Position numbers and translations under genes: made by a program. DNA of 53,391 nucleotides from Halothiobacillus sp. (GTDB lineage Bacteria; Pseudomonadota; Gammaproteobacteria; JAAZVP01): contig JAAZVP010000014.1 in assembly GCA_018623495.1 (NCBI GenBank), positions 1-53,391 of the forward strand, read 5' to 3'. The notes under the pieces were generated by a model. It was not told the DNA's origin. It saw nothing but the letters and a program-made list of their open reading frames with translations, and ran no database searches. Shown one piece after another: positions 1-53,391 of the stretch (its first letter is position 1; every line of letters begins with the position of its first letter).

Positions 1-178
1 CCGTCCCCGCGGCCTGTTCCCGCACGGCCCCGCAGCTCGGCGAACGCGAGCCATGGATGGCGAGCTGAACCTCCGCACCAGGGAAGGTTCCCGCCCCGCG
101 GCCTGTTCCCGCACGGCCCCGCAGCTCGGCGAATGCGAGCCATGGATGGCGAGCTGAACCTCCGCACCAGGGAAGGTT
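1..178. repeat. Two tandem copies of an 89-bp intergenic unit
   Basis: From base 5 onward the sequence repeats with a period of 89 bp: copy 1 covers about 1-89 and copy 2 about 90-178. The copies are almost identical, with a clear substitution at 45 (C) versus 134 (T). Each unit contains the near-palindrome GAGCCATGGATGGCGAGC. No reading frame with coding character crosses it. The window begins inside or at the edge of the array, so more copies may lie upstream. Confidence 0.85.
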
Positions 179-179
179 C

Positions 180-215
180 CCCCTCACCCCGGCCCTCTCC
201 CCTGCGGGGAGAGGG
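180..215 (-). repeat. Dispersed palindromic element, copy A
   Basis: A 13-base flank CCCCTCACCCCGG (180-192, sharing its last bases with the stem edge) is followed by a perfect 10-bp stem, CCCTCTCCCC at 193-202 and GGGGAGAGGG at 206-215, with loop TGC. The same element occurs in opposite orientation at 28581-28616 and 47463-47498. It resembles the REP-like intergenic palindromes common in proteobacteria. Confidence 0.8.
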
Positions 216-356
216 GGAGGGCCCTCCAGGTGCTCGGTCGGCCCGGTGGCGGGGCGAGGGATGATCGTTGCAACCCGGGCGGGGTCTGTAAACGCGATCG
301 GCCGCGCGGCCCTCGGCTGGTGGAAACCCCGCCCGCGATGCGTTCACATCCCGGCA

Positions 357-423
357 ATGAACTCCGCGGAGGGCGCGTGTCATAATGCACTACACCCGAT
401 TATCGGCGGGGCCGGGCCCCGCC
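357..423 (+). promoter_or_regulatory. Possible dsbC promoter and leader hairpin
   Basis: CATAAT at 381-386 is a reasonable -10 box with a weak -35 candidate (ATGAAC, 357-362). A very stable hairpin, GGCGGGGCC at 405-413 against GGCCCCGCC at 415-423, lies in what would be the dsbC leader. It has no T run and so is not an intrinsic terminator. The rest of 216-458 shows no gene. Confidence 0.3.
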
Positions 424-458
424 CGTCATTCCAGCGATCGAGAGGAAGCAGCACAGTG

Positions 459-1187
459 ATGCGCAAAACCCTGATCATCGGCCTGCTGGCCGCCGGATTC
501 TCCACCGCGGCCCTGGCGGGTGACGCGGCGGACAAGCTCGAAAAGCACCTCCAGGAGACCATGCCCGACGTCCCCGTCTCCTCGGTGAGCGAGACGCCCG
601 TGGAGGGCATCTACGAGGTGGTGGCCGGTACCGAGGTGGTCTACATGACCGCCGACGGCGACTACATGTTCCAGGGCAACCTGCTGGACATGAACGCGCG
701 GGTGAACCTCACCGAGCAGCGCCGTTCCGAGATGCGCCTGGCCCTGCTCGAAGAGATCGACGAGTCGCGCATGGTGGTCTACGCGCCGGAGGGCGAGAAG
801 CGCCACACCGTCACGGTCTTCACCGATACCTCCTGCCCCTACTGCCAGAAGCTCCACAAGGAGATCCCCAAGCTCACCGAGAACGGCGTCGAGGTGCGTT
901 ACATTCTCTACCCGCGCTCGGGCCCCGGCTCCCCCGCCTACAAGACCGCCGAGGCCGCGGCCTGTGCCGACGACACCAAGGCCGCCGTGGATCAGGCCAT
1001 GAACGGCCAGTCCATCGACCTCGAGGCCTGCGAGCAGAGCGGCATCCCGCGCAACCGCGAATTGGCCCGCAAGATGGGCCTGCGCGGCACGCCGTTCATC
1101 GTCACCGACAGCGGCCTCACCATTCCCGGCTACCGCCCGGCCGAGGAGCTGATCAAGGCACTCGACGCCACCGCCGACCGCTCCTGA
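459..1187 (+). CDS. dsbC: DsbC, periplasmic thiol:disulfide isomerase
   Basis: This is a 242-residue protein, close to the usual DsbC length. It has a signal peptide (MRKTL start, cleavage expected after AALA), an N-terminal dimerisation region and a C-terminal thioredoxin-fold domain. The active site C126-P-Y-C129 is the DsbC/DsbG form, and the cis-proline loop GTPF follows near the C-terminus. It would act in the periplasm to reshuffle wrong disulfides, kept reduced by DsbD, which is not in this window. ATG 459 is chosen because GAGAGGAAG lies about 10 bases upstream and the signal peptide starts there; the frame is open further upstream but without coding character. A strong terminator follows, so it appears to be transcribed alone. 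Confidence 0.93.
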   Translation: MRKTLIIGLLAAGFSTAALAGDAADKLEKHLQETMPDVPVSSVSETPVEGIYEVVAGTEVVYMTADGDYMFQGNLLDMNARVNLTEQRRSEMRLALLEEIDESRMVVYAPEGEKRHTVTVFTDTSCPYCQKLHKEIPKLTENGVEVRYILYPRSGPGSPAYKTAEAAACADDTKAAVDQAMNGQSIDLEACEQSGIPRNRELARKMGLRGTPFIVTDSGLTIPGYRPAEELIKALDATADRS

Positions 1188-1210
1188 AGGACGCGGCCCG
1201 GCGGCAAGAG

Positions 1211-1236
1211 GGCGGGTCCTTCGTGGCCCGCCTTTT
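1211..1236 (+). terminator. Intrinsic terminator after dsbC
   Basis: GGCGGG (1211-1216) pairs with CCCGCC (1227-1232) and is followed by a run of T ending at 1236. It lies 23 bases after the dsbC stop and before the convergent asparaginase-domain gene. Confidence 0.75.
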
Positions 1237-1253
1237 TCGTGGCCGAGGGAAAA

Positions 1254-1754
1254 TCACCGGGCCGTGAAGCGGCCGGCGTTGCGGTCCTTGGCGATGTGCT
1301 CGAAGGGCAGGACGAGGCCGTGCATGGCGATGTGGACGCCGGGTCGCGGGTCGCACTGGAGAAAGCCGAGGGCCAGGGCGAGGTTGGCGGTGGCCTCGAC
1401 GGGGTCGATGGTGAAGGGGACCATGGCACCGGTGAGCACGATGGTGCGGTCGGCGAGCCGGGCCCGGAGAAAGCGGGCGGTGGTGTCCATGGTGTCGGTG
1501 CCGTGGACGACGATCACCCGCCGGGCGGGGGAGGCCGCGATGGCCTGGGCCAGTGTCTCCCGGTCGGCGGTGGTGAGGTCGAGGCTGTCCTTGTGGATCA
1601 GGCCGCGGATCTCGATGTCGAGGTTCTGGCCGGGGTAGCCGAGGATGCGTTCCACGGCGGCGGTGCTGGAGGGGTTTTCCAGCACGCCTCGCAGGGGGTC
1701 GTAGGCCTTGTTGAAGGTGCCGCCGGTGTCGACGACCAGGACGGGATCGGCCAT
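1254..1754 (-). CDS. Stand-alone asparaginase N-terminal-domain protein
   Basis: A 166-residue protein matching only the N-terminal half of type I/II L-asparaginases (full enzymes are about 330 residues). The first threonine motif DTGGTF is near residue 10 and the second motif HGTDTMDTTARF is in the middle, so the catalytic threonines and the Thr-Asp-Lys side are at least partly present. The C-terminal domain is absent and the stop codon is clean, so this is a short family member rather than a visible truncation. Its ATG shares one base with the cnoX stop (TGATG), so translation is probably coupled to cnoX. Whether it hydrolyses asparagine is not known from the sequence; similar short proteins occur in other gammaproteobacteria. 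Confidence 0.8.
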   Translation of the reverse strand: MADPVLVVDTGGTFNKAYDPLRGVLENPSSTAAVERILGYPGQNLDIEIRGLIHKDSLDLTTADRETLAQAIAASPARRVIVVHGTDTMDTTARFLRARLADRTIVLTGAMVPFTIDPVEATANLALALGFLQCDPRPGVHIAMHGLVLPFEHIAKDRNAGRFTAR

Positions 1755-2596
1755 CAGTAGAGGTGGGCGAACATCTTGCGCCGGTATTCCTTCACCAGCG
1801 GGTGGTCGCTGCCCAGCATCTCGAAGACGGAGAGCAGGCCGCGCCGGCCGGCGTCGTCGTCGAAGCCGCGGTCGCGGGCGAGGATGGCCAGGTACTGCTC
1901 CAGCGCCCCCTGGTAGTCCTGCGTGGAGATGAGCACGGCGGCGAGCTTCTGGCGGGCGTCGAGATCGGCGGGATCGGCCTCGATGCGCCCGCGCAGCTCG
2001 TCGGGATCGCCGGCCTCGGCGGCGGTGGCGGCCATGTCCACCTGGGCGGCGAGTTCGGCGGCGCCCTCGAAGTCCGACGGCAGGCTGTCGGCGATCTGGC
2101 GGGCCTGGTCGAGGTTGCCTTCCTCGATGTCGAGCCGGGCGATGTCGACCAGCACGCCGCGGTTTTCCGGGTCGAGCCGGTTGGCCTGAGTGAGCAGTTC
2201 GCGGGCCCGGGTGTTGTCACCGGCCTCGGCGGCCTCGCGCGCCTGGCCGCGGAGCTTGTCGGACTCGCGGAAGATGTGGCGGTCGATGAGCGCGCGGATC
2301 CGGGATTCGGGCTGGAGGCCCATGAATTCGTCGACGGCCTCGCCGTTCTTGAAGATCTTGACGGTGGGCAGGCTGCGCACCCCGTACTGGCCCGCCAGCG
2401 CCTGTTCCTGGTCGGTGTCGACCTTGGCCAGGACGACCTCGCCGCCGTAGGACTCGACGATCTCGGTGAGCACGGGCATCAGCTGCTGGCAGGGGCCGCA
2501 CCAGGCGGCCCAGAAGTCCACGACCACCGGGACCTCGTGGGAGCGGTCGAGGACCTGGGCCTGGAAGTCTGCCTGGGATACGTCGAATACGTTCAT
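1754..2596 (-). CDS. cnoX: CnoX-type chaperedoxin (thioredoxin domain plus TPR)
   Basis: A 280-residue protein: a thioredoxin domain (about residues 5-110) with active site W32-C33-G-P-C36, then an alpha-helical TPR-like region ending in KEYRRKMFAHLY, as in the YbbN/CnoX family. E. coli CnoX has a degenerate SQHC site, whereas this homologue keeps a canonical WCGPC and could have real redox activity. The family protects substrates from oxidative aggregation and hands them to GroEL or DnaK. The start is ATG 2596 (protein begins MNVFDV); the open frame upstream to 2725 overlaps the divergent parE leader and lacks homology. It is followed directly by the asparaginase-domain gene. Confidence 0.9.
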   Translation of the reverse strand: MNVFDVSQADFQAQVLDRSHEVPVVVDFWAAWCGPCQQLMPVLTEIVESYGGEVVLAKVDTDQEQALAGQYGVRSLPTVKIFKNGEAVDEFMGLQPESRIRALIDRHIFRESDKLRGQAREAAEAGDNTRARELLTQANRLDPENRGVLVDIARLDIEEGNLDQARQIADSLPSDFEGAAELAAQVDMAATAAEAGDPDELRGRIEADPADLDARQKLAAVLISTQDYQGALEQYLAILARDRGFDDDAGRRGLLSVFEMLGSDHPLVKEYRRKMFAHLY

Positions 2597-2753
2597 GCGT
2601 GGCCTGTCTCCGTGTTCTCGCTGGGCTGTGGGGATGCGCCGGCCGCGGGCGGCCTTGCCGTAACGGCCATCTGACGCCAATATGGGGGCGCCGCGGCGGG
2701 TTTCAAGGCCCGCCATCGGGCCCATTCGGATCCACGGAGTTTACCGGACAAGC

Positions 2754-4643
2754 ATGGCCAGCGAATACGATGCCTCCGCCATCGAGGTCCTCTCGGGCCT
2801 CGACCCGGTGCGCAAGCGCCCGGGGATGTACACCGACACCAGCCGGCCCAACCACCTCGCCCAGGAGGTGATCGACAACAGCGTCGACGAGGCCCTGGCC
2901 GGGCACGCCGGGCGGATCACGGTGACGCTGTTCGCTGACGGTTCGCTGGAGGTGGCCGACGACGGCCGGGGCATGCCGGTGGACATCCACCCGGACAAGG
3001 GCGTGCCGGGGGTCGAGCTGATCCTGGGTACGCTGCATGCCGGCGGCAAGTTTTCCGACCGCAGCTACCAGTTCTCCGGTGGGCTGCACGGGGTGGGGGT
3101 CTCGGTGGTGAATGCGCTCTCCAGCCGGCTCGACCTGCTGGTGCGCCGCGACGGCCGCGAGTACCGCATGCGCTTCGCCGGCGGCGAGCGGGTCGAGCCG
3201 CTCACCGAGACCGGCACCGTGGGCAAGCGCAACACGGGCACCACGCTGCGGTTCTGGCCCGATGCTCACTATTTCGACAGCGAGCGCTTCGCCCTGGCGC
3301 CGATGAAGCGCCTGCTGCGGGCCAAGGCGGTGCTCTGCCCGGGGCTGGAGATCGTCTTCCACGACCAGGCGAAGAACGAGACCGAGCGCTGGTGCTACGC
3401 GGACGGGCTCACCGACTATCTCGCCACCGAGCTGGCCGACCTGGAGCGCCTGCCGGAGGGCGAGCCGTTCACCGGCGATTTCACCTCGGAGAACGAGGCG
3501 GTGGCCTGGGCGCTGGCCTGGCTCCCCGAGGGCGGCGAGGGCATGGCCGAGTCCTACGTCAACCTGATCCCCACCCCCCAGGGCGGTACCCACGTCAACG
3601 GCCTGCGCTCGGGGCTCACCGACGCCATGCGCGAGTTCTGCGAGTTCCGCAGCCTGCTGCCGCGGGGCGTGAAGCTGGTGCCCGACGACCTCTGGGACGG
3701 CATCGCCTACGTGATCTCGGTCAAGCTGCGCGATCCGCAGTTCTCCGGCCAGACCAAGGAGCGGCTCTCCTCGCGGGAGGTGGCGGCCTTCGTCTCCGGG
3801 GTGGTCAAGGATGCCTTCTCCCTGTGGCTCAACCAGCATCCCGAGGTGGGCGAGGCGCTGGCCCAGGTGGTGATCGGCAATGCCCAGCGCCGCATCCGCA
3901 AGTCCAGGAAGGTGGTACGCAAGCGGGTGACCAGCGGGCCGGCGCTGCCGGGCAAGCTGGCCGACTGCACCTCCCAGGACCCCGCGCGCACCGAGCTCTT
4001 CCTGGTGGAGGGGGACTCGGCCGGCGGCTCGGCCAAGCAGGCCCGCGACCGCGAGTTCCAGGCGATCATGCCCCTGCGGGGCAAGATCCTCAACACCTGG
4101 GACGTGGCCCCCGACCAGGTGCTCGCCTCCCAGGAGGTGCACGACATCGCCGTGGCCGTGGGCGTGGAGCCGGGCTCGAACAAGCTCGAGGGTCTGCGCT
4201 ACGGCAAGATCTGCATCCTGGCGGATGCCGACTCCGACGGCCTGCACATCTCCACGCTGCTGTGCGCGCTGTTTCTGCGCCACTTCCGCCCGCTGGTGGA
4301 GGCGGGCCACGTGTTCGTGGCCATGCCGCCGCTGTACCGCATCGACGTGGGCAAGCAGGTCTACTACGCGCTCGACGATGCGGAGAAGCAGGGCGTGGTG
4401 GACCGCATCCAGGCCGAGAAGCCACGGGCGAAGGTGGCCGTGACCCGCTTCAAGGGCCTGGGGGAGATGAACCCCGTGCAGCTGCGCGAATCCACCATTT
4501 CGCCCGATTCGCGCCGCCTGGTGCGCCTGACGGTGGATGCCGCCAGCGAAACCGACGCCCTGATGGACATGCTTCTCGGCCGCGGCCGAGCCGGCGACCG
4601 CCGGCAGTGGCTGGAGGACAAGGGGAACCTGGCGGAGGTCTGA
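2754..4643 (+). CDS. parE: DNA topoisomerase IV subunit B
   Basis: A 629-residue protein, the length of ParE rather than of the longer GyrB of many gammaproteobacteria. It has a GHKL ATPase domain (RKRPGMYT, and EVIDNSVDEAL with the ATP-binding Asn), a transducer domain, and a C-terminal TOPRIM domain with LVEGDSAGGSA and ADADSDGLHI as the Mg-binding acidic residues. With ParC, encoded elsewhere, it forms the ATP-driven enzyme that unlinks daughter chromosomes. ATG 2754 follows CGGAG at 2735-2739. It diverges from cnoX, with about 157 bases between the starts. Confidence 0.95.
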   Translation: MASEYDASAIEVLSGLDPVRKRPGMYTDTSRPNHLAQEVIDNSVDEALAGHAGRITVTLFADGSLEVADDGRGMPVDIHPDKGVPGVELILGTLHAGGKFSDRSYQFSGGLHGVGVSVVNALSSRLDLLVRRDGREYRMRFAGGERVEPLTETGTVGKRNTGTTLRFWPDAHYFDSERFALAPMKRLLRAKAVLCPGLEIVFHDQAKNETERWCYADGLTDYLATELADLERLPEGEPFTGDFTSENEAVAWALAWLPEGGEGMAESYVNLIPTPQGGTHVNGLRSGLTDAMREFCEFRSLLPRGVKLVPDDLWDGIAYVISVKLRDPQFSGQTKERLSSREVAAFVSGVVKDAFSLWLNQHPEVGEALAQVVIGNAQRRIRKSRKVVRKRVTSGPALPGKLADCTSQDPARTELFLVEGDSAGGSAKQARDREFQAIMPLRGKILNTWDVAPDQVLASQEVHDIAVAVGVEPGSNKLEGLRYGKICILADADSDGLHISTLLCALFLRHFRPLVEAGHVFVAMPPLYRIDVGKQVYYALDDAEKQGVVDRIQAEKPRAKVAVTRFKGLGEMNPVQLRESTISPDSRRLVRLTVDAASETDALMDMLLGRGRAGDRRQWLEDKGNLAEV

Positions 4644-4648
4644 TCCGG

Positions 4649-4731
4649 GCGTTCAGCCGGTAGCGTTCAGCGCGCAGGGGCGGCTTTCGCAACTCGCCTT
4701 TTCCGAACGCTGCACGTTACCGGCCGCGCGC
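4649..4731. repeat. Intergenic inverted-repeat element (AGCGTTCAGCG family), copy 1
   Basis: This lies between the convergent parE and mltD genes. CCGGTA (4657-4662) can pair with TACCGG (4718-4723), AGCGTTC (4662-4668) with GAACGCT (4705-4711), and CAGCGCGC with GCGCGCTG. The core GGTAGCGTTCAGCGCGCAGG closely resembles the left arm of the element at 13172-13247. There is no T run long enough for a clear terminator, although the arm structure may stop transcription from both sides. Confidence 0.55.
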
Positions 4732-4738
4732 TGCACCC

Positions 4739-6589
4739 TCAGCCCCCGGCGACATCCACGTGCAGGGTGAGTTTCTGGCCCGGGTGGATGTAGCCGTCGA
4801 CGTCGTTCCAGCGGCGCAGGTCGTCCACGGAGACGTCGAAGCGCTGGGCGATGGTGTAGAGGGAGTCCCCCCGGCGGACGTTGTAGCGCACGGTCTGCTG
4901 GCGGGCCGGGGTGTCGGCCGGGCGGGACGCGCCCGCGCGCACGATGAGTTCCTGCCCGGGCTGGAGGACGGCGTCGGTGCCGATGCCGTTCCAGCGTGCC
5001 AGCTGGTGGTGGTCGACGTCGTAGCGCCGGGCGATGGTCCAGAGGCTCTCGCCGCTGGCGACCACGTGCACGGAGGCCTCGCCCCCGCCGGTCGCGGTCC
5101 CGCCGCTTTGGCCGCCGTCGGTCCACACGGTCAGCCGGTCGCCCGGGCGCAGGACGGCGTCCTCGTCCAGTTCGTTCCAGTGGGCCAGGTCGTGGTGGGA
5201 GACGCCATAGCGGCGGGCGATCTTCCACAGGCTGTCGCCGCTTTTCACCGCGTGCACCAGGCGGATGCGGTCGTCACCGTCGTCGGCGGCCCCGGCCACC
5301 CGCTGGCCTTCACGTCCGCCGACGGGGATCAGCAGGTGGTCGCCGGCGCGGATCAGGCTGCGGTGGAGGTCGTTGGTGGCCATCACCGCGGAGACGCTCA
5401 CGTGGTAGTCGTCGGCGATCTCGGAGAGGGTCTCGCCGGGCTCGATGGTATGGCGTACCCAGGTGACGCGGCGCTCGGGCGGAAGGGTGGCCAGCTCCTT
5501 GCGGAAGGCGTCCACCTTGTCGCGCGGCAGCATCAGGTAGTGCGGCCCGGTGGGATCGGTGGCCCAGCGGTTGAAACCGGGGTTGAGGTGCTGGAGGTCG
5601 TCGAGGTCCATTTCGGCGAGTCTCGCCGCCAGGGCGAGATCGATCTGCGAGCCCACGTTCACCCGCTCCAGGTAAGGCTCGTTGGGGATCTCGGCGAGGT
5701 TGAGCTCGGCCGCCCCGCGCTCCTTGAGCAGCCTGGCCAGGGCGATCAGCTTGGGCACGTAGGCGCGGGTCTCGTTGGGCAGGCGCAGGTTCCAGAAGTC
5801 GGTGGGAAGACCGTTCTCGCGGTTGCGCCGGATGGCCCGGCTGACGGTGCCGCCGCCGGCGTTGTAGCTGGCCAGGGCCAGCATCCAGTCGCCGTCGAAG
5901 CGCTCGCTGAGCTGCTTGAGGTAGTCGAGCGCCGCGCGGGTGGAGGCGTAGATGTCGCGCCGACCGTCGTACCACCAGTTCTGCTTGAGGCCGAAGTGGC
6001 GCCCGGTGGAGGGGATGAACTGCCAGATGCCGGCCGCCCGGCCGTGGGAGTAGGCGAACGGCTGGAAGGCACTCTCCACGATCGGCAGCAGGGCGAGCTC
6101 GGCGGGCAGACCCCGCTCCTCGATCTGCTCCATGATCAGGTAGAGGTAGGGGCGCGCCCGCTCGCTGGCCCGGGCGAGGTAGTCGGTGTGCGCGGCGTAC
6201 CACTCGTACTGGCTGCGCACCCGCTTGTTGTCCGGCAGGGGCAGCCCGAAGCCGGCCTCGATGCGGGTCCAGATGTCGTCGTGGCGTGTCGCTTCGTCAC
6301 GGTCCGCGGCGTCCGCCCGGTCGCCGGAGGCCAGGCCGAAGGGGTCCTCGCCGCGGGCCGAGGCCGGTGCGGGGCTGTGCTCGGGCAGGCGGTCGATCAC
6401 CGCCACGTGGCGGCGGGCGGCGGCCTCCATGGTCTCGCGCTCGGCCGCCGAGGGGCCGGGCGCGGCGGGCTTGTCGCTGCGCGCCTGGGGGCTGACGGGG
6501 TCCGGGCGCGAGGCCTGCTCGAGTACGCAGCCCTGCAGGCCGACGAGCGAGACCAGCGCCAGGGAGCCGAGTGTGCTTCGGGTTTTCAT
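4739..6589 (-). CDS. mltD: Membrane-bound lytic murein transglycosylase D with four LysM repeats
   Basis: A 616-residue lipoprotein: signal peptide with lipobox LQGC (acylated Cys21), an SLT goose-lysozyme-like domain with catalytic Glu172 in the VESAF motif and the downstream GIWQFIP and ALASYNAGGG motifs, then four LysM domains (about residues 385-430, 445-490, 505-550 and 570-612) that bind glycan. E. coli MltD has two LysM repeats, so this form has a longer binding tail. It cleaves peptidoglycan glycan strands to 1,6-anhydro products at the inner face of the outer membrane. The gene is 21 bases downstream of gloB on the same strand, matching the common gloB-mltD neighbourhood. Confidence 0.93.
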   Translation of the reverse strand: MKTRSTLGSLALVSLVGLQGCVLEQASRPDPVSPQARSDKPAAPGPSAAERETMEAAARRHVAVIDRLPEHSPAPASARGEDPFGLASGDRADAADRDEATRHDDIWTRIEAGFGLPLPDNKRVRSQYEWYAAHTDYLARASERARPYLYLIMEQIEERGLPAELALLPIVESAFQPFAYSHGRAAGIWQFIPSTGRHFGLKQNWWYDGRRDIYASTRAALDYLKQLSERFDGDWMLALASYNAGGGTVSRAIRRNRENGLPTDFWNLRLPNETRAYVPKLIALARLLKERGAAELNLAEIPNEPYLERVNVGSQIDLALAARLAEMDLDDLQHLNPGFNRWATDPTGPHYLMLPRDKVDAFRKELATLPPERRVTWVRHTIEPGETLSEIADDYHVSVSAVMATNDLHRSLIRAGDHLLIPVGGREGQRVAGAADDGDDRIRLVHAVKSGDSLWKIARRYGVSHHDLAHWNELDEDAVLRPGDRLTVWTDGGQSGGTATGGGEASVHVVASGESLWTIARRYDVDHHQLARWNGIGTDAVLQPGQELIVRAGASRPADTPARQQTVRYNVRRGDSLYTIAQRFDVSVDDLRRWNDVDGYIHPGQKLTLHVDVAGG

Positions 6590-6610
6590 TCTTGGGTCCT
6601 CGGGATGGGA

Positions 6611-7387
6611 TCAGCCGGCGGCGTCGATGTCGTCCTTCCACTGCCGCAGGGCGGCAAAGACCTCCCAGTCCTGGCGCAGGCGGCCGTCGACGTAGGCCTC
6701 GGCGGCCTCGCGCACGGCGGGGACGTCCCAGCGCAGGAAGGGATTGGTGGCGCGCTCGAGTTCGAGGGTCGCGGGCACCGTGGGGCGGTCGGCGTCGCGC
6801 CGCTCGCGGTCGCCGGTGATGCGCCGGGCGATGGCGTCGCTGTCGGGTTCCACCTGGCGGGCGAAATCGAGATTGTCGAGGGTGTACTCGTGCCCGCAGT
6901 ACACCCAGGTGGACTCGGGCAGGGCGCGGATCTTTTCCAGCGACTCGAACATCTGCCGGGGCGTGCCCTCGAAGAGCTTGCCGCAGCCGCCGGTGAACAG
7001 GGTGTCGCCGCAGAACAGGGCCTCGCGGTGGACGTAGGCGATGTGCCCGGCGGTGTGCCCGGGGGTGTCGAGGACCTCGAAGGCGAGCCCCAGCCCTTCC
7101 GGCTCCACGCGGTCGCCTTCCCGGAGGGGGTGGTCCATGCCGGGGACCGACTCGTGCGCCGGTCCGAAGACGGGCACTGGGAAGCGGTCGCGGATCTCGG
7201 CGATGCCGCCCACGTGGTCCGCGTGGTGGTGGGTGACCAGGATCGCCACCGGCTCGGTGTTCTCGCGCTCGATGGCCTCGAGTACCGGTGCCGCCTCGCC
7301 GGGGTCGACGATGGCCACGCGGCGCTCCTCGCCCTGGATGATCCAGACGTAGTTGTCCTTGAACGCTGAAACCGGATAAACCTGCAT
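6611..7387 (-). CDS. gloB: Hydroxyacylglutathione hydrolase (glyoxalase II)
   Basis: A 258-residue metallo-beta-lactamase-fold protein with the dinuclear metal motif T-H53-H-H-A-D57-H58 and a second metal motif near GHTAGH, plus the C-terminal HAGH domain. It hydrolyses S-lactoylglutathione to lactate and glutathione in the cytoplasm, the second step of methylglyoxal detoxification. ATG 7387 is preferred (begins MQVYPVSAFKDNY, typical for the family); the frame extends 9 codons upstream without homology. It diverges from the methyltransferase gene and precedes mltD. Confidence 0.95.
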   Translation of the reverse strand: MQVYPVSAFKDNYVWIIQGEERRVAIVDPGEAAPVLEAIERENTEPVAILVTHHHADHVGGIAEIRDRFPVPVFGPAHESVPGMDHPLREGDRVEPEGLGLAFEVLDTPGHTAGHIAYVHREALFCGDTLFTGGCGKLFEGTPRQMFESLEKIRALPESTWVYCGHEYTLDNLDFARQVEPDSDAIARRITGDRERRDADRPTVPATLELERATNPFLRWDVPAVREAAEAYVDGRLRQDWEVFAALRQWKDDIDAAG

Positions 7388-7515
7388 CGCCGGGCCCTTT
7401 TGGTTTGCCAACACCGCGACTATTCTACGGGCATCCGGGTTGGGGATTAAGTCGTGATGCAGTTCGGCGTGTCAACAACTGTCTGCCGGCGCTGGGCCGG
7501 GCCGGGGACGGACCG

Positions 7516-8247
7516 ATGAGTCGCGAGCGGGTCGCGGCGCTGGCCGACCTGGAGGCGTGGTATGCTTCGCCGCTCGGCGACGCGGTGCTGGAGGACGTTG
7601 CCGGCCACCTGCGGATGCTGCTCGACGCCACGCCCGGTGACCGCGCGCTGGTGCATGGCCCGGCGGCACTCTGCCGCGCCCTGGACCAGCCGCTGGCGCG
7701 TTTCGAACACGTCTGGCGAGGCGGCACGGCGGGGCGGCCGGCGGATCTCGGCATGGTCCCGGAGGCCCTGCCGCTGGAGGCCGGCACGCTCGACCTGCTG
7801 GTGCTGGGCCACAGCCTGGACGGGACGACCGACCGGCTGGCGGTCCTGGCCGAGGCGGAGCGCGTGCTGGCCGGCGAGGGCCTGCTGCTGCTGGTGGATT
7901 TCAACCCGGTGAGCCTGTTCGGCCTGCGCCACTGGCTGCCGGGCGGGGAGGGGCCCTTCACCGGCGAATGGCACTACCCCGGCACGCTGTGGTTGCGCCA
8001 CCGCCTGCAGGGGCTGGGGCTGTCGATCGAGGACGGCCGCAGCGTGTTCTTTCGCCTGCCGTGCCGCCGCCGGGCGGTGCTCGCCGGCAGCCGCATCCTC
8101 GACGCCGTGGGGCCGCGCCTGTGGCCGGGGCTGGGGGCGATCAGCCTGATCCTGGCGCGCAAGCGGGTGCCCGGCATCACCCCGTTGCGCAGCCGCTGGC
8201 GCGAGGCCGAGCGGGCCCGCGGCGGCCTGGCCCATCCCCTGCGTTGA
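7516..8247 (+). CDS. SAM-dependent methyltransferase-like protein (YafS-type position)
   Basis: A 243-residue protein with the layout of a short class I methyltransferase: a central segment [18 protein letters not shown] corresponding to motifs II/III, then an acidic helix and the [14 protein letters not shown] strand-turn typical of methyltransferase type 11 proteins. The canonical glycine-rich SAM loop is poorly conserved, so the ligand is uncertain. It sits between gloB and rnhA exactly as yafS does in E. coli. ATG 7516 was chosen over the longer frame from 7405, which runs into the gloB promoter region. Ten bases separate it from rnhA, suggesting co-transcription. Confidence 0.8.
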
Positions 8248-8257
8248 AAGCGAATCG

Positions 8258-8713
8258 ATGAGCGAGCGAGAGAAACCCATGGTCGAGGCATTCACCGACG
8301 GCGCCTGCCGCGGCAACCCCGGTCCCGGTGGCTGGGGGGTGCTGTTGCGCTACGGCGACAACCACAAGGAGCTCTTCGGCGGCGAGGCGGAGACCACCAA
8401 CAACCGCATGGAGCTCACCGCCGCCATCCGCGCCCTGGAGAGCCTCAAGCGCCCCTGCCGGGTGCGCATCACCACCGACTCCAACTACGTCAAGCAGGGC
8501 ATCACCCAGTGGCTGGCCAACTGGAAGCGCCGCAACTGGCGCACCGCCGACAAGAAGCCGGTGAAGAACCGCGACCTGTGGCAGCGCCTGGACGAGGCCG
8601 CCGGTCGCCACGAGGTGGAGTGGGCCTGGGTGCGTGGCCACAGCGGCCACCCGGAGAACGAGCGGGCCGACGAACTGGCCAACCGGGGCATCGACGAGTG
8701 CGTGGGGCGCTGA
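8258..8713 (+). CDS. rnhA: Ribonuclease HI
   Basis: A 151-residue protein, the normal RNase HI length. The fold signature [16 protein letters not shown] carries the first catalytic Asp (residue 14). The [10 protein letters not shown] glutamate, the TTDSNYV aspartate and the C-terminal [11 protein letters not shown] histidine and aspartate complete the DEDD site. The basic protrusion [16 protein letters not shown] is present, as in E. coli. It removes RNA from RNA-DNA hybrids such as primers and R-loops. The dnaQ ribosome site overlaps its stop codon, so the two are probably expressed together. Confidence 0.95.
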
Positions 8714-8717
8714 GGCC

Positions 8718-9452
8718 ATGTCGCGACTGATCATGATGGACACCGAGACCACCGGCCTCGAACCCGAGGCGGGTCACCGGATCATCGAGATTGGCGGCGT
8801 GGAGGTGGTCAACCGGCGGCTCACGGGCAACAACTTCCACTGCTACATCCAGCCCGACCGCGAGGTGGACCCGGAGGCCTTCGAGGTCCACGGAATCGGC
8901 GCGGACTTCCTCGCCGACAAGCCGCGCTTCGGCGATGTCGTCGACGGCTTCCTCGACTACATCCGCGGCGCCGAGCTGGTGATCCACAACGCGCCCTTCG
9001 ACGTGAATTTCCTCGACCACGAGCTGGAGTGGCTGGGGCGCGACCTCGGGCGGGTGGCCGACTACGCCCGGGTGACCGATTCGCTGGCCATGGCCCGGCG
9101 CCTGCATCCGGGGCAGAAGAACAGCCTGGACGCGCTGTGCAAGCGCTACGAGATCAACAACAGCCACCGCGATCTGCACGGCGCCCTGCTGGACTCGGAG
9201 ATCCTGGCCGACGTCTTTCTCGCCATGACCGGTGGCCAGTCGGCGCTGCTCCTGGACGGCGAGGCCGACAAGGAAGCCGACGCCGGCGGTGGCATCCGGC
9301 GGCTGCCTGCCGAGCGTCCGCGACTGAAGGTGATCCGGCCCTCGGGGGCGGAGCTGGAGGCCCACCGGGAGTGGGTAGGCCGCCTGGACGGCAAGGGCGG
9401 CGAGGACAACCCGTGGCGCGCCCTGGGCGACGAGGGGGGGCAGGCCGGCTGA
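8718..9452 (+). CDS. dnaQ: DNA polymerase III epsilon subunit (3'-5' proofreading exonuclease)
   Basis: A 244-residue DEDDh exonuclease: Exo I motif D8-T-E10-T-T-G, Exo II around IHNAPFDVNFLDHE, and Exo III motif H-x4-D in DLHGALLDSEILADVFL. The C-terminal tail after about residue 185 should contact the alpha subunit. It corrects misincorporation by the replicative polymerase. ATG 8718 lies 4 bases after the rnhA stop, with TGAGG (overlapping that stop) as ribosome site. Here rnhA and dnaQ run in the same direction, whereas they diverge in E. coli. Confidence 0.94.
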   Translation: MSRLIMMDTETTGLEPEAGHRIIEIGGVEVVNRRLTGNNFHCYIQPDREVDPEAFEVHGIGADFLADKPRFGDVVDGFLDYIRGAELVIHNAPFDVNFLDHELEWLGRDLGRVADYARVTDSLAMARRLHPGQKNSLDALCKRYEINNSHRDLHGALLDSEILADVFLAMTGGQSALLLDGEADKEADAGGGIRRLPAERPRLKVIRPSGAELEAHREWVGRLDGKGGEDNPWRALGDEGGQAG

Positions 9453-9483
9453 GCCGGGCCCGGCGGCGTGGTCGACTGCGGGG

Positions 9484-9969
9484 TCAGAACGAGTGGCGCA
9501 TGACGCGCTGCTTCTCGCGCTTCCAGTCGCGCTCTTTCTCGGTGGCCCGCTTGTCGTGGGCCTTCTTGCCCTTGGCCAGGCCGATCTGGAGCTTGGCCCG
9601 ACCGCGTTTCCAGTAGAGCTTGAGTGGCACCAGGGCCATGCCTTTCTGGTCCACGGCGCCCACCAGCCGGCTGATCTCGCTGGCGTGCAGCAGCAGTTTG
9701 CGGGTGCGTTGGGGATCGGGCGTGATGTGGGTGGAGACCGAGGGCAGCGGGTCGATGTTGGACCCGAACAGGAAGGCCTCGCCGTTTTTCAGCAGCACGT
9801 AGGCCTCGGCGATCTGGGCCCGCCCGGCACGCAGGCTCTTCACTTCCCAGCCCTCGAGCACCAGGCCGGCCTCGAGGGTCTCCAGGATCTGGAAATCGTG
9901 GCGCGCCTTCTTGTTGAGCGCGATCACGTTGTTCTCGCCCTGGGGCTTTTTCTTCTTTGCCTTGGCCAT
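9484..9969 (-). CDS. smpB: SsrA-binding protein SmpB
   Basis: A 161-residue basic protein with a lysine-rich N-terminus (AKAKKKK), the OB-fold core ([31 protein letters not shown]) and the basic C-terminal tail ([22 protein letters not shown] region) that enters the mRNA channel of stalled ribosomes. It carries tmRNA in trans-translation. No ssrA gene was recognised in the window. It converges with dnaQ. Confidence 0.96.
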
Positions 9970-10151
9970 GCGTCTCGCTCACCGTCGCGTGGCGCCCGCC
10001 GCGCGGTTGTTACCCTGGATCAATTGCAGGAGAATGAGCCGGAACCCGCCCCGGTGGCGGGCCACGGCTCCGTCGGGGACGTGTGCAGTCCGCGGGCGGG
10101 GCGCGTTGTCCGGCCGCATAGACTAACGCACATCAGGGAACTGTGGAAAAC

Positions 10152-11525
10152 ATGCAGAGAAGAACCTCGATCCACGGTGAATGGTCCTCCCGGCTGATCT
10201 TCATCCTCGCGGCCGCGGGGTCGGCGGTCGGCCTGGGCAACGTCTGGAAGTTTCCCTACATCACCGGCGAGAACGGCGGCGGGGCCTTCGTCATCGTCTA
10301 CCTGGCCTGCATCGCCGCCATCGGCATTCCCATCATGATGGCCGAGATCATGCTCGGGCGCCGCGGCCGGCAGAGCCCCATCAACACCATGCGGGTGCTG
10401 GCGGTGGAGGAGGGGGCCCATCCCGGCTGGCGCTACCTCGGCTGGCTGGGGGTGGTCTCGGGGTTCTTCATCCTCTCGTTCTACAGCGTCATCGCCGGTT
10501 GGGCGCTGGCCTACGTGTTCTATTCCGGTGCCGGGCTGTTCGCCGGGGCCGACGCCGAGGCCGTGGGCTCGCTGTTCGAGGAACTGGTGTCGAGCCCCGA
10601 GCGCCTGCTCGCCTGGCACACCATCTTCATGGTGGTCACCACGGCGATCGTCTCGCGCGGGGTGGCCGGCGGGCTGGAGCGCGCGATTCGCTACCTGATG
10701 CCGGCGCTGCTGGTCCTGCTGCTGGTGCTGGTGGGCTATGCCATGACCACCGGGCACTTCGGCGAGGGCCTGGCCTTCCTGTTCTCCGTGGACTTCTCGG
10801 CGCTGGACCAGGACGGCCTGCTGGTGGCCATGGGCCATGCCTTCTTCACCCTCAGCCTGGGCATGGGGGCGATCATGATCTACGGCTCCTACCTGCCGGC
10901 CGGGGCCTCCATCGGCCGGGCGACACTGGCGATCGCGGTGATGGACACCCTGGTGGCACTGCTGGCGGGCATGGCGATCTTCCCGGTGGTGTTCGCCAAC
11001 GGCCTGGAGCCCGGTGCCGGTCCGGGCCTGATCTTCGAGACCCTGCCCCTGGCCTTCGGCGCCATGCCGCTGGGCGGGCTGTTCGGCACGCTGTTCTTCA
11101 TCCTGCTGTCGTTTGCCGCGCTCACCTCGGCGATTTCGCTGATCGAGCCAGCGGTCACCTGGCTGGTGGAGAACCGTGGCCAGAGCCGGGTGCGGGCGGC
11201 CACGTGGGTGGGCATCGCCATCTGGGTGCTGGGCCTGGGGACGGTGTTCTCTTTCAACCTCGCCGCCGAGGTCAAGCTCTTCGACAAGACCTTCTTCGGT
11301 ATCCTCGACTACCTCACCGCCAACATCATGCTGCCCCTGGGCGGTCTGCTGATCGCGCTGTTCGCCGGCTGGCGGATGTCGCGCCAGTCGTCGGACGAGG
11401 AACTGGCGCTGGGGCCGATGTACAATGCCTGGTTGTGGTTGATCCGCGTGGTCGCCCCCATCGCCGTGGTGTTCATCTTCCTCGACGCGGTGGGCCTGCT
11501 GGACCGGATCAGCGCGCTTTTCTGA
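10152..11525 (+). CDS. Sodium-dependent NSS-family transporter
   Basis: A protein of about 457 residues with 11-12 predicted membrane segments. The N-terminal LeuT-type signature is clear: AAAGSAVGLGNVWKFPY followed by ENGGGAF, which forms the Na and substrate site in TM1. NSS symporters import amino acids or related solutes with sodium; bacterial members are often Trp, Tyr, Leu or Ala carriers, and the substrate here cannot be read off. GTG 10143 is an alternative start three codons upstream; AGGGA at 10134-10138 is a little close to the GTG and a little far from the ATG. It lies 27 bases upstream of ratA on the same strand. Confidence 0.88.
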   Translation: MQRRTSIHGEWSSRLIFILAAAGSAVGLGNVWKFPYITGENGGGAFVIVYLACIAAIGIPIMMAEIMLGRRGRQSPINTMRVLAVEEGAHPGWRYLGWLGVVSGFFILSFYSVIAGWALAYVFYSGAGLFAGADAEAVGSLFEELVSSPERLLAWHTIFMVVTTAIVSRGVAGGLERAIRYLMPALLVLLLVLVGYAMTTGHFGEGLAFLFSVDFSALDQDGLLVAMGHAFFTLSLGMGAIMIYGSYLPAGASIGRATLAIAVMDTLVALLAGMAIFPVVFANGLEPGAGPGLIFETLPLAFGAMPLGGLFGTLFFILLSFAALTSAISLIEPAVTWLVENRGQSRVRAATWVGIAIWVLGLGTVFSFNLAAEVKLFDKTFFGILDYLTANIMLPLGGLLIALFAGWRMSRQSSDEELALGPMYNAWLWLIRVVAPIAVVFIFLDAVGLLDRISALF

Positions 11526-11552
11526 CCGCATTGCCGAAGCCCCGGAGAACCC

Positions 11553-11993
11553 GTGACACAGATCAAGCGATCCGCGATCGTGCCCTACACCCCCAACGAG
11601 ATGTACGAGCTGGTGGCGGCCGTGGACGACTACCCCCGGTTCCTTCCCTGGTGCGAATCCACGCGGGTGCTGGAGCGTGAGCCGGATGCCGTGACCGCCT
11701 CGCTCACCCTCAACAAGGGCGGCCTGCGCAAGTCGTTCACCACCCGCAACCGGCTGCAGCAGGACAAGTCCATCGAGATGCGGTTGCTCGACGGGCCGTT
11801 TCGGCACCTGGAGGGTTACTGGGTGTTCGAGCCGGCGGGGGAGTCCGGCTGCCGGGTGCGGCTGGACATGGAGTTCGAGTTCGCCAACCGCCTGCTGAGC
11901 ATGGCCGTGGGGCCGGTGTTCACGCAGGTGGCCAATTCCCTGGTGGATGCCTTCCGCGACCGGGCCGAGGCGATCTATGGTCACCGGTCCTGA
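11553..11993 (+). CDS. ratA: RatA / COQ10-like START-domain protein
   Basis: A 146-residue SRPBCC-fold protein (signature DDYPRFLPWC, then GPFRHLEGYWVFEP and the C-terminal helix FTQVANSLVDAFRDRAEAIYG). In E. coli RatA (PasT) was described as a toxin blocking 70S assembly. Homologues in mitochondria and many bacteria bind ubiquinone, so respiration support is at least as likely. The start is GTG 11553 after CGGAGAA. The 3' end overlaps rnfH by 17 bases, the usual ratA-rnfH pair. Confidence 0.88.
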   Translation: MTQIKRSAIVPYTPNEMYELVAAVDDYPRFLPWCESTRVLEREPDAVTASLTLNKGGLRKSFTTRNRLQQDKSIEMRLLDGPFRHLEGYWVFEPAGESGCRVRLDMEFEFANRLLSMAVGPVFTQVANSLVDAFRDRAEAIYGHRS

Positions 11994-12285
11994 GGGCGAC
12001 ACCATCCGTGTCGAGGTGGCCTACGCGCTGCCGGACGAGCAGGTGCTGCTCTCGCTGGAGGTGCCCGAGGGGACGACCGCCCGCGAGGCGGTGGAGCGTT
12101 CCGGCATCCTGGAGCGGTTCCCGGAGATCGACCTTGGGGGCACCAACAAGCTGGGGATCTTCGGCCGGCTGACCCGGGCCGACCAGCCGCTGCGCGACCG
12201 GGATCGCGTGGAGATCTACCGCCCGCTCAAGGCCGACCCCAAGGAGACACGCCGGCGCCGGGCGGCCAAGAAGGAATCGGGCTAG
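11977..12285 (+). CDS. rnfH: RnfH-family ubiquitin-fold protein (UPF0125)
   Basis: A 102-residue protein with the beta-grasp RnfH core (RVEVAYALPDEQVLLSLEVP, then GTTAREAVERSGI, KLGIFGRLT, LRDRDRVEIYRPL) and a basic tail. The molecular role of the family is unknown; it is nearly always paired with ratA (the pasTI arrangement). ATG 11977 lies inside the end of ratA. Its stop overlaps the convergent bamE stop by three bases. Confidence 0.88.
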   Translation: MVTGPEGDTIRVEVAYALPDEQVLLSLEVPEGTTAREAVERSGILERFPEIDLGGTNKLGIFGRLTRADQPLRDRDRVEIYRPLKADPKETRRRRAAKKESG

Positions 12286-12665
12286 CCGTCGGTCCGGGAT
12301 TCGGCGCCGGGCGCGGCGCCTTGCTCGGCCGGGGCGGGCTCGCCCTCGATGCGCGCCAGGCGTCCGTCCTCGAAGTACAGGGTCAGGTTGCGCTGGGTGA
12401 CCTCGCCCTTGCCGGGCTTGTGGTAGTAGAGGTAGTCCCAGCGATCGGGATGAAAGGGGTCCTGGAGCAGGGGGGTGCCCAGCAGGAAACGGACTTCCTC
12501 GCGGCCCATGCCCTTCTCCAGCCTGGCGAACTGCTCGGGCGTGACGATGTTGCCTTGGGTGATGTCGATGCGGTGGACCTGGACCCACTTGGGTGTCCAG
12601 CTGTTGCTGCACCCGGCAGTGAGTGACCCCAGCAGGAGCATGGCGAATAGGGTGGGTTTGTGCAT
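12282..12665 (-). CDS. bamE: Outer membrane assembly lipoprotein BamE (SmpA/OmlA)
   Basis: A 127-residue lipoprotein with lipobox LTAGC and a SmpA/OmlA domain (VTPEQFARLEKGMGREEVRFLLGTP region, then HPDRWDYLYY and LTLYFEDGRLARIEG). It is a non-essential Bam complex subunit that binds phosphatidylglycerol and stabilises BamD on the periplasmic side of the outer membrane. ATG 12665 starts the signal peptide MHKPTLFAMLLLGSL. It is divergent from fur with 80 bases between the starts, a conserved pairing in gammaproteobacteria. Confidence 0.93.
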   Translation of the reverse strand: MHKPTLFAMLLLGSLTAGCSNSWTPKWVQVHRIDITQGNIVTPEQFARLEKGMGREEVRFLLGTPLLQDPFHPDRWDYLYYHKPGKGEVTQRNLTLYFEDGRLARIEGEPAPAEQGAAPGAESRTDG

Positions 12666-12678
12666 GAATCCGAGGTTC

Positions 12679-12707
12679 TTGAGAAACGCCAACGGGTTTA
12701 AAATAAT
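12679..12707 (+). promoter_or_regulatory. Probable fur promoter
   Basis: TTGAGA (12679-12684), a 17-base spacer and AATAAT (12702-12707) form a plausible sigma-70 promoter 39 bases before the fur start. The AT-rich block TTTAAAATAATAG stands out from the GC-rich surroundings. Read on the other strand it gives TATTAT, a possible bamE -10 box. No convincing Fur box was found. Confidence 0.5.
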
Positions 12708-12745
12708 AGCCTGAATCGAACGCGACACTATCACGGAGTTTTCCC

Positions 12746-13165
12746 TTGGAGTCAAAAGAGCTGAAGAAGGCGGGTCTGAAGGTCACCCTGCCCCGGATGC
12801 GGATCCTCGAGATCCTGGAACGGAACTCCGATTGGCACATGAGCGCAGAGGATGTCTACAAGACCCTCTTGGCCCAGGGGGAAGAGATCGGCCTGGCGAC
12901 GGTCTACCGCGTGCTCACGCAGTTCGAGGCGGCCGACCTGGTCAAGCGCCACCACTTCGAGGGCGGCCAGGCCGTCTTCGAGCTGATCTCCAAGGGCGAG
13001 CACGACCACATGGTCTGCGTGAAGAGCGGGCACGTGGAGGAATTCCACGACCCTGTCATCGAGGAACGGATCCAGAAGGTCGCCGACGAGCACGGCTTCG
13101 ACATCACCGACCATTCCCTGGTCATCTACGGCATCTCCCAGAAGGCCCGCGAGCAGCAGTCCTAG
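12746..13165 (+). CDS. fur: Ferric uptake regulator Fur
   Basis: A 139-residue protein: winged-helix domain (LKKAGLKVTLPRMRILEIL, DVYKTLLAQGEEIGLATVYRVL), then a metal-binding dimerisation domain with HHFEGG, GEHDHMVCVKSGHVEEF and HGFDITDHSL. Only the first cysteine of the E. coli CxxC pair is present, and there is no C-terminal cysteine pair. This matches single-cysteine Fur proteins such as that of Pseudomonas aeruginosa, so metal sites 1 and 2 (His/Glu) are expected but not a structural Cys4 zinc. With Fe2+ it represses iron-uptake genes. The start is TTG 12746, eight bases after CACGGAG; no ATG or GTG lies near. Confidence 0.95.
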   Translation: MESKELKKAGLKVTLPRMRILEILERNSDWHMSAEDVYKTLLAQGEEIGLATVYRVLTQFEAADLVKRHHFEGGQAVFELISKGEHDHMVCVKSGHVEEFHDPVIEERIQKVADEHGFDITDHSLVIYGISQKAREQQS

Positions 13166-13171
13166 GCCAGG

Positions 13172-13247
13172 GAGCGTTCAGCGGGCAACGGGCAGAGGGG
13201 ATGGCGCCGGTTGTGAGTGCCCCAGGAGCACTACCCGCTGAACGCTC
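13172..13247. repeat. Intergenic inverted-repeat element (AGCGTTCAGCG family), copy 2
   Basis: A perfect 14-base inverted repeat: GAGCGTTCAGCGGG at 13172-13185 and its complement at 13234-13247, with a 48-base interior. It lies between the convergent fur and recN genes. The left arm and the bases after it closely match the element at 4649-4731. Confidence 0.8.
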
Positions 13248-13273
13248 GACCCTCGCCCTTCCGGCGGCGGTGC

Positions 13274-14944
13274 TCAGTTGCCCGCCCTTTCCAGCATTTC
13301 CTCGGCGTGGGCGCGGGTCTGCGCGGTGATCTCCACGCCCCCCAGCATCCTCGCCAGTTCCTCGATTCGCTCACCCCGGTCCAGCACGTGGATGTGGGTG
13401 GTGGTCTGTTCGCGGCCCTGTTCCTTGCCCACGAACAGGTGCTGGTGGCCCTGGGCGGCCACCTGGGGCAGGTGGGTGACGCAGAGCACCTGGCGGCGGG
13501 TGCCCAGTGCCCCCAGGTGGCGGCCCACCACCTCGGCCACCCCGCCGCCGATGCCGGTATCCACCTCGTCGAAGATCAGCGTGCCCACCTGGCCACGGAA
13601 GGCGGTCTCCATGCGGATGGCCAGGCTCATGCGCGACAGTTCGCCGCCGGAGGCCACCTTGCCCAGGGGCCGCGGTGGCTGGCCCGGGTTGGTGGTCACG
13701 CGGTAGTCGACCCGGTCGATGCCGGCGGGGCCGGGGCGCGTCTCGTCGCTCTCCACGGCGATCTCGAACTGCCCCTCGGGCATGCCCAGCTCGCGGATGG
13801 CGTCCGTGACCTTCTCCGCCAGTCCGCTCGCCGTCGCCCGGCGCGCCGCGCCCAGTTCGCGCGCCGCGGCGAAGTAGGCCTCGCGGGTACTGGCTTCCCG
13901 GCCCTCCAGTGATTCGAGGTCCTCGTCGGCCTGTTCCAGCTCGCGGATCTCGTCGGCCATCCGGGCCTCCAGGGCGGGGAGCTCCCGGGGTTCGACGTGG
14001 TGCTTGCGCGCCAGGCTCTGGATGCTGGCCAGGCGGTCTTCGAGCCACTGGAGCTGCTCGGGATCGAGCTCGGTGTCGTCGGCCACCTGGCGCAGTTCGT
14101 TGGCCGCCTCCTGGACCTGGATCTGGGCATCGCCGAGCATCGCGGCCACCGGTTCGAGGCGTTCGTCGATCCGGCCGAGCTCGTCGAGGTCGGCGATCAC
14201 CTGGCTGAGCCGGCCGTAGAGGCTGCCTTCGTCGGATTCGTAGAGGGTTTCCAGGGCGCCGCCGGCGGTCTCCAGGATGCGCCCGGCGTTGGCCAGGCGC
14301 TGGTGGTCGGCGTGGATGGTCTCGAGTTCCTCGGCGGCGAGCTCCAGGGCGGCCAGCTCCTGGTGCTGGTAGCGCAGCAGGTCGAGGCGGTCGCGGCGCT
14401 CGGTGACGGCCTCGCGCAGCCGCGCCAGCTCGTCGCGCAGTTCCTGCCAGGCGCGGTAGCGCTGGCGCACCTGCCCGCGCTGGTCGCCCAGTTCCCCGAA
14501 GGCATCCAGCAGGTCGAGCTGGGCGGCGGGCTTGAGCAGCAGCTGGTGGGCGTGCTGGCCGTGGATGTCGACCAGCTGTTCGCCCAGCTCCCGCAGGGCC
14601 TGCATGGGGACCGTGTGGCCGTTGATGTAGCCACGGGAGCGGCCGTCGCGGGCGATCACCCGGCGCACCACGCAGGCGCCGTCGGCTTCCAGGTCGCGTT
14701 CCTCCAGCCAGGCCCGGACCGTCTTCGCCTTGCCCGGGTCGAACTCGGCGACGATCTCCGCCTTCTTTGCCCCGGGGCGGAGCAGCTCGGCATTGCCGCG
14801 ATCGCCGAGAACGAGGCCGAGGGCGTCGATGAGGATCGACTTGCCGGCGCCGGTCTCGCCGGTCATCACCGTCATGCCGTCCTCGAGGTCCAGTTCGAGG
14901 GCGTCGATGATGGCGAAGTCGCGGATCTGGATGTGTTGCAGCAT
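13274..14944 (-). CDS. recN: DNA repair protein RecN
   Basis: A 556-residue SMC-like ATPase. The N-terminal Walker A is G29-E-T-G-A-G-K35-S with the preceding MLQHIQIRDFAIID start. Long coiled-coil arms rich in Glu, Leu and Arg follow, and the C-terminal head has KVASGGELSRMSLAIR (signature) and LIFDEVDTGIGG (Walker B). RecN is recruited to double-strand breaks and promotes RecA-dependent repair. It is 24 bases downstream of nadK on the same strand, the usual nadK-recN arrangement. No LexA box was identified, and nadK-recN may share a promoter. Confidence 0.95.
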   Translation of the reverse strand: MLQHIQIRDFAIIDALELDLEDGMTVMTGETGAGKSILIDALGLVLGDRGNAELLRPGAKKAEIVAEFDPGKAKTVRAWLEERDLEADGACVVRRVIARDGRSRGYINGHTVPMQALRELGEQLVDIHGQHAHQLLLKPAAQLDLLDAFGELGDQRGQVRQRYRAWQELRDELARLREAVTERRDRLDLLRYQHQELAALELAAEELETIHADHQRLANAGRILETAGGALETLYESDEGSLYGRLSQVIADLDELGRIDERLEPVAAMLGDAQIQVQEAANELRQVADDTELDPEQLQWLEDRLASIQSLARKHHVEPRELPALEARMADEIRELEQADEDLESLEGREASTREAYFAAARELGAARRATASGLAEKVTDAIRELGMPEGQFEIAVESDETRPGPAGIDRVDYRVTTNPGQPPRPLGKVASGGELSRMSLAIRMETAFRGQVGTLIFDEVDTGIGGGVAEVVGRHLGALGTRRQVLCVTHLPQVAAQGHQHLFVGKEQGREQTTTHIHVLDRGERIEELARMLGGVEITAQTRAHAEEMLERAGN

Positions 14945-14968
14945 CGCGTTCCTCCCTGGAGCGGGCGA

Positions 14969-15841
14969 TCAGGGCTGTTCGCCCCAGTGCAGCTTGGCGC
15001 GCAGGATGTGGAAGTAGTTGTGGTCCGGCGGGTGCAGCAGGCGGACGGGGTTCGCCTCGCTCTCCACGTGGATGCGGTCGCCGTTGAGGATGTCGACGTT
15101 GGTCTGGCCGTCGAAGCTCACCTGGCCGCTGGCCTGGTTCTTGGGCGAGGCGATCAGGTCGATACGGCTGTCGGCCCCCACCACGATGGGGCGGTTGGTC
15201 AGGGTGTGCGGGCAGATGGGGGCGAGCACGATGGCCTTGAGCGAGGGCTCGATGATGGGGCCGCCGGCGGACATGGAATAGGCGGTGGAGCCGCTGGGCG
15301 TGGCGATGACGATGCCGTCGGAGCGCTGGGTGTGGACGTAGCAGTCGTTGATGTGGGTCTCGAACTCGATCATCCGCACCACGTCGCGGACGTGGTAGAC
15401 CACGTCGTTGAACACGCTGCCGGAAAAGATCTCCTCGCCGTCGCGGAAGACGGTGCCGCGCAGCAGGAAGCGCTCCTCCTCGATGTAGTCGCCCCCCAGG
15501 ATCTGGTCGAGCCGGCCCTCGAGCTCGTCGGGGGAGATGTCCACCAGAAAGCCCAGCCGGCCGAGGTTGATGCCCAGGATCGGGATGCCGAAGACCGCCA
15601 TGCGCCGCGCGGCGTTGAGCAGGGTGCCGTCGCCGCCCACCACGATCACCAGGTCGGCGGCGTGGCCGAGTTCCTCGCAGCTGACCTCGTCGAGGCCCTC
15701 GCCGATGTAGCGGCAGGCGGCCTGGTCGAGCAGGACCTCGTGGCCCCGCTGCTGCAGAAAACCCACCAGGTGGTCGAGCGTCGGGCCCACCCGCGCCTCG
15801 TCCGGCTTGACGATCAGACCGACGGTCTTGAACTGGCTCAT
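14969..15841 (-). CDS. nadK: NAD kinase
   Basis: A 290-residue protein with the NAD kinase signature G69-G-D-G-T73, followed by GINLGRLGFLVDI, the NE/D-type substrate motif in SVFNDVVYH, and TPSGSTAYSMSAGGPI. It phosphorylates NAD with ATP to give NADP in the cytoplasm. ATG 15841 begins MSQFKTVGLIVKP, the usual N-terminus; the frame stays open far upstream only because the opposite strand is coding. Its leader contains an exceptionally stable hairpin. Confidence 0.95.
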   Translation of the reverse strand: MSQFKTVGLIVKPDEARVGPTLDHLVGFLQQRGHEVLLDQAACRYIGEGLDEVSCEELGHAADLVIVVGGDGTLLNAARRMAVFGIPILGINLGRLGFLVDISPDELEGRLDQILGGDYIEEERFLLRGTVFRDGEEIFSGSVFNDVVYHVRDVVRMIEFETHINDCYVHTQRSDGIVIATPSGSTAYSMSAGGPIIEPSLKAIVLAPICPHTLTNRPIVVGADSRIDLIASPKNQASGQVSFDGQTNVDILNGDRIHVESEANPVRLLHPPDHNYFHILRAKLHWGEQP

Positions 15842-15886
15842 GGGGACATCTCTCAGGGAACCTCGCAACGAATCGGTGGCATCGTG

Positions 15887-15915
15887 GCGGTCCGGCCGGC
15901 ACCCGGCCGGACCGC
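15887..15915. other. Perfect 13-bp hairpin in the nadK leader
   Basis: GCGGTCCGGCCGG (15887-15899) is exactly complementary to 15903-15915, with the 3-base loop CAC. It sits 46 bases upstream of the nadK ATG on the opposite strand and 121 bases before the hrcA -35 box. No T run follows on either strand, so it is not a standard terminator. Confidence 0.6.
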
Positions 15916-16035
15916 GGATCGATGCCCGCGACCTCCCACGAGAGCGGCGTTCCCCGGCGGCTCCCGGTGGGCGGCCCCTCAAACTAGCACGGCCGCGGCC
16001 GGCTCGACCACTGGGGAGTCTCTGCGTGGCGCGGG

Positions 16036-16065
16036 TTGACGGGCCTGCTGGGGGGTCAGGATAAT
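16036..16065 (+). promoter_or_regulatory. hrcA promoter (sigma-70 type)
   Basis: TTGACG (16036-16041), an 18-base spacer and GATAAT (16060-16065) match the sigma-70 consensus well. The predicted start of transcription falls at the CIRCE operator just downstream. Confidence 0.7.
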
Positions 16066-16074
16066 TCGCGGCCG

Positions 16075-16101
16075 TTAGCACTCTAACTCCACGAGTGACA
16101 C
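16075..16101 (+). promoter_or_regulatory. CIRCE operator (HrcA-binding inverted repeat), right arm degenerate
   Basis: The left arm TTAGCACTC (16075-16083) is a perfect match to the CIRCE consensus. After exactly nine bases the right arm reads GAGTGACAC instead of GAGTGCTAA, so five of nine positions are kept. Its place at the transcription start of hrcA implies autorepression by HrcA, relieved on heat or GroEL titration. Confidence 0.8.
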
Positions 16102-16117
16102 ACCCCGGCACCGATCG

Positions 16118-17176
16118 ATGGTGAACCCGACTGTGGAAAGCCTGCCCGACGAACGCAGCCAGCGACTGCTGAAGACGCTGATCGAGGACTACATCCGCGA
16201 GGGGCGGCCGGTGGGTTCGCGCAACCTCGCCCGGTCCTCGGGGCTCAACGTGAGCCCGGCGACCGTTCGCAACGTGATGGCCGATCTCGAGGAGCACGGC
16301 CTGGTGTGCGCGCCGCACACCAGTGCCGGGCGGGTACCCACCGAGCTCGGCTACCGGTTGTTCGTGGATTCGCTGCTGCGCATCCGGCCGCTGGAGGAGG
16401 ACGACTTCGCCGACCTGCGCGAACGCCTCCAGCAGCGCTCCGGCAGCGGCACCCACCAGGACCTGATCCAGCACACCTCGGATCTGCTCTCCGGGGTGAC
16501 CCGCTTTGCCGGACTGGTCACGCTGCCGCGCCGGGCGCATGCCCGGCTGCACCAGATCGAGTTCCTGCCGCTGTCGGAACGCCGGGTGCTGGCGATCCTG
16601 GTGCTCGCCGACGGCGAGGTGGAGAACCGGGTGATCGAGGTGGAGCGCGCCTACCGCGACCACGAGCTCACCCAGTTGGCCAACTACCTCAATGCCCACT
16701 GCGCCGGCGAGGAGCTGGAGACCGGCGTGCGCCGGCTGGTCGCGGAGATGAAGGCGGTCCGGGCCGATATCGACCAGCTGATGCTGGATGCCATCGAGAT
16801 GGCCGAGAAGGCGATCGCCGGCGACGACGACGGCGACTACGTGCTCGCGGGCCAGACCAACCTCATGGGCATCCGCGACCTCGCCAGCATGGACCGCATG
16901 AAGGAACTGTTCGAGGCCTTCAACGAGAAGCGCGAGATGCTCGACCTGCTCGAGCGCTGCGAGCAGTCCGAGGGCGTGCGCATCTTCATCGGCCGCGAGT
17001 CGGGCATGGAGGCCTTCGGCGATCTCAGCCTGGTGACCGCCACCTACGGCCGCGAGGGGGACGACCTGGGGGTGCTGGGGGTGATCGGGCCGACCCGCAT
17101 GCCCTACGACCGGGTGATCTCGGTGGTGGACGCCACCGCGAAAATCCTCGGGTCGGTCTTTAATCGGCGGGATTAG
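16118..17176 (+). CDS. hrcA: Heat-inducible transcription repressor HrcA
   Basis: A 352-residue protein. The N-terminal winged helix (RSQRLLKTLIEDYIREGRPV, then SPATVRNVMADLEEHGL and SAGRVPTELGYRLFVD) is followed by a GAF-like middle domain, a dimerisation insert, and the C-terminal FIGRESG / GVIGPTRMPYDRVISVV motifs. It binds CIRCE sites and is kept active by GroEL. ATG 16118 lies 16 bases after the CIRCE element. It heads the hrcA-grpE-dnaK-dnaJ cluster. HrcA together with sigma-32-like promoters points to two layers of heat-shock control. Confidence 0.95.
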   Translation: MVNPTVESLPDERSQRLLKTLIEDYIREGRPVGSRNLARSSGLNVSPATVRNVMADLEEHGLVCAPHTSAGRVPTELGYRLFVDSLLRIRPLEEDDFADLRERLQQRSGSGTHQDLIQHTSDLLSGVTRFAGLVTLPRRAHARLHQIEFLPLSERRVLAILVLADGEVENRVIEVERAYRDHELTQLANYLNAHCAGEELETGVRRLVAEMKAVRADIDQLMLDAIEMAEKAIAGDDDGDYVLAGQTNLMGIRDLASMDRMKELFEAFNEKREMLDLLERCEQSEGVRIFIGRESGMEAFGDLSLVTATYGREGDDLGVLGVIGPTRMPYDRVISVVDATAKILGSVFNRRD

Positions 17177-17184
17177 CCCCCAAC
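17158..17184 (+). promoter_or_regulatory. Candidate sigma-32 promoter for grpE
   Basis: CTTTAA (17158-17163), a 13-base spacer and CCCCCAAC (17177-17184) resemble the heat-shock consensus CTTGAA / CCCCATNT with mismatches. The element overlaps the end of hrcA. The predicted start near 17190 would place the 12-bp hairpin at 17201-17233 in the grpE leader. It is weaker than the dnaK promoter. Confidence 0.4.
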
Positions 17185-17200
17185 AACAGCAGGAGAGGGG

Positions 17201-17242
17201 GTTCACCTCAGCGCCGCCGGGGCTGAGGTGAACGTCTTTTTT
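17201..17242 (+). terminator. Terminator-like hairpin between hrcA and grpE
   Basis: A perfect 12-bp stem, GTTCACCTCAGC (17201-17212) with GCTGAGGTGAAC (17222-17233), a 9-base loop and six T at 17237-17242. It has every feature of an intrinsic terminator, but grpE starts only 33 bases after the T run. Since little room remains for another promoter, it may attenuate rather than end transcription. Confidence 0.75.
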
Positions 17243-17275
17243 CCTTCCATCCAGTCGACAAACGGGAGAATCCGG

Positions 17276-17863
17276 ATGCCCGCAAGAGACAAGTCTGCAG
17301 AAGAGGTTTCGCAACAGGCCCGGCCCGAGGCGGCGGCCGAGGAGCCGCGGGAAGAGGCGGGCGAGGCGGCCGCCGAAGAGCAGGGCGCGCCGGAGCCCGA
17401 GGAACTCGCCGGCCTGCTGGAGGACGAGCGGGCCCGGGCGGACGAGCACTGGAACCAGGTGCTGCGCCTGCAGGCCGAGCTGGACAACCAGCGCAAGCGG
17501 GCCGAGCGCGACCTGGAGAACGCTCACAAGTTCGCCCTGGAGAAGTTCATCAACGAACTCCTGCCGGTCTACGACAGCCTGGAGATGGGCGTGGTCGCCT
17601 CGCGCGGTGACGAGGCCACCGTCGAGTCGATCCGCGAGGGCGTGGAGATGACGCTGGACATGTTCCGCCAGGCGCTGGAGAAGAAGGGCATCGAGACCAT
17701 CGATCCCGAGGGCGAGAAGTTCGACCCCGAGGCGCACCAGGCGATGTCCACCGAGGCCGCCGAGGGCGAGCCCAACCGCGTCCTGCGGGTGATGCAGAAG
17801 GGCTACCGGCTCAACGGCCGGCTGGTGCGTCCCGCGCTGGTGGTGGTCTCCAAGAAGGCCTGA
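17276..17863 (+). CDS. grpE: Nucleotide exchange factor GrpE
   Basis: A 195-residue protein with a long acidic, Ala/Glu-rich N-terminus (about residues 1-50), a coiled-coil dimerisation helix (LQAELDNQRKRAERDLENAH) and the C-terminal beta-wing (EGEKFDPEAHQAM, then VLRVMQKGYRLNGRLVRPA). It releases ADP from DnaK. ATG 17276 is supported by CGGGAGAA six bases upstream; the in-frame extension to 17228 crosses the hairpin and is rejected. The dnaK gene follows after 118 bases with its own promoter. Confidence 0.95.
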   Translation: MPARDKSAEEVSQQARPEAAAEEPREEAGEAAAEEQGAPEPEELAGLLEDERARADEHWNQVLRLQAELDNQRKRAERDLENAHKFALEKFINELLPVYDSLEMGVVASRGDEATVESIREGVEMTLDMFRQALEKKGIETIDPEGEKFDPEAHQAMSTEAAEGEPNRVLRVMQKGYRLNGRLVRPALVVVSKKA

Positions 17864-17894
17864 CCGGCCGTGGGCCAACGATTTTCCGCGCTGC

Positions 17895-17923
17895 CTTGAA
17901 AACCGTCCCGCCGGTCCCCAGAT
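17895..17923 (+). promoter_or_regulatory. Sigma-32 (RpoH) promoter for dnaK
   Basis: CTTGAAA (17895-17901), a 14-base spacer and CCCCAGAT (17916-17923) match the heat-shock sigma factor consensus nearly perfectly. It lies 58 bases before the dnaK ATG, in the gap after grpE, so dnaK (and probably dnaJ) can be induced independently of hrcA. Confidence 0.8.
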
Positions 17924-17981
17924 AGGCGGGTAGGCAGCGATTCACAACCGGACATTTCAGAACATTCGGAGAAGACACGAC

Positions 17982-19916
<1,935 letters not shown>

Positions 19917-19944
19917 GGTCCGTTCTCGAGGTTTGATTGTCTTG

Positions 19945-20051
19945 GCGCACGGCAGGCGACTGCCGTGCGCTCGCCGTTAAGGAACCCCAACCGGCTGGTT
20001 GAAATAGCGGACTGCGGGTCGCGGAAGGCCCCGGAGCCCGCTACTTCAACC
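19945..20051 (+). other. Two hairpins in the dnaK-dnaJ gap
   Basis: The first is a perfect 10-bp stem, GCGCACGGCA (19945-19954) with TGCCGTGCGC (19961-19970). The second has 14-base arms at 19997-20010 and 20038-20051 with one A-C mismatch. Neither is followed by a T run. The second ends 25 bases before the dnaJ start and could influence its translation or processing of the dnaK-dnaJ message. Confidence 0.6.
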
Positions 20052-20076
20052 CGCCGCTCAACCGATTCGAGAACCC

Positions 20077-21240
20077 ATGGCCAAGCGCGACTACTACGAG
20101 ATCCTGGGCGTCTCCAAGAACGCCTCCGAGGCCGAGCTGAAGAAGGCCTATCGCCGGATGGCGATGAAGAATCACCCGGACCGCAATCCCGACGATCCGG
20201 AGGCGGCAGAGCGCTTCAAGGAAGCCAGCGAGGCCTACGAGGTCCTCTCCGACCCCCAGAAACGCTCGGCCTACGACCAGTTCGGGCATGCCGGCGTGGA
20301 TCCCTCCGCGGCCGGCGGTCCCGGCGGTGGTCCCGGCGGGCCGGGCGGCTTCGGCGGAGGCGGCTTCGGGGGCGGCGCCAGCTTCTCCGACATTTTCGGC
20401 GATGTCTTCGGCGACATCTTCGGCGGCGGCCGCGCCGGCGGCATGCGGGGCGGGGCCGACCTGCAGTACAACCTCGAGATTCCCCTCGAGGATGCGGTTT
20501 CCGGGACCACGGTCAAGATCCGGGTGCCCAGCCTGGTGGAATGCGACCGTTGCGGCGGCGAGGGCGCCGAGCCCGGCACCGGCAAGACCACCTGCCCCAC
20601 CTGCGGGGGCCGCGGCCAGGTGCGCATCCAGCAGGGCATCTTCGCCGTGCAGCAGTCCTGCCCCCACTGCCACGGCAGCGGCCAGATCATCGAGACGCCT
20701 TGCAAGAAGTGCGGCGGTGACGGCCGCGTGCAGGAATCGCGCACCCTCTCGGTCAAGGTGCCGCCCGGCGTGGACAACGGCGACCGCATCCGCCTCGCTG
20801 GCGAGGGCGAGGCCGGCGAGAAGGGCGCACCGCCCGGGGATCTCTACGTGGAGATCCGCGTCAAGGAGCATCCCATCTTCCGCCGGGACGGGGCCGACCT
20901 GCTCTGCGAGGTGCCCATCAGCTTCGTCACCGCGGCGCTGGGCGGCGAGCTCGAGGTGCCCACCCTCGACGGCCGGGTCAAGCTCAAGATCCCGGCCGAG
21001 ACCCAGACCGGGCGCCAGTTCCGCCTGCGTGGCAAAGGCGTCAAGCCCGTGCGCGGCGGTCCCACCGGGGACCTGCTGTGCCGGGTCAAGGTGGAGACGC
21101 CGGTCAACCTCGACGGCGAGCAGAAGGAGCTCCTCCGGCGATTCGCCGAGACCCTGGGCGACAACGGCGGCAAGCACCGCCCCCAGGAAAAGGGCTGGTT
21201 GGACCGCGTCAAGGCGTTCTTCGACGAGATGAAGTTCTGA
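20077..21240 (+). CDS. dnaJ: Co-chaperone DnaJ (Hsp40)
   Basis: A 387-residue class A J-protein: J domain (residues 1-70) with the H33-P-D35 motif that stimulates DnaK ATPase; a glycine/phenylalanine-rich linker (about 75-125); four zinc-finger CxxCxGxG repeats ([32 protein letters not shown]); then the C-terminal substrate-binding and dimerisation domains. It delivers unfolded clients to DnaK. The stop is followed by a terminator that closes the heat-shock cluster. Confidence 0.97.
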
Positions 21241-21267
21241 TCGCCGGGCGGTGACCGATGCAACAAG

Positions 21268-21291
21268 GGCGGGCCTGCGGGCCCGCCTTTT
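21268..21291 (+). terminator. Intrinsic terminator after dnaJ
   Basis: GGCGGGC (21268-21274) pairs with GCCCGCC (21281-21287), followed by TTTT (21288-21291). It sits 28 bases after the dnaJ stop and 35 before the next gene. Confidence 0.75.
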
Positions 21292-21325
21292 CCGTTTCGG
21301 CTGGAGGGGGATCGGGAGGGCATCC

Positions 21326-22216
21326 ATGCATCATCACCACCGCCACGATTCCAGCAGTGAACGGATCGGCGTCGCCTTTTTCCTCAACCTGGGCTTCACC
21401 CTGGTCGAGTTCGTCGGCGGCTGGCTGACCGGGAGCGTGGCCATCCTCGCCGATGCCGTGCACGACCTGGGCGATACCCTGTCGCTGGGGCTTGGCTGGA
21501 TCATGGATCGCCAGGGACAGCGTTCCGCGGATGCCCGTTTCACCTATGGCTACCGGCGGCTGTCGCTGATGGCCGCCCTGGTCAACGGCTTGGTGCTGAT
21601 GGCCGGGGCCGGCTGGGTGCTGAGCGAGGCGGTCCCGCGACTGTGGCAGCCGGAGATGCCGCATGCCCCGGGCATGGTGGGACTGGCCGTGCTCGGACTG
21701 GCGGTGAACGGCTACGCGGCCTGGCGCCTGGGACGTGGGCGCACGCTCAACGAACGGGTGCTCGGATGGCACCTGCTCGAGGACGTGCTCGGCTGGCTGG
21801 CGGTGTTGCTGGTGGCCGTGGTGCTGCTGTTCGTCGACTGGCCGATCCTCGACCCGCTGCTCTCGATCCTGTTCACGCTGTTCATCCTCTTCAACGTGGG
21901 GCGCAACGTCGCCGCCTCGGTGCGCCTGTTCCTCCAGGCCGTGCCCGACCGGCAGGTCCTCGCGCAGATCGAGGACGCGCTGCTGGGCATCGAGCACGTC
22001 ACCGGCCTCCACCACCTGCATCTGTGGTCGCTGGACGGCGAGCACCACGTGCTTACCGCCCACGTGGTGCTCGACGCGCGGCTGGACGCCGAGCTCCATG
22101 CGCGGGTCAAGGACGCGATCGACCGCCGGCTGGCGCCGTTCGGCCTGGCCCACACCACCATCGAGCTGGAGCAGGCCGGCGAGGTCTGCCGTCTGCCGGC
22201 CGAACGGGTCGAGTGA
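21326..22216 (+). CDS. Cation diffusion facilitator (CzcD/ZitB-like metal exporter)
   Basis: A 296-residue CDF-family protein with a His-rich N-terminus (MHHHHRHD), about six membrane helices and a cytoplasmic C-terminal domain. Both metal-site motifs of the Zn/Cd/Co branch are present as HxxxD: ADAVHDLGD in TM2 and HLLED in TM5. The C-terminal domain has the TGLHHLHLWSLDGEHHVLTAHV strand pattern. It would export zinc or a similar divalent metal from the cytoplasm in exchange for protons. ATG 21326 follows GGGAGGG. It stands alone between the dnaJ terminator and the response regulator gene. Confidence 0.9.
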   Translation: MHHHHRHDSSSERIGVAFFLNLGFTLVEFVGGWLTGSVAILADAVHDLGDTLSLGLGWIMDRQGQRSADARFTYGYRRLSLMAALVNGLVLMAGAGWVLSEAVPRLWQPEMPHAPGMVGLAVLGLAVNGYAAWRLGRGRTLNERVLGWHLLEDVLGWLAVLLVAVVLLFVDWPILDPLLSILFTLFILFNVGRNVAASVRLFLQAVPDRQVLAQIEDALLGIEHVTGLHHLHLWSLDGEHHVLTAHVVLDARLDAELHARVKDAIDRRLAPFGLAHTTIELEQAGEVCRLPAERVE

Positions 22217-22321
22217 GCCGCGCTCTATCCCCCGGGTGCTTTCGCCTATAATCGGCCTGGCGGGCGTCACCGCCAGGGAGCGGGGGTCCGGGGAGTCACT
22301 GGCAGGCCGGGAGTTCCAGCC

Positions 22322-23491
22322 ATGAACACCATCAGGCGGGACCAGCTGCCGATCGCGCTGGTCGGCGACGACGCCGAGATGCTCGACGCCCTCCAGGAGC
22401 ATCTCGACGAACAGCATTTCCTCGCCGAGCGGGCCGCCTCGCTGGAGGCGGGGGGGCGCCTGGTGCGCAAGAGCGAGCCGCGGTTGCTGTTCGTGGGATT
22501 TGCCGACGTCGAGGCGTCGGAAGACGCGGTCATCGCCCTGCGCGAGCGCATGAGGCGCGAGGTCTTCGATCACCACCATGCCTTCGTCGTCTGCGACACC
22601 GCCCACGTGGAGGACGCCGCGCGCTCGGTGATGAGCGGGCAGTTCGAGGACTACGTGATCGGGCGGCCGTTCATCGCCCCGCAGCGGCTGTGCGTGATGA
22701 TCCGCAACGCGCTGCGCCGGGACCACCTGCAGGAATCGCTGCGCCGCTGCCGGCGCCAGCTGCAGGAGGTGAACCGGCAGGGTCGCCAGCGGGCCGAGTC
22801 CTGCCAGGTCATGCGCGACCGCAACGAGCGGGCCAACGCCGAGACCCGTCGCCATTACGAGGACCTCGGCGACGAGGTGGGGCGTCTGCTGGACCGGGTG
22901 ATCGGGGAGAAGGGTCACGGGTCGGCCCACGGGCACCGGCAGGGGTCCGGCGAGGCCGACGATCCGATCACCCGGCAGGCGGATGCCATGCTCGAGAAGC
23001 TGTTCGCCGAATTCCGCGAGCAGCTGGTCAAGAACCTCGAGAGCTGGTCGGAGCAGGTGCGCGAGCAGCATGGCCAGTTCACGGAAATGCTCCGGCAGAT
23101 GGAGGACCACGAACACCAGTCCGGTCGCGTGTTGGTGGTGGACGACAACCCGCTGGATGCCAAGGCGATGCAGAAATGGATCCGCGAGGAGGGTTACAGC
23201 GTGGACGTGGCCCATGACCCCTACCACGCGCTCACCCAGGCGCGGGAGAAGCCGCCCGCCCTGGTGGTCATGGACCTGGTCATGCCCGGCATGGATGGGG
23301 CCAGGGCCACCCGGGAAATCCACAAGATCCCCGGCCTCGAGCGGGTGCCGGTGCTGATGGTGAGCGCCTCGAAGACCAAGGAGTCGGTGATGAAGGCGGT
23401 ACATGCCCGGGTCTCGGGCTATCTCTTCAAGCCGCTCTCCCGCGAGGGCCTGGTGGGCAAGATCCGTCACTTCATCGGCGAGCCCAGGTAG
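22322..23491 (+). CDS. Response regulator with degenerate N-terminal and functional C-terminal receiver domains
   Basis: A 389-residue protein. Residues about 10-130 look like a receiver fold (IALVGDDAEMLDALQEHL) but the phosphorylated Asp is missing (LLFVGFADVE) and the switch Lys is Arg (VIGRPF). Residues about 135-265 are charged and helical, probably coiled coil, with a His/Gly-rich stretch near 200. Residues about 268-389 are a complete receiver: acidic pair D274-D275, phosphoacceptor D318 in VVMDLVMPGMDG, and K370 in FKPL. No DNA-binding or enzymatic output domain is seen, so output is likely through protein contact. TATAAT at 22247-22252 is a possible -10 box, and GGGAG precedes the ATG by 8 bases. 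No cognate kinase is adjacent. Confidence 0.82.
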   Translation: MNTIRRDQLPIALVGDDAEMLDALQEHLDEQHFLAERAASLEAGGRLVRKSEPRLLFVGFADVEASEDAVIALRERMRREVFDHHHAFVVCDTAHVEDAARSVMSGQFEDYVIGRPFIAPQRLCVMIRNALRRDHLQESLRRCRRQLQEVNRQGRQRAESCQVMRDRNERANAETRRHYEDLGDEVGRLLDRVIGEKGHGSAHGHRQGSGEADDPITRQADAMLEKLFAEFREQLVKNLESWSEQVREQHGQFTEMLRQMEDHEHQSGRVLVVDDNPLDAKAMQKWIREEGYSVDVAHDPYHALTQAREKPPALVVMDLVMPGMDGARATREIHKIPGLERVPVLMVSASKTKESVMKAVHARVSGYLFKPLSREGLVGKIRHFIGEPR

Positions 23492-23595
23492 CCCCGCCCG
23501 CGCGATAAGTCCCCCTGATCCCCGGATGCAGGATCCTGAGCGGCCTTGCCGCGGGATACGCGCTAGGCTATGCGCCCCGCAAGGATATCGCCCGG

Positions 23596-24795
23596 GTGTG
23601 CTCGTCCATGATGCGTCCGTTGTTCGTCTCCCTCGTCCTGGCCGCGATTCTCGCCGCCGCGACCTGGCTGGGCCTGGTCGTCGGTACGCGCTCGGCGCTG
23701 CTCTGGCTGGTGGCCATCGGTCTCGGGATGACGCTGCTGCATGCCTCCTTCGGCTTCACCACCGCCTGGCGCAACCTGCTGCTGGACGGCGAGGGGGCCG
23801 GCGTGCGCGCCCAGATGCTCATGCTGGCCGTGGCGGCGCTGCTCTTCTACCCCGTCCTCGGTGGCGCCTGGGGGCCGGCGGAGGCCACGGGGCTGGTCCG
23901 GCCGCTGGGGGTGTCGGTGGTGGCCGGGGGCTTTCTCTTCGGCGTGGGCATGCAGCTGGGCCACGGTTGTGCCTCGGGCACCCTCTACAAGAGCGGCGGG
24001 CTGCAGCTCGGCAGCTGGCTGACGCTGGTCTGCATGATCGTCGGCGCCACGGTCGCCGCCCGCCACTACGGCTGGTGGATCGACCAGCCCGCGCTGGCAC
24101 CGGTCTCGCTGCTCGCGCTTTCCTGGCCGGTGGCCCTGCTGGTCAACGGCGGCCTGTTCCTGCTGATCGCCGGGGCCACGCTGTTCCGGGAGCGGCAGGG
24201 CACGCGTGGGCGGGCCGCCTGCTGGCAGGTGCAGGCCGGGCCCGGTCGGCCCGCGGCGCGCTGGCTCCGCGGGCCGTGGCCGCTGTGCTGGGGTGCGCTG
24301 GCGCTGGCCCTGCTCAATTTCGCGGTGCTCTGGCTGGCCGGCCACCCCTGGGCGATCAGCTCGGCCTTCGCGCTCTGGGGGATCCAGTCGGCCCAGGCCA
24401 TGGGGCTGGGGCTGGAGGTGGCCTTCTGGGATTTCGGCGCGGTCTTCGCCGAGCGCCTGGCACTGCCCTGGTACCGTGACACGGTGGGCCTGATGAACGT
24501 CGGCCTGGTGGCCGGGGCGATGCTCGCCCTGGCACTCTCCACGCGGGTCGTCTCCCTGCGCCAGGCGCTGGGGGGACGGGCCGTGGCGGCCTCGGTGGTC
24601 GGGGGGCTGCTCATGGGGTACGGCGCCACCATCGCCTACGGCTGCAACATCGGCGCCTTCTTTGGCGGCATCGCCTCGGGGAGCCTGCATGGCTGGCTGT
24701 GGCTGGTCGCGGCGCTGCCCGGCAACGTGGCAGGGCTCTACCTGCGGCCGCTGTTCGGCATGCGTGGTTTCCGTTCGCGCCCTGCGCCGGGCTGA
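23596..24795 (+). CDS. YeeE/YedE (TsuA-like) thiosulfate/sulfur transporter
   Basis: A protein of about 399 residues with about ten membrane segments in two repeated halves. Each half carries the conserved cysteine motif of the family: G-H-G-C125-A-S-G-TLYKSG in the first and Y-G-C350-N-I-G in the second, the latter followed by GGIASGS. In characterised TsuA these cysteines relay thiosulfate across the membrane. The function fits the exported DsrE protein encoded at 34017-34457. GTG 23596 is favoured by AAGGA ten bases upstream; ATG 23608 is an alternative. It converges with the dehydroquinate synthase gene after 7 bases. Confidence 0.85.
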   Translation: MCSSMMRPLFVSLVLAAILAAATWLGLVVGTRSALLWLVAIGLGMTLLHASFGFTTAWRNLLLDGEGAGVRAQMLMLAVAALLFYPVLGGAWGPAEATGLVRPLGVSVVAGGFLFGVGMQLGHGCASGTLYKSGGLQLGSWLTLVCMIVGATVAARHYGWWIDQPALAPVSLLALSWPVALLVNGGLFLLIAGATLFRERQGTRGRAACWQVQAGPGRPAARWLRGPWPLCWGALALALLNFAVLWLAGHPWAISSAFALWGIQSAQAMGLGLEVAFWDFGAVFAERLALPWYRDTVGLMNVGLVAGAMLALALSTRVVSLRQALGGRAVAASVVGGLLMGYGATIAYGCNIGAFFGGIASGSLHGWLWLVAALPGNVAGLYLRPLFGMRGFRSRPAPG

Positions 24796-24802
24796 GGGGC
24801 CG

Positions 24803-25798
24803 TCACCGCTCGCGGATGGTCTCGTCGATGGCCCGGCCGAAGTGGCGGCCGGTCCGGGCGCCGAAATGGGCCAGCACCGTGTCGCCGGGCTCGAGGGTGG
24901 CCACCGAGGCGGGCTCGCCCTCGGGCGTGGTCAGGCGCACGGTCTCGGCGTTCTGCAGTACCAGCGAGACCTTTGCACCGTCGGCGTTCTCGGCGGTGAC
25001 CAGCAGCATGGGTCGGCGCTCGATCTTGTTGCGCCCCACCGCCACGATCCGGCTGTCGCCCCGCGGGTTCACCGCCAGCAGTTCCTCGCCGGTGGCCACC
25101 TCGGCCAGGTAGCGGGTGCGGTCGCCGGGCAGGCGCACGTAGGCGTGCACCGCGCCGGCGTTCACCCGGAAGGGCCGGGCGGCACAGTAGGGGGTGGCCA
25201 CGTTCTCGTTGAACACCAGGAACTGGGCGCTGGCGGTGTTGCCCACCAGCAGGCCCTCGCCGGGTTCGAGCAGGCTGGTGGTGTCGATGCAGCAGCGGTC
25301 GCTCAGCGTGACCGGCCGGGTCCCGGTGATGGTCACCGGTTCGAGGTCCACGGTCTCGGCCGAGGCCCGGGCCACCACCTCGCCGGTGCGCCGGATCTCG
25401 GCGGGGTCGTCGTTGACCAGCAACACGCCGTCGGCACCGCGTTCCATCACCTGCAGGGCGATCTCGGCCTCGCCGGCGTCGTGCACGGTCTGGACCAGGT
25501 TGCCGGTGCGCGAGATCAGGTTTTCCAGCGGGATGATGGTCCATTCGCCGCTCTCGATCACCGTGGGCACCCGGCCCCGGACCTGCGCCTCGTCGGCCTC
25601 GGACTCGATGCGCACCCGCTCCACGTCGCGGCCCCACTGCCAGTCGCCGTCGGCGGCGATGGTGGTGATTCTTCCCAGGGCATGGGCATCGTCGGTCTTG
25701 CCCTCGGGCACCACCACGGCCTCGGCCCCGGCCTCGATGGCCGCGGTCACCCGCGAGCGGTCGAAGGGATCGACACGGACCCAGAAGCGTTTCGGCAT
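24803..25798 (-). CDS. 3-dehydroquinate synthase II (archaeal AroB'-type)
   Basis: A 331-residue protein matching the DHQ synthase II family (PF01959): MPKRFWVRVDPFDRS, then EAGAEAVVVPE, EWTIIPLENLI, GADGVLLVNDD and CIDTTSLLEPGEGLLVGN, the last a family hallmark, and the C-terminal YLAEVATGEELLAV / RPMLLV pattern. In methanogens the family makes 3-dehydroquinate from a 6-deoxy-ketohexose-derived sugar and aspartate semialdehyde; some bacterial relatives (GriH type) make aminohydroxybenzoate. Most gammaproteobacteria use the unrelated AroB. ATG 25798 is used; the longer frame overlaps the divergent Uma2 gene. Its product in this organism is uncertain. Confidence 0.85.
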   Translation of the reverse strand: MPKRFWVRVDPFDRSRVTAAIEAGAEAVVVPEGKTDDAHALGRITTIAADGDWQWGRDVERVRIESEADEAQVRGRVPTVIESGEWTIIPLENLISRTGNLVQTVHDAGEAEIALQVMERGADGVLLVNDDPAEIRRTGEVVARASAETVDLEPVTITGTRPVTLSDRCCIDTTSLLEPGEGLLVGNTASAQFLVFNENVATPYCAARPFRVNAGAVHAYVRLPGDRTRYLAEVATGEELLAVNPRGDSRIVAVGRNKIERRPMLLVTAENADGAKVSLVLQNAETVRLTTPEGEPASVATLEPGDTVLAHFGARTGRHFGRAIDETIRER

Positions 25799-25892
25799 GT
25801 TCACGACCTTCGAGATGGGGTTCGGGCACGGGATTGCGCTACGATAGCATGGAGCGAGCGAAGGGAATGGCATCGACGAAAGGAGTCCTGGC

Positions 25893-26492
25893 ATGGGACA
25901 GACCGCGGAAGTGAAACCTGTGGACGCCGAACAATACCTCGAGGGCGAGCGCTTTGCCGAGGTTCGCCACGAATACGTCAATGGCCGGGTCTACGCGATG
26001 GTGGGGGCGAGCGCCCGCCACAACGTCATTGCGCTCAATCTGGCGATGGCCCTGCGCGAACGGCTGCGGGGCGGGCCCTGCCAGGTGTTCATGTCGGACG
26101 TGAAGGCCCATGTCCGCACCGCGAGCGACGAGTGCTTCTTCTACCCCGACCTGATGGTGGCCTGCGATCCCGCGGACGACCATGACTACTACCGCGACCG
26201 CCCCGTGCTGATCGTGGAGGTCCTTTCCGATTCCACCGAGCGCACCGACCGGGCGGACAAGTTCCACGCCTACCGCGCCCTGGACAGCCTGGAGGAGTAC
26301 GTGCTGGTGGCCCAGGACGTCCCCCGGGTCGAGGTCTATCGCCGCGGGACCGCCTGGGACCTGGAACTGCACGGCGAGGGGGATGCGCTGCGCCTGGACT
26401 CGGTCGACCTCGACCTGCCCGTCGAGGCGGTCTACGAATCGGTGGCTTTCGAAGGCCAGTTCGTCGAGGGGCGAGCCGCCTCCCGGCGGTGA
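25893..26492 (+). CDS. Uma2-family putative restriction endonuclease (DUF820), intact
   Basis: A 199-residue PD-(D/E)XK-fold protein with the complete Uma2 core: D86 in FFYPDLMVAC, E109 in VLIVEVLSDST and K123 in ADKFHAYR. The C-terminal RVEVYRRG strand follows. Uma2 proteins are common in cyanobacteria and in some proteobacteria, often in several copies; their substrate is unknown. AGGAG is seven bases before the ATG. It is divergent from the dehydroquinate synthase gene and lies 78 bases before jetA, the first gene of the Wadjet locus. Confidence 0.85.
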   Translation: MGQTAEVKPVDAEQYLEGERFAEVRHEYVNGRVYAMVGASARHNVIALNLAMALRERLRGGPCQVFMSDVKAHVRTASDECFFYPDLMVACDPADDHDYYRDRPVLIVEVLSDSTERTDRADKFHAYRALDSLEEYVLVAQDVPRVEVYRRGTAWDLELHGEGDALRLDSVDLDLPVEAVYESVAFEGQFVEGRAASRR

Positions 26493-26570
26493 CAGGTCCC
26501 TGCTCCCTGTCGCCGAAACCATCGGGGCATTCCGCGCGATTTCCGGGACGGATTGGTAGACTCTCTGGCC

Positions 26571-28010
26571 GTGGATTACTCGACCCTCGACCTGCTGCGC
26601 CGGGAACACCCCGCGTGGAAGCTCCTGCTGGCGGACAGCGCGCCGCTGATCATCAGCTTTCTCCACCGCAGCTTCATCCGCCCCAATCTCCGCAGCCTGC
26701 CCCAGGGCGAGCTGACGGCCCGGCTGGAGGACGATCTCTTCCGCCTGCGCGAGCAGCTGGGCGAGGATGCCTTTCCCCGCTCCGCCGGTGACTACCTGGA
26801 CGATTGGGCCGGCGATGCCAAGGGCTGGCTGCGCAAGTACTATCCCCCCGGCAGCGACGAGCCGCATTTCGACCTGACGCCCGCCGTGGTCCGGGTCACC
26901 GAATGGCTGGAGGGCCTGGAACAGCGCCAGTTCGTGGGCACCGAGTCGCGCCTTTTGGCCGTGTTCGATCTGCTCGAACAGCTGGTGGAGGGCACGGAGA
27001 CCGATCCCGAGGCGCGCTTGCGCGAACTCGAACGTCGCCGCGAGGCCATCGACGACGAGATCGCCCGGGTCAGGGAGGGCGAGCTGGAGTTGATGGACCC
27101 GGCCCGGGTGCGGGAACGATTCATCCAGGTGGAGCGCACGGCCCGGGGGCTGTTGGCGGATTTCCGCCAGGTGGAGCAGAACTTTCGCGAGCTGGACCGC
27201 GAGGTCCGGGAGCGCATCGCCACCTGGGAGGGCAGCAAGGGCGAGTTGCTGGAAAGCGTGTTCGGCGAGCGCGACGAGATCAGTGATTCCGACGAGGGGC
27301 GCAGCTTCCGTGCCTTCTGGGACTTTCTCATGTCGCCCTCGCGCCAGGAGGCGCTGACCGAGATGCTCGAGTACGCCATGCAACTCGAACCGGTGGCCGA
27401 GCTGGAACCCGACCCGCGGCTCGCCCGCGTTCACTATGACTGGCTCGAGGCCGGCGAGACCACCCAACGCACCGTGGCCCGGCTCTCCGAGCAACTGCGT
27501 CGTTACCTCGACGACCAGGCCTGGCTGGAGAACCGGCGGATCATGGGCCTGATCCGCGAGACGGAACAGAAGGCGCTGGTGATCCGGGAGGCGCTACCCC
27601 GCGGGGATTTCATGTCCATGGACGAACCCGCACCCCGGGTCGAGCTGACCATGGAGCGACCCTTGTTCTCGCCACCACGCAATCCGGTGATCAGCGGGCC
27701 GGCGGTGGCCGAGGCCGAGCAGGGAGATATCGACACCGATGCCCTGTTCGAGCAGGCCTACGTGGACCCGGAAAGGCTGCGTGCCCATATCCGTCGTGCC
27801 CTGCAATCGCGTGACCAGGTCTCGCTCTCGGATGTGCTCGAAAGCCATCCGCTGGAGCAGGGCCTGGCCGAGCTGGTGGCCTACCTGGGGCTGGCGGCCG
27901 ACGACGACCGGGCGACGATCGACGAAACCCGGCAGGGGACGGTGACCTGGGAAGACGCCGACGGCGTCCGCCGGCGCGCCACCGTGCCCACCGTGATCTT
28001 CGGTCGGTAG
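26571..28010 (+). CDS. jetA: Wadjet JetA (DUF3375, MukF-like kleisin)
   Basis: A protein of about 479 residues that begins VDYSTLDLLRREHPAWKLL and continues LIISFLHRSFI, the standard N-terminus of DUF3375 proteins. It has helical, charged segments (about 150-230) and a C-terminal winged-helix-like region ending in VPTVIFGR. In Wadjet, JetA is the kleisin that joins the JetC motor dimer and recruits JetB. GTG 26571 is chosen because homologous sequence begins there; TTG 26553, next to GGGACGGA, is an alternative. It is followed not by jetB but by a broken Uma2 gene and a palindromic element, so jetA and jetB are 638 bases apart. Confidence 0.9.
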   Translation: MDYSTLDLLRREHPAWKLLLADSAPLIISFLHRSFIRPNLRSLPQGELTARLEDDLFRLREQLGEDAFPRSAGDYLDDWAGDAKGWLRKYYPPGSDEPHFDLTPAVVRVTEWLEGLEQRQFVGTESRLLAVFDLLEQLVEGTETDPEARLRELERRREAIDDEIARVREGELELMDPARVRERFIQVERTARGLLADFRQVEQNFRELDREVRERIATWEGSKGELLESVFGERDEISDSDEGRSFRAFWDFLMSPSRQEALTEMLEYAMQLEPVAELEPDPRLARVHYDWLEAGETTQRTVARLSEQLRRYLDDQAWLENRRIMGLIRETEQKALVIREALPRGDFMSMDEPAPRVELTMERPLFSPPRNPVISGPAVAEAEQGDIDTDALFEQAYVDPERLRAHIRRALQSRDQVSLSDVLESHPLEQGLAELVAYLGLAADDDRATIDETRQGTVTWEDADGVRRRATVPTVIFGR

Positions 28011-28071
28011 TCGTGACTCCTGGCCGCAGTTAGAATGATGATCGGGACTTGCCGATTGGGAAGAGAATGCC

Positions 28072-28529
28072 ATGGGCCTGCCTGTTCGCGATCTGGCGCA
28101 CCATACCTACGGCGACTACCTTCACTGGGACGACGACCGGCAGTTCGCACTCATCGACGGCATCGCCCATACCATGGTGCCGGCGCCGCTGCGGATTCAC
28201 CAGGAGGTGGTCGGGGGTATTTACCGGCAGGCGGCCAATGCCCTTGAAGGCGCACGGAGCCGGGTCCTGATCGCACCTCTGGATGTTCGTTTGCCGAAGT
28301 CCGGCGAGGCAGATGACCAGGTGGACACGGTTCTGCAGCCGGATGTGCTCGCCGTCTGCGATCCCCGCAAGCTCGACGAGCGCGGCGTTCGATCTACCGC
28401 CTGGAAAACGGCGAATACGGCAAGCCGGACATCGTGGAGCTGGCGGGAGAGACGGCCGTGGGGGCGATCCCGGACGTGACCATTCAGTGGGGTGCGCTGG
28501 CCGAGCACCTTCCCGGGCCACAGCCGTAG
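28072..28529 (+). pseudogene. Uma2-family nuclease, inactivated by internal deletion and frameshift
   Basis: The first frame from ATG 28072 gives a good Uma2 N-terminus (DYLHWDDDRQFALIDGIAH, then APLDVRLPKSGEADDQVDTV and QPDVLAVCDPRKLDERGVR). At about 28390 homology jumps to another frame: codons from 28392 to the TAG at 28527 encode IYRLENGEYGKPDIVELAGE and AVGAIPDVTIQW, the Uma2 C-terminus. Relative to the family roughly 45 residues are missing at the junction, including the catalytic VEVLS glutamate and the lysine helix. The gene therefore cannot encode an active nuclease. It sits inside the Wadjet operon between jetA and jetB. A ribosome site (AAGAGA) remains. Confidence 0.85.
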
Positions 28530-28580
28530 CACGGCAGGCGGTCCCAGCTTCACCCATCCTGCTCCCGGTCACCGTCTCGG

Positions 28581-28616
28581 CCCCTCTCCCCTCGGGAGAG
28601 GGGTTGGGGTGAGGGG
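28581..28616 (+). repeat. Dispersed palindromic element, copy B
   Basis: CCCCTCTCCC (28581-28590), loop CTC and GGGAGAGGGG (28594-28603) form a perfect 10-bp stem, followed by TTGGGGTGAGGGG, the flank seen in copies A and C with a two-base change. It lies 33 bases before jetB, inside the Wadjet operon. The strong stem could reduce read-through from jetA. Confidence 0.8.
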
Positions 28617-28648
28617 AGAGCCGAGCGATCCCTGCGATCCAGACACGC

Positions 28649-29263
28649 ATGGAAAACACCGAAACCGCCCCGGAAACCCGAGCCGACCAGCGACTGTCCC
28701 TGGCCCTGATCCACCTCTTCAAGGGCGTGATCTACCGGGACAGTGACGTGCGCCTGTGGGAATCGCTGCTCGATCTCCAGGGGCCGATCCGCGATTACGT
28801 CTCCCAGCTCGGCCTGGATCTCGTGCTCGACGAGGCCGAGGGCTATGCCTACCTGCGCCAGCGCCCCGCGGATGACGAGGGGACCGAGTTGCCCCGACTG
28901 GTCCGGCGGCGCCCGTTGAGTTACCCCGTGAGCCTGTTGCTGGCACTGATCCGCAAGAAGCTCGCCGAGCACGACGCCGGGGGCGGTGATCCCCGGCTGA
29001 TCCTCTCCCGCGAACAGATCGTGGACCTGCTGCGGGTCTTTCTGCCGGAGACGGCCAACGAGGCGAAGTGGATGGATCGCATCGATGCCCACATCAACAA
29101 GGTCGTCGAGCTCGGTTTTCTGCGCCGCCTGCGGGGCCAGGACGATCAGTTCGAGGTCCGGCGGATCATCACCTCCTTCGTGGATGCCCAGTGGCTGGCC
29201 GAATTCGACCGGCGCCTGGCCGAATACGCCGCCTACATCGACGAATCATCCGCCGAAGGGTAA
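28649..29263 (+). CDS. jetB: Wadjet JetB (DUF4194, MukE-like)
   Basis: A 204-residue protein of the DUF4194 family: LALIHLFKGVIYRDSD at the start, WESLLDLQGPIRDYVSQLGL, YAYLRQRP, RRRPLSYPVSLLLALIRKKL, and the C-terminal winged-helix RIDAHINKVVELGFLRRL region ending in an acidic tail. In Wadjet it is the MukE-like winged-helix (KITE-type) partner of JetA. The ribosome site before ATG 28649 is weak. The gene is separated from jetC by 89 bases. The absence of the usual tight jetA-jetB linkage is the oddity here. Confidence 0.9.
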   Translation: MENTETAPETRADQRLSLALIHLFKGVIYRDSDVRLWESLLDLQGPIRDYVSQLGLDLVLDEAEGYAYLRQRPADDEGTELPRLVRRRPLSYPVSLLLALIRKKLAEHDAGGGDPRLILSREQIVDLLRVFLPETANEAKWMDRIDAHINKVVELGFLRRLRGQDDQFEVRRIITSFVDAQWLAEFDRRLAEYAAYIDESSAEG

Positions 29264-29352
29264 GTCAGCCGGGATTGCCGTTCCCGGCACGAACGCGAAT
29301 GCGCCCGAATGCGGCCGGGAGGCCGCTCTCGGTCATCGTGGTAGAGAGCCGA

Positions 29353-32300
29353 ATGCCCATGATGCAGGACCAGATGCTGGATTTCGCCGCCTCGGACGAG
29401 CAGGCCGGGTTTCGCCTGCACGGCTTCGAGGTGCTCAACTGGGGCACTTTCCACGAGCACGTCTGGCGGCTGGAGCCGGGCGGGGAGAACGTGCTGGTCA
29501 CGGGCGATATCGGCTCGGGCAAATCCACCCTGGTGGACGGTGTCACCACCCTGCTGGTGCCGGCCCAGCGCATCACCTACAACAAGGCCGCCGGCGCGGA
29601 GGCCCGCGAGCGCTCGCTGAAATCCTACGTGCTCGGTTACTACAAGACCGAGCGCTCGGAAGAAGGCCTGGCGGCCCGGCCCAAGGCCCTGCGGGGGGAC
29701 GATTCCTACTCGGTGATCCTCGGCCGGTTCCACAACCAGGGCTTCGGCCATGACGTGACCCTGGCCCAGGTGTTCTGGATCAAGGACCCCCAGGCCCAGC
29801 CCGCGCGGTTCTACGTCGTCGCCGATCGCCCGCTGGCCATCGCCGACGCGTTCGCCGGTTTCGGCAGCGACATCCTCGATCTCAAGAAGCGCCTTCGCCA
29901 TAGCGAGGGCGTGGAGGTCTTCGATACCTTCCCGCCCTATGAGCACGCCTTCCGGCGGCGTTTCGGCATCGACAATCCCCAGGCCCTGGAGCTCTTTCAC
30001 CAGACCGTGTCGATGAAGTCGGTGGGCAACCTCACCGATTTCGTGCGTGCCCACATGCTCGAACCCTTCCCGGTCGAAGACCGCATCGGCGCGCTGATCG
30101 AGCACTTCGACAACCTCACCCGCGCCCACGACGCGGTGGTCCGCGCCCGCGAGCAGATCGAGAAGCTCGAGCCGCTGGTGACCGATGGTCTTCGCCACCG
30201 CGAGCTGGCCGACGAGGCCAACGAGCTGCGCGAAGGTCGCGAGGCCCTGCGCGGCTGGTTCGCCGGCATCAAGCGCGACCTGCTGGGCAAACGGCGGGAA
30301 AAGCTGGAGCAGCGCCGGGCGAGGGCCGAACAGCGGGTCGAGGCCATCGATGTCCGGATCCGCGAACACCAGGCCGAGCGGGAAAACCTCCACCAGGCGA
30401 TCATTGACAACGGCGGTGACCGATTGGAGGCCATCAAGCAGGAGATCGACCGCCACCGTCGCCTGCGCGACGATCGCCGGGGCCGTGCCGAGCGCTATGC
30501 CGAACTGGCCGGGCAGGTGGAGCTGCCGGCGGCCACCGAGGCCGGCCTCTTCCTGGACAACCAGCGGTCCATTGCGGGCCGGCGAGAATCGGTCGAAGAG
30601 CAAGGAAACACGCTCCAGAACCGGATCATGGAACAGCGGGTGGCCTTCGAGCAGCTCAAGCGCGACCACGACGAGCTGGACAACGAGCTCACCTCGCTGC
30701 GCAACCGGCGCTCCAATATCCCCGCCCGGGTGCTGGCCGTGCGCCAGCGCCTGTCCCAGGCGCTGGGCCTGGCCGAGGACGAGTTGCCGTTCGCCGGCGA
30801 GTTGATCCGGGTCCACGAGGACGAGCGCGACTGGGAAGGGGCGGCGGAACGCCTGCTGCACCAATTCGGCCTCTCGCTGCTGGTGCCCGAGGCCCATTAC
30901 GCCGCCGTCGCCGAGTGGGTGGATGCCACCCACCTGCGGGGCCGGCTGGTCTACTACCGGGTGCGTGCGCCCCGGGGTGCGCCGGCCGACCTCCATCCCC
31001 GCTCACTGGTACGCAAACTGGCCATCAAGCCCGATTCCGACTTCTATCCCTGGCTGGAGGCCGAGCTGGCCCGGCGGTTCGATTATGCCTGCTGCGAGGA
31101 CCTGGCGGATTTCCGTCGGGAGAAGCGGGCCGTCACCCGGGCCGGCCAGATCAAGGCCGGTGGTGGCCGCCACGAGAAGGATGACCGCCACCGTATCGAC
31201 GACCGGTCCCGCTTCGTCCTCGGCTGGAGCAACGCCGACAAGATCGCGGCCCTGGAGAAACAGAAGGGTGACCTCGAGGGCCGCATGCAGGCGATCGGGC
31301 AGGGCATCGCGGAGGACGGGCAACGCCACGAACGCATCCAAGAGCTGCGCGACGTGCTGGGCAAGCTGGAGATGTTCGAGGATTTCACCGATCTCGACTG
31401 GCAGGCCCCGGCCGCCGAGATCGAGCGGCTGGAGGACGAACGCCGCTCCCTGGAGGCCAGCTCGGACATCCTCCATACCCTGCAGGAGCAGCTGGCAGAA
31501 CTCGAGGCGCAGTTGCAGGCCGCCCACCGGGATCGGGACGGCGCCCGGGACGAGCGGACCACCGCCAACAACAGGATCGAGCAGGTGGACCAGGAGTCCG
31601 GCGAGCTGGCGGAAATCGTCGAATCGGTGGCCGATGATACCCGCGAGCGGATCCATCCGCGGCTGGAGGCCATGCTGCCCGAGGCCCTGGGGGAGCCGAG
31701 GCTCACCGTGGAGTCCTGCGACAATCGCCAGCAGGACATGCGGGAATGGCTGCAGGGGCGGATCGACAATGCCGAGAAGCGGCTGGGTCGGCTGGCGGAA
31801 AAGGTGGTCCGGGCCATGGAATCGTTCTGCCGCGACTACCCCCAGGCGACCCGGGAAATGGATGCCAGCCTGGCCTCCATCGACGACTTCGCCGCCATGC
31901 TGGAACGACTCCAGGGGGATGATCTGCCGCGTTTCGAGCAGCGTTTCCGCACGCTCTTGCGGGAGAACACGATCAACGAGGTGGCCAACTTCCAGGCCCA
32001 GCTCAACCGCGAGCGGGAGGCCATCCGCGAGCGCATCGAGACCATCAACCGCTCACTGTTCGACATCGACTACAACGACGGTCGCTACATCAAGCTGCTG
32101 GCGGAAATGGCGCCGGATACCGAGATCCGCGACTTCCAGCGCGACCTGCGGGCCTGTACCGAGGGCGCGGTCTCCGGGGCCGAGGAAGAACAGTACACGG
32201 AATCGCGCTTTCTCCGGGTCAAGGCGATCGTGGAGCGCTTCAAGGGGCGGGAGGGTACGGCCGAGATCGACCGGCGCTGGACCGCTACGGTCACCGACGT

Positions 32301-32739
32301 GCGCAACTGGTTCGTCTTTTCCGCCTCGGAACGCTGGCGGGAGGACGATACCGAGTACGAGCACTACACCGACTCGGGCGGCAAGTCCGGCGGGCAGAAG
32401 GAAAAGCTGGCCTACACGGTGCTCGCGGCCAGCCTGGCCTACCAGTTCGGCCTGGAATGGGGCGAGCAGCGATCGCGCTCGTTTCGTTTCGTGGTGATCG
32501 ACGAGGCCTTCGGCCGGGGCTCCGACGAGTCGGCCCGGTTCGGCCTGCGGCTGTTCGACCGGCTCAACCTGCAACTGCTGATCGTCACCCCCTTGCAGAA
32601 GATCCACGTCATCGAGCCCTTCGTGGCCGCCGTGGGCTTCGTCCACAGCGAAGCCGGGGCGATTTCCAGGCTGCGCAACCTCACCATCGAGGAATACCGG
32701 GCCGAGAAGGCCGCCCGCGAGGGCAGGGCGGCTGGATGA
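29353..32739 (+). CDS. jetC: Wadjet JetC (MukB/SMC-like ATPase motor)
   Basis: A protein of about 1128 residues. The N-terminal head has Walker A G51-D-I-G-S-G-K57-S-T59 after FEVLNWGTFHEHVW. Long coiled coils lead to a hinge near the middle (about 480-600). The C-terminal head has the ABC signature region SGGKSGGQKEK from about residue 1008 and Walker B FVVIDEAFGRGSDES with D1050-E1051. In Wadjet it extrudes DNA loops, recognises small closed circles and presents them to JetD. ATG 29353 follows TAGAGAG; ATGs at 29359 and 29362 are also possible. The stop overlaps the jetD start (ATGA). Confidence 0.93.
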   Translation: MPMMQDQMLDFAASDEQAGFRLHGFEVLNWGTFHEHVWRLEPGGENVLVTGDIGSGKSTLVDGVTTLLVPAQRITYNKAAGAEARERSLKSYVLGYYKTERSEEGLAARPKALRGDDSYSVILGRFHNQGFGHDVTLAQVFWIKDPQAQPARFYVVADRPLAIADAFAGFGSDILDLKKRLRHSEGVEVFDTFPPYEHAFRRRFGIDNPQALELFHQTVSMKSVGNLTDFVRAHMLEPFPVEDRIGALIEHFDNLTRAHDAVVRAREQIEKLEPLVTDGLRHRELADEANELREGREALRGWFAGIKRDLLGKRREKLEQRRARAEQRVEAIDVRIREHQAERENLHQAIIDNGGDRLEAIKQEIDRHRRLRDDRRGRAERYAELAGQVELPAATEAGLFLDNQRSIAGRRESVEEQGNTLQNRIMEQRVAFEQLKRDHDELDNELTSLRNRRSNIPARVLAVRQRLSQALGLAEDELPFAGELIRVHEDERDWEGAAERLLHQFGLSLLVPEAHYAAVAEWVDATHLRGRLVYYRVRAPRGAPADLHPRSLVRKLAIKPDSDFYPWLEAELARRFDYACCEDLADFRREKRAVTRAGQIKAGGGRHEKDDRHRIDDRSRFVLGWSNADKIAALEKQKGDLEGRMQAIGQGIAEDGQRHERIQELRDVLGKLEMFEDFTDLDWQAPAAEIERLEDERRSLEASSDILHTLQEQLAELEAQLQAAHRDRDGARDERTTANNRIEQVDQESGELAEIVESVADDTRERIHPRLEAMLPEALGEPRLTVESCDNRQQDMREWLQGRIDNAEKRLGRLAEKVVRAMESFCRDYPQATREMDASLASIDDFAAMLERLQGDDLPRFEQRFRTLLRENTINEVANFQAQLNREREAIRERIETINRSLFDIDYNDGRYIKLLAEMAPDTEIRDFQRDLRACTEGAVSGAEEEQYTESRFLRVKAIVERFKGREGTAEIDRRWTATVTDVRNWFVFSASERWREDDTEYEHYTDSGGKSGGQKEKLAYTVLAASLAYQFGLEWGEQRSRSFRFVVIDEAFGRGSDESARFGLRLFDRLNLQLLIVTPLQKIHVIEPFVAAVGFVHSEAGAISRLRNLTIEEYRAEKAAREGRAAG

Positions 32740-33923
32740 GCTGGGGCACCCCCGCCGATATCCGCCAAAAGCTCGATCGTCGCTGGGCGCGGGGCGAACT
32801 GCTGGCCGCCCGGCTTCGAGGCGAGTCGGTGTTCCCCATGACCGTCCCGCTGAAAAAACCCGCCTCCCGGGAGCTGGCCGAGGACTTCGAGGCAGTGCGC
32901 CGCTGGGTGGGCGAGCTGGAGGCGGGCAGCCGGGAGGCCCGCGGATTCGGCTACACCATCGAGTGGCAGGAAGTCCGCCATCGCGTCCATGGGCGCAACC
33001 GCCTGCCGGTGCGCGTGGTCGTCCCGACCCGGACCGATGCCCTGCGCCTGATCGGCCGCCAGCAGGCCGCCGAGCGATTCGACGCCCTGGCCGACGCGAC
33101 CCTGGCCCGTTTCCCCGCGCTGGCCGAATGGCTGCAACGCCATCCCCTGAAGGCCCTGGAGCAGGCCGACGACTGGGACCGGGTGCTGGCCGTGGTGGAC
33201 GCGTTCCGGGCCCATCCCCGGCCGGGGATCTACCGCCGCCAACTGGAAATCCCCGGGGTGGACACCAAGTTCATCGAGGCCCGGCGGGGCCTGCTCTCCG
33301 AGCTGCTGGAGGCGGTATTGCCCCGTCAGGCCATCGATCGTTCCGCCACCGGTGTGCGCGGGTTCGACCGTCGCTTCGGGCTGCGCGAAGAGCCGGATCG
33401 GATCCGGTTCCGGGTGCTGGATGCGGAACTGGCCATTGGCGGTCTGACCGACCTGACCATCCCGGTGGAACAATTCGCCGGCCTCGACCTGCCCGTGGAG
33501 CGGGTGTTTGTCACCGAGAACAAGATCAACGGCCTGGCCTTTCCCGACGTCCCCCGGGCCATCGTCATCATGGGCCTGGGTTATGGCCTGGACCGCCTGG
33601 CGGCCATTCCCTGGCTGCCGGCGGACGACCTGCTGTACTGGGGCGACATCGACACCCACGGGTTTTCCATTCTCGACCGGCTGCGCCACCACTTTCCCGG
33701 GGCCCGTTCCCTGCTGATGGATCGCGAGACCCTGCAGGCCCACCGCCGGCTCTGGACCCGGGAAGGTCGCAACCAGCGTTTCGAAGGCGAACTCGACCGG
33801 TTGACCGAAGACGAGTGGAGGTTGTTCGACGACCTGCGCCAGGACCGGCTGGGCGAGCGCGTGCGCCTGGAGCAGGAACGGGTGGGCTTCGGCTGGTTGA
33901 GGGCGCGACTGGCGGGGAATTAG
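32736..33923 (+). CDS. jetD: Wadjet JetD (DUF3322/DUF2220, Toprim-like nuclease)
   Basis: A 395-residue protein: an N-terminal DUF3322 arm (WGTPADIRQKLDRRWARGEL, LKKPASRELAEDF) and a C-terminal DUF2220 Toprim-like domain with E261 in FVTENKIN and D304-I-D306-x-H308 in YWGDIDTHGF, the metal-binding residues expected for cleavage. It is related to topoisomerase VI A and is the subunit that cuts plasmid-sized circles. It overlaps jetC by four bases, so the two are translationally coupled. All catalytic positions that can be judged by eye are intact. Confidence 0.92.
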   Translation: MSWGTPADIRQKLDRRWARGELLAARLRGESVFPMTVPLKKPASRELAEDFEAVRRWVGELEAGSREARGFGYTIEWQEVRHRVHGRNRLPVRVVVPTRTDALRLIGRQQAAERFDALADATLARFPALAEWLQRHPLKALEQADDWDRVLAVVDAFRAHPRPGIYRRQLEIPGVDTKFIEARRGLLSELLEAVLPRQAIDRSATGVRGFDRRFGLREEPDRIRFRVLDAELAIGGLTDLTIPVEQFAGLDLPVERVFVTENKINGLAFPDVPRAIVIMGLGYGLDRLAAIPWLPADDLLYWGDIDTHGFSILDRLRHHFPGARSLLMDRETLQAHRRLWTREGRNQRFEGELDRLTEDEWRLFDDLRQDRLGERVRLEQERVGFGWLRARLAGN

Positions 33924-33971
33924 GGCCTGTTCGCCGCGGGTAATGAGCAGGACGGGCGGCCCGATCGATCG

Positions 33972-34005
33972 CGGCTCCGGGTGCCGCCGTGGACACCCGG
34001 AGCCG
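33972..34005. other. 12-bp perfect hairpin between jetD and dsrE-like gene
   Basis: CGGCTCCGGGTG (33972-33983) is complementary to CACCCGGAGCCG (33994-34005) with a 10-base loop. It lies between convergent genes. No T run follows on either strand, but the position suggests a bidirectional transcription barrier. Confidence 0.6.
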
Positions 34006-34016
34006 GGCAGGCGCGT

Positions 34017-34457
34017 TCAGTAGCTCATCACCACCGTGTCGTCGTCGGCGAGGTACTCGAAGGTCACGTCCGGTCCGCCGCGCCTGGCGCCCTCGATGAC
34101 ATCATCCATGGTCATGCCCGCCTGTTTCATGCACATCGGGCACAGGATCACCTGCGCGCCCTTTTCCATGGCCGCCCGGATCATCGCCTGGGGCGTCTTG
34201 CCGGTGGCGGCGAAGGTGTCCTGCTGGCGGCTGGTGGAGGCCAGGTAGACGCCGCGCACGTTGAGAAACAGCACCACGTCGTGGCCCGCCTCCAGGGCCT
34301 TGTTGGCCTGGCCGGTGGCCATGCCGGCGGCCCAGACATCGTCGGTGGTGATGTTGTAGAAGAACGTTCGCTCGTCGTCGTCGGCCAGTGCCGGGGTGCC
34401 GGCAACGACGGCGACGACCAGGGCGAGGAGGGCAAGCGTTCGGGGGAGGTGGGTCAT
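34017..34457 (-). CDS. Exported DsrE-family protein
   Basis: A 146-residue protein with a signal peptide (MTHLPRTLALLALVVAVVAG, cleavage expected after ALA25) and a DsrE/F-like fold: TTDDVWAAGMATGQANKAL, GHDVVLFLNVRGVYLAS, and C106-P-M-C109 in VILCPMCMKQAG, then the end FEYLADDDTVVMSY. DsrE-like proteins handle sulfur atoms on cysteine in sulfur oxidation or tRNA thiolation. An exported form is less usual and suggests a periplasmic sulfur role. AAGGAGT precedes ATG 34457 (ATG 34460 overlaps). It is divergent from the YhiN gene. Confidence 0.85.
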   Translation of the reverse strand: MTHLPRTLALLALVVAVVAGTPALADDDERTFFYNITTDDVWAAGMATGQANKALEAGHDVVLFLNVRGVYLASTSRQQDTFAATGKTPQAMIRAAMEKGAQVILCPMCMKQAGMTMDDVIEGARRGGPDVTFEYLADDDTVVMSY

Positions 34458-34580
34458 CATCGACTCCTTGTCTGCATTGAAATGCGTTATGCCGGGTCCA
34501 GCATACCGCGCCCGGTCACGGGAGTGTAGCGCTTCCGTCGCGCTGGATTCGCCGGCCGGTGCCGGGTAGGGTCCCCTGCC

Positions 34581-35756
34581 ATGACGGATTTCGACGTGAT
34601 CATCATCGGCGCAGGGGCGGCGGGCCTGATGTGCGCCATCGAGGCGGGCAAGCGGGGCCGGCGGGTGCTGGTGGTGGATCATGCCAACAAGATCGGCAAG
34701 AAGATCCTCATCGCCGGCGGCGGTCGCTGCAATTTCACCAACATGTACGCCGCCCCGGAGAACTACCTCTCGCGCAATCCGCACTTCTGCAAGTCGGCCC
34801 TGGCCCGCTACACGCCCTGGGACTTCATCGCCCTGGTGGAAAGCCACGGCATTCCCTACCACGAGAAGAAGCTCGGCCAGCTCTTCTGCGACAACGCTTC
34901 CAGGGACATCCTCGCCATGCTGGTGGCCGAGTGCCGGGCCGCCGGGGTGACCATCCGGGCACGCACGCCCGTGGAGCGGGTGGAGAGGGACGGGCGCTTC
35001 CGGGTCACCACCGAGCAGGGCGAGCTGGGCGCGGAGTCCCTGGTAGTGGCCACCGGCGGGCTGTCGTTCGCCCGGATGGGGGCCAGCGGCTTCGGTCATG
35101 ACATCGCCCGGCAGTTCGGCCTGGGCGTCACCGCCACCCGGGCCGGGCTGGTGCCGCTGACCCTGGAAGGCAGCCTGCTCCACTCGGCCCGCGAGCTGGC
35201 GGGCATTTCCATGGACAGCCTCGTCTCCTGCCGGGACCAGGGGTTCCGGGAGAACCTCCTGTTCACCCACAGGGGCGTGAGCGGCCCGGCCATTCTGCAG
35301 ATCTCCTCCTACTGGCAGCCCGGCGATGCCGTGGAGGTGGACCTGGCGCCCGGGGAGGACCTGCTGGAATGGCTCAAGGAACGCAAGCAGGCCCGCCCCG
35401 AGGCCCGGCTGGCCACCATCCTGGGCGAACGCTTCCCCAACCGCTTCGTGCAGGCCTTCGAGGGCCGCTGGTATCGGAACAAGCCCATGCAGCACTGCAG
35501 CCACGCGGATCTCGAGGGCCTCGCCCGGCGCCTCCGGGCCTGGCGGTTCAAGCCGGCCGGGACCGAGGGCTATCCCCGGGCCGAGGTCACCATCGGCGGC
35601 GTGGATACCGACGCCATCTCCTCGAAGACGATGGAGGCGAGGGAGGTCCCGGGCCTGTATTTCGTCGGCGAGGTGCTGGATGTCACCGGGGAGCTGGGCG
35701 GCTACAACTTCCAGTGGGCCTGGGCCTCCGGTTTCTGCGCGGGCCAGGTGGCCTGA
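34581..35756 (+). CDS. NAD(P)/FAD-dependent oxidoreductase, YhiN/HI0933 family
   Basis: A 391-residue flavoprotein of the HI0933 family: N-terminal dinucleotide motif VIIIGAGAAGLMCAIEAG, the family signature IGKKILIAGGGRCNFTN, VVATGGLSFARMGASGFG, RGVSGPAILQIS, and the C-terminal FAD motif LYFVGEVLDVTGELGGYNFQWAWASG. The family is widespread, but the substrate is not established. No partner gene is apparent; the divergent neighbour is the exported DsrE protein. A short hairpin follows the stop (35757-35779). Confidence 0.9.
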   Translation: MTDFDVIIIGAGAAGLMCAIEAGKRGRRVLVVDHANKIGKKILIAGGGRCNFTNMYAAPENYLSRNPHFCKSALARYTPWDFIALVESHGIPYHEKKLGQLFCDNASRDILAMLVAECRAAGVTIRARTPVERVERDGRFRVTTEQGELGAESLVVATGGLSFARMGASGFGHDIARQFGLGVTATRAGLVPLTLEGSLLHSARELAGISMDSLVSCRDQGFRENLLFTHRGVSGPAILQISSYWQPGDAVEVDLAPGEDLLEWLKERKQARPEARLATILGERFPNRFVQAFEGRWYRNKPMQHCSHADLEGLARRLRAWRFKPAGTEGYPRAEVTIGGVDTDAISSKTMEAREVPGLYFVGEVLDVTGELGGYNFQWAWASGFCAGQVA

Positions 35757-35852
35757 GCGGCCCTTGAAGGGCGGGCCGCAAGCCCCCACCTGTTCGATCG
35801 GGACACGACGAAAGGCCGTTTGCCGGGAAGTGCGCGTTCGCGGGAGGGGCCC

Positions 35853-36383
35853 ATGGCTGCGAAGAAACCATCCCGATCCCTGGAGGGGCTTTTCAGGGAG
35901 ACGGCGGAACACTGGCCGTCCTGGAATACCTACGAGCGCTTCGAGCAGGTGGTTTCCGTGGCGCTGACCGCGATGATCTCGATGATCATCCTCATTGCCC
36001 TGGCCCGGCTGGCATGGAACGTCGTGGATCTGCTGGTGCTCAAGGCGCTGAGCCCGCTGGAACATCGGGTGTTCCAGACCGTGTTCGGGATGATCATGAC
36101 CTTGCTCATCGCGATGGAGTTCAAGCACTCCATCATCCGGGCGGCCCAGCGTCGCGAGAGCATCATCCAGGTCAAGACGGTGATCCTCATCGCCCTGCTG
36201 GCCCTGGCCCGGAAGTTCATCATCCTCGATTCCGAGAGCGTCGAGGCCGCCAAGATCGCCGCACTCGCGCTGGCGGTTCTGGTGCTGGGGGTCGTCTACT
36301 GGTTGGTGCGCCAATGCGAGGAGCGCGGCGAGAATGGACCCCGGCCCCGTGGCGATCGAGCGCCCGGCGAGCAGGGCCGCTAG
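35853..36383 (+). CDS. PsiE-family membrane protein
   Basis: A 176-residue protein with a short charged N-terminus and four membrane helices (about residues 30-60, 65-90, 105-125 and 130-150), matching the phosphate-starvation-inducible PsiE family: FEQVVSVALTAMISMIIL, FQTVFGMIMTLLIAMEFKHS, QVKTVILIALLALARKFII. The molecular function is unknown. GGGAGGGG lies just upstream of ATG 35853. No Pho-box-like repeat was seen upstream, unlike the array at 51320-51370. It precedes slp by 27 bases. Confidence 0.82.
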   Translation: MAAKKPSRSLEGLFRETAEHWPSWNTYERFEQVVSVALTAMISMIILIALARLAWNVVDLLVLKALSPLEHRVFQTVFGMIMTLLIAMEFKHSIIRAAQRRESIIQVKTVILIALLALARKFIILDSESVEAAKIAALALAVLVLGVVYWLVRQCEERGENGPRPRGDRAPGEQGR

Positions 36384-36410
36384 GATAGGGGCAGGACCCG
36401 AGGACGATCG

Positions 36411-36968
36411 ATGAAATCCGCAACCACGTGCCGGCTCGACCTGGCCCCCGATTCCTGCTTCCGGGCGATGGTGCTCGTTTGCCTGGGGCTGCTGCTGGGG
36501 GCCTGTGCCACTCCCGTGCCCGGACCGCTGCAAGGCCCGGGCAGCGAGGTGTCGGTGGCCCAGGCTCGCTCGGCGTCGCAACCCGTGGTGGGTGCCCGGG
36601 TGCGCTGGGGCGGCCGGCTGGTGGGCGTGGTCAACAAGGCCGACCACACCCGCCTGGAGATACTGGCCTTTCCCCTCGACCGGGCCGGTCGGCCGCGGGT
36701 GGATGGCGAGCCGCAGGGGCGCTTCATGGCCCGCGTCCCCGGGTTTCTCGAACCCGCGGTCTATGCCCGGGGCCGCGAGGTCAGCGTGGTGGGGCGCATC
36801 ACGGGCACCCGGGATGAAACCATCGGCGAGTATCCCTACCGCTTTCCGCTGGTGGACGTCTCCGGCCATTTCCTCTGGCCGGTCCACACCGAGCCCGCCG
36901 AGATCCACCACCATGATCACCCGCCGCTCTATCCCCGTTGGCCCCTCGAGGCCCCCTGGTCCTGGTAG
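36411..36968 (+). CDS. slp: Slp-family outer membrane lipoprotein
   Basis: A protein of about 185 residues with a lipobox LLGAC followed by ATPVPGPL, then the Slp fold pattern VGARVRWGGRLVGVVNKADH, LEILAFPLDRAGRP, GRFMARVPGFLEPAVYARGR, VSVVGRITGTRDETIGEYPYRFPLV, ending in His-rich EIHHHDHPP. Slp proteins are starvation- or stress-induced lipoproteins of unknown mechanism. ATG 36411 is preceded by GAGGA; ATG 36468 would give a shorter, more standard signal peptide and is a real alternative. It is probably co-transcribed with the PsiE-family gene. Confidence 0.87.
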   Translation: MKSATTCRLDLAPDSCFRAMVLVCLGLLLGACATPVPGPLQGPGSEVSVAQARSASQPVVGARVRWGGRLVGVVNKADHTRLEILAFPLDRAGRPRVDGEPQGRFMARVPGFLEPAVYARGREVSVVGRITGTRDETIGEYPYRFPLVDVSGHFLWPVHTEPAEIHHHDHPPLYPRWPLEAPWSW

Positions 36969-37536
36969 CGCACCGGCCAGGGGATGCCTGCTTCCCGCTG
37001 ATCGGCTGGACGACACGAGGACTGGCGCCACCCCGGTGGTCACGGCGGGGCAGATGCGCCGCGGCTACGGCGGCGGGCCGACCAGCGACGACCGTGGCAA
37101 TCAAGCGACGGGACAGGGATTTGGCGCACGATGTTCTTCCTCTCCGCTTGTTGCCGGGTGGACGAGGCACTTTCTGTTGCTTGCCCATTCGATCCGGGCA
37201 CCCCGGCGCCCTGGCCCTTCGGGCGACGAGGCAAGGCGCAGGGGCCCCGGGGGTGCAACGATCAAGCGCCCGGGAAAACCGAATCAACGGTGAATGGCCC
37301 GGGGCACCTGGCGCCCAGGCAAGAGACATGACTCTCTGCCGTGTCCTGGTGAGGGATGTTGCGGGCACCGCGAAAAACCGGCTGCGCGCACGAATGATGG
37401 CGTTGGGCGGTGCTCGCTTGCTCACCTATCGATCGGATATGCCTCGTCAGAGCCGTGCCCTGACCTGCGCTCCATCCGCCTTGTCCTTCGCACGCTCGCG
37501 ACGGTTTTTCGAGGCGCTCTCACGTAAGGATGAACC
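36969..37536. other. Long gap without a recognisable gene, strongly structured
   Basis: No frame here has coding character or known homology. At 37196-37256 the arms GGGCACCCCGG and CCCCGGGGGTGC, with inner CCCTG/CAGGG pairing and a nested GCCC-TTC-GGGC hairpin, form a long stem-loop. The phrase ATCAAGCG recurs near 37101 and 37260. It may hold a small RNA, a decayed gene, or only leader and trailer sequence; no known RNA family (tmRNA, RNase P, 6S, 4.5S) was recognised. Confidence 0.4.
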
Positions 37537-37567
37537 AAAAAAAGGCCGGCAGCGCGAGCTGCCGGCC
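37537..37567 (-). terminator. Intrinsic terminator of dctP (minus strand)
   Basis: A perfect 10-bp stem, GGCCGGCAGC (37544-37553) with GCTGCCGGCC (37558-37567), loop GCGA, preceded on the plus strand by seven A (37537-37543), which are seven U in the minus-strand transcript. It lies 53 bases downstream of the dctP stop. Confidence 0.9.
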
Positions 37568-37619
37568 GATTGTTGTTGTTGGGTCCCGTGGTGATCCGCC
37601 GTGCGGCGGCTCCGGGTTG

Positions 37620-38690
37620 TTATTTTGCTTGTTCCTGCTCGATCTGCGTGCGGATCGCGTCGAGGATCTTCTCGCCGCGCGGACCGGCCAGTTCGACGTA
37701 CTTGTCGAAGACCGGCTGGACACGCTCGCTGAAGGCGGCGCGCTGATCGTCGGTAAGCTCGATGAACTCGATGTCGCTCTTGGAGGCGATCTCCTCGGCG
37801 GCCTCGCGGTTGAGCTTGTGGGTCTCTTCGAAGATGTAGGGGAAGAGTTCCTCCTTGGTCTCCATCACCGCCTGCTGGATGTCGTCCGGCAGACCCGCGA
37901 AGTAGCTCGGGTTGGTGATCACGGTGGAGACGAAGTGCGCGTTATGCGCTTCGGTGAGGTAGTTCTGCACCTCGTAGAAGCTCATGTCGCGGATGGCGAA
38001 CATCGGCTGGGTCTGGGCATCGATCTGGCCGCGCTGCAGGCCGCCGTAGATCTCGGAGTAGGCCATGGGCGTGGGGATCGCGCCATAGGACTTGTAGGTC
38101 TCGAGCAGCAGCGGGGAGGGCTTGACCCGGGTCTTCATGCCCTCGAAGTCGTCGGGCATGCGAATGGGGTCGTTCGAGCTCCACACCATCCAGCCCTCGG
38201 GGATGATGGCGAGCAGCTGCAGGCCCTTCTCGCTGTAAGCCTCGCCCAGCAAGTCGTAGACGGTCTCGTTTTCGGCGAAGATTTTCTCGTTGATCTTGTC
38301 CTCGTCGGCGAACAGGAAGTGCAGGGTGAAGACCTGCGCCTCGGGGATGGTGGAGCCCACGTGGCCCGCGGAGGCGAAGGAGAACTGCAGCGCGCCGTTC
38401 TGCACCTGCTGGGTCAGGTCCTGGGAGGTGCCCAGCGAACCGTAGGGATAGATCTCGACCTCGACCTGGCCGTCGGTCTTCTCCGCCATCAGTTCCTTGA
38501 ACTTCTGGGCATACTTCCACTGGACGCCGCCCTTGGTCTCTTCCAGGGCAAAGCGCCAGGTAAAGGATTTCTCCGTGTCGCCGGCGGCCTTTTCGGCGGA
38601 CTCGTCGCCGGACTGGCCGCAGCCGGCGAGGGCCACCAGCATGGCGATCAAGAGGGCGTAGATGCTTATTGTCCAGTTCTTGTTGCGCAC
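37620..38690 (-). CDS. dctP: TRAP transporter substrate-binding protein (DctP-type), lipoprotein form
   Basis: A 356-residue protein whose signal ends in lipobox L-A-G-C24, so it is predicted to be lipid-anchored rather than a free periplasmic protein. The DctP family pattern follows: FALEETKGGVQWKYAQKFKEL, VEIYPYGSLGTSQDLTQQVQNG, the P-loop-like MKTRVKPSPLLLETYKSYGAIPTPM with the conserved carboxylate-binding Arg, EIYGGLQRGQIDAQTQP. Ligands of this group are usually C4-dicarboxylates or other organic acids; the exact one is unknown. GTG 38690 follows a GGGAG / ACGGA site. It is divergent from dctQM instead of being in one operon. Confidence 0.9.
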   Translation of the reverse strand: MRNKNWTISIYALLIAMLVALAGCGQSGDESAEKAAGDTEKSFTWRFALEETKGGVQWKYAQKFKELMAEKTDGQVEVEIYPYGSLGTSQDLTQQVQNGALQFSFASAGHVGSTIPEAQVFTLHFLFADEDKINEKIFAENETVYDLLGEAYSEKGLQLLAIIPEGWMVWSSNDPIRMPDDFEGMKTRVKPSPLLLETYKSYGAIPTPMAYSEIYGGLQRGQIDAQTQPMFAIRDMSFYEVQNYLTEAHNAHFVSTVITNPSYFAGLPDDIQQAVMETKEELFPYIFEETHKLNREAAEEIASKSDIEFIELTDDQRAAFSERVQPVFDKYVELAGPRGEKILDAIRTQIEQEQAK

Positions 38691-38835
38691 TCCGTTTCTC
38701 CCTTTTGGTTGTGAAACGTAGTCGAGCCTAGCACAGGCCAAGGCGGGCCTCACAAGTCCTGCCGCCCACGTGCAATGGGGTCCATATGACGCTAGGGTTA
38801 CGGGAAACCAAAAGAACAAGCGGGGCCCTGTCCTC

Positions 38836-39444
38836 ATGAAACCATCCAGGGAAGGCGCCGGCCGAAGTCCTTTCGGTCGTCTGCTCGGCGGTATCGACTG
38901 GCTTACCGCGATCATCGAGAACACCATCATCGCCGGCAGCATTCTCCTCATGGCCGGTGTCAATATCGCCAACGTCCTCGGCAACAACCTCTTCCAGGCC
39001 TCGCTCCCCTTCACCGAGGAAATCAACCAGTCGCTGCTGGTGATCATCACCTTCGTCGGCATCGGCGCCGCTGCACGCCATGGCCGCCACATCCGCATGT
39101 CCGCCATCTACGACCAGCTCGAAGGTCGCTGGCGCAAGGGGCTCAATGTCCTCACCGCGCTCTCCACGGCCATTCTCCTGTTCGTGCTCGCCTGGTACGC
39201 GGTGAGTTACGAGGTCCGCGTGCGCGAGCTCGGCCAGGCCACCCCGGCTCTGGGCATCCCGCTCTGGATCATCTACGTGTGGGTGCCGATCGGGCTGTTC
39301 ATCGGTGCGGTCCAATACCTGCTCACCACCTGGAAGAACCTCACCACCGAAGGGGTCTGGCGCGCCTTCACCGAGCGCGAGGAATACGAGCAGGTCGAGG
39401 TGGGCCAGGCGGCCCGGGATGCTGAAGAAGAGGTGGGGCGCTGA
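38836..39444 (+). CDS. dctQ: TRAP transporter small permease DctQ
   Basis: A 202-residue protein with four membrane helices (about 25-45, 60-80, 100-120 and 140-160). Family motifs include NVLGNNLFQASLPFTEEINQ and the GAAARHGRHIRMSAIYDQL block with the conserved acidic and His/Arg residues. It pairs with DctM in the inner membrane. ATG 38836 is used. The stop is separated from dctM by 2 bases, so the two are co-translated. Confidence 0.92.
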   Translation: MKPSREGAGRSPFGRLLGGIDWLTAIIENTIIAGSILLMAGVNIANVLGNNLFQASLPFTEEINQSLLVIITFVGIGAAARHGRHIRMSAIYDQLEGRWRKGLNVLTALSTAILLFVLAWYAVSYEVRVRELGQATPALGIPLWIIYVWVPIGLFIGAVQYLLTTWKNLTTEGVWRAFTEREEYEQVEVGQAARDAEEEVGR

Positions 39445-39446
39445 TC

Positions 39447-40730
39447 ATGCTGGCTATCATGTTCATTGTCATGTTCGTTCTGCTCCTCATGGGTTTTCCC
39501 ATGATGGTGCCGCTGATCGCCGGTGCGCTGGTGATGCTGCTGGTGGACTTCCCCGGCATCGGCCCGGACAACCTCATCCAGCAGATGATCGCCGGGGTGA
39601 AGCCGTCGGTGCTGGTGGCCGTGCCCATGTTCATCCTCGCCGCGGACCTGATGACCAAGGGCCACACCGCCGAGCGGCTGCTGGACCTGGTCAAGAGCTT
39701 CATCGGTCACCGCCGCGGGGGGCTGCCCATCACCACCGCGGTCTCCTGCACGCTGTTCGGCGCCGTCTCCGGCTCCACCCAGGCCACCGTGGTGGCCATG
39801 GGCACGGCGCTGCGGCCCAAGATGCTCAAGGCCGGCTACCGGGACAGCTTCACCCTGGCGCTGATCGTGAACTCCTCGGACATCGCCCTGCTGATCCCGC
39901 CCTCGATCGCGGCGATCATCTACGGCGTGGCGGCCAACGTCTCGGTGGGCGAGTTGTTCATTGCCGGCATCGGCCCGGGGCTGTTGATCATGGTGCTGTT
40001 CTCGGCCTACAGCTTCGCCAACGCCGTCTACCACAAGATCGAGCCGGACGAGCGGGTGGGCTGGGGCCTGCGCATGCGCGCCCTGCGCGGGGCACTGCTG
40101 CCGCTGGGTTTCCCGGCGGTGGTCCTCGGGGGCATCTACTCCGGGCTGTTCTCGCCCACCGAGGCGGCGGCCATCTCCGTGCTCTACGCGCTGATCCTGG
40201 AGGTGGTGATCTATCGCGCGGTGAAGATCACCGACCTGCCGTCCATCGCGTTGTCCACCGGCATGATCACCGGCGTGGTCTTCATCCTCGTGGGCGCGGG
40301 CAACGCCTTCTCCTGGATCATCTCGTTCGCCCAGATCCCCACCGAGATCCTCGGCCCGATCCTCGACCAGGTGGCCGCCAACCCCACCATGCTGCTGGTG
40401 ACCATCGCCATCACCTACTTCGTGGCCTGCATGTTCGTGGACCCCATCGTGGCCATCTTCGTGCTCACCCCCATCTTCATGCCCGCCATCCAGGCCTCGG
40501 GCGTGGATCCCGTGCTGGTGGGCACCCTGGTGGTGCTGCAGTCGGCCATCGGCTCGGCCACGCCACCGTTCGGCTACGACATCTTCACCGCCATGGCCGT
40601 CTTCCGGCGACCCTACTGGGATATCGTCAAGGGCACTCCGCCGTTTATCATCATGCTGGTCTCGGCCACCGTGCTGTTGATCCTCTTCCCGCAGATTGCC
40701 CTGTTCCTGCGGGACCTGGCTTTCTACTGA
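39447..40730 (+). CDS. dctM: TRAP transporter large permease DctM
   Basis: A 427-residue protein with about 11-12 membrane segments. DctM motifs are evident: GFPMMVPLIAGALVMLL, PMFILAADLMTKGHTAERLL, FGAVSGSTQATVVAMGTALRP and the second-half ACMFVDPIVAIFVLTPIF. It forms the Na-coupled elevator that moves substrate delivered by DctP. It follows dctQ directly, and a gene of unknown function starts 22 bases after it, probably in the same transcript. Confidence 0.93.
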   Translation: MLAIMFIVMFVLLLMGFPMMVPLIAGALVMLLVDFPGIGPDNLIQQMIAGVKPSVLVAVPMFILAADLMTKGHTAERLLDLVKSFIGHRRGGLPITTAVSCTLFGAVSGSTQATVVAMGTALRPKMLKAGYRDSFTLALIVNSSDIALLIPPSIAAIIYGVAANVSVGELFIAGIGPGLLIMVLFSAYSFANAVYHKIEPDERVGWGLRMRALRGALLPLGFPAVVLGGIYSGLFSPTEAAAISVLYALILEVVIYRAVKITDLPSIALSTGMITGVVFILVGAGNAFSWIISFAQIPTEILGPILDQVAANPTMLLVTIAITYFVACMFVDPIVAIFVLTPIFMPAIQASGVDPVLVGTLVVLQSAIGSATPPFGYDIFTAMAVFRRPYWDIVKGTPPFIIMLVSATVLLILFPQIALFLRDLAFY

Positions 40731-40752
40731 CCGAAAAGGAGTGCGCGTCGAG

Positions 40753-42045
40753 GTGTCCTCGAAAGCGATCGACAAGCTCTACCGCAACCTGGTGAAGTTC
40801 TCCGAGCGCCCCGAATGGCGGGATCTCTTCGAGGGCGAGTGGGATTCCTTGTTCACCGCGGTGGGCGATGAGCTGGGAGTGGCCCCGGACACGCTCGATG
40901 AAATGCTCCAGGAACCGGGGCTGTACGACGTGATCGGCTCGTTCGTGTTCGAGTCGTTCCTGGTCGCCCCGATCACGGACGAGGGTTCCCCGGCCGAGAT
41001 CTACCGCAAGCGCCGCGCGCGGCGGGAGTCTGCCGGGGCCCGCAAGTACCTCGAAGGACTGATCGAGGCCCCGCTGGGGATCTACGAGGTCACGGGGGTG
41101 AATCCGCCCCGCATCCAGCTGCGCGACTGGGTCGATGGCGGTGAGCCCTTTCGGATGCACGACAAGTCGGCTTCTGCGGCGCTCGTCGAGGGTGACGGGA
41201 TGGTGGCGCGGATCGTGCCGCTCTTCGATCGCCGGGTCCTCTCGGCCGGGGTCCTGCGCCTGGCGCGCGAGGAGGCCCGGGAACTGGCCGAATTCCTGCA
41301 CGACTGGCGCAAGGAGCGCGATGCCGAGGTCGGGATCGAGGAACGCCTGGATGAGGAATCGGCCTTCCTGCCGGTCTGGGTGATCGCGGCATGGCTGCGA
41401 TCACTCATCGAGGGCGGGCCGGCGGTGGAGACGCCCGAGGGCGATCCCGTCCTGCTCGGTAAGGCGCATGCTCCACTCGAGGCCGATGCCGAGACGGTCG
41501 CCGCGCGGCTGGATGCGGCGGAGGCGTGGCAACGCGAGGCGCCGGGCGAGCCGGCCTGGGCCTGGTTCGCCGAAGGAGGCGAGGACGGTACCGCGTCGCT
41601 GATCGCCGGTGCCGAGATCCAGGGTGATCGCCTGCAGGTCATGACGCTGTCCCGGGAACGCATGGAACAGGCACTGGAGAGGCTCCGCGATGTCCTGGGC
41701 GAGGCAATGGGTGAACCGCTGGTGGAATACCAGTCCCCCGAGAGCGCCGTGCCCGATGGCCCGGCCCAGGAAGCCGAGAGCCTGCTGGATCCCACCGAAC
41801 AAGCGGCCGTGATTCGGCAGGTGCTCGACGAGCACTATCGCAAGGTCATCGACGAGCCCGTGCCGGTGCTGGATGGCCGGACACCGCGGCAGGCCGTGGA
41901 GACCGAGGCGGGCCGTGAGCAGGTCGTCGAGTGGCTGAAGACCCTGGAAAATGCCGAATGGCACCGAACCCGGAGCGAGGGCGGCGAGCCCTATGACGCC
42001 GGCTGGATGTGGCGGGAGCTGGGCCTGGAAGACCGGCGGGACTAG
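40753..42045 (+). CDS. Uncharacterised protein of about 430 residues
   Basis: I do not recognise a named family for the whole protein. It is acidic, with no signal peptide or membrane segment. The N-terminal part (LVKFSERPEWRDLFEGEWDSLF) is helical. The C-terminal part (DEHYRKVIDEPVPVLDGRTP, then RQAVETEAGREQVVEWLKTLE and YDAGWMWRELGL) resembles a small C-terminal domain found at the ends of some SEC-C and related proteins; this is only a visual resemblance. GTG 40753 is chosen because AAGGAG (40736-40741) lies 11 bases upstream. It begins 22 bases after dctM and ends 147 bases before the SbcD-like gene. Confidence 0.7.
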   Translation: MSSKAIDKLYRNLVKFSERPEWRDLFEGEWDSLFTAVGDELGVAPDTLDEMLQEPGLYDVIGSFVFESFLVAPITDEGSPAEIYRKRRARRESAGARKYLEGLIEAPLGIYEVTGVNPPRIQLRDWVDGGEPFRMHDKSASAALVEGDGMVARIVPLFDRRVLSAGVLRLAREEARELAEFLHDWRKERDAEVGIEERLDEESAFLPVWVIAAWLRSLIEGGPAVETPEGDPVLLGKAHAPLEADAETVAARLDAAEAWQREAPGEPAWAWFAEGGEDGTASLIAGAEIQGDRLQVMTLSRERMEQALERLRDVLGEAMGEPLVEYQSPESAVPDGPAQEAESLLDPTEQAAVIRQVLDEHYRKVIDEPVPVLDGRTPRQAVETEAGREQVVEWLKTLENAEWHRTRSEGGEPYDAGWMWRELGLEDRRD

Positions 42046-42192
42046 GTTCGTCCGGGACCTTGCGGCCTTCCCTTGTGGGTCTCGGGATGCAGCGGCCGCG
42101 CCCCTCCGGGTGCCCTTCACCTGCCCCCCGTGCCCCCGCCGGGCAGCGGGGAACTGCCGTCGCGCCGTACTGGACAACCACCGAATGAATGG

Positions 42193-43320
42193 ATGCCACC
42201 CGTGACCCTCCGTCTTCTCCACACCGCCGACTGGCAGATCGGCAAGCAGTTCGGGCAGTTCGAGCGCGAGGAAGCGGCCTTTCTCGCCGACCGGCGCATC
42301 GAGACGGTCGCCGCGCTCGGTCAGCTGGCCACCGAGCGAGACGCTGATGCGGTCCTGGTGGCGGGCGACGTCTTCGACATGCAGACGGTCTCCACCCGCA
42401 CCTTCCACCGCCTGGCCGAGGCCATGCAAACTTTCGCCGGCCCCTGGGTACTCCTGCCCGGCAACCACGATGCCGCGCTGGGCGAGAGCGTCTGGCAGCA
42501 GTGGCGGCGCAAGGTGGACCTGCCGGAAAACCTGCATTTCGCCCTCGAACCCGGGGTGATCGACCTGCCCGATGCCGGGCTGGCGGTGCTCTGCGCCCCG
42601 CTCACCCAGCGCCACGTCCTCAACGACCTCACCGCCGCCTTCGACACCCTGGAGACCGCTCCGAACCGGATCCGGGTGGGCCTGGCCCACGGCAGTGTCC
42701 AGGGCGTGATGATGGAGGCCGCCGAGGCCCAGAATCCCATCGCCCCGGACCGTGCCCAGGCGGCTCGGCTGGACTACCTGGCCCTGGGCGACTGGCACGG
42801 CACCCTGCGCATCGACGAGCGGAGCTGGTATTCCGGCACCCCCGAGCCCGACCGTTTCCGGGACAACGCACCGGGCCAGGTCCTGGAAGTGGAGATCGAG
42901 GCGGCGGGTGCCACCCCGCGGGTCACCGAGCATGCCGTGGGCCATTACCGCTGGGTCTCCCGGTCGTTCCACCTGCGGGTTCCCGAGGATCTGGAGGCCC
43001 TGGAATCCGCCATGGCGGACTGGGACCGCCGCACCGTCCTGCGGCTGGAACTGGAGGGCGAGCTCGATCTCGCCGGTCATCAGCGCCTCGCCCGCATTCG
43101 CGAGGCCATCCACGCCCGGGTCCATGCCCTGCGGGTCAAGGACGAGGGCCTGGCCCTGTTGCCCAGCGATGCCGACATCGCCGACCTGCATGCCGATGGT
43201 TACGTGGCCGAGGTGATCGACGAGCTGCGGGAGGAGCAGGCCAAGGACCCGGTGAGCCGGGAGGCCCTCAAGCTGCTGCTCCGTCGGCTCGCGGCGGAGC
43301 AGGCGGAGGCCGGTTCATGA
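42193..43320 (+). CDS. SbcD/YhaO-like DNA repair exonuclease (metallophosphoesterase)
   Basis: A 375-residue protein with the calcineurin-like phosphoesterase motifs in order: LLHTADWQIGKQFG (motif I, Gln where SbcD has His), VLVAGDVFD (II), LLPGNHDAALG (III), and LALGDWHGTLR (IV). The C-terminal region is a cap domain with charged helices. Mre11/SbcD proteins process DNA ends with an SMC-like partner, here encoded by the overlapping next gene. ATG 42193 is used; GTG 42202 (MTLRLLHTADWQ) fits homologues equally well. The 147 bases upstream show no gene. Confidence 0.87.
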   Translation: MPPVTLRLLHTADWQIGKQFGQFEREEAAFLADRRIETVAALGQLATERDADAVLVAGDVFDMQTVSTRTFHRLAEAMQTFAGPWVLLPGNHDAALGESVWQQWRRKVDLPENLHFALEPGVIDLPDAGLAVLCAPLTQRHVLNDLTAAFDTLETAPNRIRVGLAHGSVQGVMMEAAEAQNPIAPDRAQAARLDYLALGDWHGTLRIDERSWYSGTPEPDRFRDNAPGQVLEVEIEAAGATPRVTEHAVGHYRWVSRSFHLRVPEDLEALESAMADWDRRTVLRLELEGELDLAGHQRLARIREAIHARVHALRVKDEGLALLPSDADIADLHADGYVAEVIDELREEQAKDPVSREALKLLLRRLAAEQAEAGS

Positions 43321-45944
43321 GACTGCGAAGGCTTGCCGTGTCCGACCTGCGCCGCTTCCGGGAGACCTTCGAACTGGTCGACCTGGACCCCGGCCTGAAC
43401 CTGGTGACCGGTCCCAACGAATCGGGCAAGAGCACGCTGGTGCGGGCCCTGCAGGCCGCCTTCTTCGAACGTCACTCGACCACCTCCGTCACGGATCTGC
43501 GGCCCCGTGACGACCCGGGAGCAATGCCGGAGGTGGCGCTGGAGTTCGAGCACGGCGGTCGGCGCTACCGCCTGACCAAGCGCTTTCTCAAGAAAACCAT
43601 GTGCCACCTGGAGATCGACGGCGAGTCCCTCGAGGGCCAGGCCGCCGAAGAGCGGTTGCGCGACCTGCTGGGTTTTTCCTTTCCCGGCAAGGGCGCCAGC
43701 CAGCCCAGGCACTGGGGCATCCCGGGCCTTTTGTGGATCATCCAGGGCGAGGGCCAGGAGCTCGAACAGCCCATCCGCCACGCCCGCGAATTCCTGCGCG
43801 AATCCCTGGGCGAGGGCTTCGACGAACTGGCCGCCAGCCGGGGCGATTCCCTGATCCGTTCCATCGGCTCCGAGCGCAGTGAGCTCCTCACCAAGAAGGG
43901 TAATCCCCGGGGCGATCTGCAAAAACTGGAGAAGGAACTGGCCGCCGCCCGCGAGGAACGCGATGGCCTCCGGGAGCGGGTGGCCCGCTACTGCCAGTCC
44001 GTGGATCGCCTGGAGCAGCTGCGCCGGGAATGGCGCCGGCAGGAAGAAACCCCCCCTTGGGAAGCCGCCGAGAAAAAGCGCGACCAGGCCATTCGTCGCC
44101 TGGACCAGGTGGAGCAACAGCAAAAGGCCCTGGCCGGCCGGCAAAAGGAGCTGGAGAGTGCCCGCGGCGAACGCCAGGCCATCCAGGCCTCCCTGGAGCG
44201 CCGGCGCCAGGAACGGGACCGGCTGGCCGACCTGGAGCGAAACATCGCCGATCTCGACCGTTGCCTCGAATCCACCGGTCAGACAGTCGCCCGGCTGGAA
44301 ACAGCCCTGGAAGACACCCGGCGACGACTGGCCCAGGCCGAGGCCCGGCGGGACCAGGTCCAGGACGCCCGGCGTTACGTCGAACTGGAAGAACGCATCC
44401 GCGACCTGCAAACCGGGTTGCAGCAGGACGAAAAGAACCTGGCCCGGGCCCGGGAACAGCAAAAGGAACTGGCCCGCCTGGAACGCCAGCTGGCCGAGGG
44501 CGCGGTGGACCCGGCCCGGGTCCAGGCGCTGGAAGAGGCCGAGACCCGCCTGTCCCACCTGCGTATCCGGGAGGAGAGCGTGGCCACCCGGATCCGCTAC
44601 CGACTGCTCGACGACCGCGAGCTCCGCCTGGGCGAAGAGACCCTCACCGGCGAGGGCGAGACCACCCTGATCGAGTCCGCCCGCCTGGAACTGCCCGGCA
44701 TCGGCGAGCTGGCCATCGAGCCGGGCGGGCAGGACCTGGCGAGCGTGGCCGCCGATCTGCGCCAGGTGCAACGCGAGCACGAGGATCGGCTCCGGGAACT
44801 GGGCGTGGCCTCCCTGGCCGAAGCCCGGCGGCGGCTGGAAGAGCGCAAGGATGCCGAAAACGCCCTGGAACTCGCCCGTCGCCGGTTGGGAGACCTGGCC
44901 CCCCGCGGTATCGAAAGCCTGGCGGCCGACCTGGAAGGCCGGCAGAGCCGCCTGGCCAATCTGCGCACCGAACGGGAAAGGCTCCCCGAGCCCCCGAAGG
45001 ACCTTCCCCCGGAAGCCGAGGTGCGCGAGACCTGCGAGCACCTCCAAACGGAACTGGAGCGCTTCCGATCCCGGCTTTCCGAGGCCCGCGAGGAACGCTC
45101 CGCCCGCCATGCCGAACGGGAGCGGGCGGTCGGTGACTACCAAGAACTCCAGGCCCGACTCGAGGACCCCGAAAGCCGCCGCCAGGCCGAGGCGGCCGAG
45201 AGCCGCAGCCAGGCCCTGGAGAAGGGCATCCAGGAACTGGAAACGGCCATCCGCGAGCAGGCCGCGGCCATCGACGCTGCTCAGCCCGATATTCTCCGGC
45301 AGGACATCGAGCGCTTTGGTGCCACCGCGGAAAACGAACGCAAGCGCCAGCAGGAACGCCGCGGCGAGATCGACCGCCTGGAAGGCGAACTGGGTGCCGA
45401 GGGCGTGGCCGGCCTGGAAGAGGACCTCGCCGAGACCGAGGCCCGCGCCGAACGCCTGGAACGCCGCCACGCCAGCCTGGACCTGCGCGCCCAAGCCCTG
45501 GATCGGCTGCTCACCCGGCTGGAAGCGCGCCGCTCGGCCATGGTCGAGCAGCTCCAAGCCCCGCTTCGTCGGCGGGTGGAACACTACCTGCGGCTGCTGT
45601 TCCCCGAGGCCGAGCTGCGCATCGACGAATCCTTCGAGCCCACCCAACTCATCCGGGAAGGCACCGCCGACGTGAACTTCGAGGCCCTGAGCTTCGGCGC
45701 CCGCGAGCAGGTGGGCGTCATCCTGCGCCTGGCCTACGCCGACGCCCTCAAGGAGGCCGGCCGCCCCACGCTGATCGTTCTGGACGACGCCCTGGTCCAT
45801 GCCGACGAAGCGCGCCGCCAGGCCATGCAGCGGGTGCTTTTCGACGCCGCCAGCCGCCACCAGCTCCTCATGTTCACCTGCCACCCCGCCAACTGGCGCG
45901 AACTGGGCGTCCCCGAACGGCCACTACCCGCGGTCAGTCCATGA
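43317..45944 (+). CDS. SbcC/YhaN-like SMC-type ATPase
   Basis: An 875-residue protein: Walker A G32-P-N-E-S-G-K38-S-T40 at the N-terminus, a long Glu/Arg-rich coiled coil interrupted near residues 420-490 by a small non-coiled insert (ELRLGEETLTGEGETTLIES), and a C-terminal head with the signature ALSFGAREQVGVILRLAYAD (from about 790) and Walker B LIVLDDAL (D823-D824). No CxxC zinc hook is visible at the apex, unlike SbcC or Rad50. It overlaps the nuclease gene by four bases (ATGA), so the two surely form one complex for DNA-end processing or defence. Confidence 0.86.
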   Translation: MRLRRLAVSDLRRFRETFELVDLDPGLNLVTGPNESGKSTLVRALQAAFFERHSTTSVTDLRPRDDPGAMPEVALEFEHGGRRYRLTKRFLKKTMCHLEIDGESLEGQAAEERLRDLLGFSFPGKGASQPRHWGIPGLLWIIQGEGQELEQPIRHAREFLRESLGEGFDELAASRGDSLIRSIGSERSELLTKKGNPRGDLQKLEKELAAAREERDGLRERVARYCQSVDRLEQLRREWRRQEETPPWEAAEKKRDQAIRRLDQVEQQQKALAGRQKELESARGERQAIQASLERRRQERDRLADLERNIADLDRCLESTGQTVARLETALEDTRRRLAQAEARRDQVQDARRYVELEERIRDLQTGLQQDEKNLARAREQQKELARLERQLAEGAVDPARVQALEEAETRLSHLRIREESVATRIRYRLLDDRELRLGEETLTGEGETTLIESARLELPGIGELAIEPGGQDLASVAADLRQVQREHEDRLRELGVASLAEARRRLEERKDAENALELARRRLGDLAPRGIESLAADLEGRQSRLANLRTERERLPEPPKDLPPEAEVRETCEHLQTELERFRSRLSEAREERSARHAERERAVGDYQELQARLEDPESRRQAEAAESRSQALEKGIQELETAIREQAAAIDAAQPDILRQDIERFGATAENERKRQQERRGEIDRLEGELGAEGVAGLEEDLAETEARAERLERRHASLDLRAQALDRLLTRLEARRSAMVEQLQAPLRRRVEHYLRLLFPEAELRIDESFEPTQLIREGTADVNFEALSFGAREQVGVILRLAYADALKEAGRPTLIVLDDALVHADEARRQAMQRVLFDAASRHQLLMFTCHPANWRELGVPERPLPAVSP

Positions 45945-45979
45945 GTCCATGTTTCACCGGGAGAGGGAATGTTGGCGAT

Positions 45980-46090
45980 GTCGACCGATTCTCGAGACAT
46001 GTCGAAAAAATGCTAAAATTTCGACATATCGATAACGACATGTTTACGCCGTAGACATGTTTTCCCGATATGTCGAAATGTCGGAGGAAT
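45980..46090 (+). promoter_or_regulatory. AT-rich promoter and iterated operator of the Fic gene
   Basis: This block is strikingly AT-rich for the window. The heptamer GACATRT occurs at 45996-46002, 46023-46029, 46037-46043 and 46054-46060, and reversed (ATATGTC) at 46068-46074, with related GTCGA pieces at 45980 and 46071-46082. TGCTAAAAT (46011-46019) is an extended -10 box lying between the first two sites. The layout suggests a repressor with several half-sites over the promoter, possibly the winged-helix domain of Fic itself. Confidence 0.6.
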
Positions 46091-46098
46091 ATCGACAC

Positions 46099-47199
46099 GT
46101 GTTCGATCCGGACCAGCCATACAATGACTTGCCCGATCTCCCGCCAAAAGCCGAGTTGGAAACCCGGGATGTCCTCAAGTCCTGTGTAGAAGCCCGTGCT
46201 GCCCTCGCTGAACTCAAGGAGCTTGGCGCAACCATTCCGAACCAGGCAGTCCTCATTAATGCCATACCGATACTGGAGGCGCAGGCCAGTTCCGAAATCG
46301 AGAACATCGTGACCACTCGGGATGCCCTCTTTCGGCACGCTCAACACCTGGAAGAGGCAAGTGACCCGGCGACCAAGGAGGCTCTGCGCTATCGCACGGC
46401 GCTTTACCTTGGTTATCGAAGCCTGGGCCAGAGGCCTCTTTGCACAGCGACAGCGATTGATGTGTGCCGGACGATCAAGGGACGGCAGCTTGACGTTCGA
46501 ACCGTGCCGGGGACGAAGCTGGCCGGCGACTGGAGTGGGAAAGTGATCTACACGCCCCCTGAGGGAGAGGCTTTGCTCAGAAACAAGCTGGCCAACTGGG
46601 AGCAGTTCCTGCACAGAGAAGAGGAACTCGATCCACTTGTCCGCATGGCCGTGGGGCACTACCAGTTCGAAGCCATTCATCCATTCAGCGATGGCAACGG
46701 GCGAACAGGACGGGTCCTCAATATCCTCTACCTTATCGAGCAGGGCTTGCTGGATATCCCGGTCCTCTACCTGTCCGGTTACATCATCCGTCACAAGTCG
46801 GACTATTATCGGCTCCTGCTGGCGGTCACCGAGGACGGGGCCTGGGAAGAATGGTTGCGGTTCATGATGACTGCCGTTCAGCGTACCGCCCGCTGGACAG
46901 CTGACAAGATCCGTGCCATCCGGGATCTGCAGCAGACAACTTCCCAGTATGTCCAGGAACGCCTGCCTTCAATCTACAGCCATGAGTTGGTGGAAACCTT
47001 GTTCGTGCAGCCCTATTGCCGCATCGCCAATATCGTGGAGGCGGGCATCGGGCAGCGCCAGACGGCTTCCAATTATCTCAAGAAGCTTCGGGAGATCGGG
47101 GTCCTTGACGAGATCAAGGCCGGCCGGGAAAAGCTCTTTATCAACCGAAGGTACCTGAGACTGCTCGTGGCCGACGATAATGCATTCGAGCCGTTCTAG
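46099..47199 (+). CDS. Fic family protein (AMPylase-type, class II) with C-terminal winged helix
   Basis: A 366-residue protein with an N-terminal Fic_N region (MFDPDQPYNDLPDLPPK), the class II inhibitory helix S64-x3-E68-N69 in SSEIENI, the catalytic motif H194-P-F-S-D-G-N-G-R-T-G-R205, and a C-terminal winged-helix region (NIVEAGIGQRQTASNYLKKL, IGVLDEI). The enzyme should transfer AMP or a similar group to protein hydroxyls and is held inactive by its own glutamate. GTG 46099 is preferred: GGAGGA is ten bases upstream and family homology starts there. ATG 46057 would fall inside the operator repeats. Base and codon use are less GC-rich than in neighbours, suggesting recent transfer. Confidence 0.88.
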   Translation: MFDPDQPYNDLPDLPPKAELETRDVLKSCVEARAALAELKELGATIPNQAVLINAIPILEAQASSEIENIVTTRDALFRHAQHLEEASDPATKEALRYRTALYLGYRSLGQRPLCTATAIDVCRTIKGRQLDVRTVPGTKLAGDWSGKVIYTPPEGEALLRNKLANWEQFLHREEELDPLVRMAVGHYQFEAIHPFSDGNGRTGRVLNILYLIEQGLLDIPVLYLSGYIIRHKSDYYRLLLAVTEDGAWEEWLRFMMTAVQRTARWTADKIRAIRDLQQTTSQYVQERLPSIYSHELVETLFVQPYCRIANIVEAGIGQRQTASNYLKKLREIGVLDEIKAGREKLFINRRYLRLLVADDNAFEPF

Positions 47200-47208
47200 C
47201 CCCCCGGC

Positions 47209-47433
47209 ATGAAATCCCCCATCACCGGCTATCACCGCGACGAGGAGGACGACTGGGTCGCCCAGCTCGCCTGCGGCCACAACCAGCACGTCCGCCACCG
47301 CCCACCCTGGATCAACCGCCCCTGGGTCACCACCGGGCAAGGGCGAAGGAAGATGCTGGGCCACCCGCTCGACTGCAAGAAATGCGACCGCGGCGAACCA
47401 CCCGACGAAAGACCGAACGTCCAAAGCGGCTAG
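47209..47433 (+). CDS. DUF3565 small protein
   Basis: A 74-residue protein with the DUF3565 pattern: GYHRDEEDDWVAQLACGHNQ, HVRHRPPWINRPWV, GHPLDCKKCDRG. The Cys/His pairs (CGH near the middle and CKKC at the end) suggest a zinc ribbon. The function is unknown. It begins nine bases after the Fic stop; no strong ribosome site is seen. Confidence 0.8.
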   Translation: MKSPITGYHRDEEDDWVAQLACGHNQHVRHRPPWINRPWVTTGQGRRKMLGHPLDCKKCDRGEPPDERPNVQSG

Positions 47434-47462
47434 TCGTGGTCCGAGGAGCTGAACGTATGACA

Positions 47463-47498
47463 CCCTCTCCCCATCGGGGAGAGGGCCGGGGTGAGGGG
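47463..47498 (+). repeat. Dispersed palindromic element, copy C
   Basis: CCCTCTCCCC (47463-47472), loop ATC and GGGGAGAGGG (47476-47485), followed by CCGGGGTGAGGGG (47486-47498), the exact complement of the flank of copy A at 180-192. It separates the DUF3565 gene from the convergent DUF192 gene. Confidence 0.82.
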
Positions 47499-47501
47499 GA
47501 A

Positions 47502-47930
47502 CTACCACCGAATCCGCACCCGATCCCCCACCTCGACCCCCAGCCGCTCGACCGTCCCGGCGTTCACCTCCAGCACGTACTGCGCCGGCTCGCCGCTGGG
47601 ATAGGAAGGGCAATCGGCGACCCGGCAGGGCGGGGTGTCCAGCGACAGGGCAACGATCCGGAAATCCGAGTCCAGGTAGAGGATATCCAGCGGGATCCGC
47701 GTGTTCTTCATCCAGAAGGCCCGGGGCGCGGATCGCTCGTAGACGAACAGCATGCCCCGGTCGGCAGCGAGATCCTCGCGGCCCATCAGGCCCCGGGCCC
47801 GGCTGGTGTCGTCCTCGGCCACCTCCACGCGAAAGGTCTCGCCGGCCAGCTCGATCCGGGTCGGGTCCTTTCCGCAGCCGGCGAGGATCAGCAGCAGGGC
47901 GATTCCCGCCCGGCGGGCGACGGGGCCCAC
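47502..47930 (-). CDS. DUF192 family lipoprotein
   Basis: A 142-residue protein with a short signal and lipobox LAGCG, then the DUF192 domain: FRVEVAEDDTSRARGLMGRE, MLFVYERSAPRAFWMKNTRI, PLDILYLDSDFRIV, and CPSYPSGEPAQYVLEVNAG, ending in GDRVRIRW. DUF192 proteins are small exported or lipid-anchored beta proteins without an agreed function. The start is GTG 47930, three bases from the stop of the upstream gene on the same strand, so both are probably on one transcript. Confidence 0.87.
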   Translation of the reverse strand: MGPVARRAGIALLLILAGCGKDPTRIELAGETFRVEVAEDDTSRARGLMGREDLAADRGMLFVYERSAPRAFWMKNTRIPLDILYLDSDFRIVALSLDTPPCRVADCPSYPSGEPAQYVLEVNAGTVERLGVEVGDRVRIRW

Positions 47931-47933
47931 GGT

Positions 47934-48614
47934 CTATTCCACCACCGGGTACTGCGGGTCGCCCCAGAGCGCGCGGGGGTTGTCCATCATCACCTGGATG
48001 GTCGCCGGGACCAGCTGGCCGAGGATGCGGGTGCCGTCGCGTACCTGGTCCCGGTTGACCGAGCTTTGCCAGGTGGCACCCCCGTGGACCAGTTGGTTGC
48101 GCAGGGTGTAGAGGCGGTCGAAGACCACCATCAGCAGCCGGCCGGTCTGGCCCGAACCCAGCGCCCGGTGGGCCGATTGCCGGGCCTTGTCGAAGCCCGC
48201 CTGCCAGTCGGCGGAGGTGATCGACCCCCGCTGGTGGTCCCAGAAGGGCTGGTAGACGTAGGGGTTGTCGATCAGCAGGCGGATCGGCTGCGAGAACTGC
48301 TCCCAGAGGATCCGGTAGAGCAGCTGTTGTTCGTCCATCGTCTCCAGGCGGGCGAAGAAATGCCGCAGCCGCTTGCGCTCGGAGAGCCGCCAGTGGTCCG
48401 GCAGCTCGCTGGCGTAGGCGGCGTTGAAGGCGATCCAGAGAAACACGAAGCGGGCATCCGGGTCCTCGGGTTCCCGTTCGGCCCGGTTCAGCCAGGAGAG
48501 GGCGCGGTGCACCCGCAGGCCCAGGGCGGTGGGGAAACCGTCGCGGATGGCCCGCTGGCGGGCCTTCAGGGCATCGAAGCGGAGTTCTTCGGGAACGTCG
48601 GCAATGGGCGGCAT
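47934..48614 (-). CDS. HEPN-like hypothetical protein
   Basis: A 226-residue protein, helical by composition. RFVFLWIAFNAAYA in the first half and LYTLRNQLVHGG near residue 180 form the R-x4-H motif typical of HEPN domains (RNases or toxin-like RNA binders in defence and stress systems). No antitoxin such as an MNT nucleotidyltransferase is next to it; the downstream gene encodes the DUF192 lipoprotein. ATG 48614 begins MPPIADVPEELRFDALKARQ. The catalytic role is inferred from the motif only. Confidence 0.7.
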   Translation of the reverse strand: MPPIADVPEELRFDALKARQRAIRDGFPTALGLRVHRALSWLNRAEREPEDPDARFVFLWIAFNAAYASELPDHWRLSERKRLRHFFARLETMDEQQLLYRILWEQFSQPIRLLIDNPYVYQPFWDHQRGSITSADWQAGFDKARQSAHRALGSGQTGRLLMVVFDRLYTLRNQLVHGGATWQSSVNRDQVRDGTRILGQLVPATIQVMMDNPRALWGDPQYPVVE

Positions 48615-48666
48615 GGTCTGGGACTCCTTGTCGTCGGAACCGGTGAACGCGACCCCGGCGGCCCAC

Positions 48667-48696
48667 CTTCGCGGGAGCGACCTCCCGGTCGCGAAG
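48667..48696. other. Nested hairpin in the gap upstream of the HEPN-like gene
   Basis: CTTCGCG (48667-48673) pairs with CGCGAAG (48690-48696), with inner GGGAG/CTCCC pairing. It looks like a REP-type intergenic palindrome. The remainder of 48615-48822 shows no gene. Confidence 0.5.
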
Positions 48697-48822
48697 AGGC
48701 GGCTCCCCGGGCTTGCGGCGGGATTCGCGCGGGGGAGGATCGCCGCGGGTTTCTCGAACGATACAAAAGCACCCGGCGCCGACCAAGCCGAGCGGGGCAT
48801 TCCCCTCGGCCGGTCGAAACGC

Positions 48823-48846
48823 AAAAGGCCCGCCGAGCGGCGGGCC
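48823..48846 (-). terminator. Intrinsic terminator of the CYTH/phytase-like unit (minus strand)
   Basis: A perfect 8-bp stem, GGCCCGCC (48827-48834) with GGCGGGCC (48839-48846), loop GAGC, preceded on the plus strand by AAAA (48823-48826), which gives UUUU in the minus-strand RNA. It lies 37 bases after the stop of the gene at 48883. Confidence 0.8.
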
Positions 48847-48882
48847 GATTGGATCGCGCGGGCGCGGCCCGCGGCGAGGGGC

Positions 48883-50319
48883 TTATTCGCCGGTCGACAG
48901 GTCGGTGTCGACGATGAACAGCCGGTTGCCGTCGATGGTGCTGGCGTCGAGCATCTTCTGCTCCAGGTCACCGTCGGTGGACCAGGTGGCGAAGTCGTCG
49001 TCGTTGAGCACGCCCAGGCGGTGCTCGTCGATCACCCACAGGCCTTCCATCTTGTCGTGCGGGTAGTTGACCTCGGCGACCATGTCCACCTGCAGGGTCT
49101 TGGCCACCGGTTCGATGCCGGCGGCGGCCAGCGCGGCCCAGCCCTCGTCCATGGCCACCTGTTCGAGGGTCCTGCCGTCGATGGTCAGGCCCAGGTCGGG
49201 GTCCTGGGCGAGGTTGCCGCCCGCGGGGACGGCCTCGAGGTTGGTGGCGCCGGAGAGATCGACGCGGTAGACGTGCTTCTGCGCCTCGGGGCTTGCGCCC
49301 GCGGCGCCGTCGGGACCGCCGTAGAGGAAGCTGCCGTCCCGCTCGATCACCAGGAACTCGGTGGCGGAGAGGGCCACGATCTCGGAGTTGGCGTTCTGGT
49401 TCTTCTCCTGGCGGTACAGGTACTGGCCGATCTCGCCGGTTTCCAGGTCCACGGTGACGATGCGGGTGAGGTCGAGGTCCTTCACCGACTTGTCCGGGTT
49501 GTACATGGTGGACTGCATGATGCCCACCAGGGTGGTCTCGTCGGGGGTGATCGCCAGGCCTTCCATGCCGCGGTTGGCGCGGCGGTTGGCGTATTCCTTG
49601 GGCAGCGTGATGGACACCCGGGCATCACCGGCGAAGGGGTTGATGCGGTCGATCTCGGTGCCGTCGGCATCGAAGTGGACGATGTGGGGCCCGTACTCGT
49701 CGCTCACCCAGAAGCTGCCGTCGGTCAGCGCCACCAGGCCCTCGCCGTCCAGGCCGTAGTCGTCCAGGCGGAAGGGGTTGCTGGCCGCGTCCCAGGGCTG
49801 CGAGGGATCCTCGGTGATGGGCTGGCCGTTGGCGAAGTAGGGCGTCTCGCCGGTGCCGCCCAGGCCGTCGGAATTGGGCAGGCCGGTGATGGGTGTGCCG
49901 TCCGGGCGCTTGAGCAGGATGGTCTCCACCTGGGTGATCCGGCCGTTCTCGCCCAGCTCGAACCGGCCGATGCGCGGGGTGTAGTCCGGTACGGGGAACT
50001 TCTTGCCCGAGCCGTGGGAGGCGCCCATGCTGGTCTTGTACTTGGCATTCGGGCCCCGGTCGGTGAGGGCGTAGAACTGTGTGGCGTTCTCCGGGTGCGC
50101 GGTCATGGCCGAGCCGTAGCCGCCGTTGCGCACCTCGAAGGTCTGGCCGGTCTTGGCGTCCACCAGGTCGTCGCGCAGTACCGAGTAGGGCAGGAAGGTG
50201 CCGCCGGCCGGGAAGCTGGAGAACACCGCGCTGGTGTCGGTGCCGGAATCGTCGTCACCGCCGCAGGCGACCAGGGTAGCGGAGGCCAGCAGGCCGAGCA
50301 GGAGGGATTTCTTGTTCAT
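48883..50319 (-). CDS. Phytase-family esterase-like lipoprotein (PF13449)
   Basis: A 478-residue protein with a lipobox (LVACG) followed by an Asp/Gly-rich linker, then the esterase-like activity of phytase domain: LPYSVLRDDLVDAKTGQTFE, VRNGGYGSAMTAHPEN, FYALTDRGPNAKYK, DGEGLVALTDGSFWVSDEYG, RGMEGLAITPDETTL, HDKMEGLWVIDEHRLGVLND. It is a beta-propeller-like secreted protein predicted to be anchored outside the cytoplasm. Substrates of this family are not settled; phosphate ester hydrolysis is the usual proposal. It lies 66 bases downstream of the CYTH-like gene and ends at a terminator, so the two form one unit. Confidence 0.87.
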   Translation of the reverse strand: MNKKSLLLGLLASATLVACGGDDDSGTDTSAVFSSFPAGGTFLPYSVLRDDLVDAKTGQTFEVRNGGYGSAMTAHPENATQFYALTDRGPNAKYKTSMGASHGSGKKFPVPDYTPRIGRFELGENGRITQVETILLKRPDGTPITGLPNSDGLGGTGETPYFANGQPITEDPSQPWDAASNPFRLDDYGLDGEGLVALTDGSFWVSDEYGPHIVHFDADGTEIDRINPFAGDARVSITLPKEYANRRANRGMEGLAITPDETTLVGIMQSTMYNPDKSVKDLDLTRIVTVDLETGEIGQYLYRQEKNQNANSEIVALSATEFLVIERDGSFLYGGPDGAAGASPEAQKHVYRVDLSGATNLEAVPAGGNLAQDPDLGLTIDGRTLEQVAMDEGWAALAAAGIEPVAKTLQVDMVAEVNYPHDKMEGLWVIDEHRLGVLNDDDFATWSTDGDLEQKMLDASTIDGNRLFIVDTDLSTGE

Positions 50320-50385
50320 TCTCGTTTTTTCCTCTTCGGGTGGTGGAAAGGCATGTCCGGTGGCCGCCGACCGGGAACGCTGGGC

Positions 50386-51261
50386 TCAGTCCTGGCAGAA
50401 GGCCGTGTCGAATTCGTAGACGAACCGGGTCTTGGTCCGGGAATCGGGGTCGATCCATTCGGTGAGGGTCTGCAGGGCGCGGAAGGTCGTCCTGGCGCGC
50501 TGGACGACCTTCCGGGTGTAGTCCGCCGAGCCGTCCTCGTACTTGAACGAGATCTCGGCGACGAGCGGCGCCTGCCCGCTGGCGGGCGTGCCCGGGTACC
50601 AGAGCGTCACGTCGATCCCGGCATCGTGCTGGCCGAGGTCGATTTCCACGCCGCTGTAGACGTGCTCGCGGATGTCGAGGTTGCCGACCACGGCCAGGGG
50701 CAGGTCGTCGTCGAGGTCGTGGTCGCGCTCGAAGTCGGGAAAGTGTTCGTTGATGTCGTGGACTTCGTTGATGTTGCGGGTGTTGGGCGCCTTGGTGGAA
50801 TGGCCGTAGACCACCCGGAAGTCGGTGTGGGCGTTGGCGCCGATGTCCGCTTCCAGCTTGGTCTCGGCACCGGCGGTGTCCGAGTCCAGGTCCTCGAAGT
50901 CGGCGATGTAGCGATCGGGGCTGCGGAACTTGAGGCTCACCTCGGAATCGCCGTTCTCCACCCGTTCGCGGAACGAATAGCCCAGGCCGCGGAGTCGGCA
51001 GGTCCCGGGGGTGTCGAAGTAGCGGACGTCGCGTTGCTTGTCCAGCACGGGCGAACCGGAGACATCGCGGTCGATGGCCTGCTCGATCGCGGTCTCCGCG
51101 TCCTGGAGCAGCGCGGCCACGGTGGCCGCCTCCGTGGCGTGGGTGAAGCGCGCCGGATCGAGCATGAGCTTGTATTCCCGGGAGGTGACATCCGGGTTGG
51201 CGATGGCGGGGGCGCTCACCAGGCAGGCGAGGAGGGGCAGAAACCATCTGGCGGTCGGCAT
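50386..51261 (-). CDS. Secreted CYTH/triphosphate-tunnel-like protein
   Basis: A 291-residue protein with a signal peptide (cleavage after AIA21) and a mature N-terminus containing R28-E29-Y-K31. The order of motifs fits a triphosphate tunnel metalloenzyme fold: EYK, DVRYFDTPGTCRLRGLGYSF, RERVENGDSEVSLKFRSPD, GVEIDLGQHDAGIDV, LVAEISFKYE, and a C-terminal RFVYEF strand. CYTH enzymes act on tripolyphosphate, thiamine triphosphate or inorganic polyphosphate; an exported version is unusual. Activity is unproven because the classical ExExK is reduced. It is probably co-transcribed with the phytase-like gene and has a PhoB-box-like array 59 bases before its start. Confidence 0.72.
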   Translation of the reverse strand: MPTARWFLPLLACLVSAPAIANPDVTSREYKLMLDPARFTHATEAATVAALLQDAETAIEQAIDRDVSGSPVLDKQRDVRYFDTPGTCRLRGLGYSFRERVENGDSEVSLKFRSPDRYIADFEDLDSDTAGAETKLEADIGANAHTDFRVVYGHSTKAPNTRNINEVHDINEHFPDFERDHDLDDDLPLAVVGNLDIREHVYSGVEIDLGQHDAGIDVTLWYPGTPASGQAPLVAEISFKYEDGSADYTRKVVQRARTTFRALQTLTEWIDPDSRTKTRFVYEFDTAFCQD

Positions 51262-51319
51262 GTCCAGTTCCCTTGATCAGTTCGGGGTATTCCGTTGCCG
51301 CGAGAGGTTAGTGCGGGAA

Positions 51320-51370
51320 GATGACGAAACGCTGATGGTTTCGTGAACGGCGCGTGATGATCGCGTGACG
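51320..51370 (-). promoter_or_regulatory. PhoB-box-like array: five heptamers at 11-bp spacing
   Basis: Five TGA cores occur at 51322, 51333, 51344, 51355 and 51366, exactly 11 bases apart, inside the heptamers GATGACG, GCTGATG, CGTGAAC, CGTGATG and CGTGACG. On the minus strand these read as TCA-containing heptamers (such as CGTCACG and CGTCATC) separated by 4 bases, the geometry of Pho boxes (CTGTCAT repeats). The array lies upstream of the minus-strand CYTH-like gene; TAACCT nine bases beyond its last box could be the -10. Confidence 0.5.
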
Positions 51371-51500
51371 CGCCCGGTGGCCGGTCGAGACCGGCAGCCC
51401 CCGGGCCTGCCCGCCGGCGGTTTCGGCAAGACGCCACCACGGCCGATGCGGTAGCCTCGTGCGCTGATCGTCACCAACCGGAAAAGGGACTACAGGCACC

Positions 51501-53391
51501 ATGGAAAGCCATTCCTCGATGGCATCGTTCATCTGGTCCGTCGCCGACCTGCTGCGCGGCCACCTCAAGCAATCCCAGTACGGCCGGGTGATCCTGCCGT
51601 TCACCCTGCTGCGACGCCTGGAGTGCGTGCTCGAACCCACCCGGGCCCGCGTGCTCGAGGCCGCGGAGCAGCACGCGGACAAGCCCGACGCCGTGCGCGA
51701 CAGCCTGCTGCTGCGCGCGGCCGAGCAGCCCTTCTTCAACGCCTCCCGGCTTTCGCTGGCGACACTCTCCGACACCCAGACCGAAGCGGACCTGGTCAGC
51801 TACGTCGAGGCCTTCTCCCCCGATGCCCGGGAGATCTTCGAGCACTTTCACTTCGAGGAATTCGTCGGCCAGCTCGCCGGCAGTGACCTGCTCTACCAGG
51901 TGGTCCAGCGGTTTGCCGGCATCGACCTGCATCCCGAGCGGATCAGCAACTACCAGATGGGGCTGATCTTCGAGGAGCTCATCCGCAAGTTCGCCGAGAG
52001 CTCCAACGAGACCGCGGGGGAGCACTTCACGCCCCGCGACGTGGTCCACCTCACCACTTCCCTGGCCCTGACCGGGCAGGATCACAAGCTGGCCCCGCAC
52101 CGCATCGTCACCGTCTACGACCCCACGGCCGGGACTGGCGGCTTTCTCTCGGAGAGCGACGAATACATCCAGCAGGTGAGCAACGATGTCACCGTCTCCC
52201 TGCACGGCCAGGAGCTCAACGCCGAGTCCTACGCCATCTGCAAGGCGGACATGCTGATCAAGGGCCAGGAAGTCGACAACATCAAGCGGGGCAACACCCT
52301 CTCCGACGACCAGCACGCCGGCGAGCGTTATGACTTCATGCTCGCCAATCCGCCCTTCGGCGTGGCCTGGAAGAACGTCGAGAAACCCGTCAAGGACGAG
52401 CACAGGCAACAGGGCTTCGACGGCCGCTTCGGCCCCGGTGTGCCCCGCGTCTCCGATGGCTCGCTGCTGTTCCTGCTGCACCTGGTGAGCAAGATGCGCA
52501 GCGCCAGGGACGGCGGTTCGCGCATCGGCATCATCCTCAATGGCTCGCCGCTGTTCACCGGCGGGGCGGGCAGCGGCGAGTCCGAGATCCGGCGGCACCT
52601 GCTGCAGAACGACCTGGTGGAAACCATCGTCGCCCTGCCCACCGACATGTTCTACAACACCGGCATCGCCACCTACGTGTGGATCCTTTCCAACCAGAAG
52701 GACCCGGAGCGCAAGGGCAAGGTCCAGCTGATCGACGCCACCGAGCGCTATTCGAAGATGCGCAAGTCGCTGGGCTCCAAGCGCCAGTACATCGACGAGA
52801 CCAACATCGAGGCCATCGTCCGCCTCTTCGGCGGCTTCGAGGAGAACGACGAGAGCAAGATCTTCCCCAATGAGGCCTTCGGCTACCGGCGCATCACCGT
52901 GGAGCGACCCCTGCGGCTCAACTTCCAGGCCAGCCCCGAGCGGCTCGAGCGCATCAACGAGGAAAAGGCGGTCCGGAAGCTGAGTGATGCCGACCGAAAG
53001 GCGCTCCTGGATGCCTGCGCCACCCTCGATCCCGGGCGCCTGTACAGGAACCGGGACGCGTTCACCAAGGACCTCAAGGCCGCCCTCGAGCCCACCGGCA
53101 TCAAGCTCCGGGCCCCGCTGATCAAGGCCCTGCACGACGCCCTCTCGGAGCGCGACCCCGAGGCCGACATCTGCACCGACAGGAAGGGCAACCCCGAACC
53201 GGACACCGGCCTGCGGGATTTCGAGAACGTGCCCCTGGGCGAGTCGGTGTTCGACTACTTCGAACGCGAGGTGAAGCCCCACGTCCCCGATGCCTGGATC
53301 GACGAGGACAAGGTGGACGAGTACGACGGCCAGGTGGGCATCGTCGGCTTCGAGATCCCGTTCAACCGCCACTTCTACCGGTTCACCCCGC
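51501..53391 (+). CDS. hsdM: Type I restriction-modification methyltransferase HsdM (3' end outside window)
   Basis: An open frame from ATG 51501 to the end of the window (630 codons, no stop). The N-terminal HsdM bundle domain ([29 protein letters not shown]) is followed by the N6-adenine methylase domain: [15 protein letters not shown] with E174, SAM motif I D207-P-T-A-G-T-G-G-F, motif IV N283-P-P-F in [11 protein letters not shown], and [19 protein letters not shown]. It methylates adenine in a bipartite site set by HsdS. The hsdS and hsdR genes would be expected beyond the right edge. It is divergent from the CYTH-like gene. Confidence 0.93.

Follow-up and report, generated by a model that had tools for sequence, protein, structure and literature searches.

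Organization of the locus and of the intergenic array

The window analysed here (the whole 53,391-nucleotide stretch of Halothiobacillus DNA) carries two adjacent minus-strand genes for proteins of an exported type, preceded by an array of five short direct repeats and a -10-like hexamer. From the most distal repeat to the second gene, the features are:

51365–51371, minus strand: putative Pho half-site unit 5, the most distal, GCGTCAC; in the 11-bp register
51354–51360, minus strand: putative Pho half-site unit 4, TCATCAC; in the 11-bp register
51343–51349, minus strand: putative Pho half-site unit 3, CGTTCAC; in the 11-bp register, and like the CGTTCAT of the genome's own phoB promoter
51332–51338, minus strand: putative Pho half-site unit 2, CCATCAG; jointly with unit 1 the matrix site of 12.5–12.9 bits
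51321–51327, minus strand: putative Pho half-site unit 1, start-proximal and in the -35 place, TCGTCAT; aligns with GCGTCAT, CTGTCAT or TCGTCAT of the orthologues
51305–51310, minus strand: -10-like hexamer TAACCT, N10 after unit 1; the form TAnnnT is common to nearly all boxed orthologue promoters and E. coli phoA
50386–51261, minus strand: first gene of the putative operon, for a 291-aa protein predicted to be exported and to have the triphosphate-tunnel (CYTH/TTM) fold (open reading frame, structure model, Foldseek)
48883–50319, minus strand: second gene, for a lipoprotein-like 478-aa protein predicted to be exported; PF13449 ("esterase-like activity of phytase"), Pfam E 9.6e-49

The TGA triplets (TCA on the gene strand) lie at 51322, 51333, 51344, 51355 and 51366 of the plus strand; every step is 11 bp, and these positions bear out the five TGA-centred heptamers at exact 11-bp intervals of the preliminary description. 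Since both genes are on the minus strand, the array, which spans 51321–51371, is read in the gene sense on that strand: GCGTCAC-GCGA-TCATCAC-GCGC-CGTTCAC-GAAA-CCATCAG-CGTT-TCGTCAT-CTTCCCGCAC-TAACCT, with 43 bases more to the ATG of the CYTH-like gene, 60 bases before which the start-proximal unit starts. A Pho box consists of two 11-nt units, in each of which seven bases are conserved and four less so (PMC4415409). Measured against a definition of at least two such 7+4 direct repeats, the array has five in exact register; the kind of operator is known, and what goes beyond the minimal two units is their number here. Moreover, unit 1 replaces the -35 element and stands 10 bp ahead of the -10, an arrangement with TAACCT that the preliminary description had missed, although it was right about the 7+4 geometry. 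In a structural model, the Pho repeat likewise overlaps the -35 region, with PhoB touching sigma (PMC3348028). TAACCT is a weak -10 and, as had been remarked, the match to CTGTCAT is loose: from distal to proximal the heptamers share 4/7, 3/7, 4/7, 4/7 and 5/7 bases with it, only the TCA core being invariant within the array.

Such an array is hardly to be expected by chance. In the 2.46-Mb genome there is exactly one five-fold array of TGA at 11-bp steps, the one upstream of the CYTH-like gene, while the TGA frequency of the window predicts about 0.0004 five-fold and 0.04 four-fold arrays per genome. In none of 20,000 dinucleotide-shuffled versions of the 239-bp intergenic region did four or more TGA fall in 11-bp register (the maximum was three), nor did any of 2,000 shuffles contain a run of five of any trinucleotide at any spacing from 7 to 15.

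The Pho boxes of E. coli pstS, phoA and phoB have the same construction as the array, i.e. 7+4 direct repeats in which N10 separates the heptamer nearest the start from a -10 hexamer (in K-12, CTGTCAT-AAAG-TTGTCAC-N10-TATAGT for phoA and TTTTCAT-AAAT-CTGTCAT-N10-CATAAT for phoB), and at pstS, too, several units share one register. The Halothiobacillus array differs from them in its looser heptamers around the TCA core, its GC-rich spacers and its five consecutive units. The PhoP units of Streptomyces (GTTCACC core) are also 11 nt long and vary in number, forming simple or complex operators (PMC4415409), and unit 3 of the array reads CGTTCAC. However, Streptomyces PhoP belongs to another phylum, whereas the array fits the CTGTCAT-type matrix of E. 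coli and gammaproteobacterial promoters.

Matrix scores and the candidate regulator

The position weight matrix was derived, with weighting by genus, from orthologue promoters only; the Halothiobacillus window and all known Pho genes were left out. The training sites had initially been chosen, within 400 bp, by their resemblance to CTGTCAT, and some selection is therefore inherent in the matrix. Scored against shuffled controls, as had been proposed, the array site stands far above them: at 12.5–12.9 bits it is the top site of its own upstream region, and a site as good occurs in 5/5000 shuffles of 200 bp and 11/5000 of 300 bp. It ranks second in the whole 53-kb window, and most orthologue sites score higher. 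The heptamers of the orthologues (e.g. GCGTCAT, CTGTCAT) are nearer CTGTCAT than those of the array. When each genus was left out in turn, the true site came top in 14 of 15 cases, with 0–1/500 shuffles as good; the exception was Salinivibrio, where an overlapping out-of-register site was picked (23/500 shuffles). The same matrix recovers boxes that were not in the training set: those of E. coli phoA, phoB and pstS (0/1000 shuffles each) and, in the Halothiobacillus genome itself, those of phoB and phoU (0/1000), pstS (3/1000) and, more weakly, pstC (7/1000). A strict pattern, TCAY-N7-TCAY-N10-TAnnnT, gave five matches genome-wide and one control match; it misses the array site because unit 2 ends in CAG, and the matrix was used instead.

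With respect to the regulator, the genome encodes one PhoB above the curated cut-off, followed by a PhoR above its own. This PhoB is 65% identical to that of E. coli, and the segment YVE-RTVDVHI-RLRKAL of its DNA-binding domain is nearly unchanged. Several regulators of the OmpR family bind direct repeats with an 11-bp pitch, and a single further full-length OmpR-type regulator, PmrA/QseB-like, was found in the genome; it might occupy the array in place of PhoB. We consider this very unlikely: the matrix that scores the array independently finds the E. coli PhoB boxes and the genome's own phoB, phoU and pstS promoters, and the gene downstream belongs to a phosphate-scavenging class.

Other Pho-box-like sites in the genome

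Elsewhere in the window, a candidate box on the minus strand at 38770–38803 (CCGTAAC-CCTA-GCGTCAT-N10-TTGCAC) reaches 13.6 bits, slightly above the array site, and lies a short way upstream of a gene for a TRAP (DctP-type) solute-binding lipoprotein. The only other four-fold array of the genome (locus L019, G000 contig C28, about 1488–1553) reads CGGTCAG-CGAA-GCGTCAT-CGGC-CGGTCAT-CGGC-GGGTCAC-N10-GAGAAT; it is upstream of a family-2-like glycosyltransferase, 10 bp before the -10-like hexamer. At L050 (G000 contig C70, 1476–1531), four in-register units followed by N10-TAGCCT have a polyphosphate-kinase-2-like gene on one side and, on the other, a family-4 glycosyltransferase similar to glycolipid synthases, and lipid remodelling is possibly a part of the Pho regulon here. 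In L023 (G000 contig C61), the cluster around a second pstS-like gene includes a TonB-dependent receptor and a 360-aa exported protein that has no Pfam match, and the box ATGTCAC-CCGC-GGGTGAC-GCCG-TTGTAAC-N10-TAGGCT precedes another exported protein. Finally, pstS and phoU are divergent in L022 (G000 contig C110, 4994–5250), with one Pho box directed toward each.

Conservation of the promoter and of the gene pair

In one scan of the genome collection, relatives of the CYTH-like protein turned up at 21 loci; at 20 of these the identity is 55–68%. The block heptamer-N4-heptamer-N10-(-10) lies ahead of the CYTH-like gene in 15 of the 20 orthologous loci, and is found in Marinobacter, Alcanivorax/Alloalcanivorax, Salinisphaera, Zhongshania, Salinivibrio, Oceanobacter, Hydrocarboniphaga and one Mariprofundaceae MAG. 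Three examples are:

Salinisphaera promoter: CGGTCAT-CAAC-GCGTCAT-N10-TAGAAT
Oceanobacter promoter: CTGTCAC-CATA-GCGTCAT-N10-TATCCT
Hydrocarboniphaga promoter: TCTTCAT-GAGC-GCGTCAT-N10-TAGCGT

The box-N10-(-10) layout and the phasing in 11-bp steps, whose comparison between orthologues had been suggested as a check, are both kept in at least eight genera, among them distant relatives. In Marinobacter and Salinivibrio further upstream units are in register (GTGTCAT, TGATCAT, TCGTCAT, a degenerate unit, then CTGTCAT or TTGTCAT), and multi-unit arrays are consequently not confined to the Halothiobacillus window. A count at units -1 to -4 of 12 non-redundant promoters gave 20 TCA triplets in the register phase, as against 0–3 in any one of the ten others. 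The Salinivibrio locus (L037) is strikingly like that of Marinobacter in its CYTH-like gene, phytase-like gene and promoter alike, which suggests horizontal transfer.

The phytase-like gene adjoins the CYTH-like gene in 17 of the 20 loci: downstream in 12, upstream in four (Pseudoalteromonas/Catenovulum) and divergently in the Mariprofundaceae MAG, where it is only 35% identical. A box directly ahead of the CYTH-like gene is absent from five of the 20 loci, and in four of these five the phytase-like gene comes first. At three of the four phytase-first loci the phytase-like gene is preceded by a weaker box (TCGTCAT or TCGTCAC-N10-TACCnT, at equal distance; 2–10/1000 shuffles); scored by the matrix, the Catenovulum locus gave no convincing one. 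Among the loci examined, the Nitrosomonas MAG shows no convincing box and a distant actinobacterial relative shows none.

A PhoB site might also be present and act as a repressor, or be silent, rather than activate the CYTH-like operon; in E. coli many genomic PhoB sites are reported to be transcriptionally inert (PMC10294691). The inert sites are described there as intragenic, however, and the spacing from array to -10 is the activating one and is conserved, which makes this reading highly improbable. That the array, situated between the CYTH-like gene and the divergent hsdM (51501, plus strand), serves the latter or, TGA/TCA triplets being common, is a chance or leftover repeat is scarcely credible and largely refuted by its conservation at the orthologues: the orthologous loci examined lack hsdM, those with the box included, no scoring box is directed at hsdM, which was rejected as the target, and 0.0004 such arrays are expected per genome.

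The two exported proteins

The preliminary description took both proteins to be secreted, and on inspection both look exported, the CYTH-like protein with a signal-peptide-like N-terminus and the phytase-like protein with a lipobox-like one. As to the phytase family, the latter protein scores 167 bits for PF13449, against a Pfam gathering cut-off of 27.6. A PF13449-type gene of Nodularia is strongly induced under phosphate limitation (PMC9846622); a literature search joining Marinobacter, PhoB and phytase found no paper.

For the first gene, the label "CYTH-like" stands as regards the fold, but not as regards sequence families, since Pfam, NCBIfam and PDB sequence searches gave no match. The model (pLDDT 82) has as its best Foldseek match the inorganic triphosphatase YgiF of E. 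coli with tripolyphosphate (E 1.7e-6), and 18 of the 19 matches with E<=0.001 are CYTH/TTM-type chains. The TM-scores are modest (0.3–0.5 by query length, up to 0.47), and the CYTH/TTM call is accordingly a fold assignment and not a functional one. Profile comparison with YgiF is weakly informative (E 0.036, a single 32-column stretch); in this weak alignment Arg98 and Lys111, invariant in 21 of 21 relatives, are paired with YgiF Arg56 and Lys69, which have roles in catalysis or substrate binding.

The protein shares its fold with the enzymes YgiF and SaTTM, but differs from them in its predicted signal peptide, in the lack of any Pfam or NCBIfam match and in its motifs. ExExK, the N-terminal hallmark of CYTH/TTM proteins (PMC8233210), was not found in the family, all 21 sequences having an invariant SREYK (SxExK) instead, and the probable ExE position reads E-I-S, also invariant. 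Provided that ExExK and ExE are correctly placed, two ligand positions for the second metal would appear to be serine (Ser27 and Ser238), in which case catalysis may be altered or lost. A literature search at title and abstract level found no described exported CYTH/TTM member.

A probable PhoB-dependent promoter for phosphate scavenging

The uniqueness of the array, its N10-(-10) geometry, its conservation at the orthologues, the matrix matches to known Pho boxes and the presence of PhoB and PhoR together lead us to read it as a PhoB operator and promoter. On this sequence evidence we hold with high confidence that its five 11-bp direct-repeat units would make up an extended Pho box, at which PhoB activates the adjoining sigma70-type promoter of the CYTH-like/phytase-like operon. 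The earlier proposal of a PhoB-like array ahead of both genes thus gains support from the orthologues, the matrix and the phoB and phoR genes, and the two genes very probably belong to the phosphate-scavenging programme.

When phosphate is scarce, PhoR would phosphorylate PhoB, and phosphorylated PhoB would line up head to tail on the direct repeats; the start-proximal unit would take the -35 place, where PhoB would contact sigma, and RNA polymerase would start from the TAACCT -10 element. From this arrangement we infer PhoB binding, induction at low phosphate, a transcription start (predicted some 6–8 nt past TAACCT, close to 51298) and co-transcription of the two genes as one operon, the exported TTM-fold protein first and the phytase-like lipoprotein second. 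As to the inferred enzyme activities, both proteins would probably free phosphate from phosphate compounds in the periplasm or outside the cell. How growth on external polyphosphate works has been described as largely unknown (PMC13318637). We would give even chances to the bolder proposal that the CYTH-like gene founds an unrecognised exported triphosphate-tunnel family for PhoB-controlled phosphate scavenging, acting on external tri- or polyphosphate or nucleotides with a rebuilt metal site (two acidic ligands being invariant serines), in tandem with the phytase-like lipoprotein.

The operator itself is ordinary in kind. It would turn two uncharacterised exported genes into testable candidates for phosphate scavenging across marine and saline gammaproteobacteria, and it suggests that the triphosphate-tunnel fold has an exported branch.
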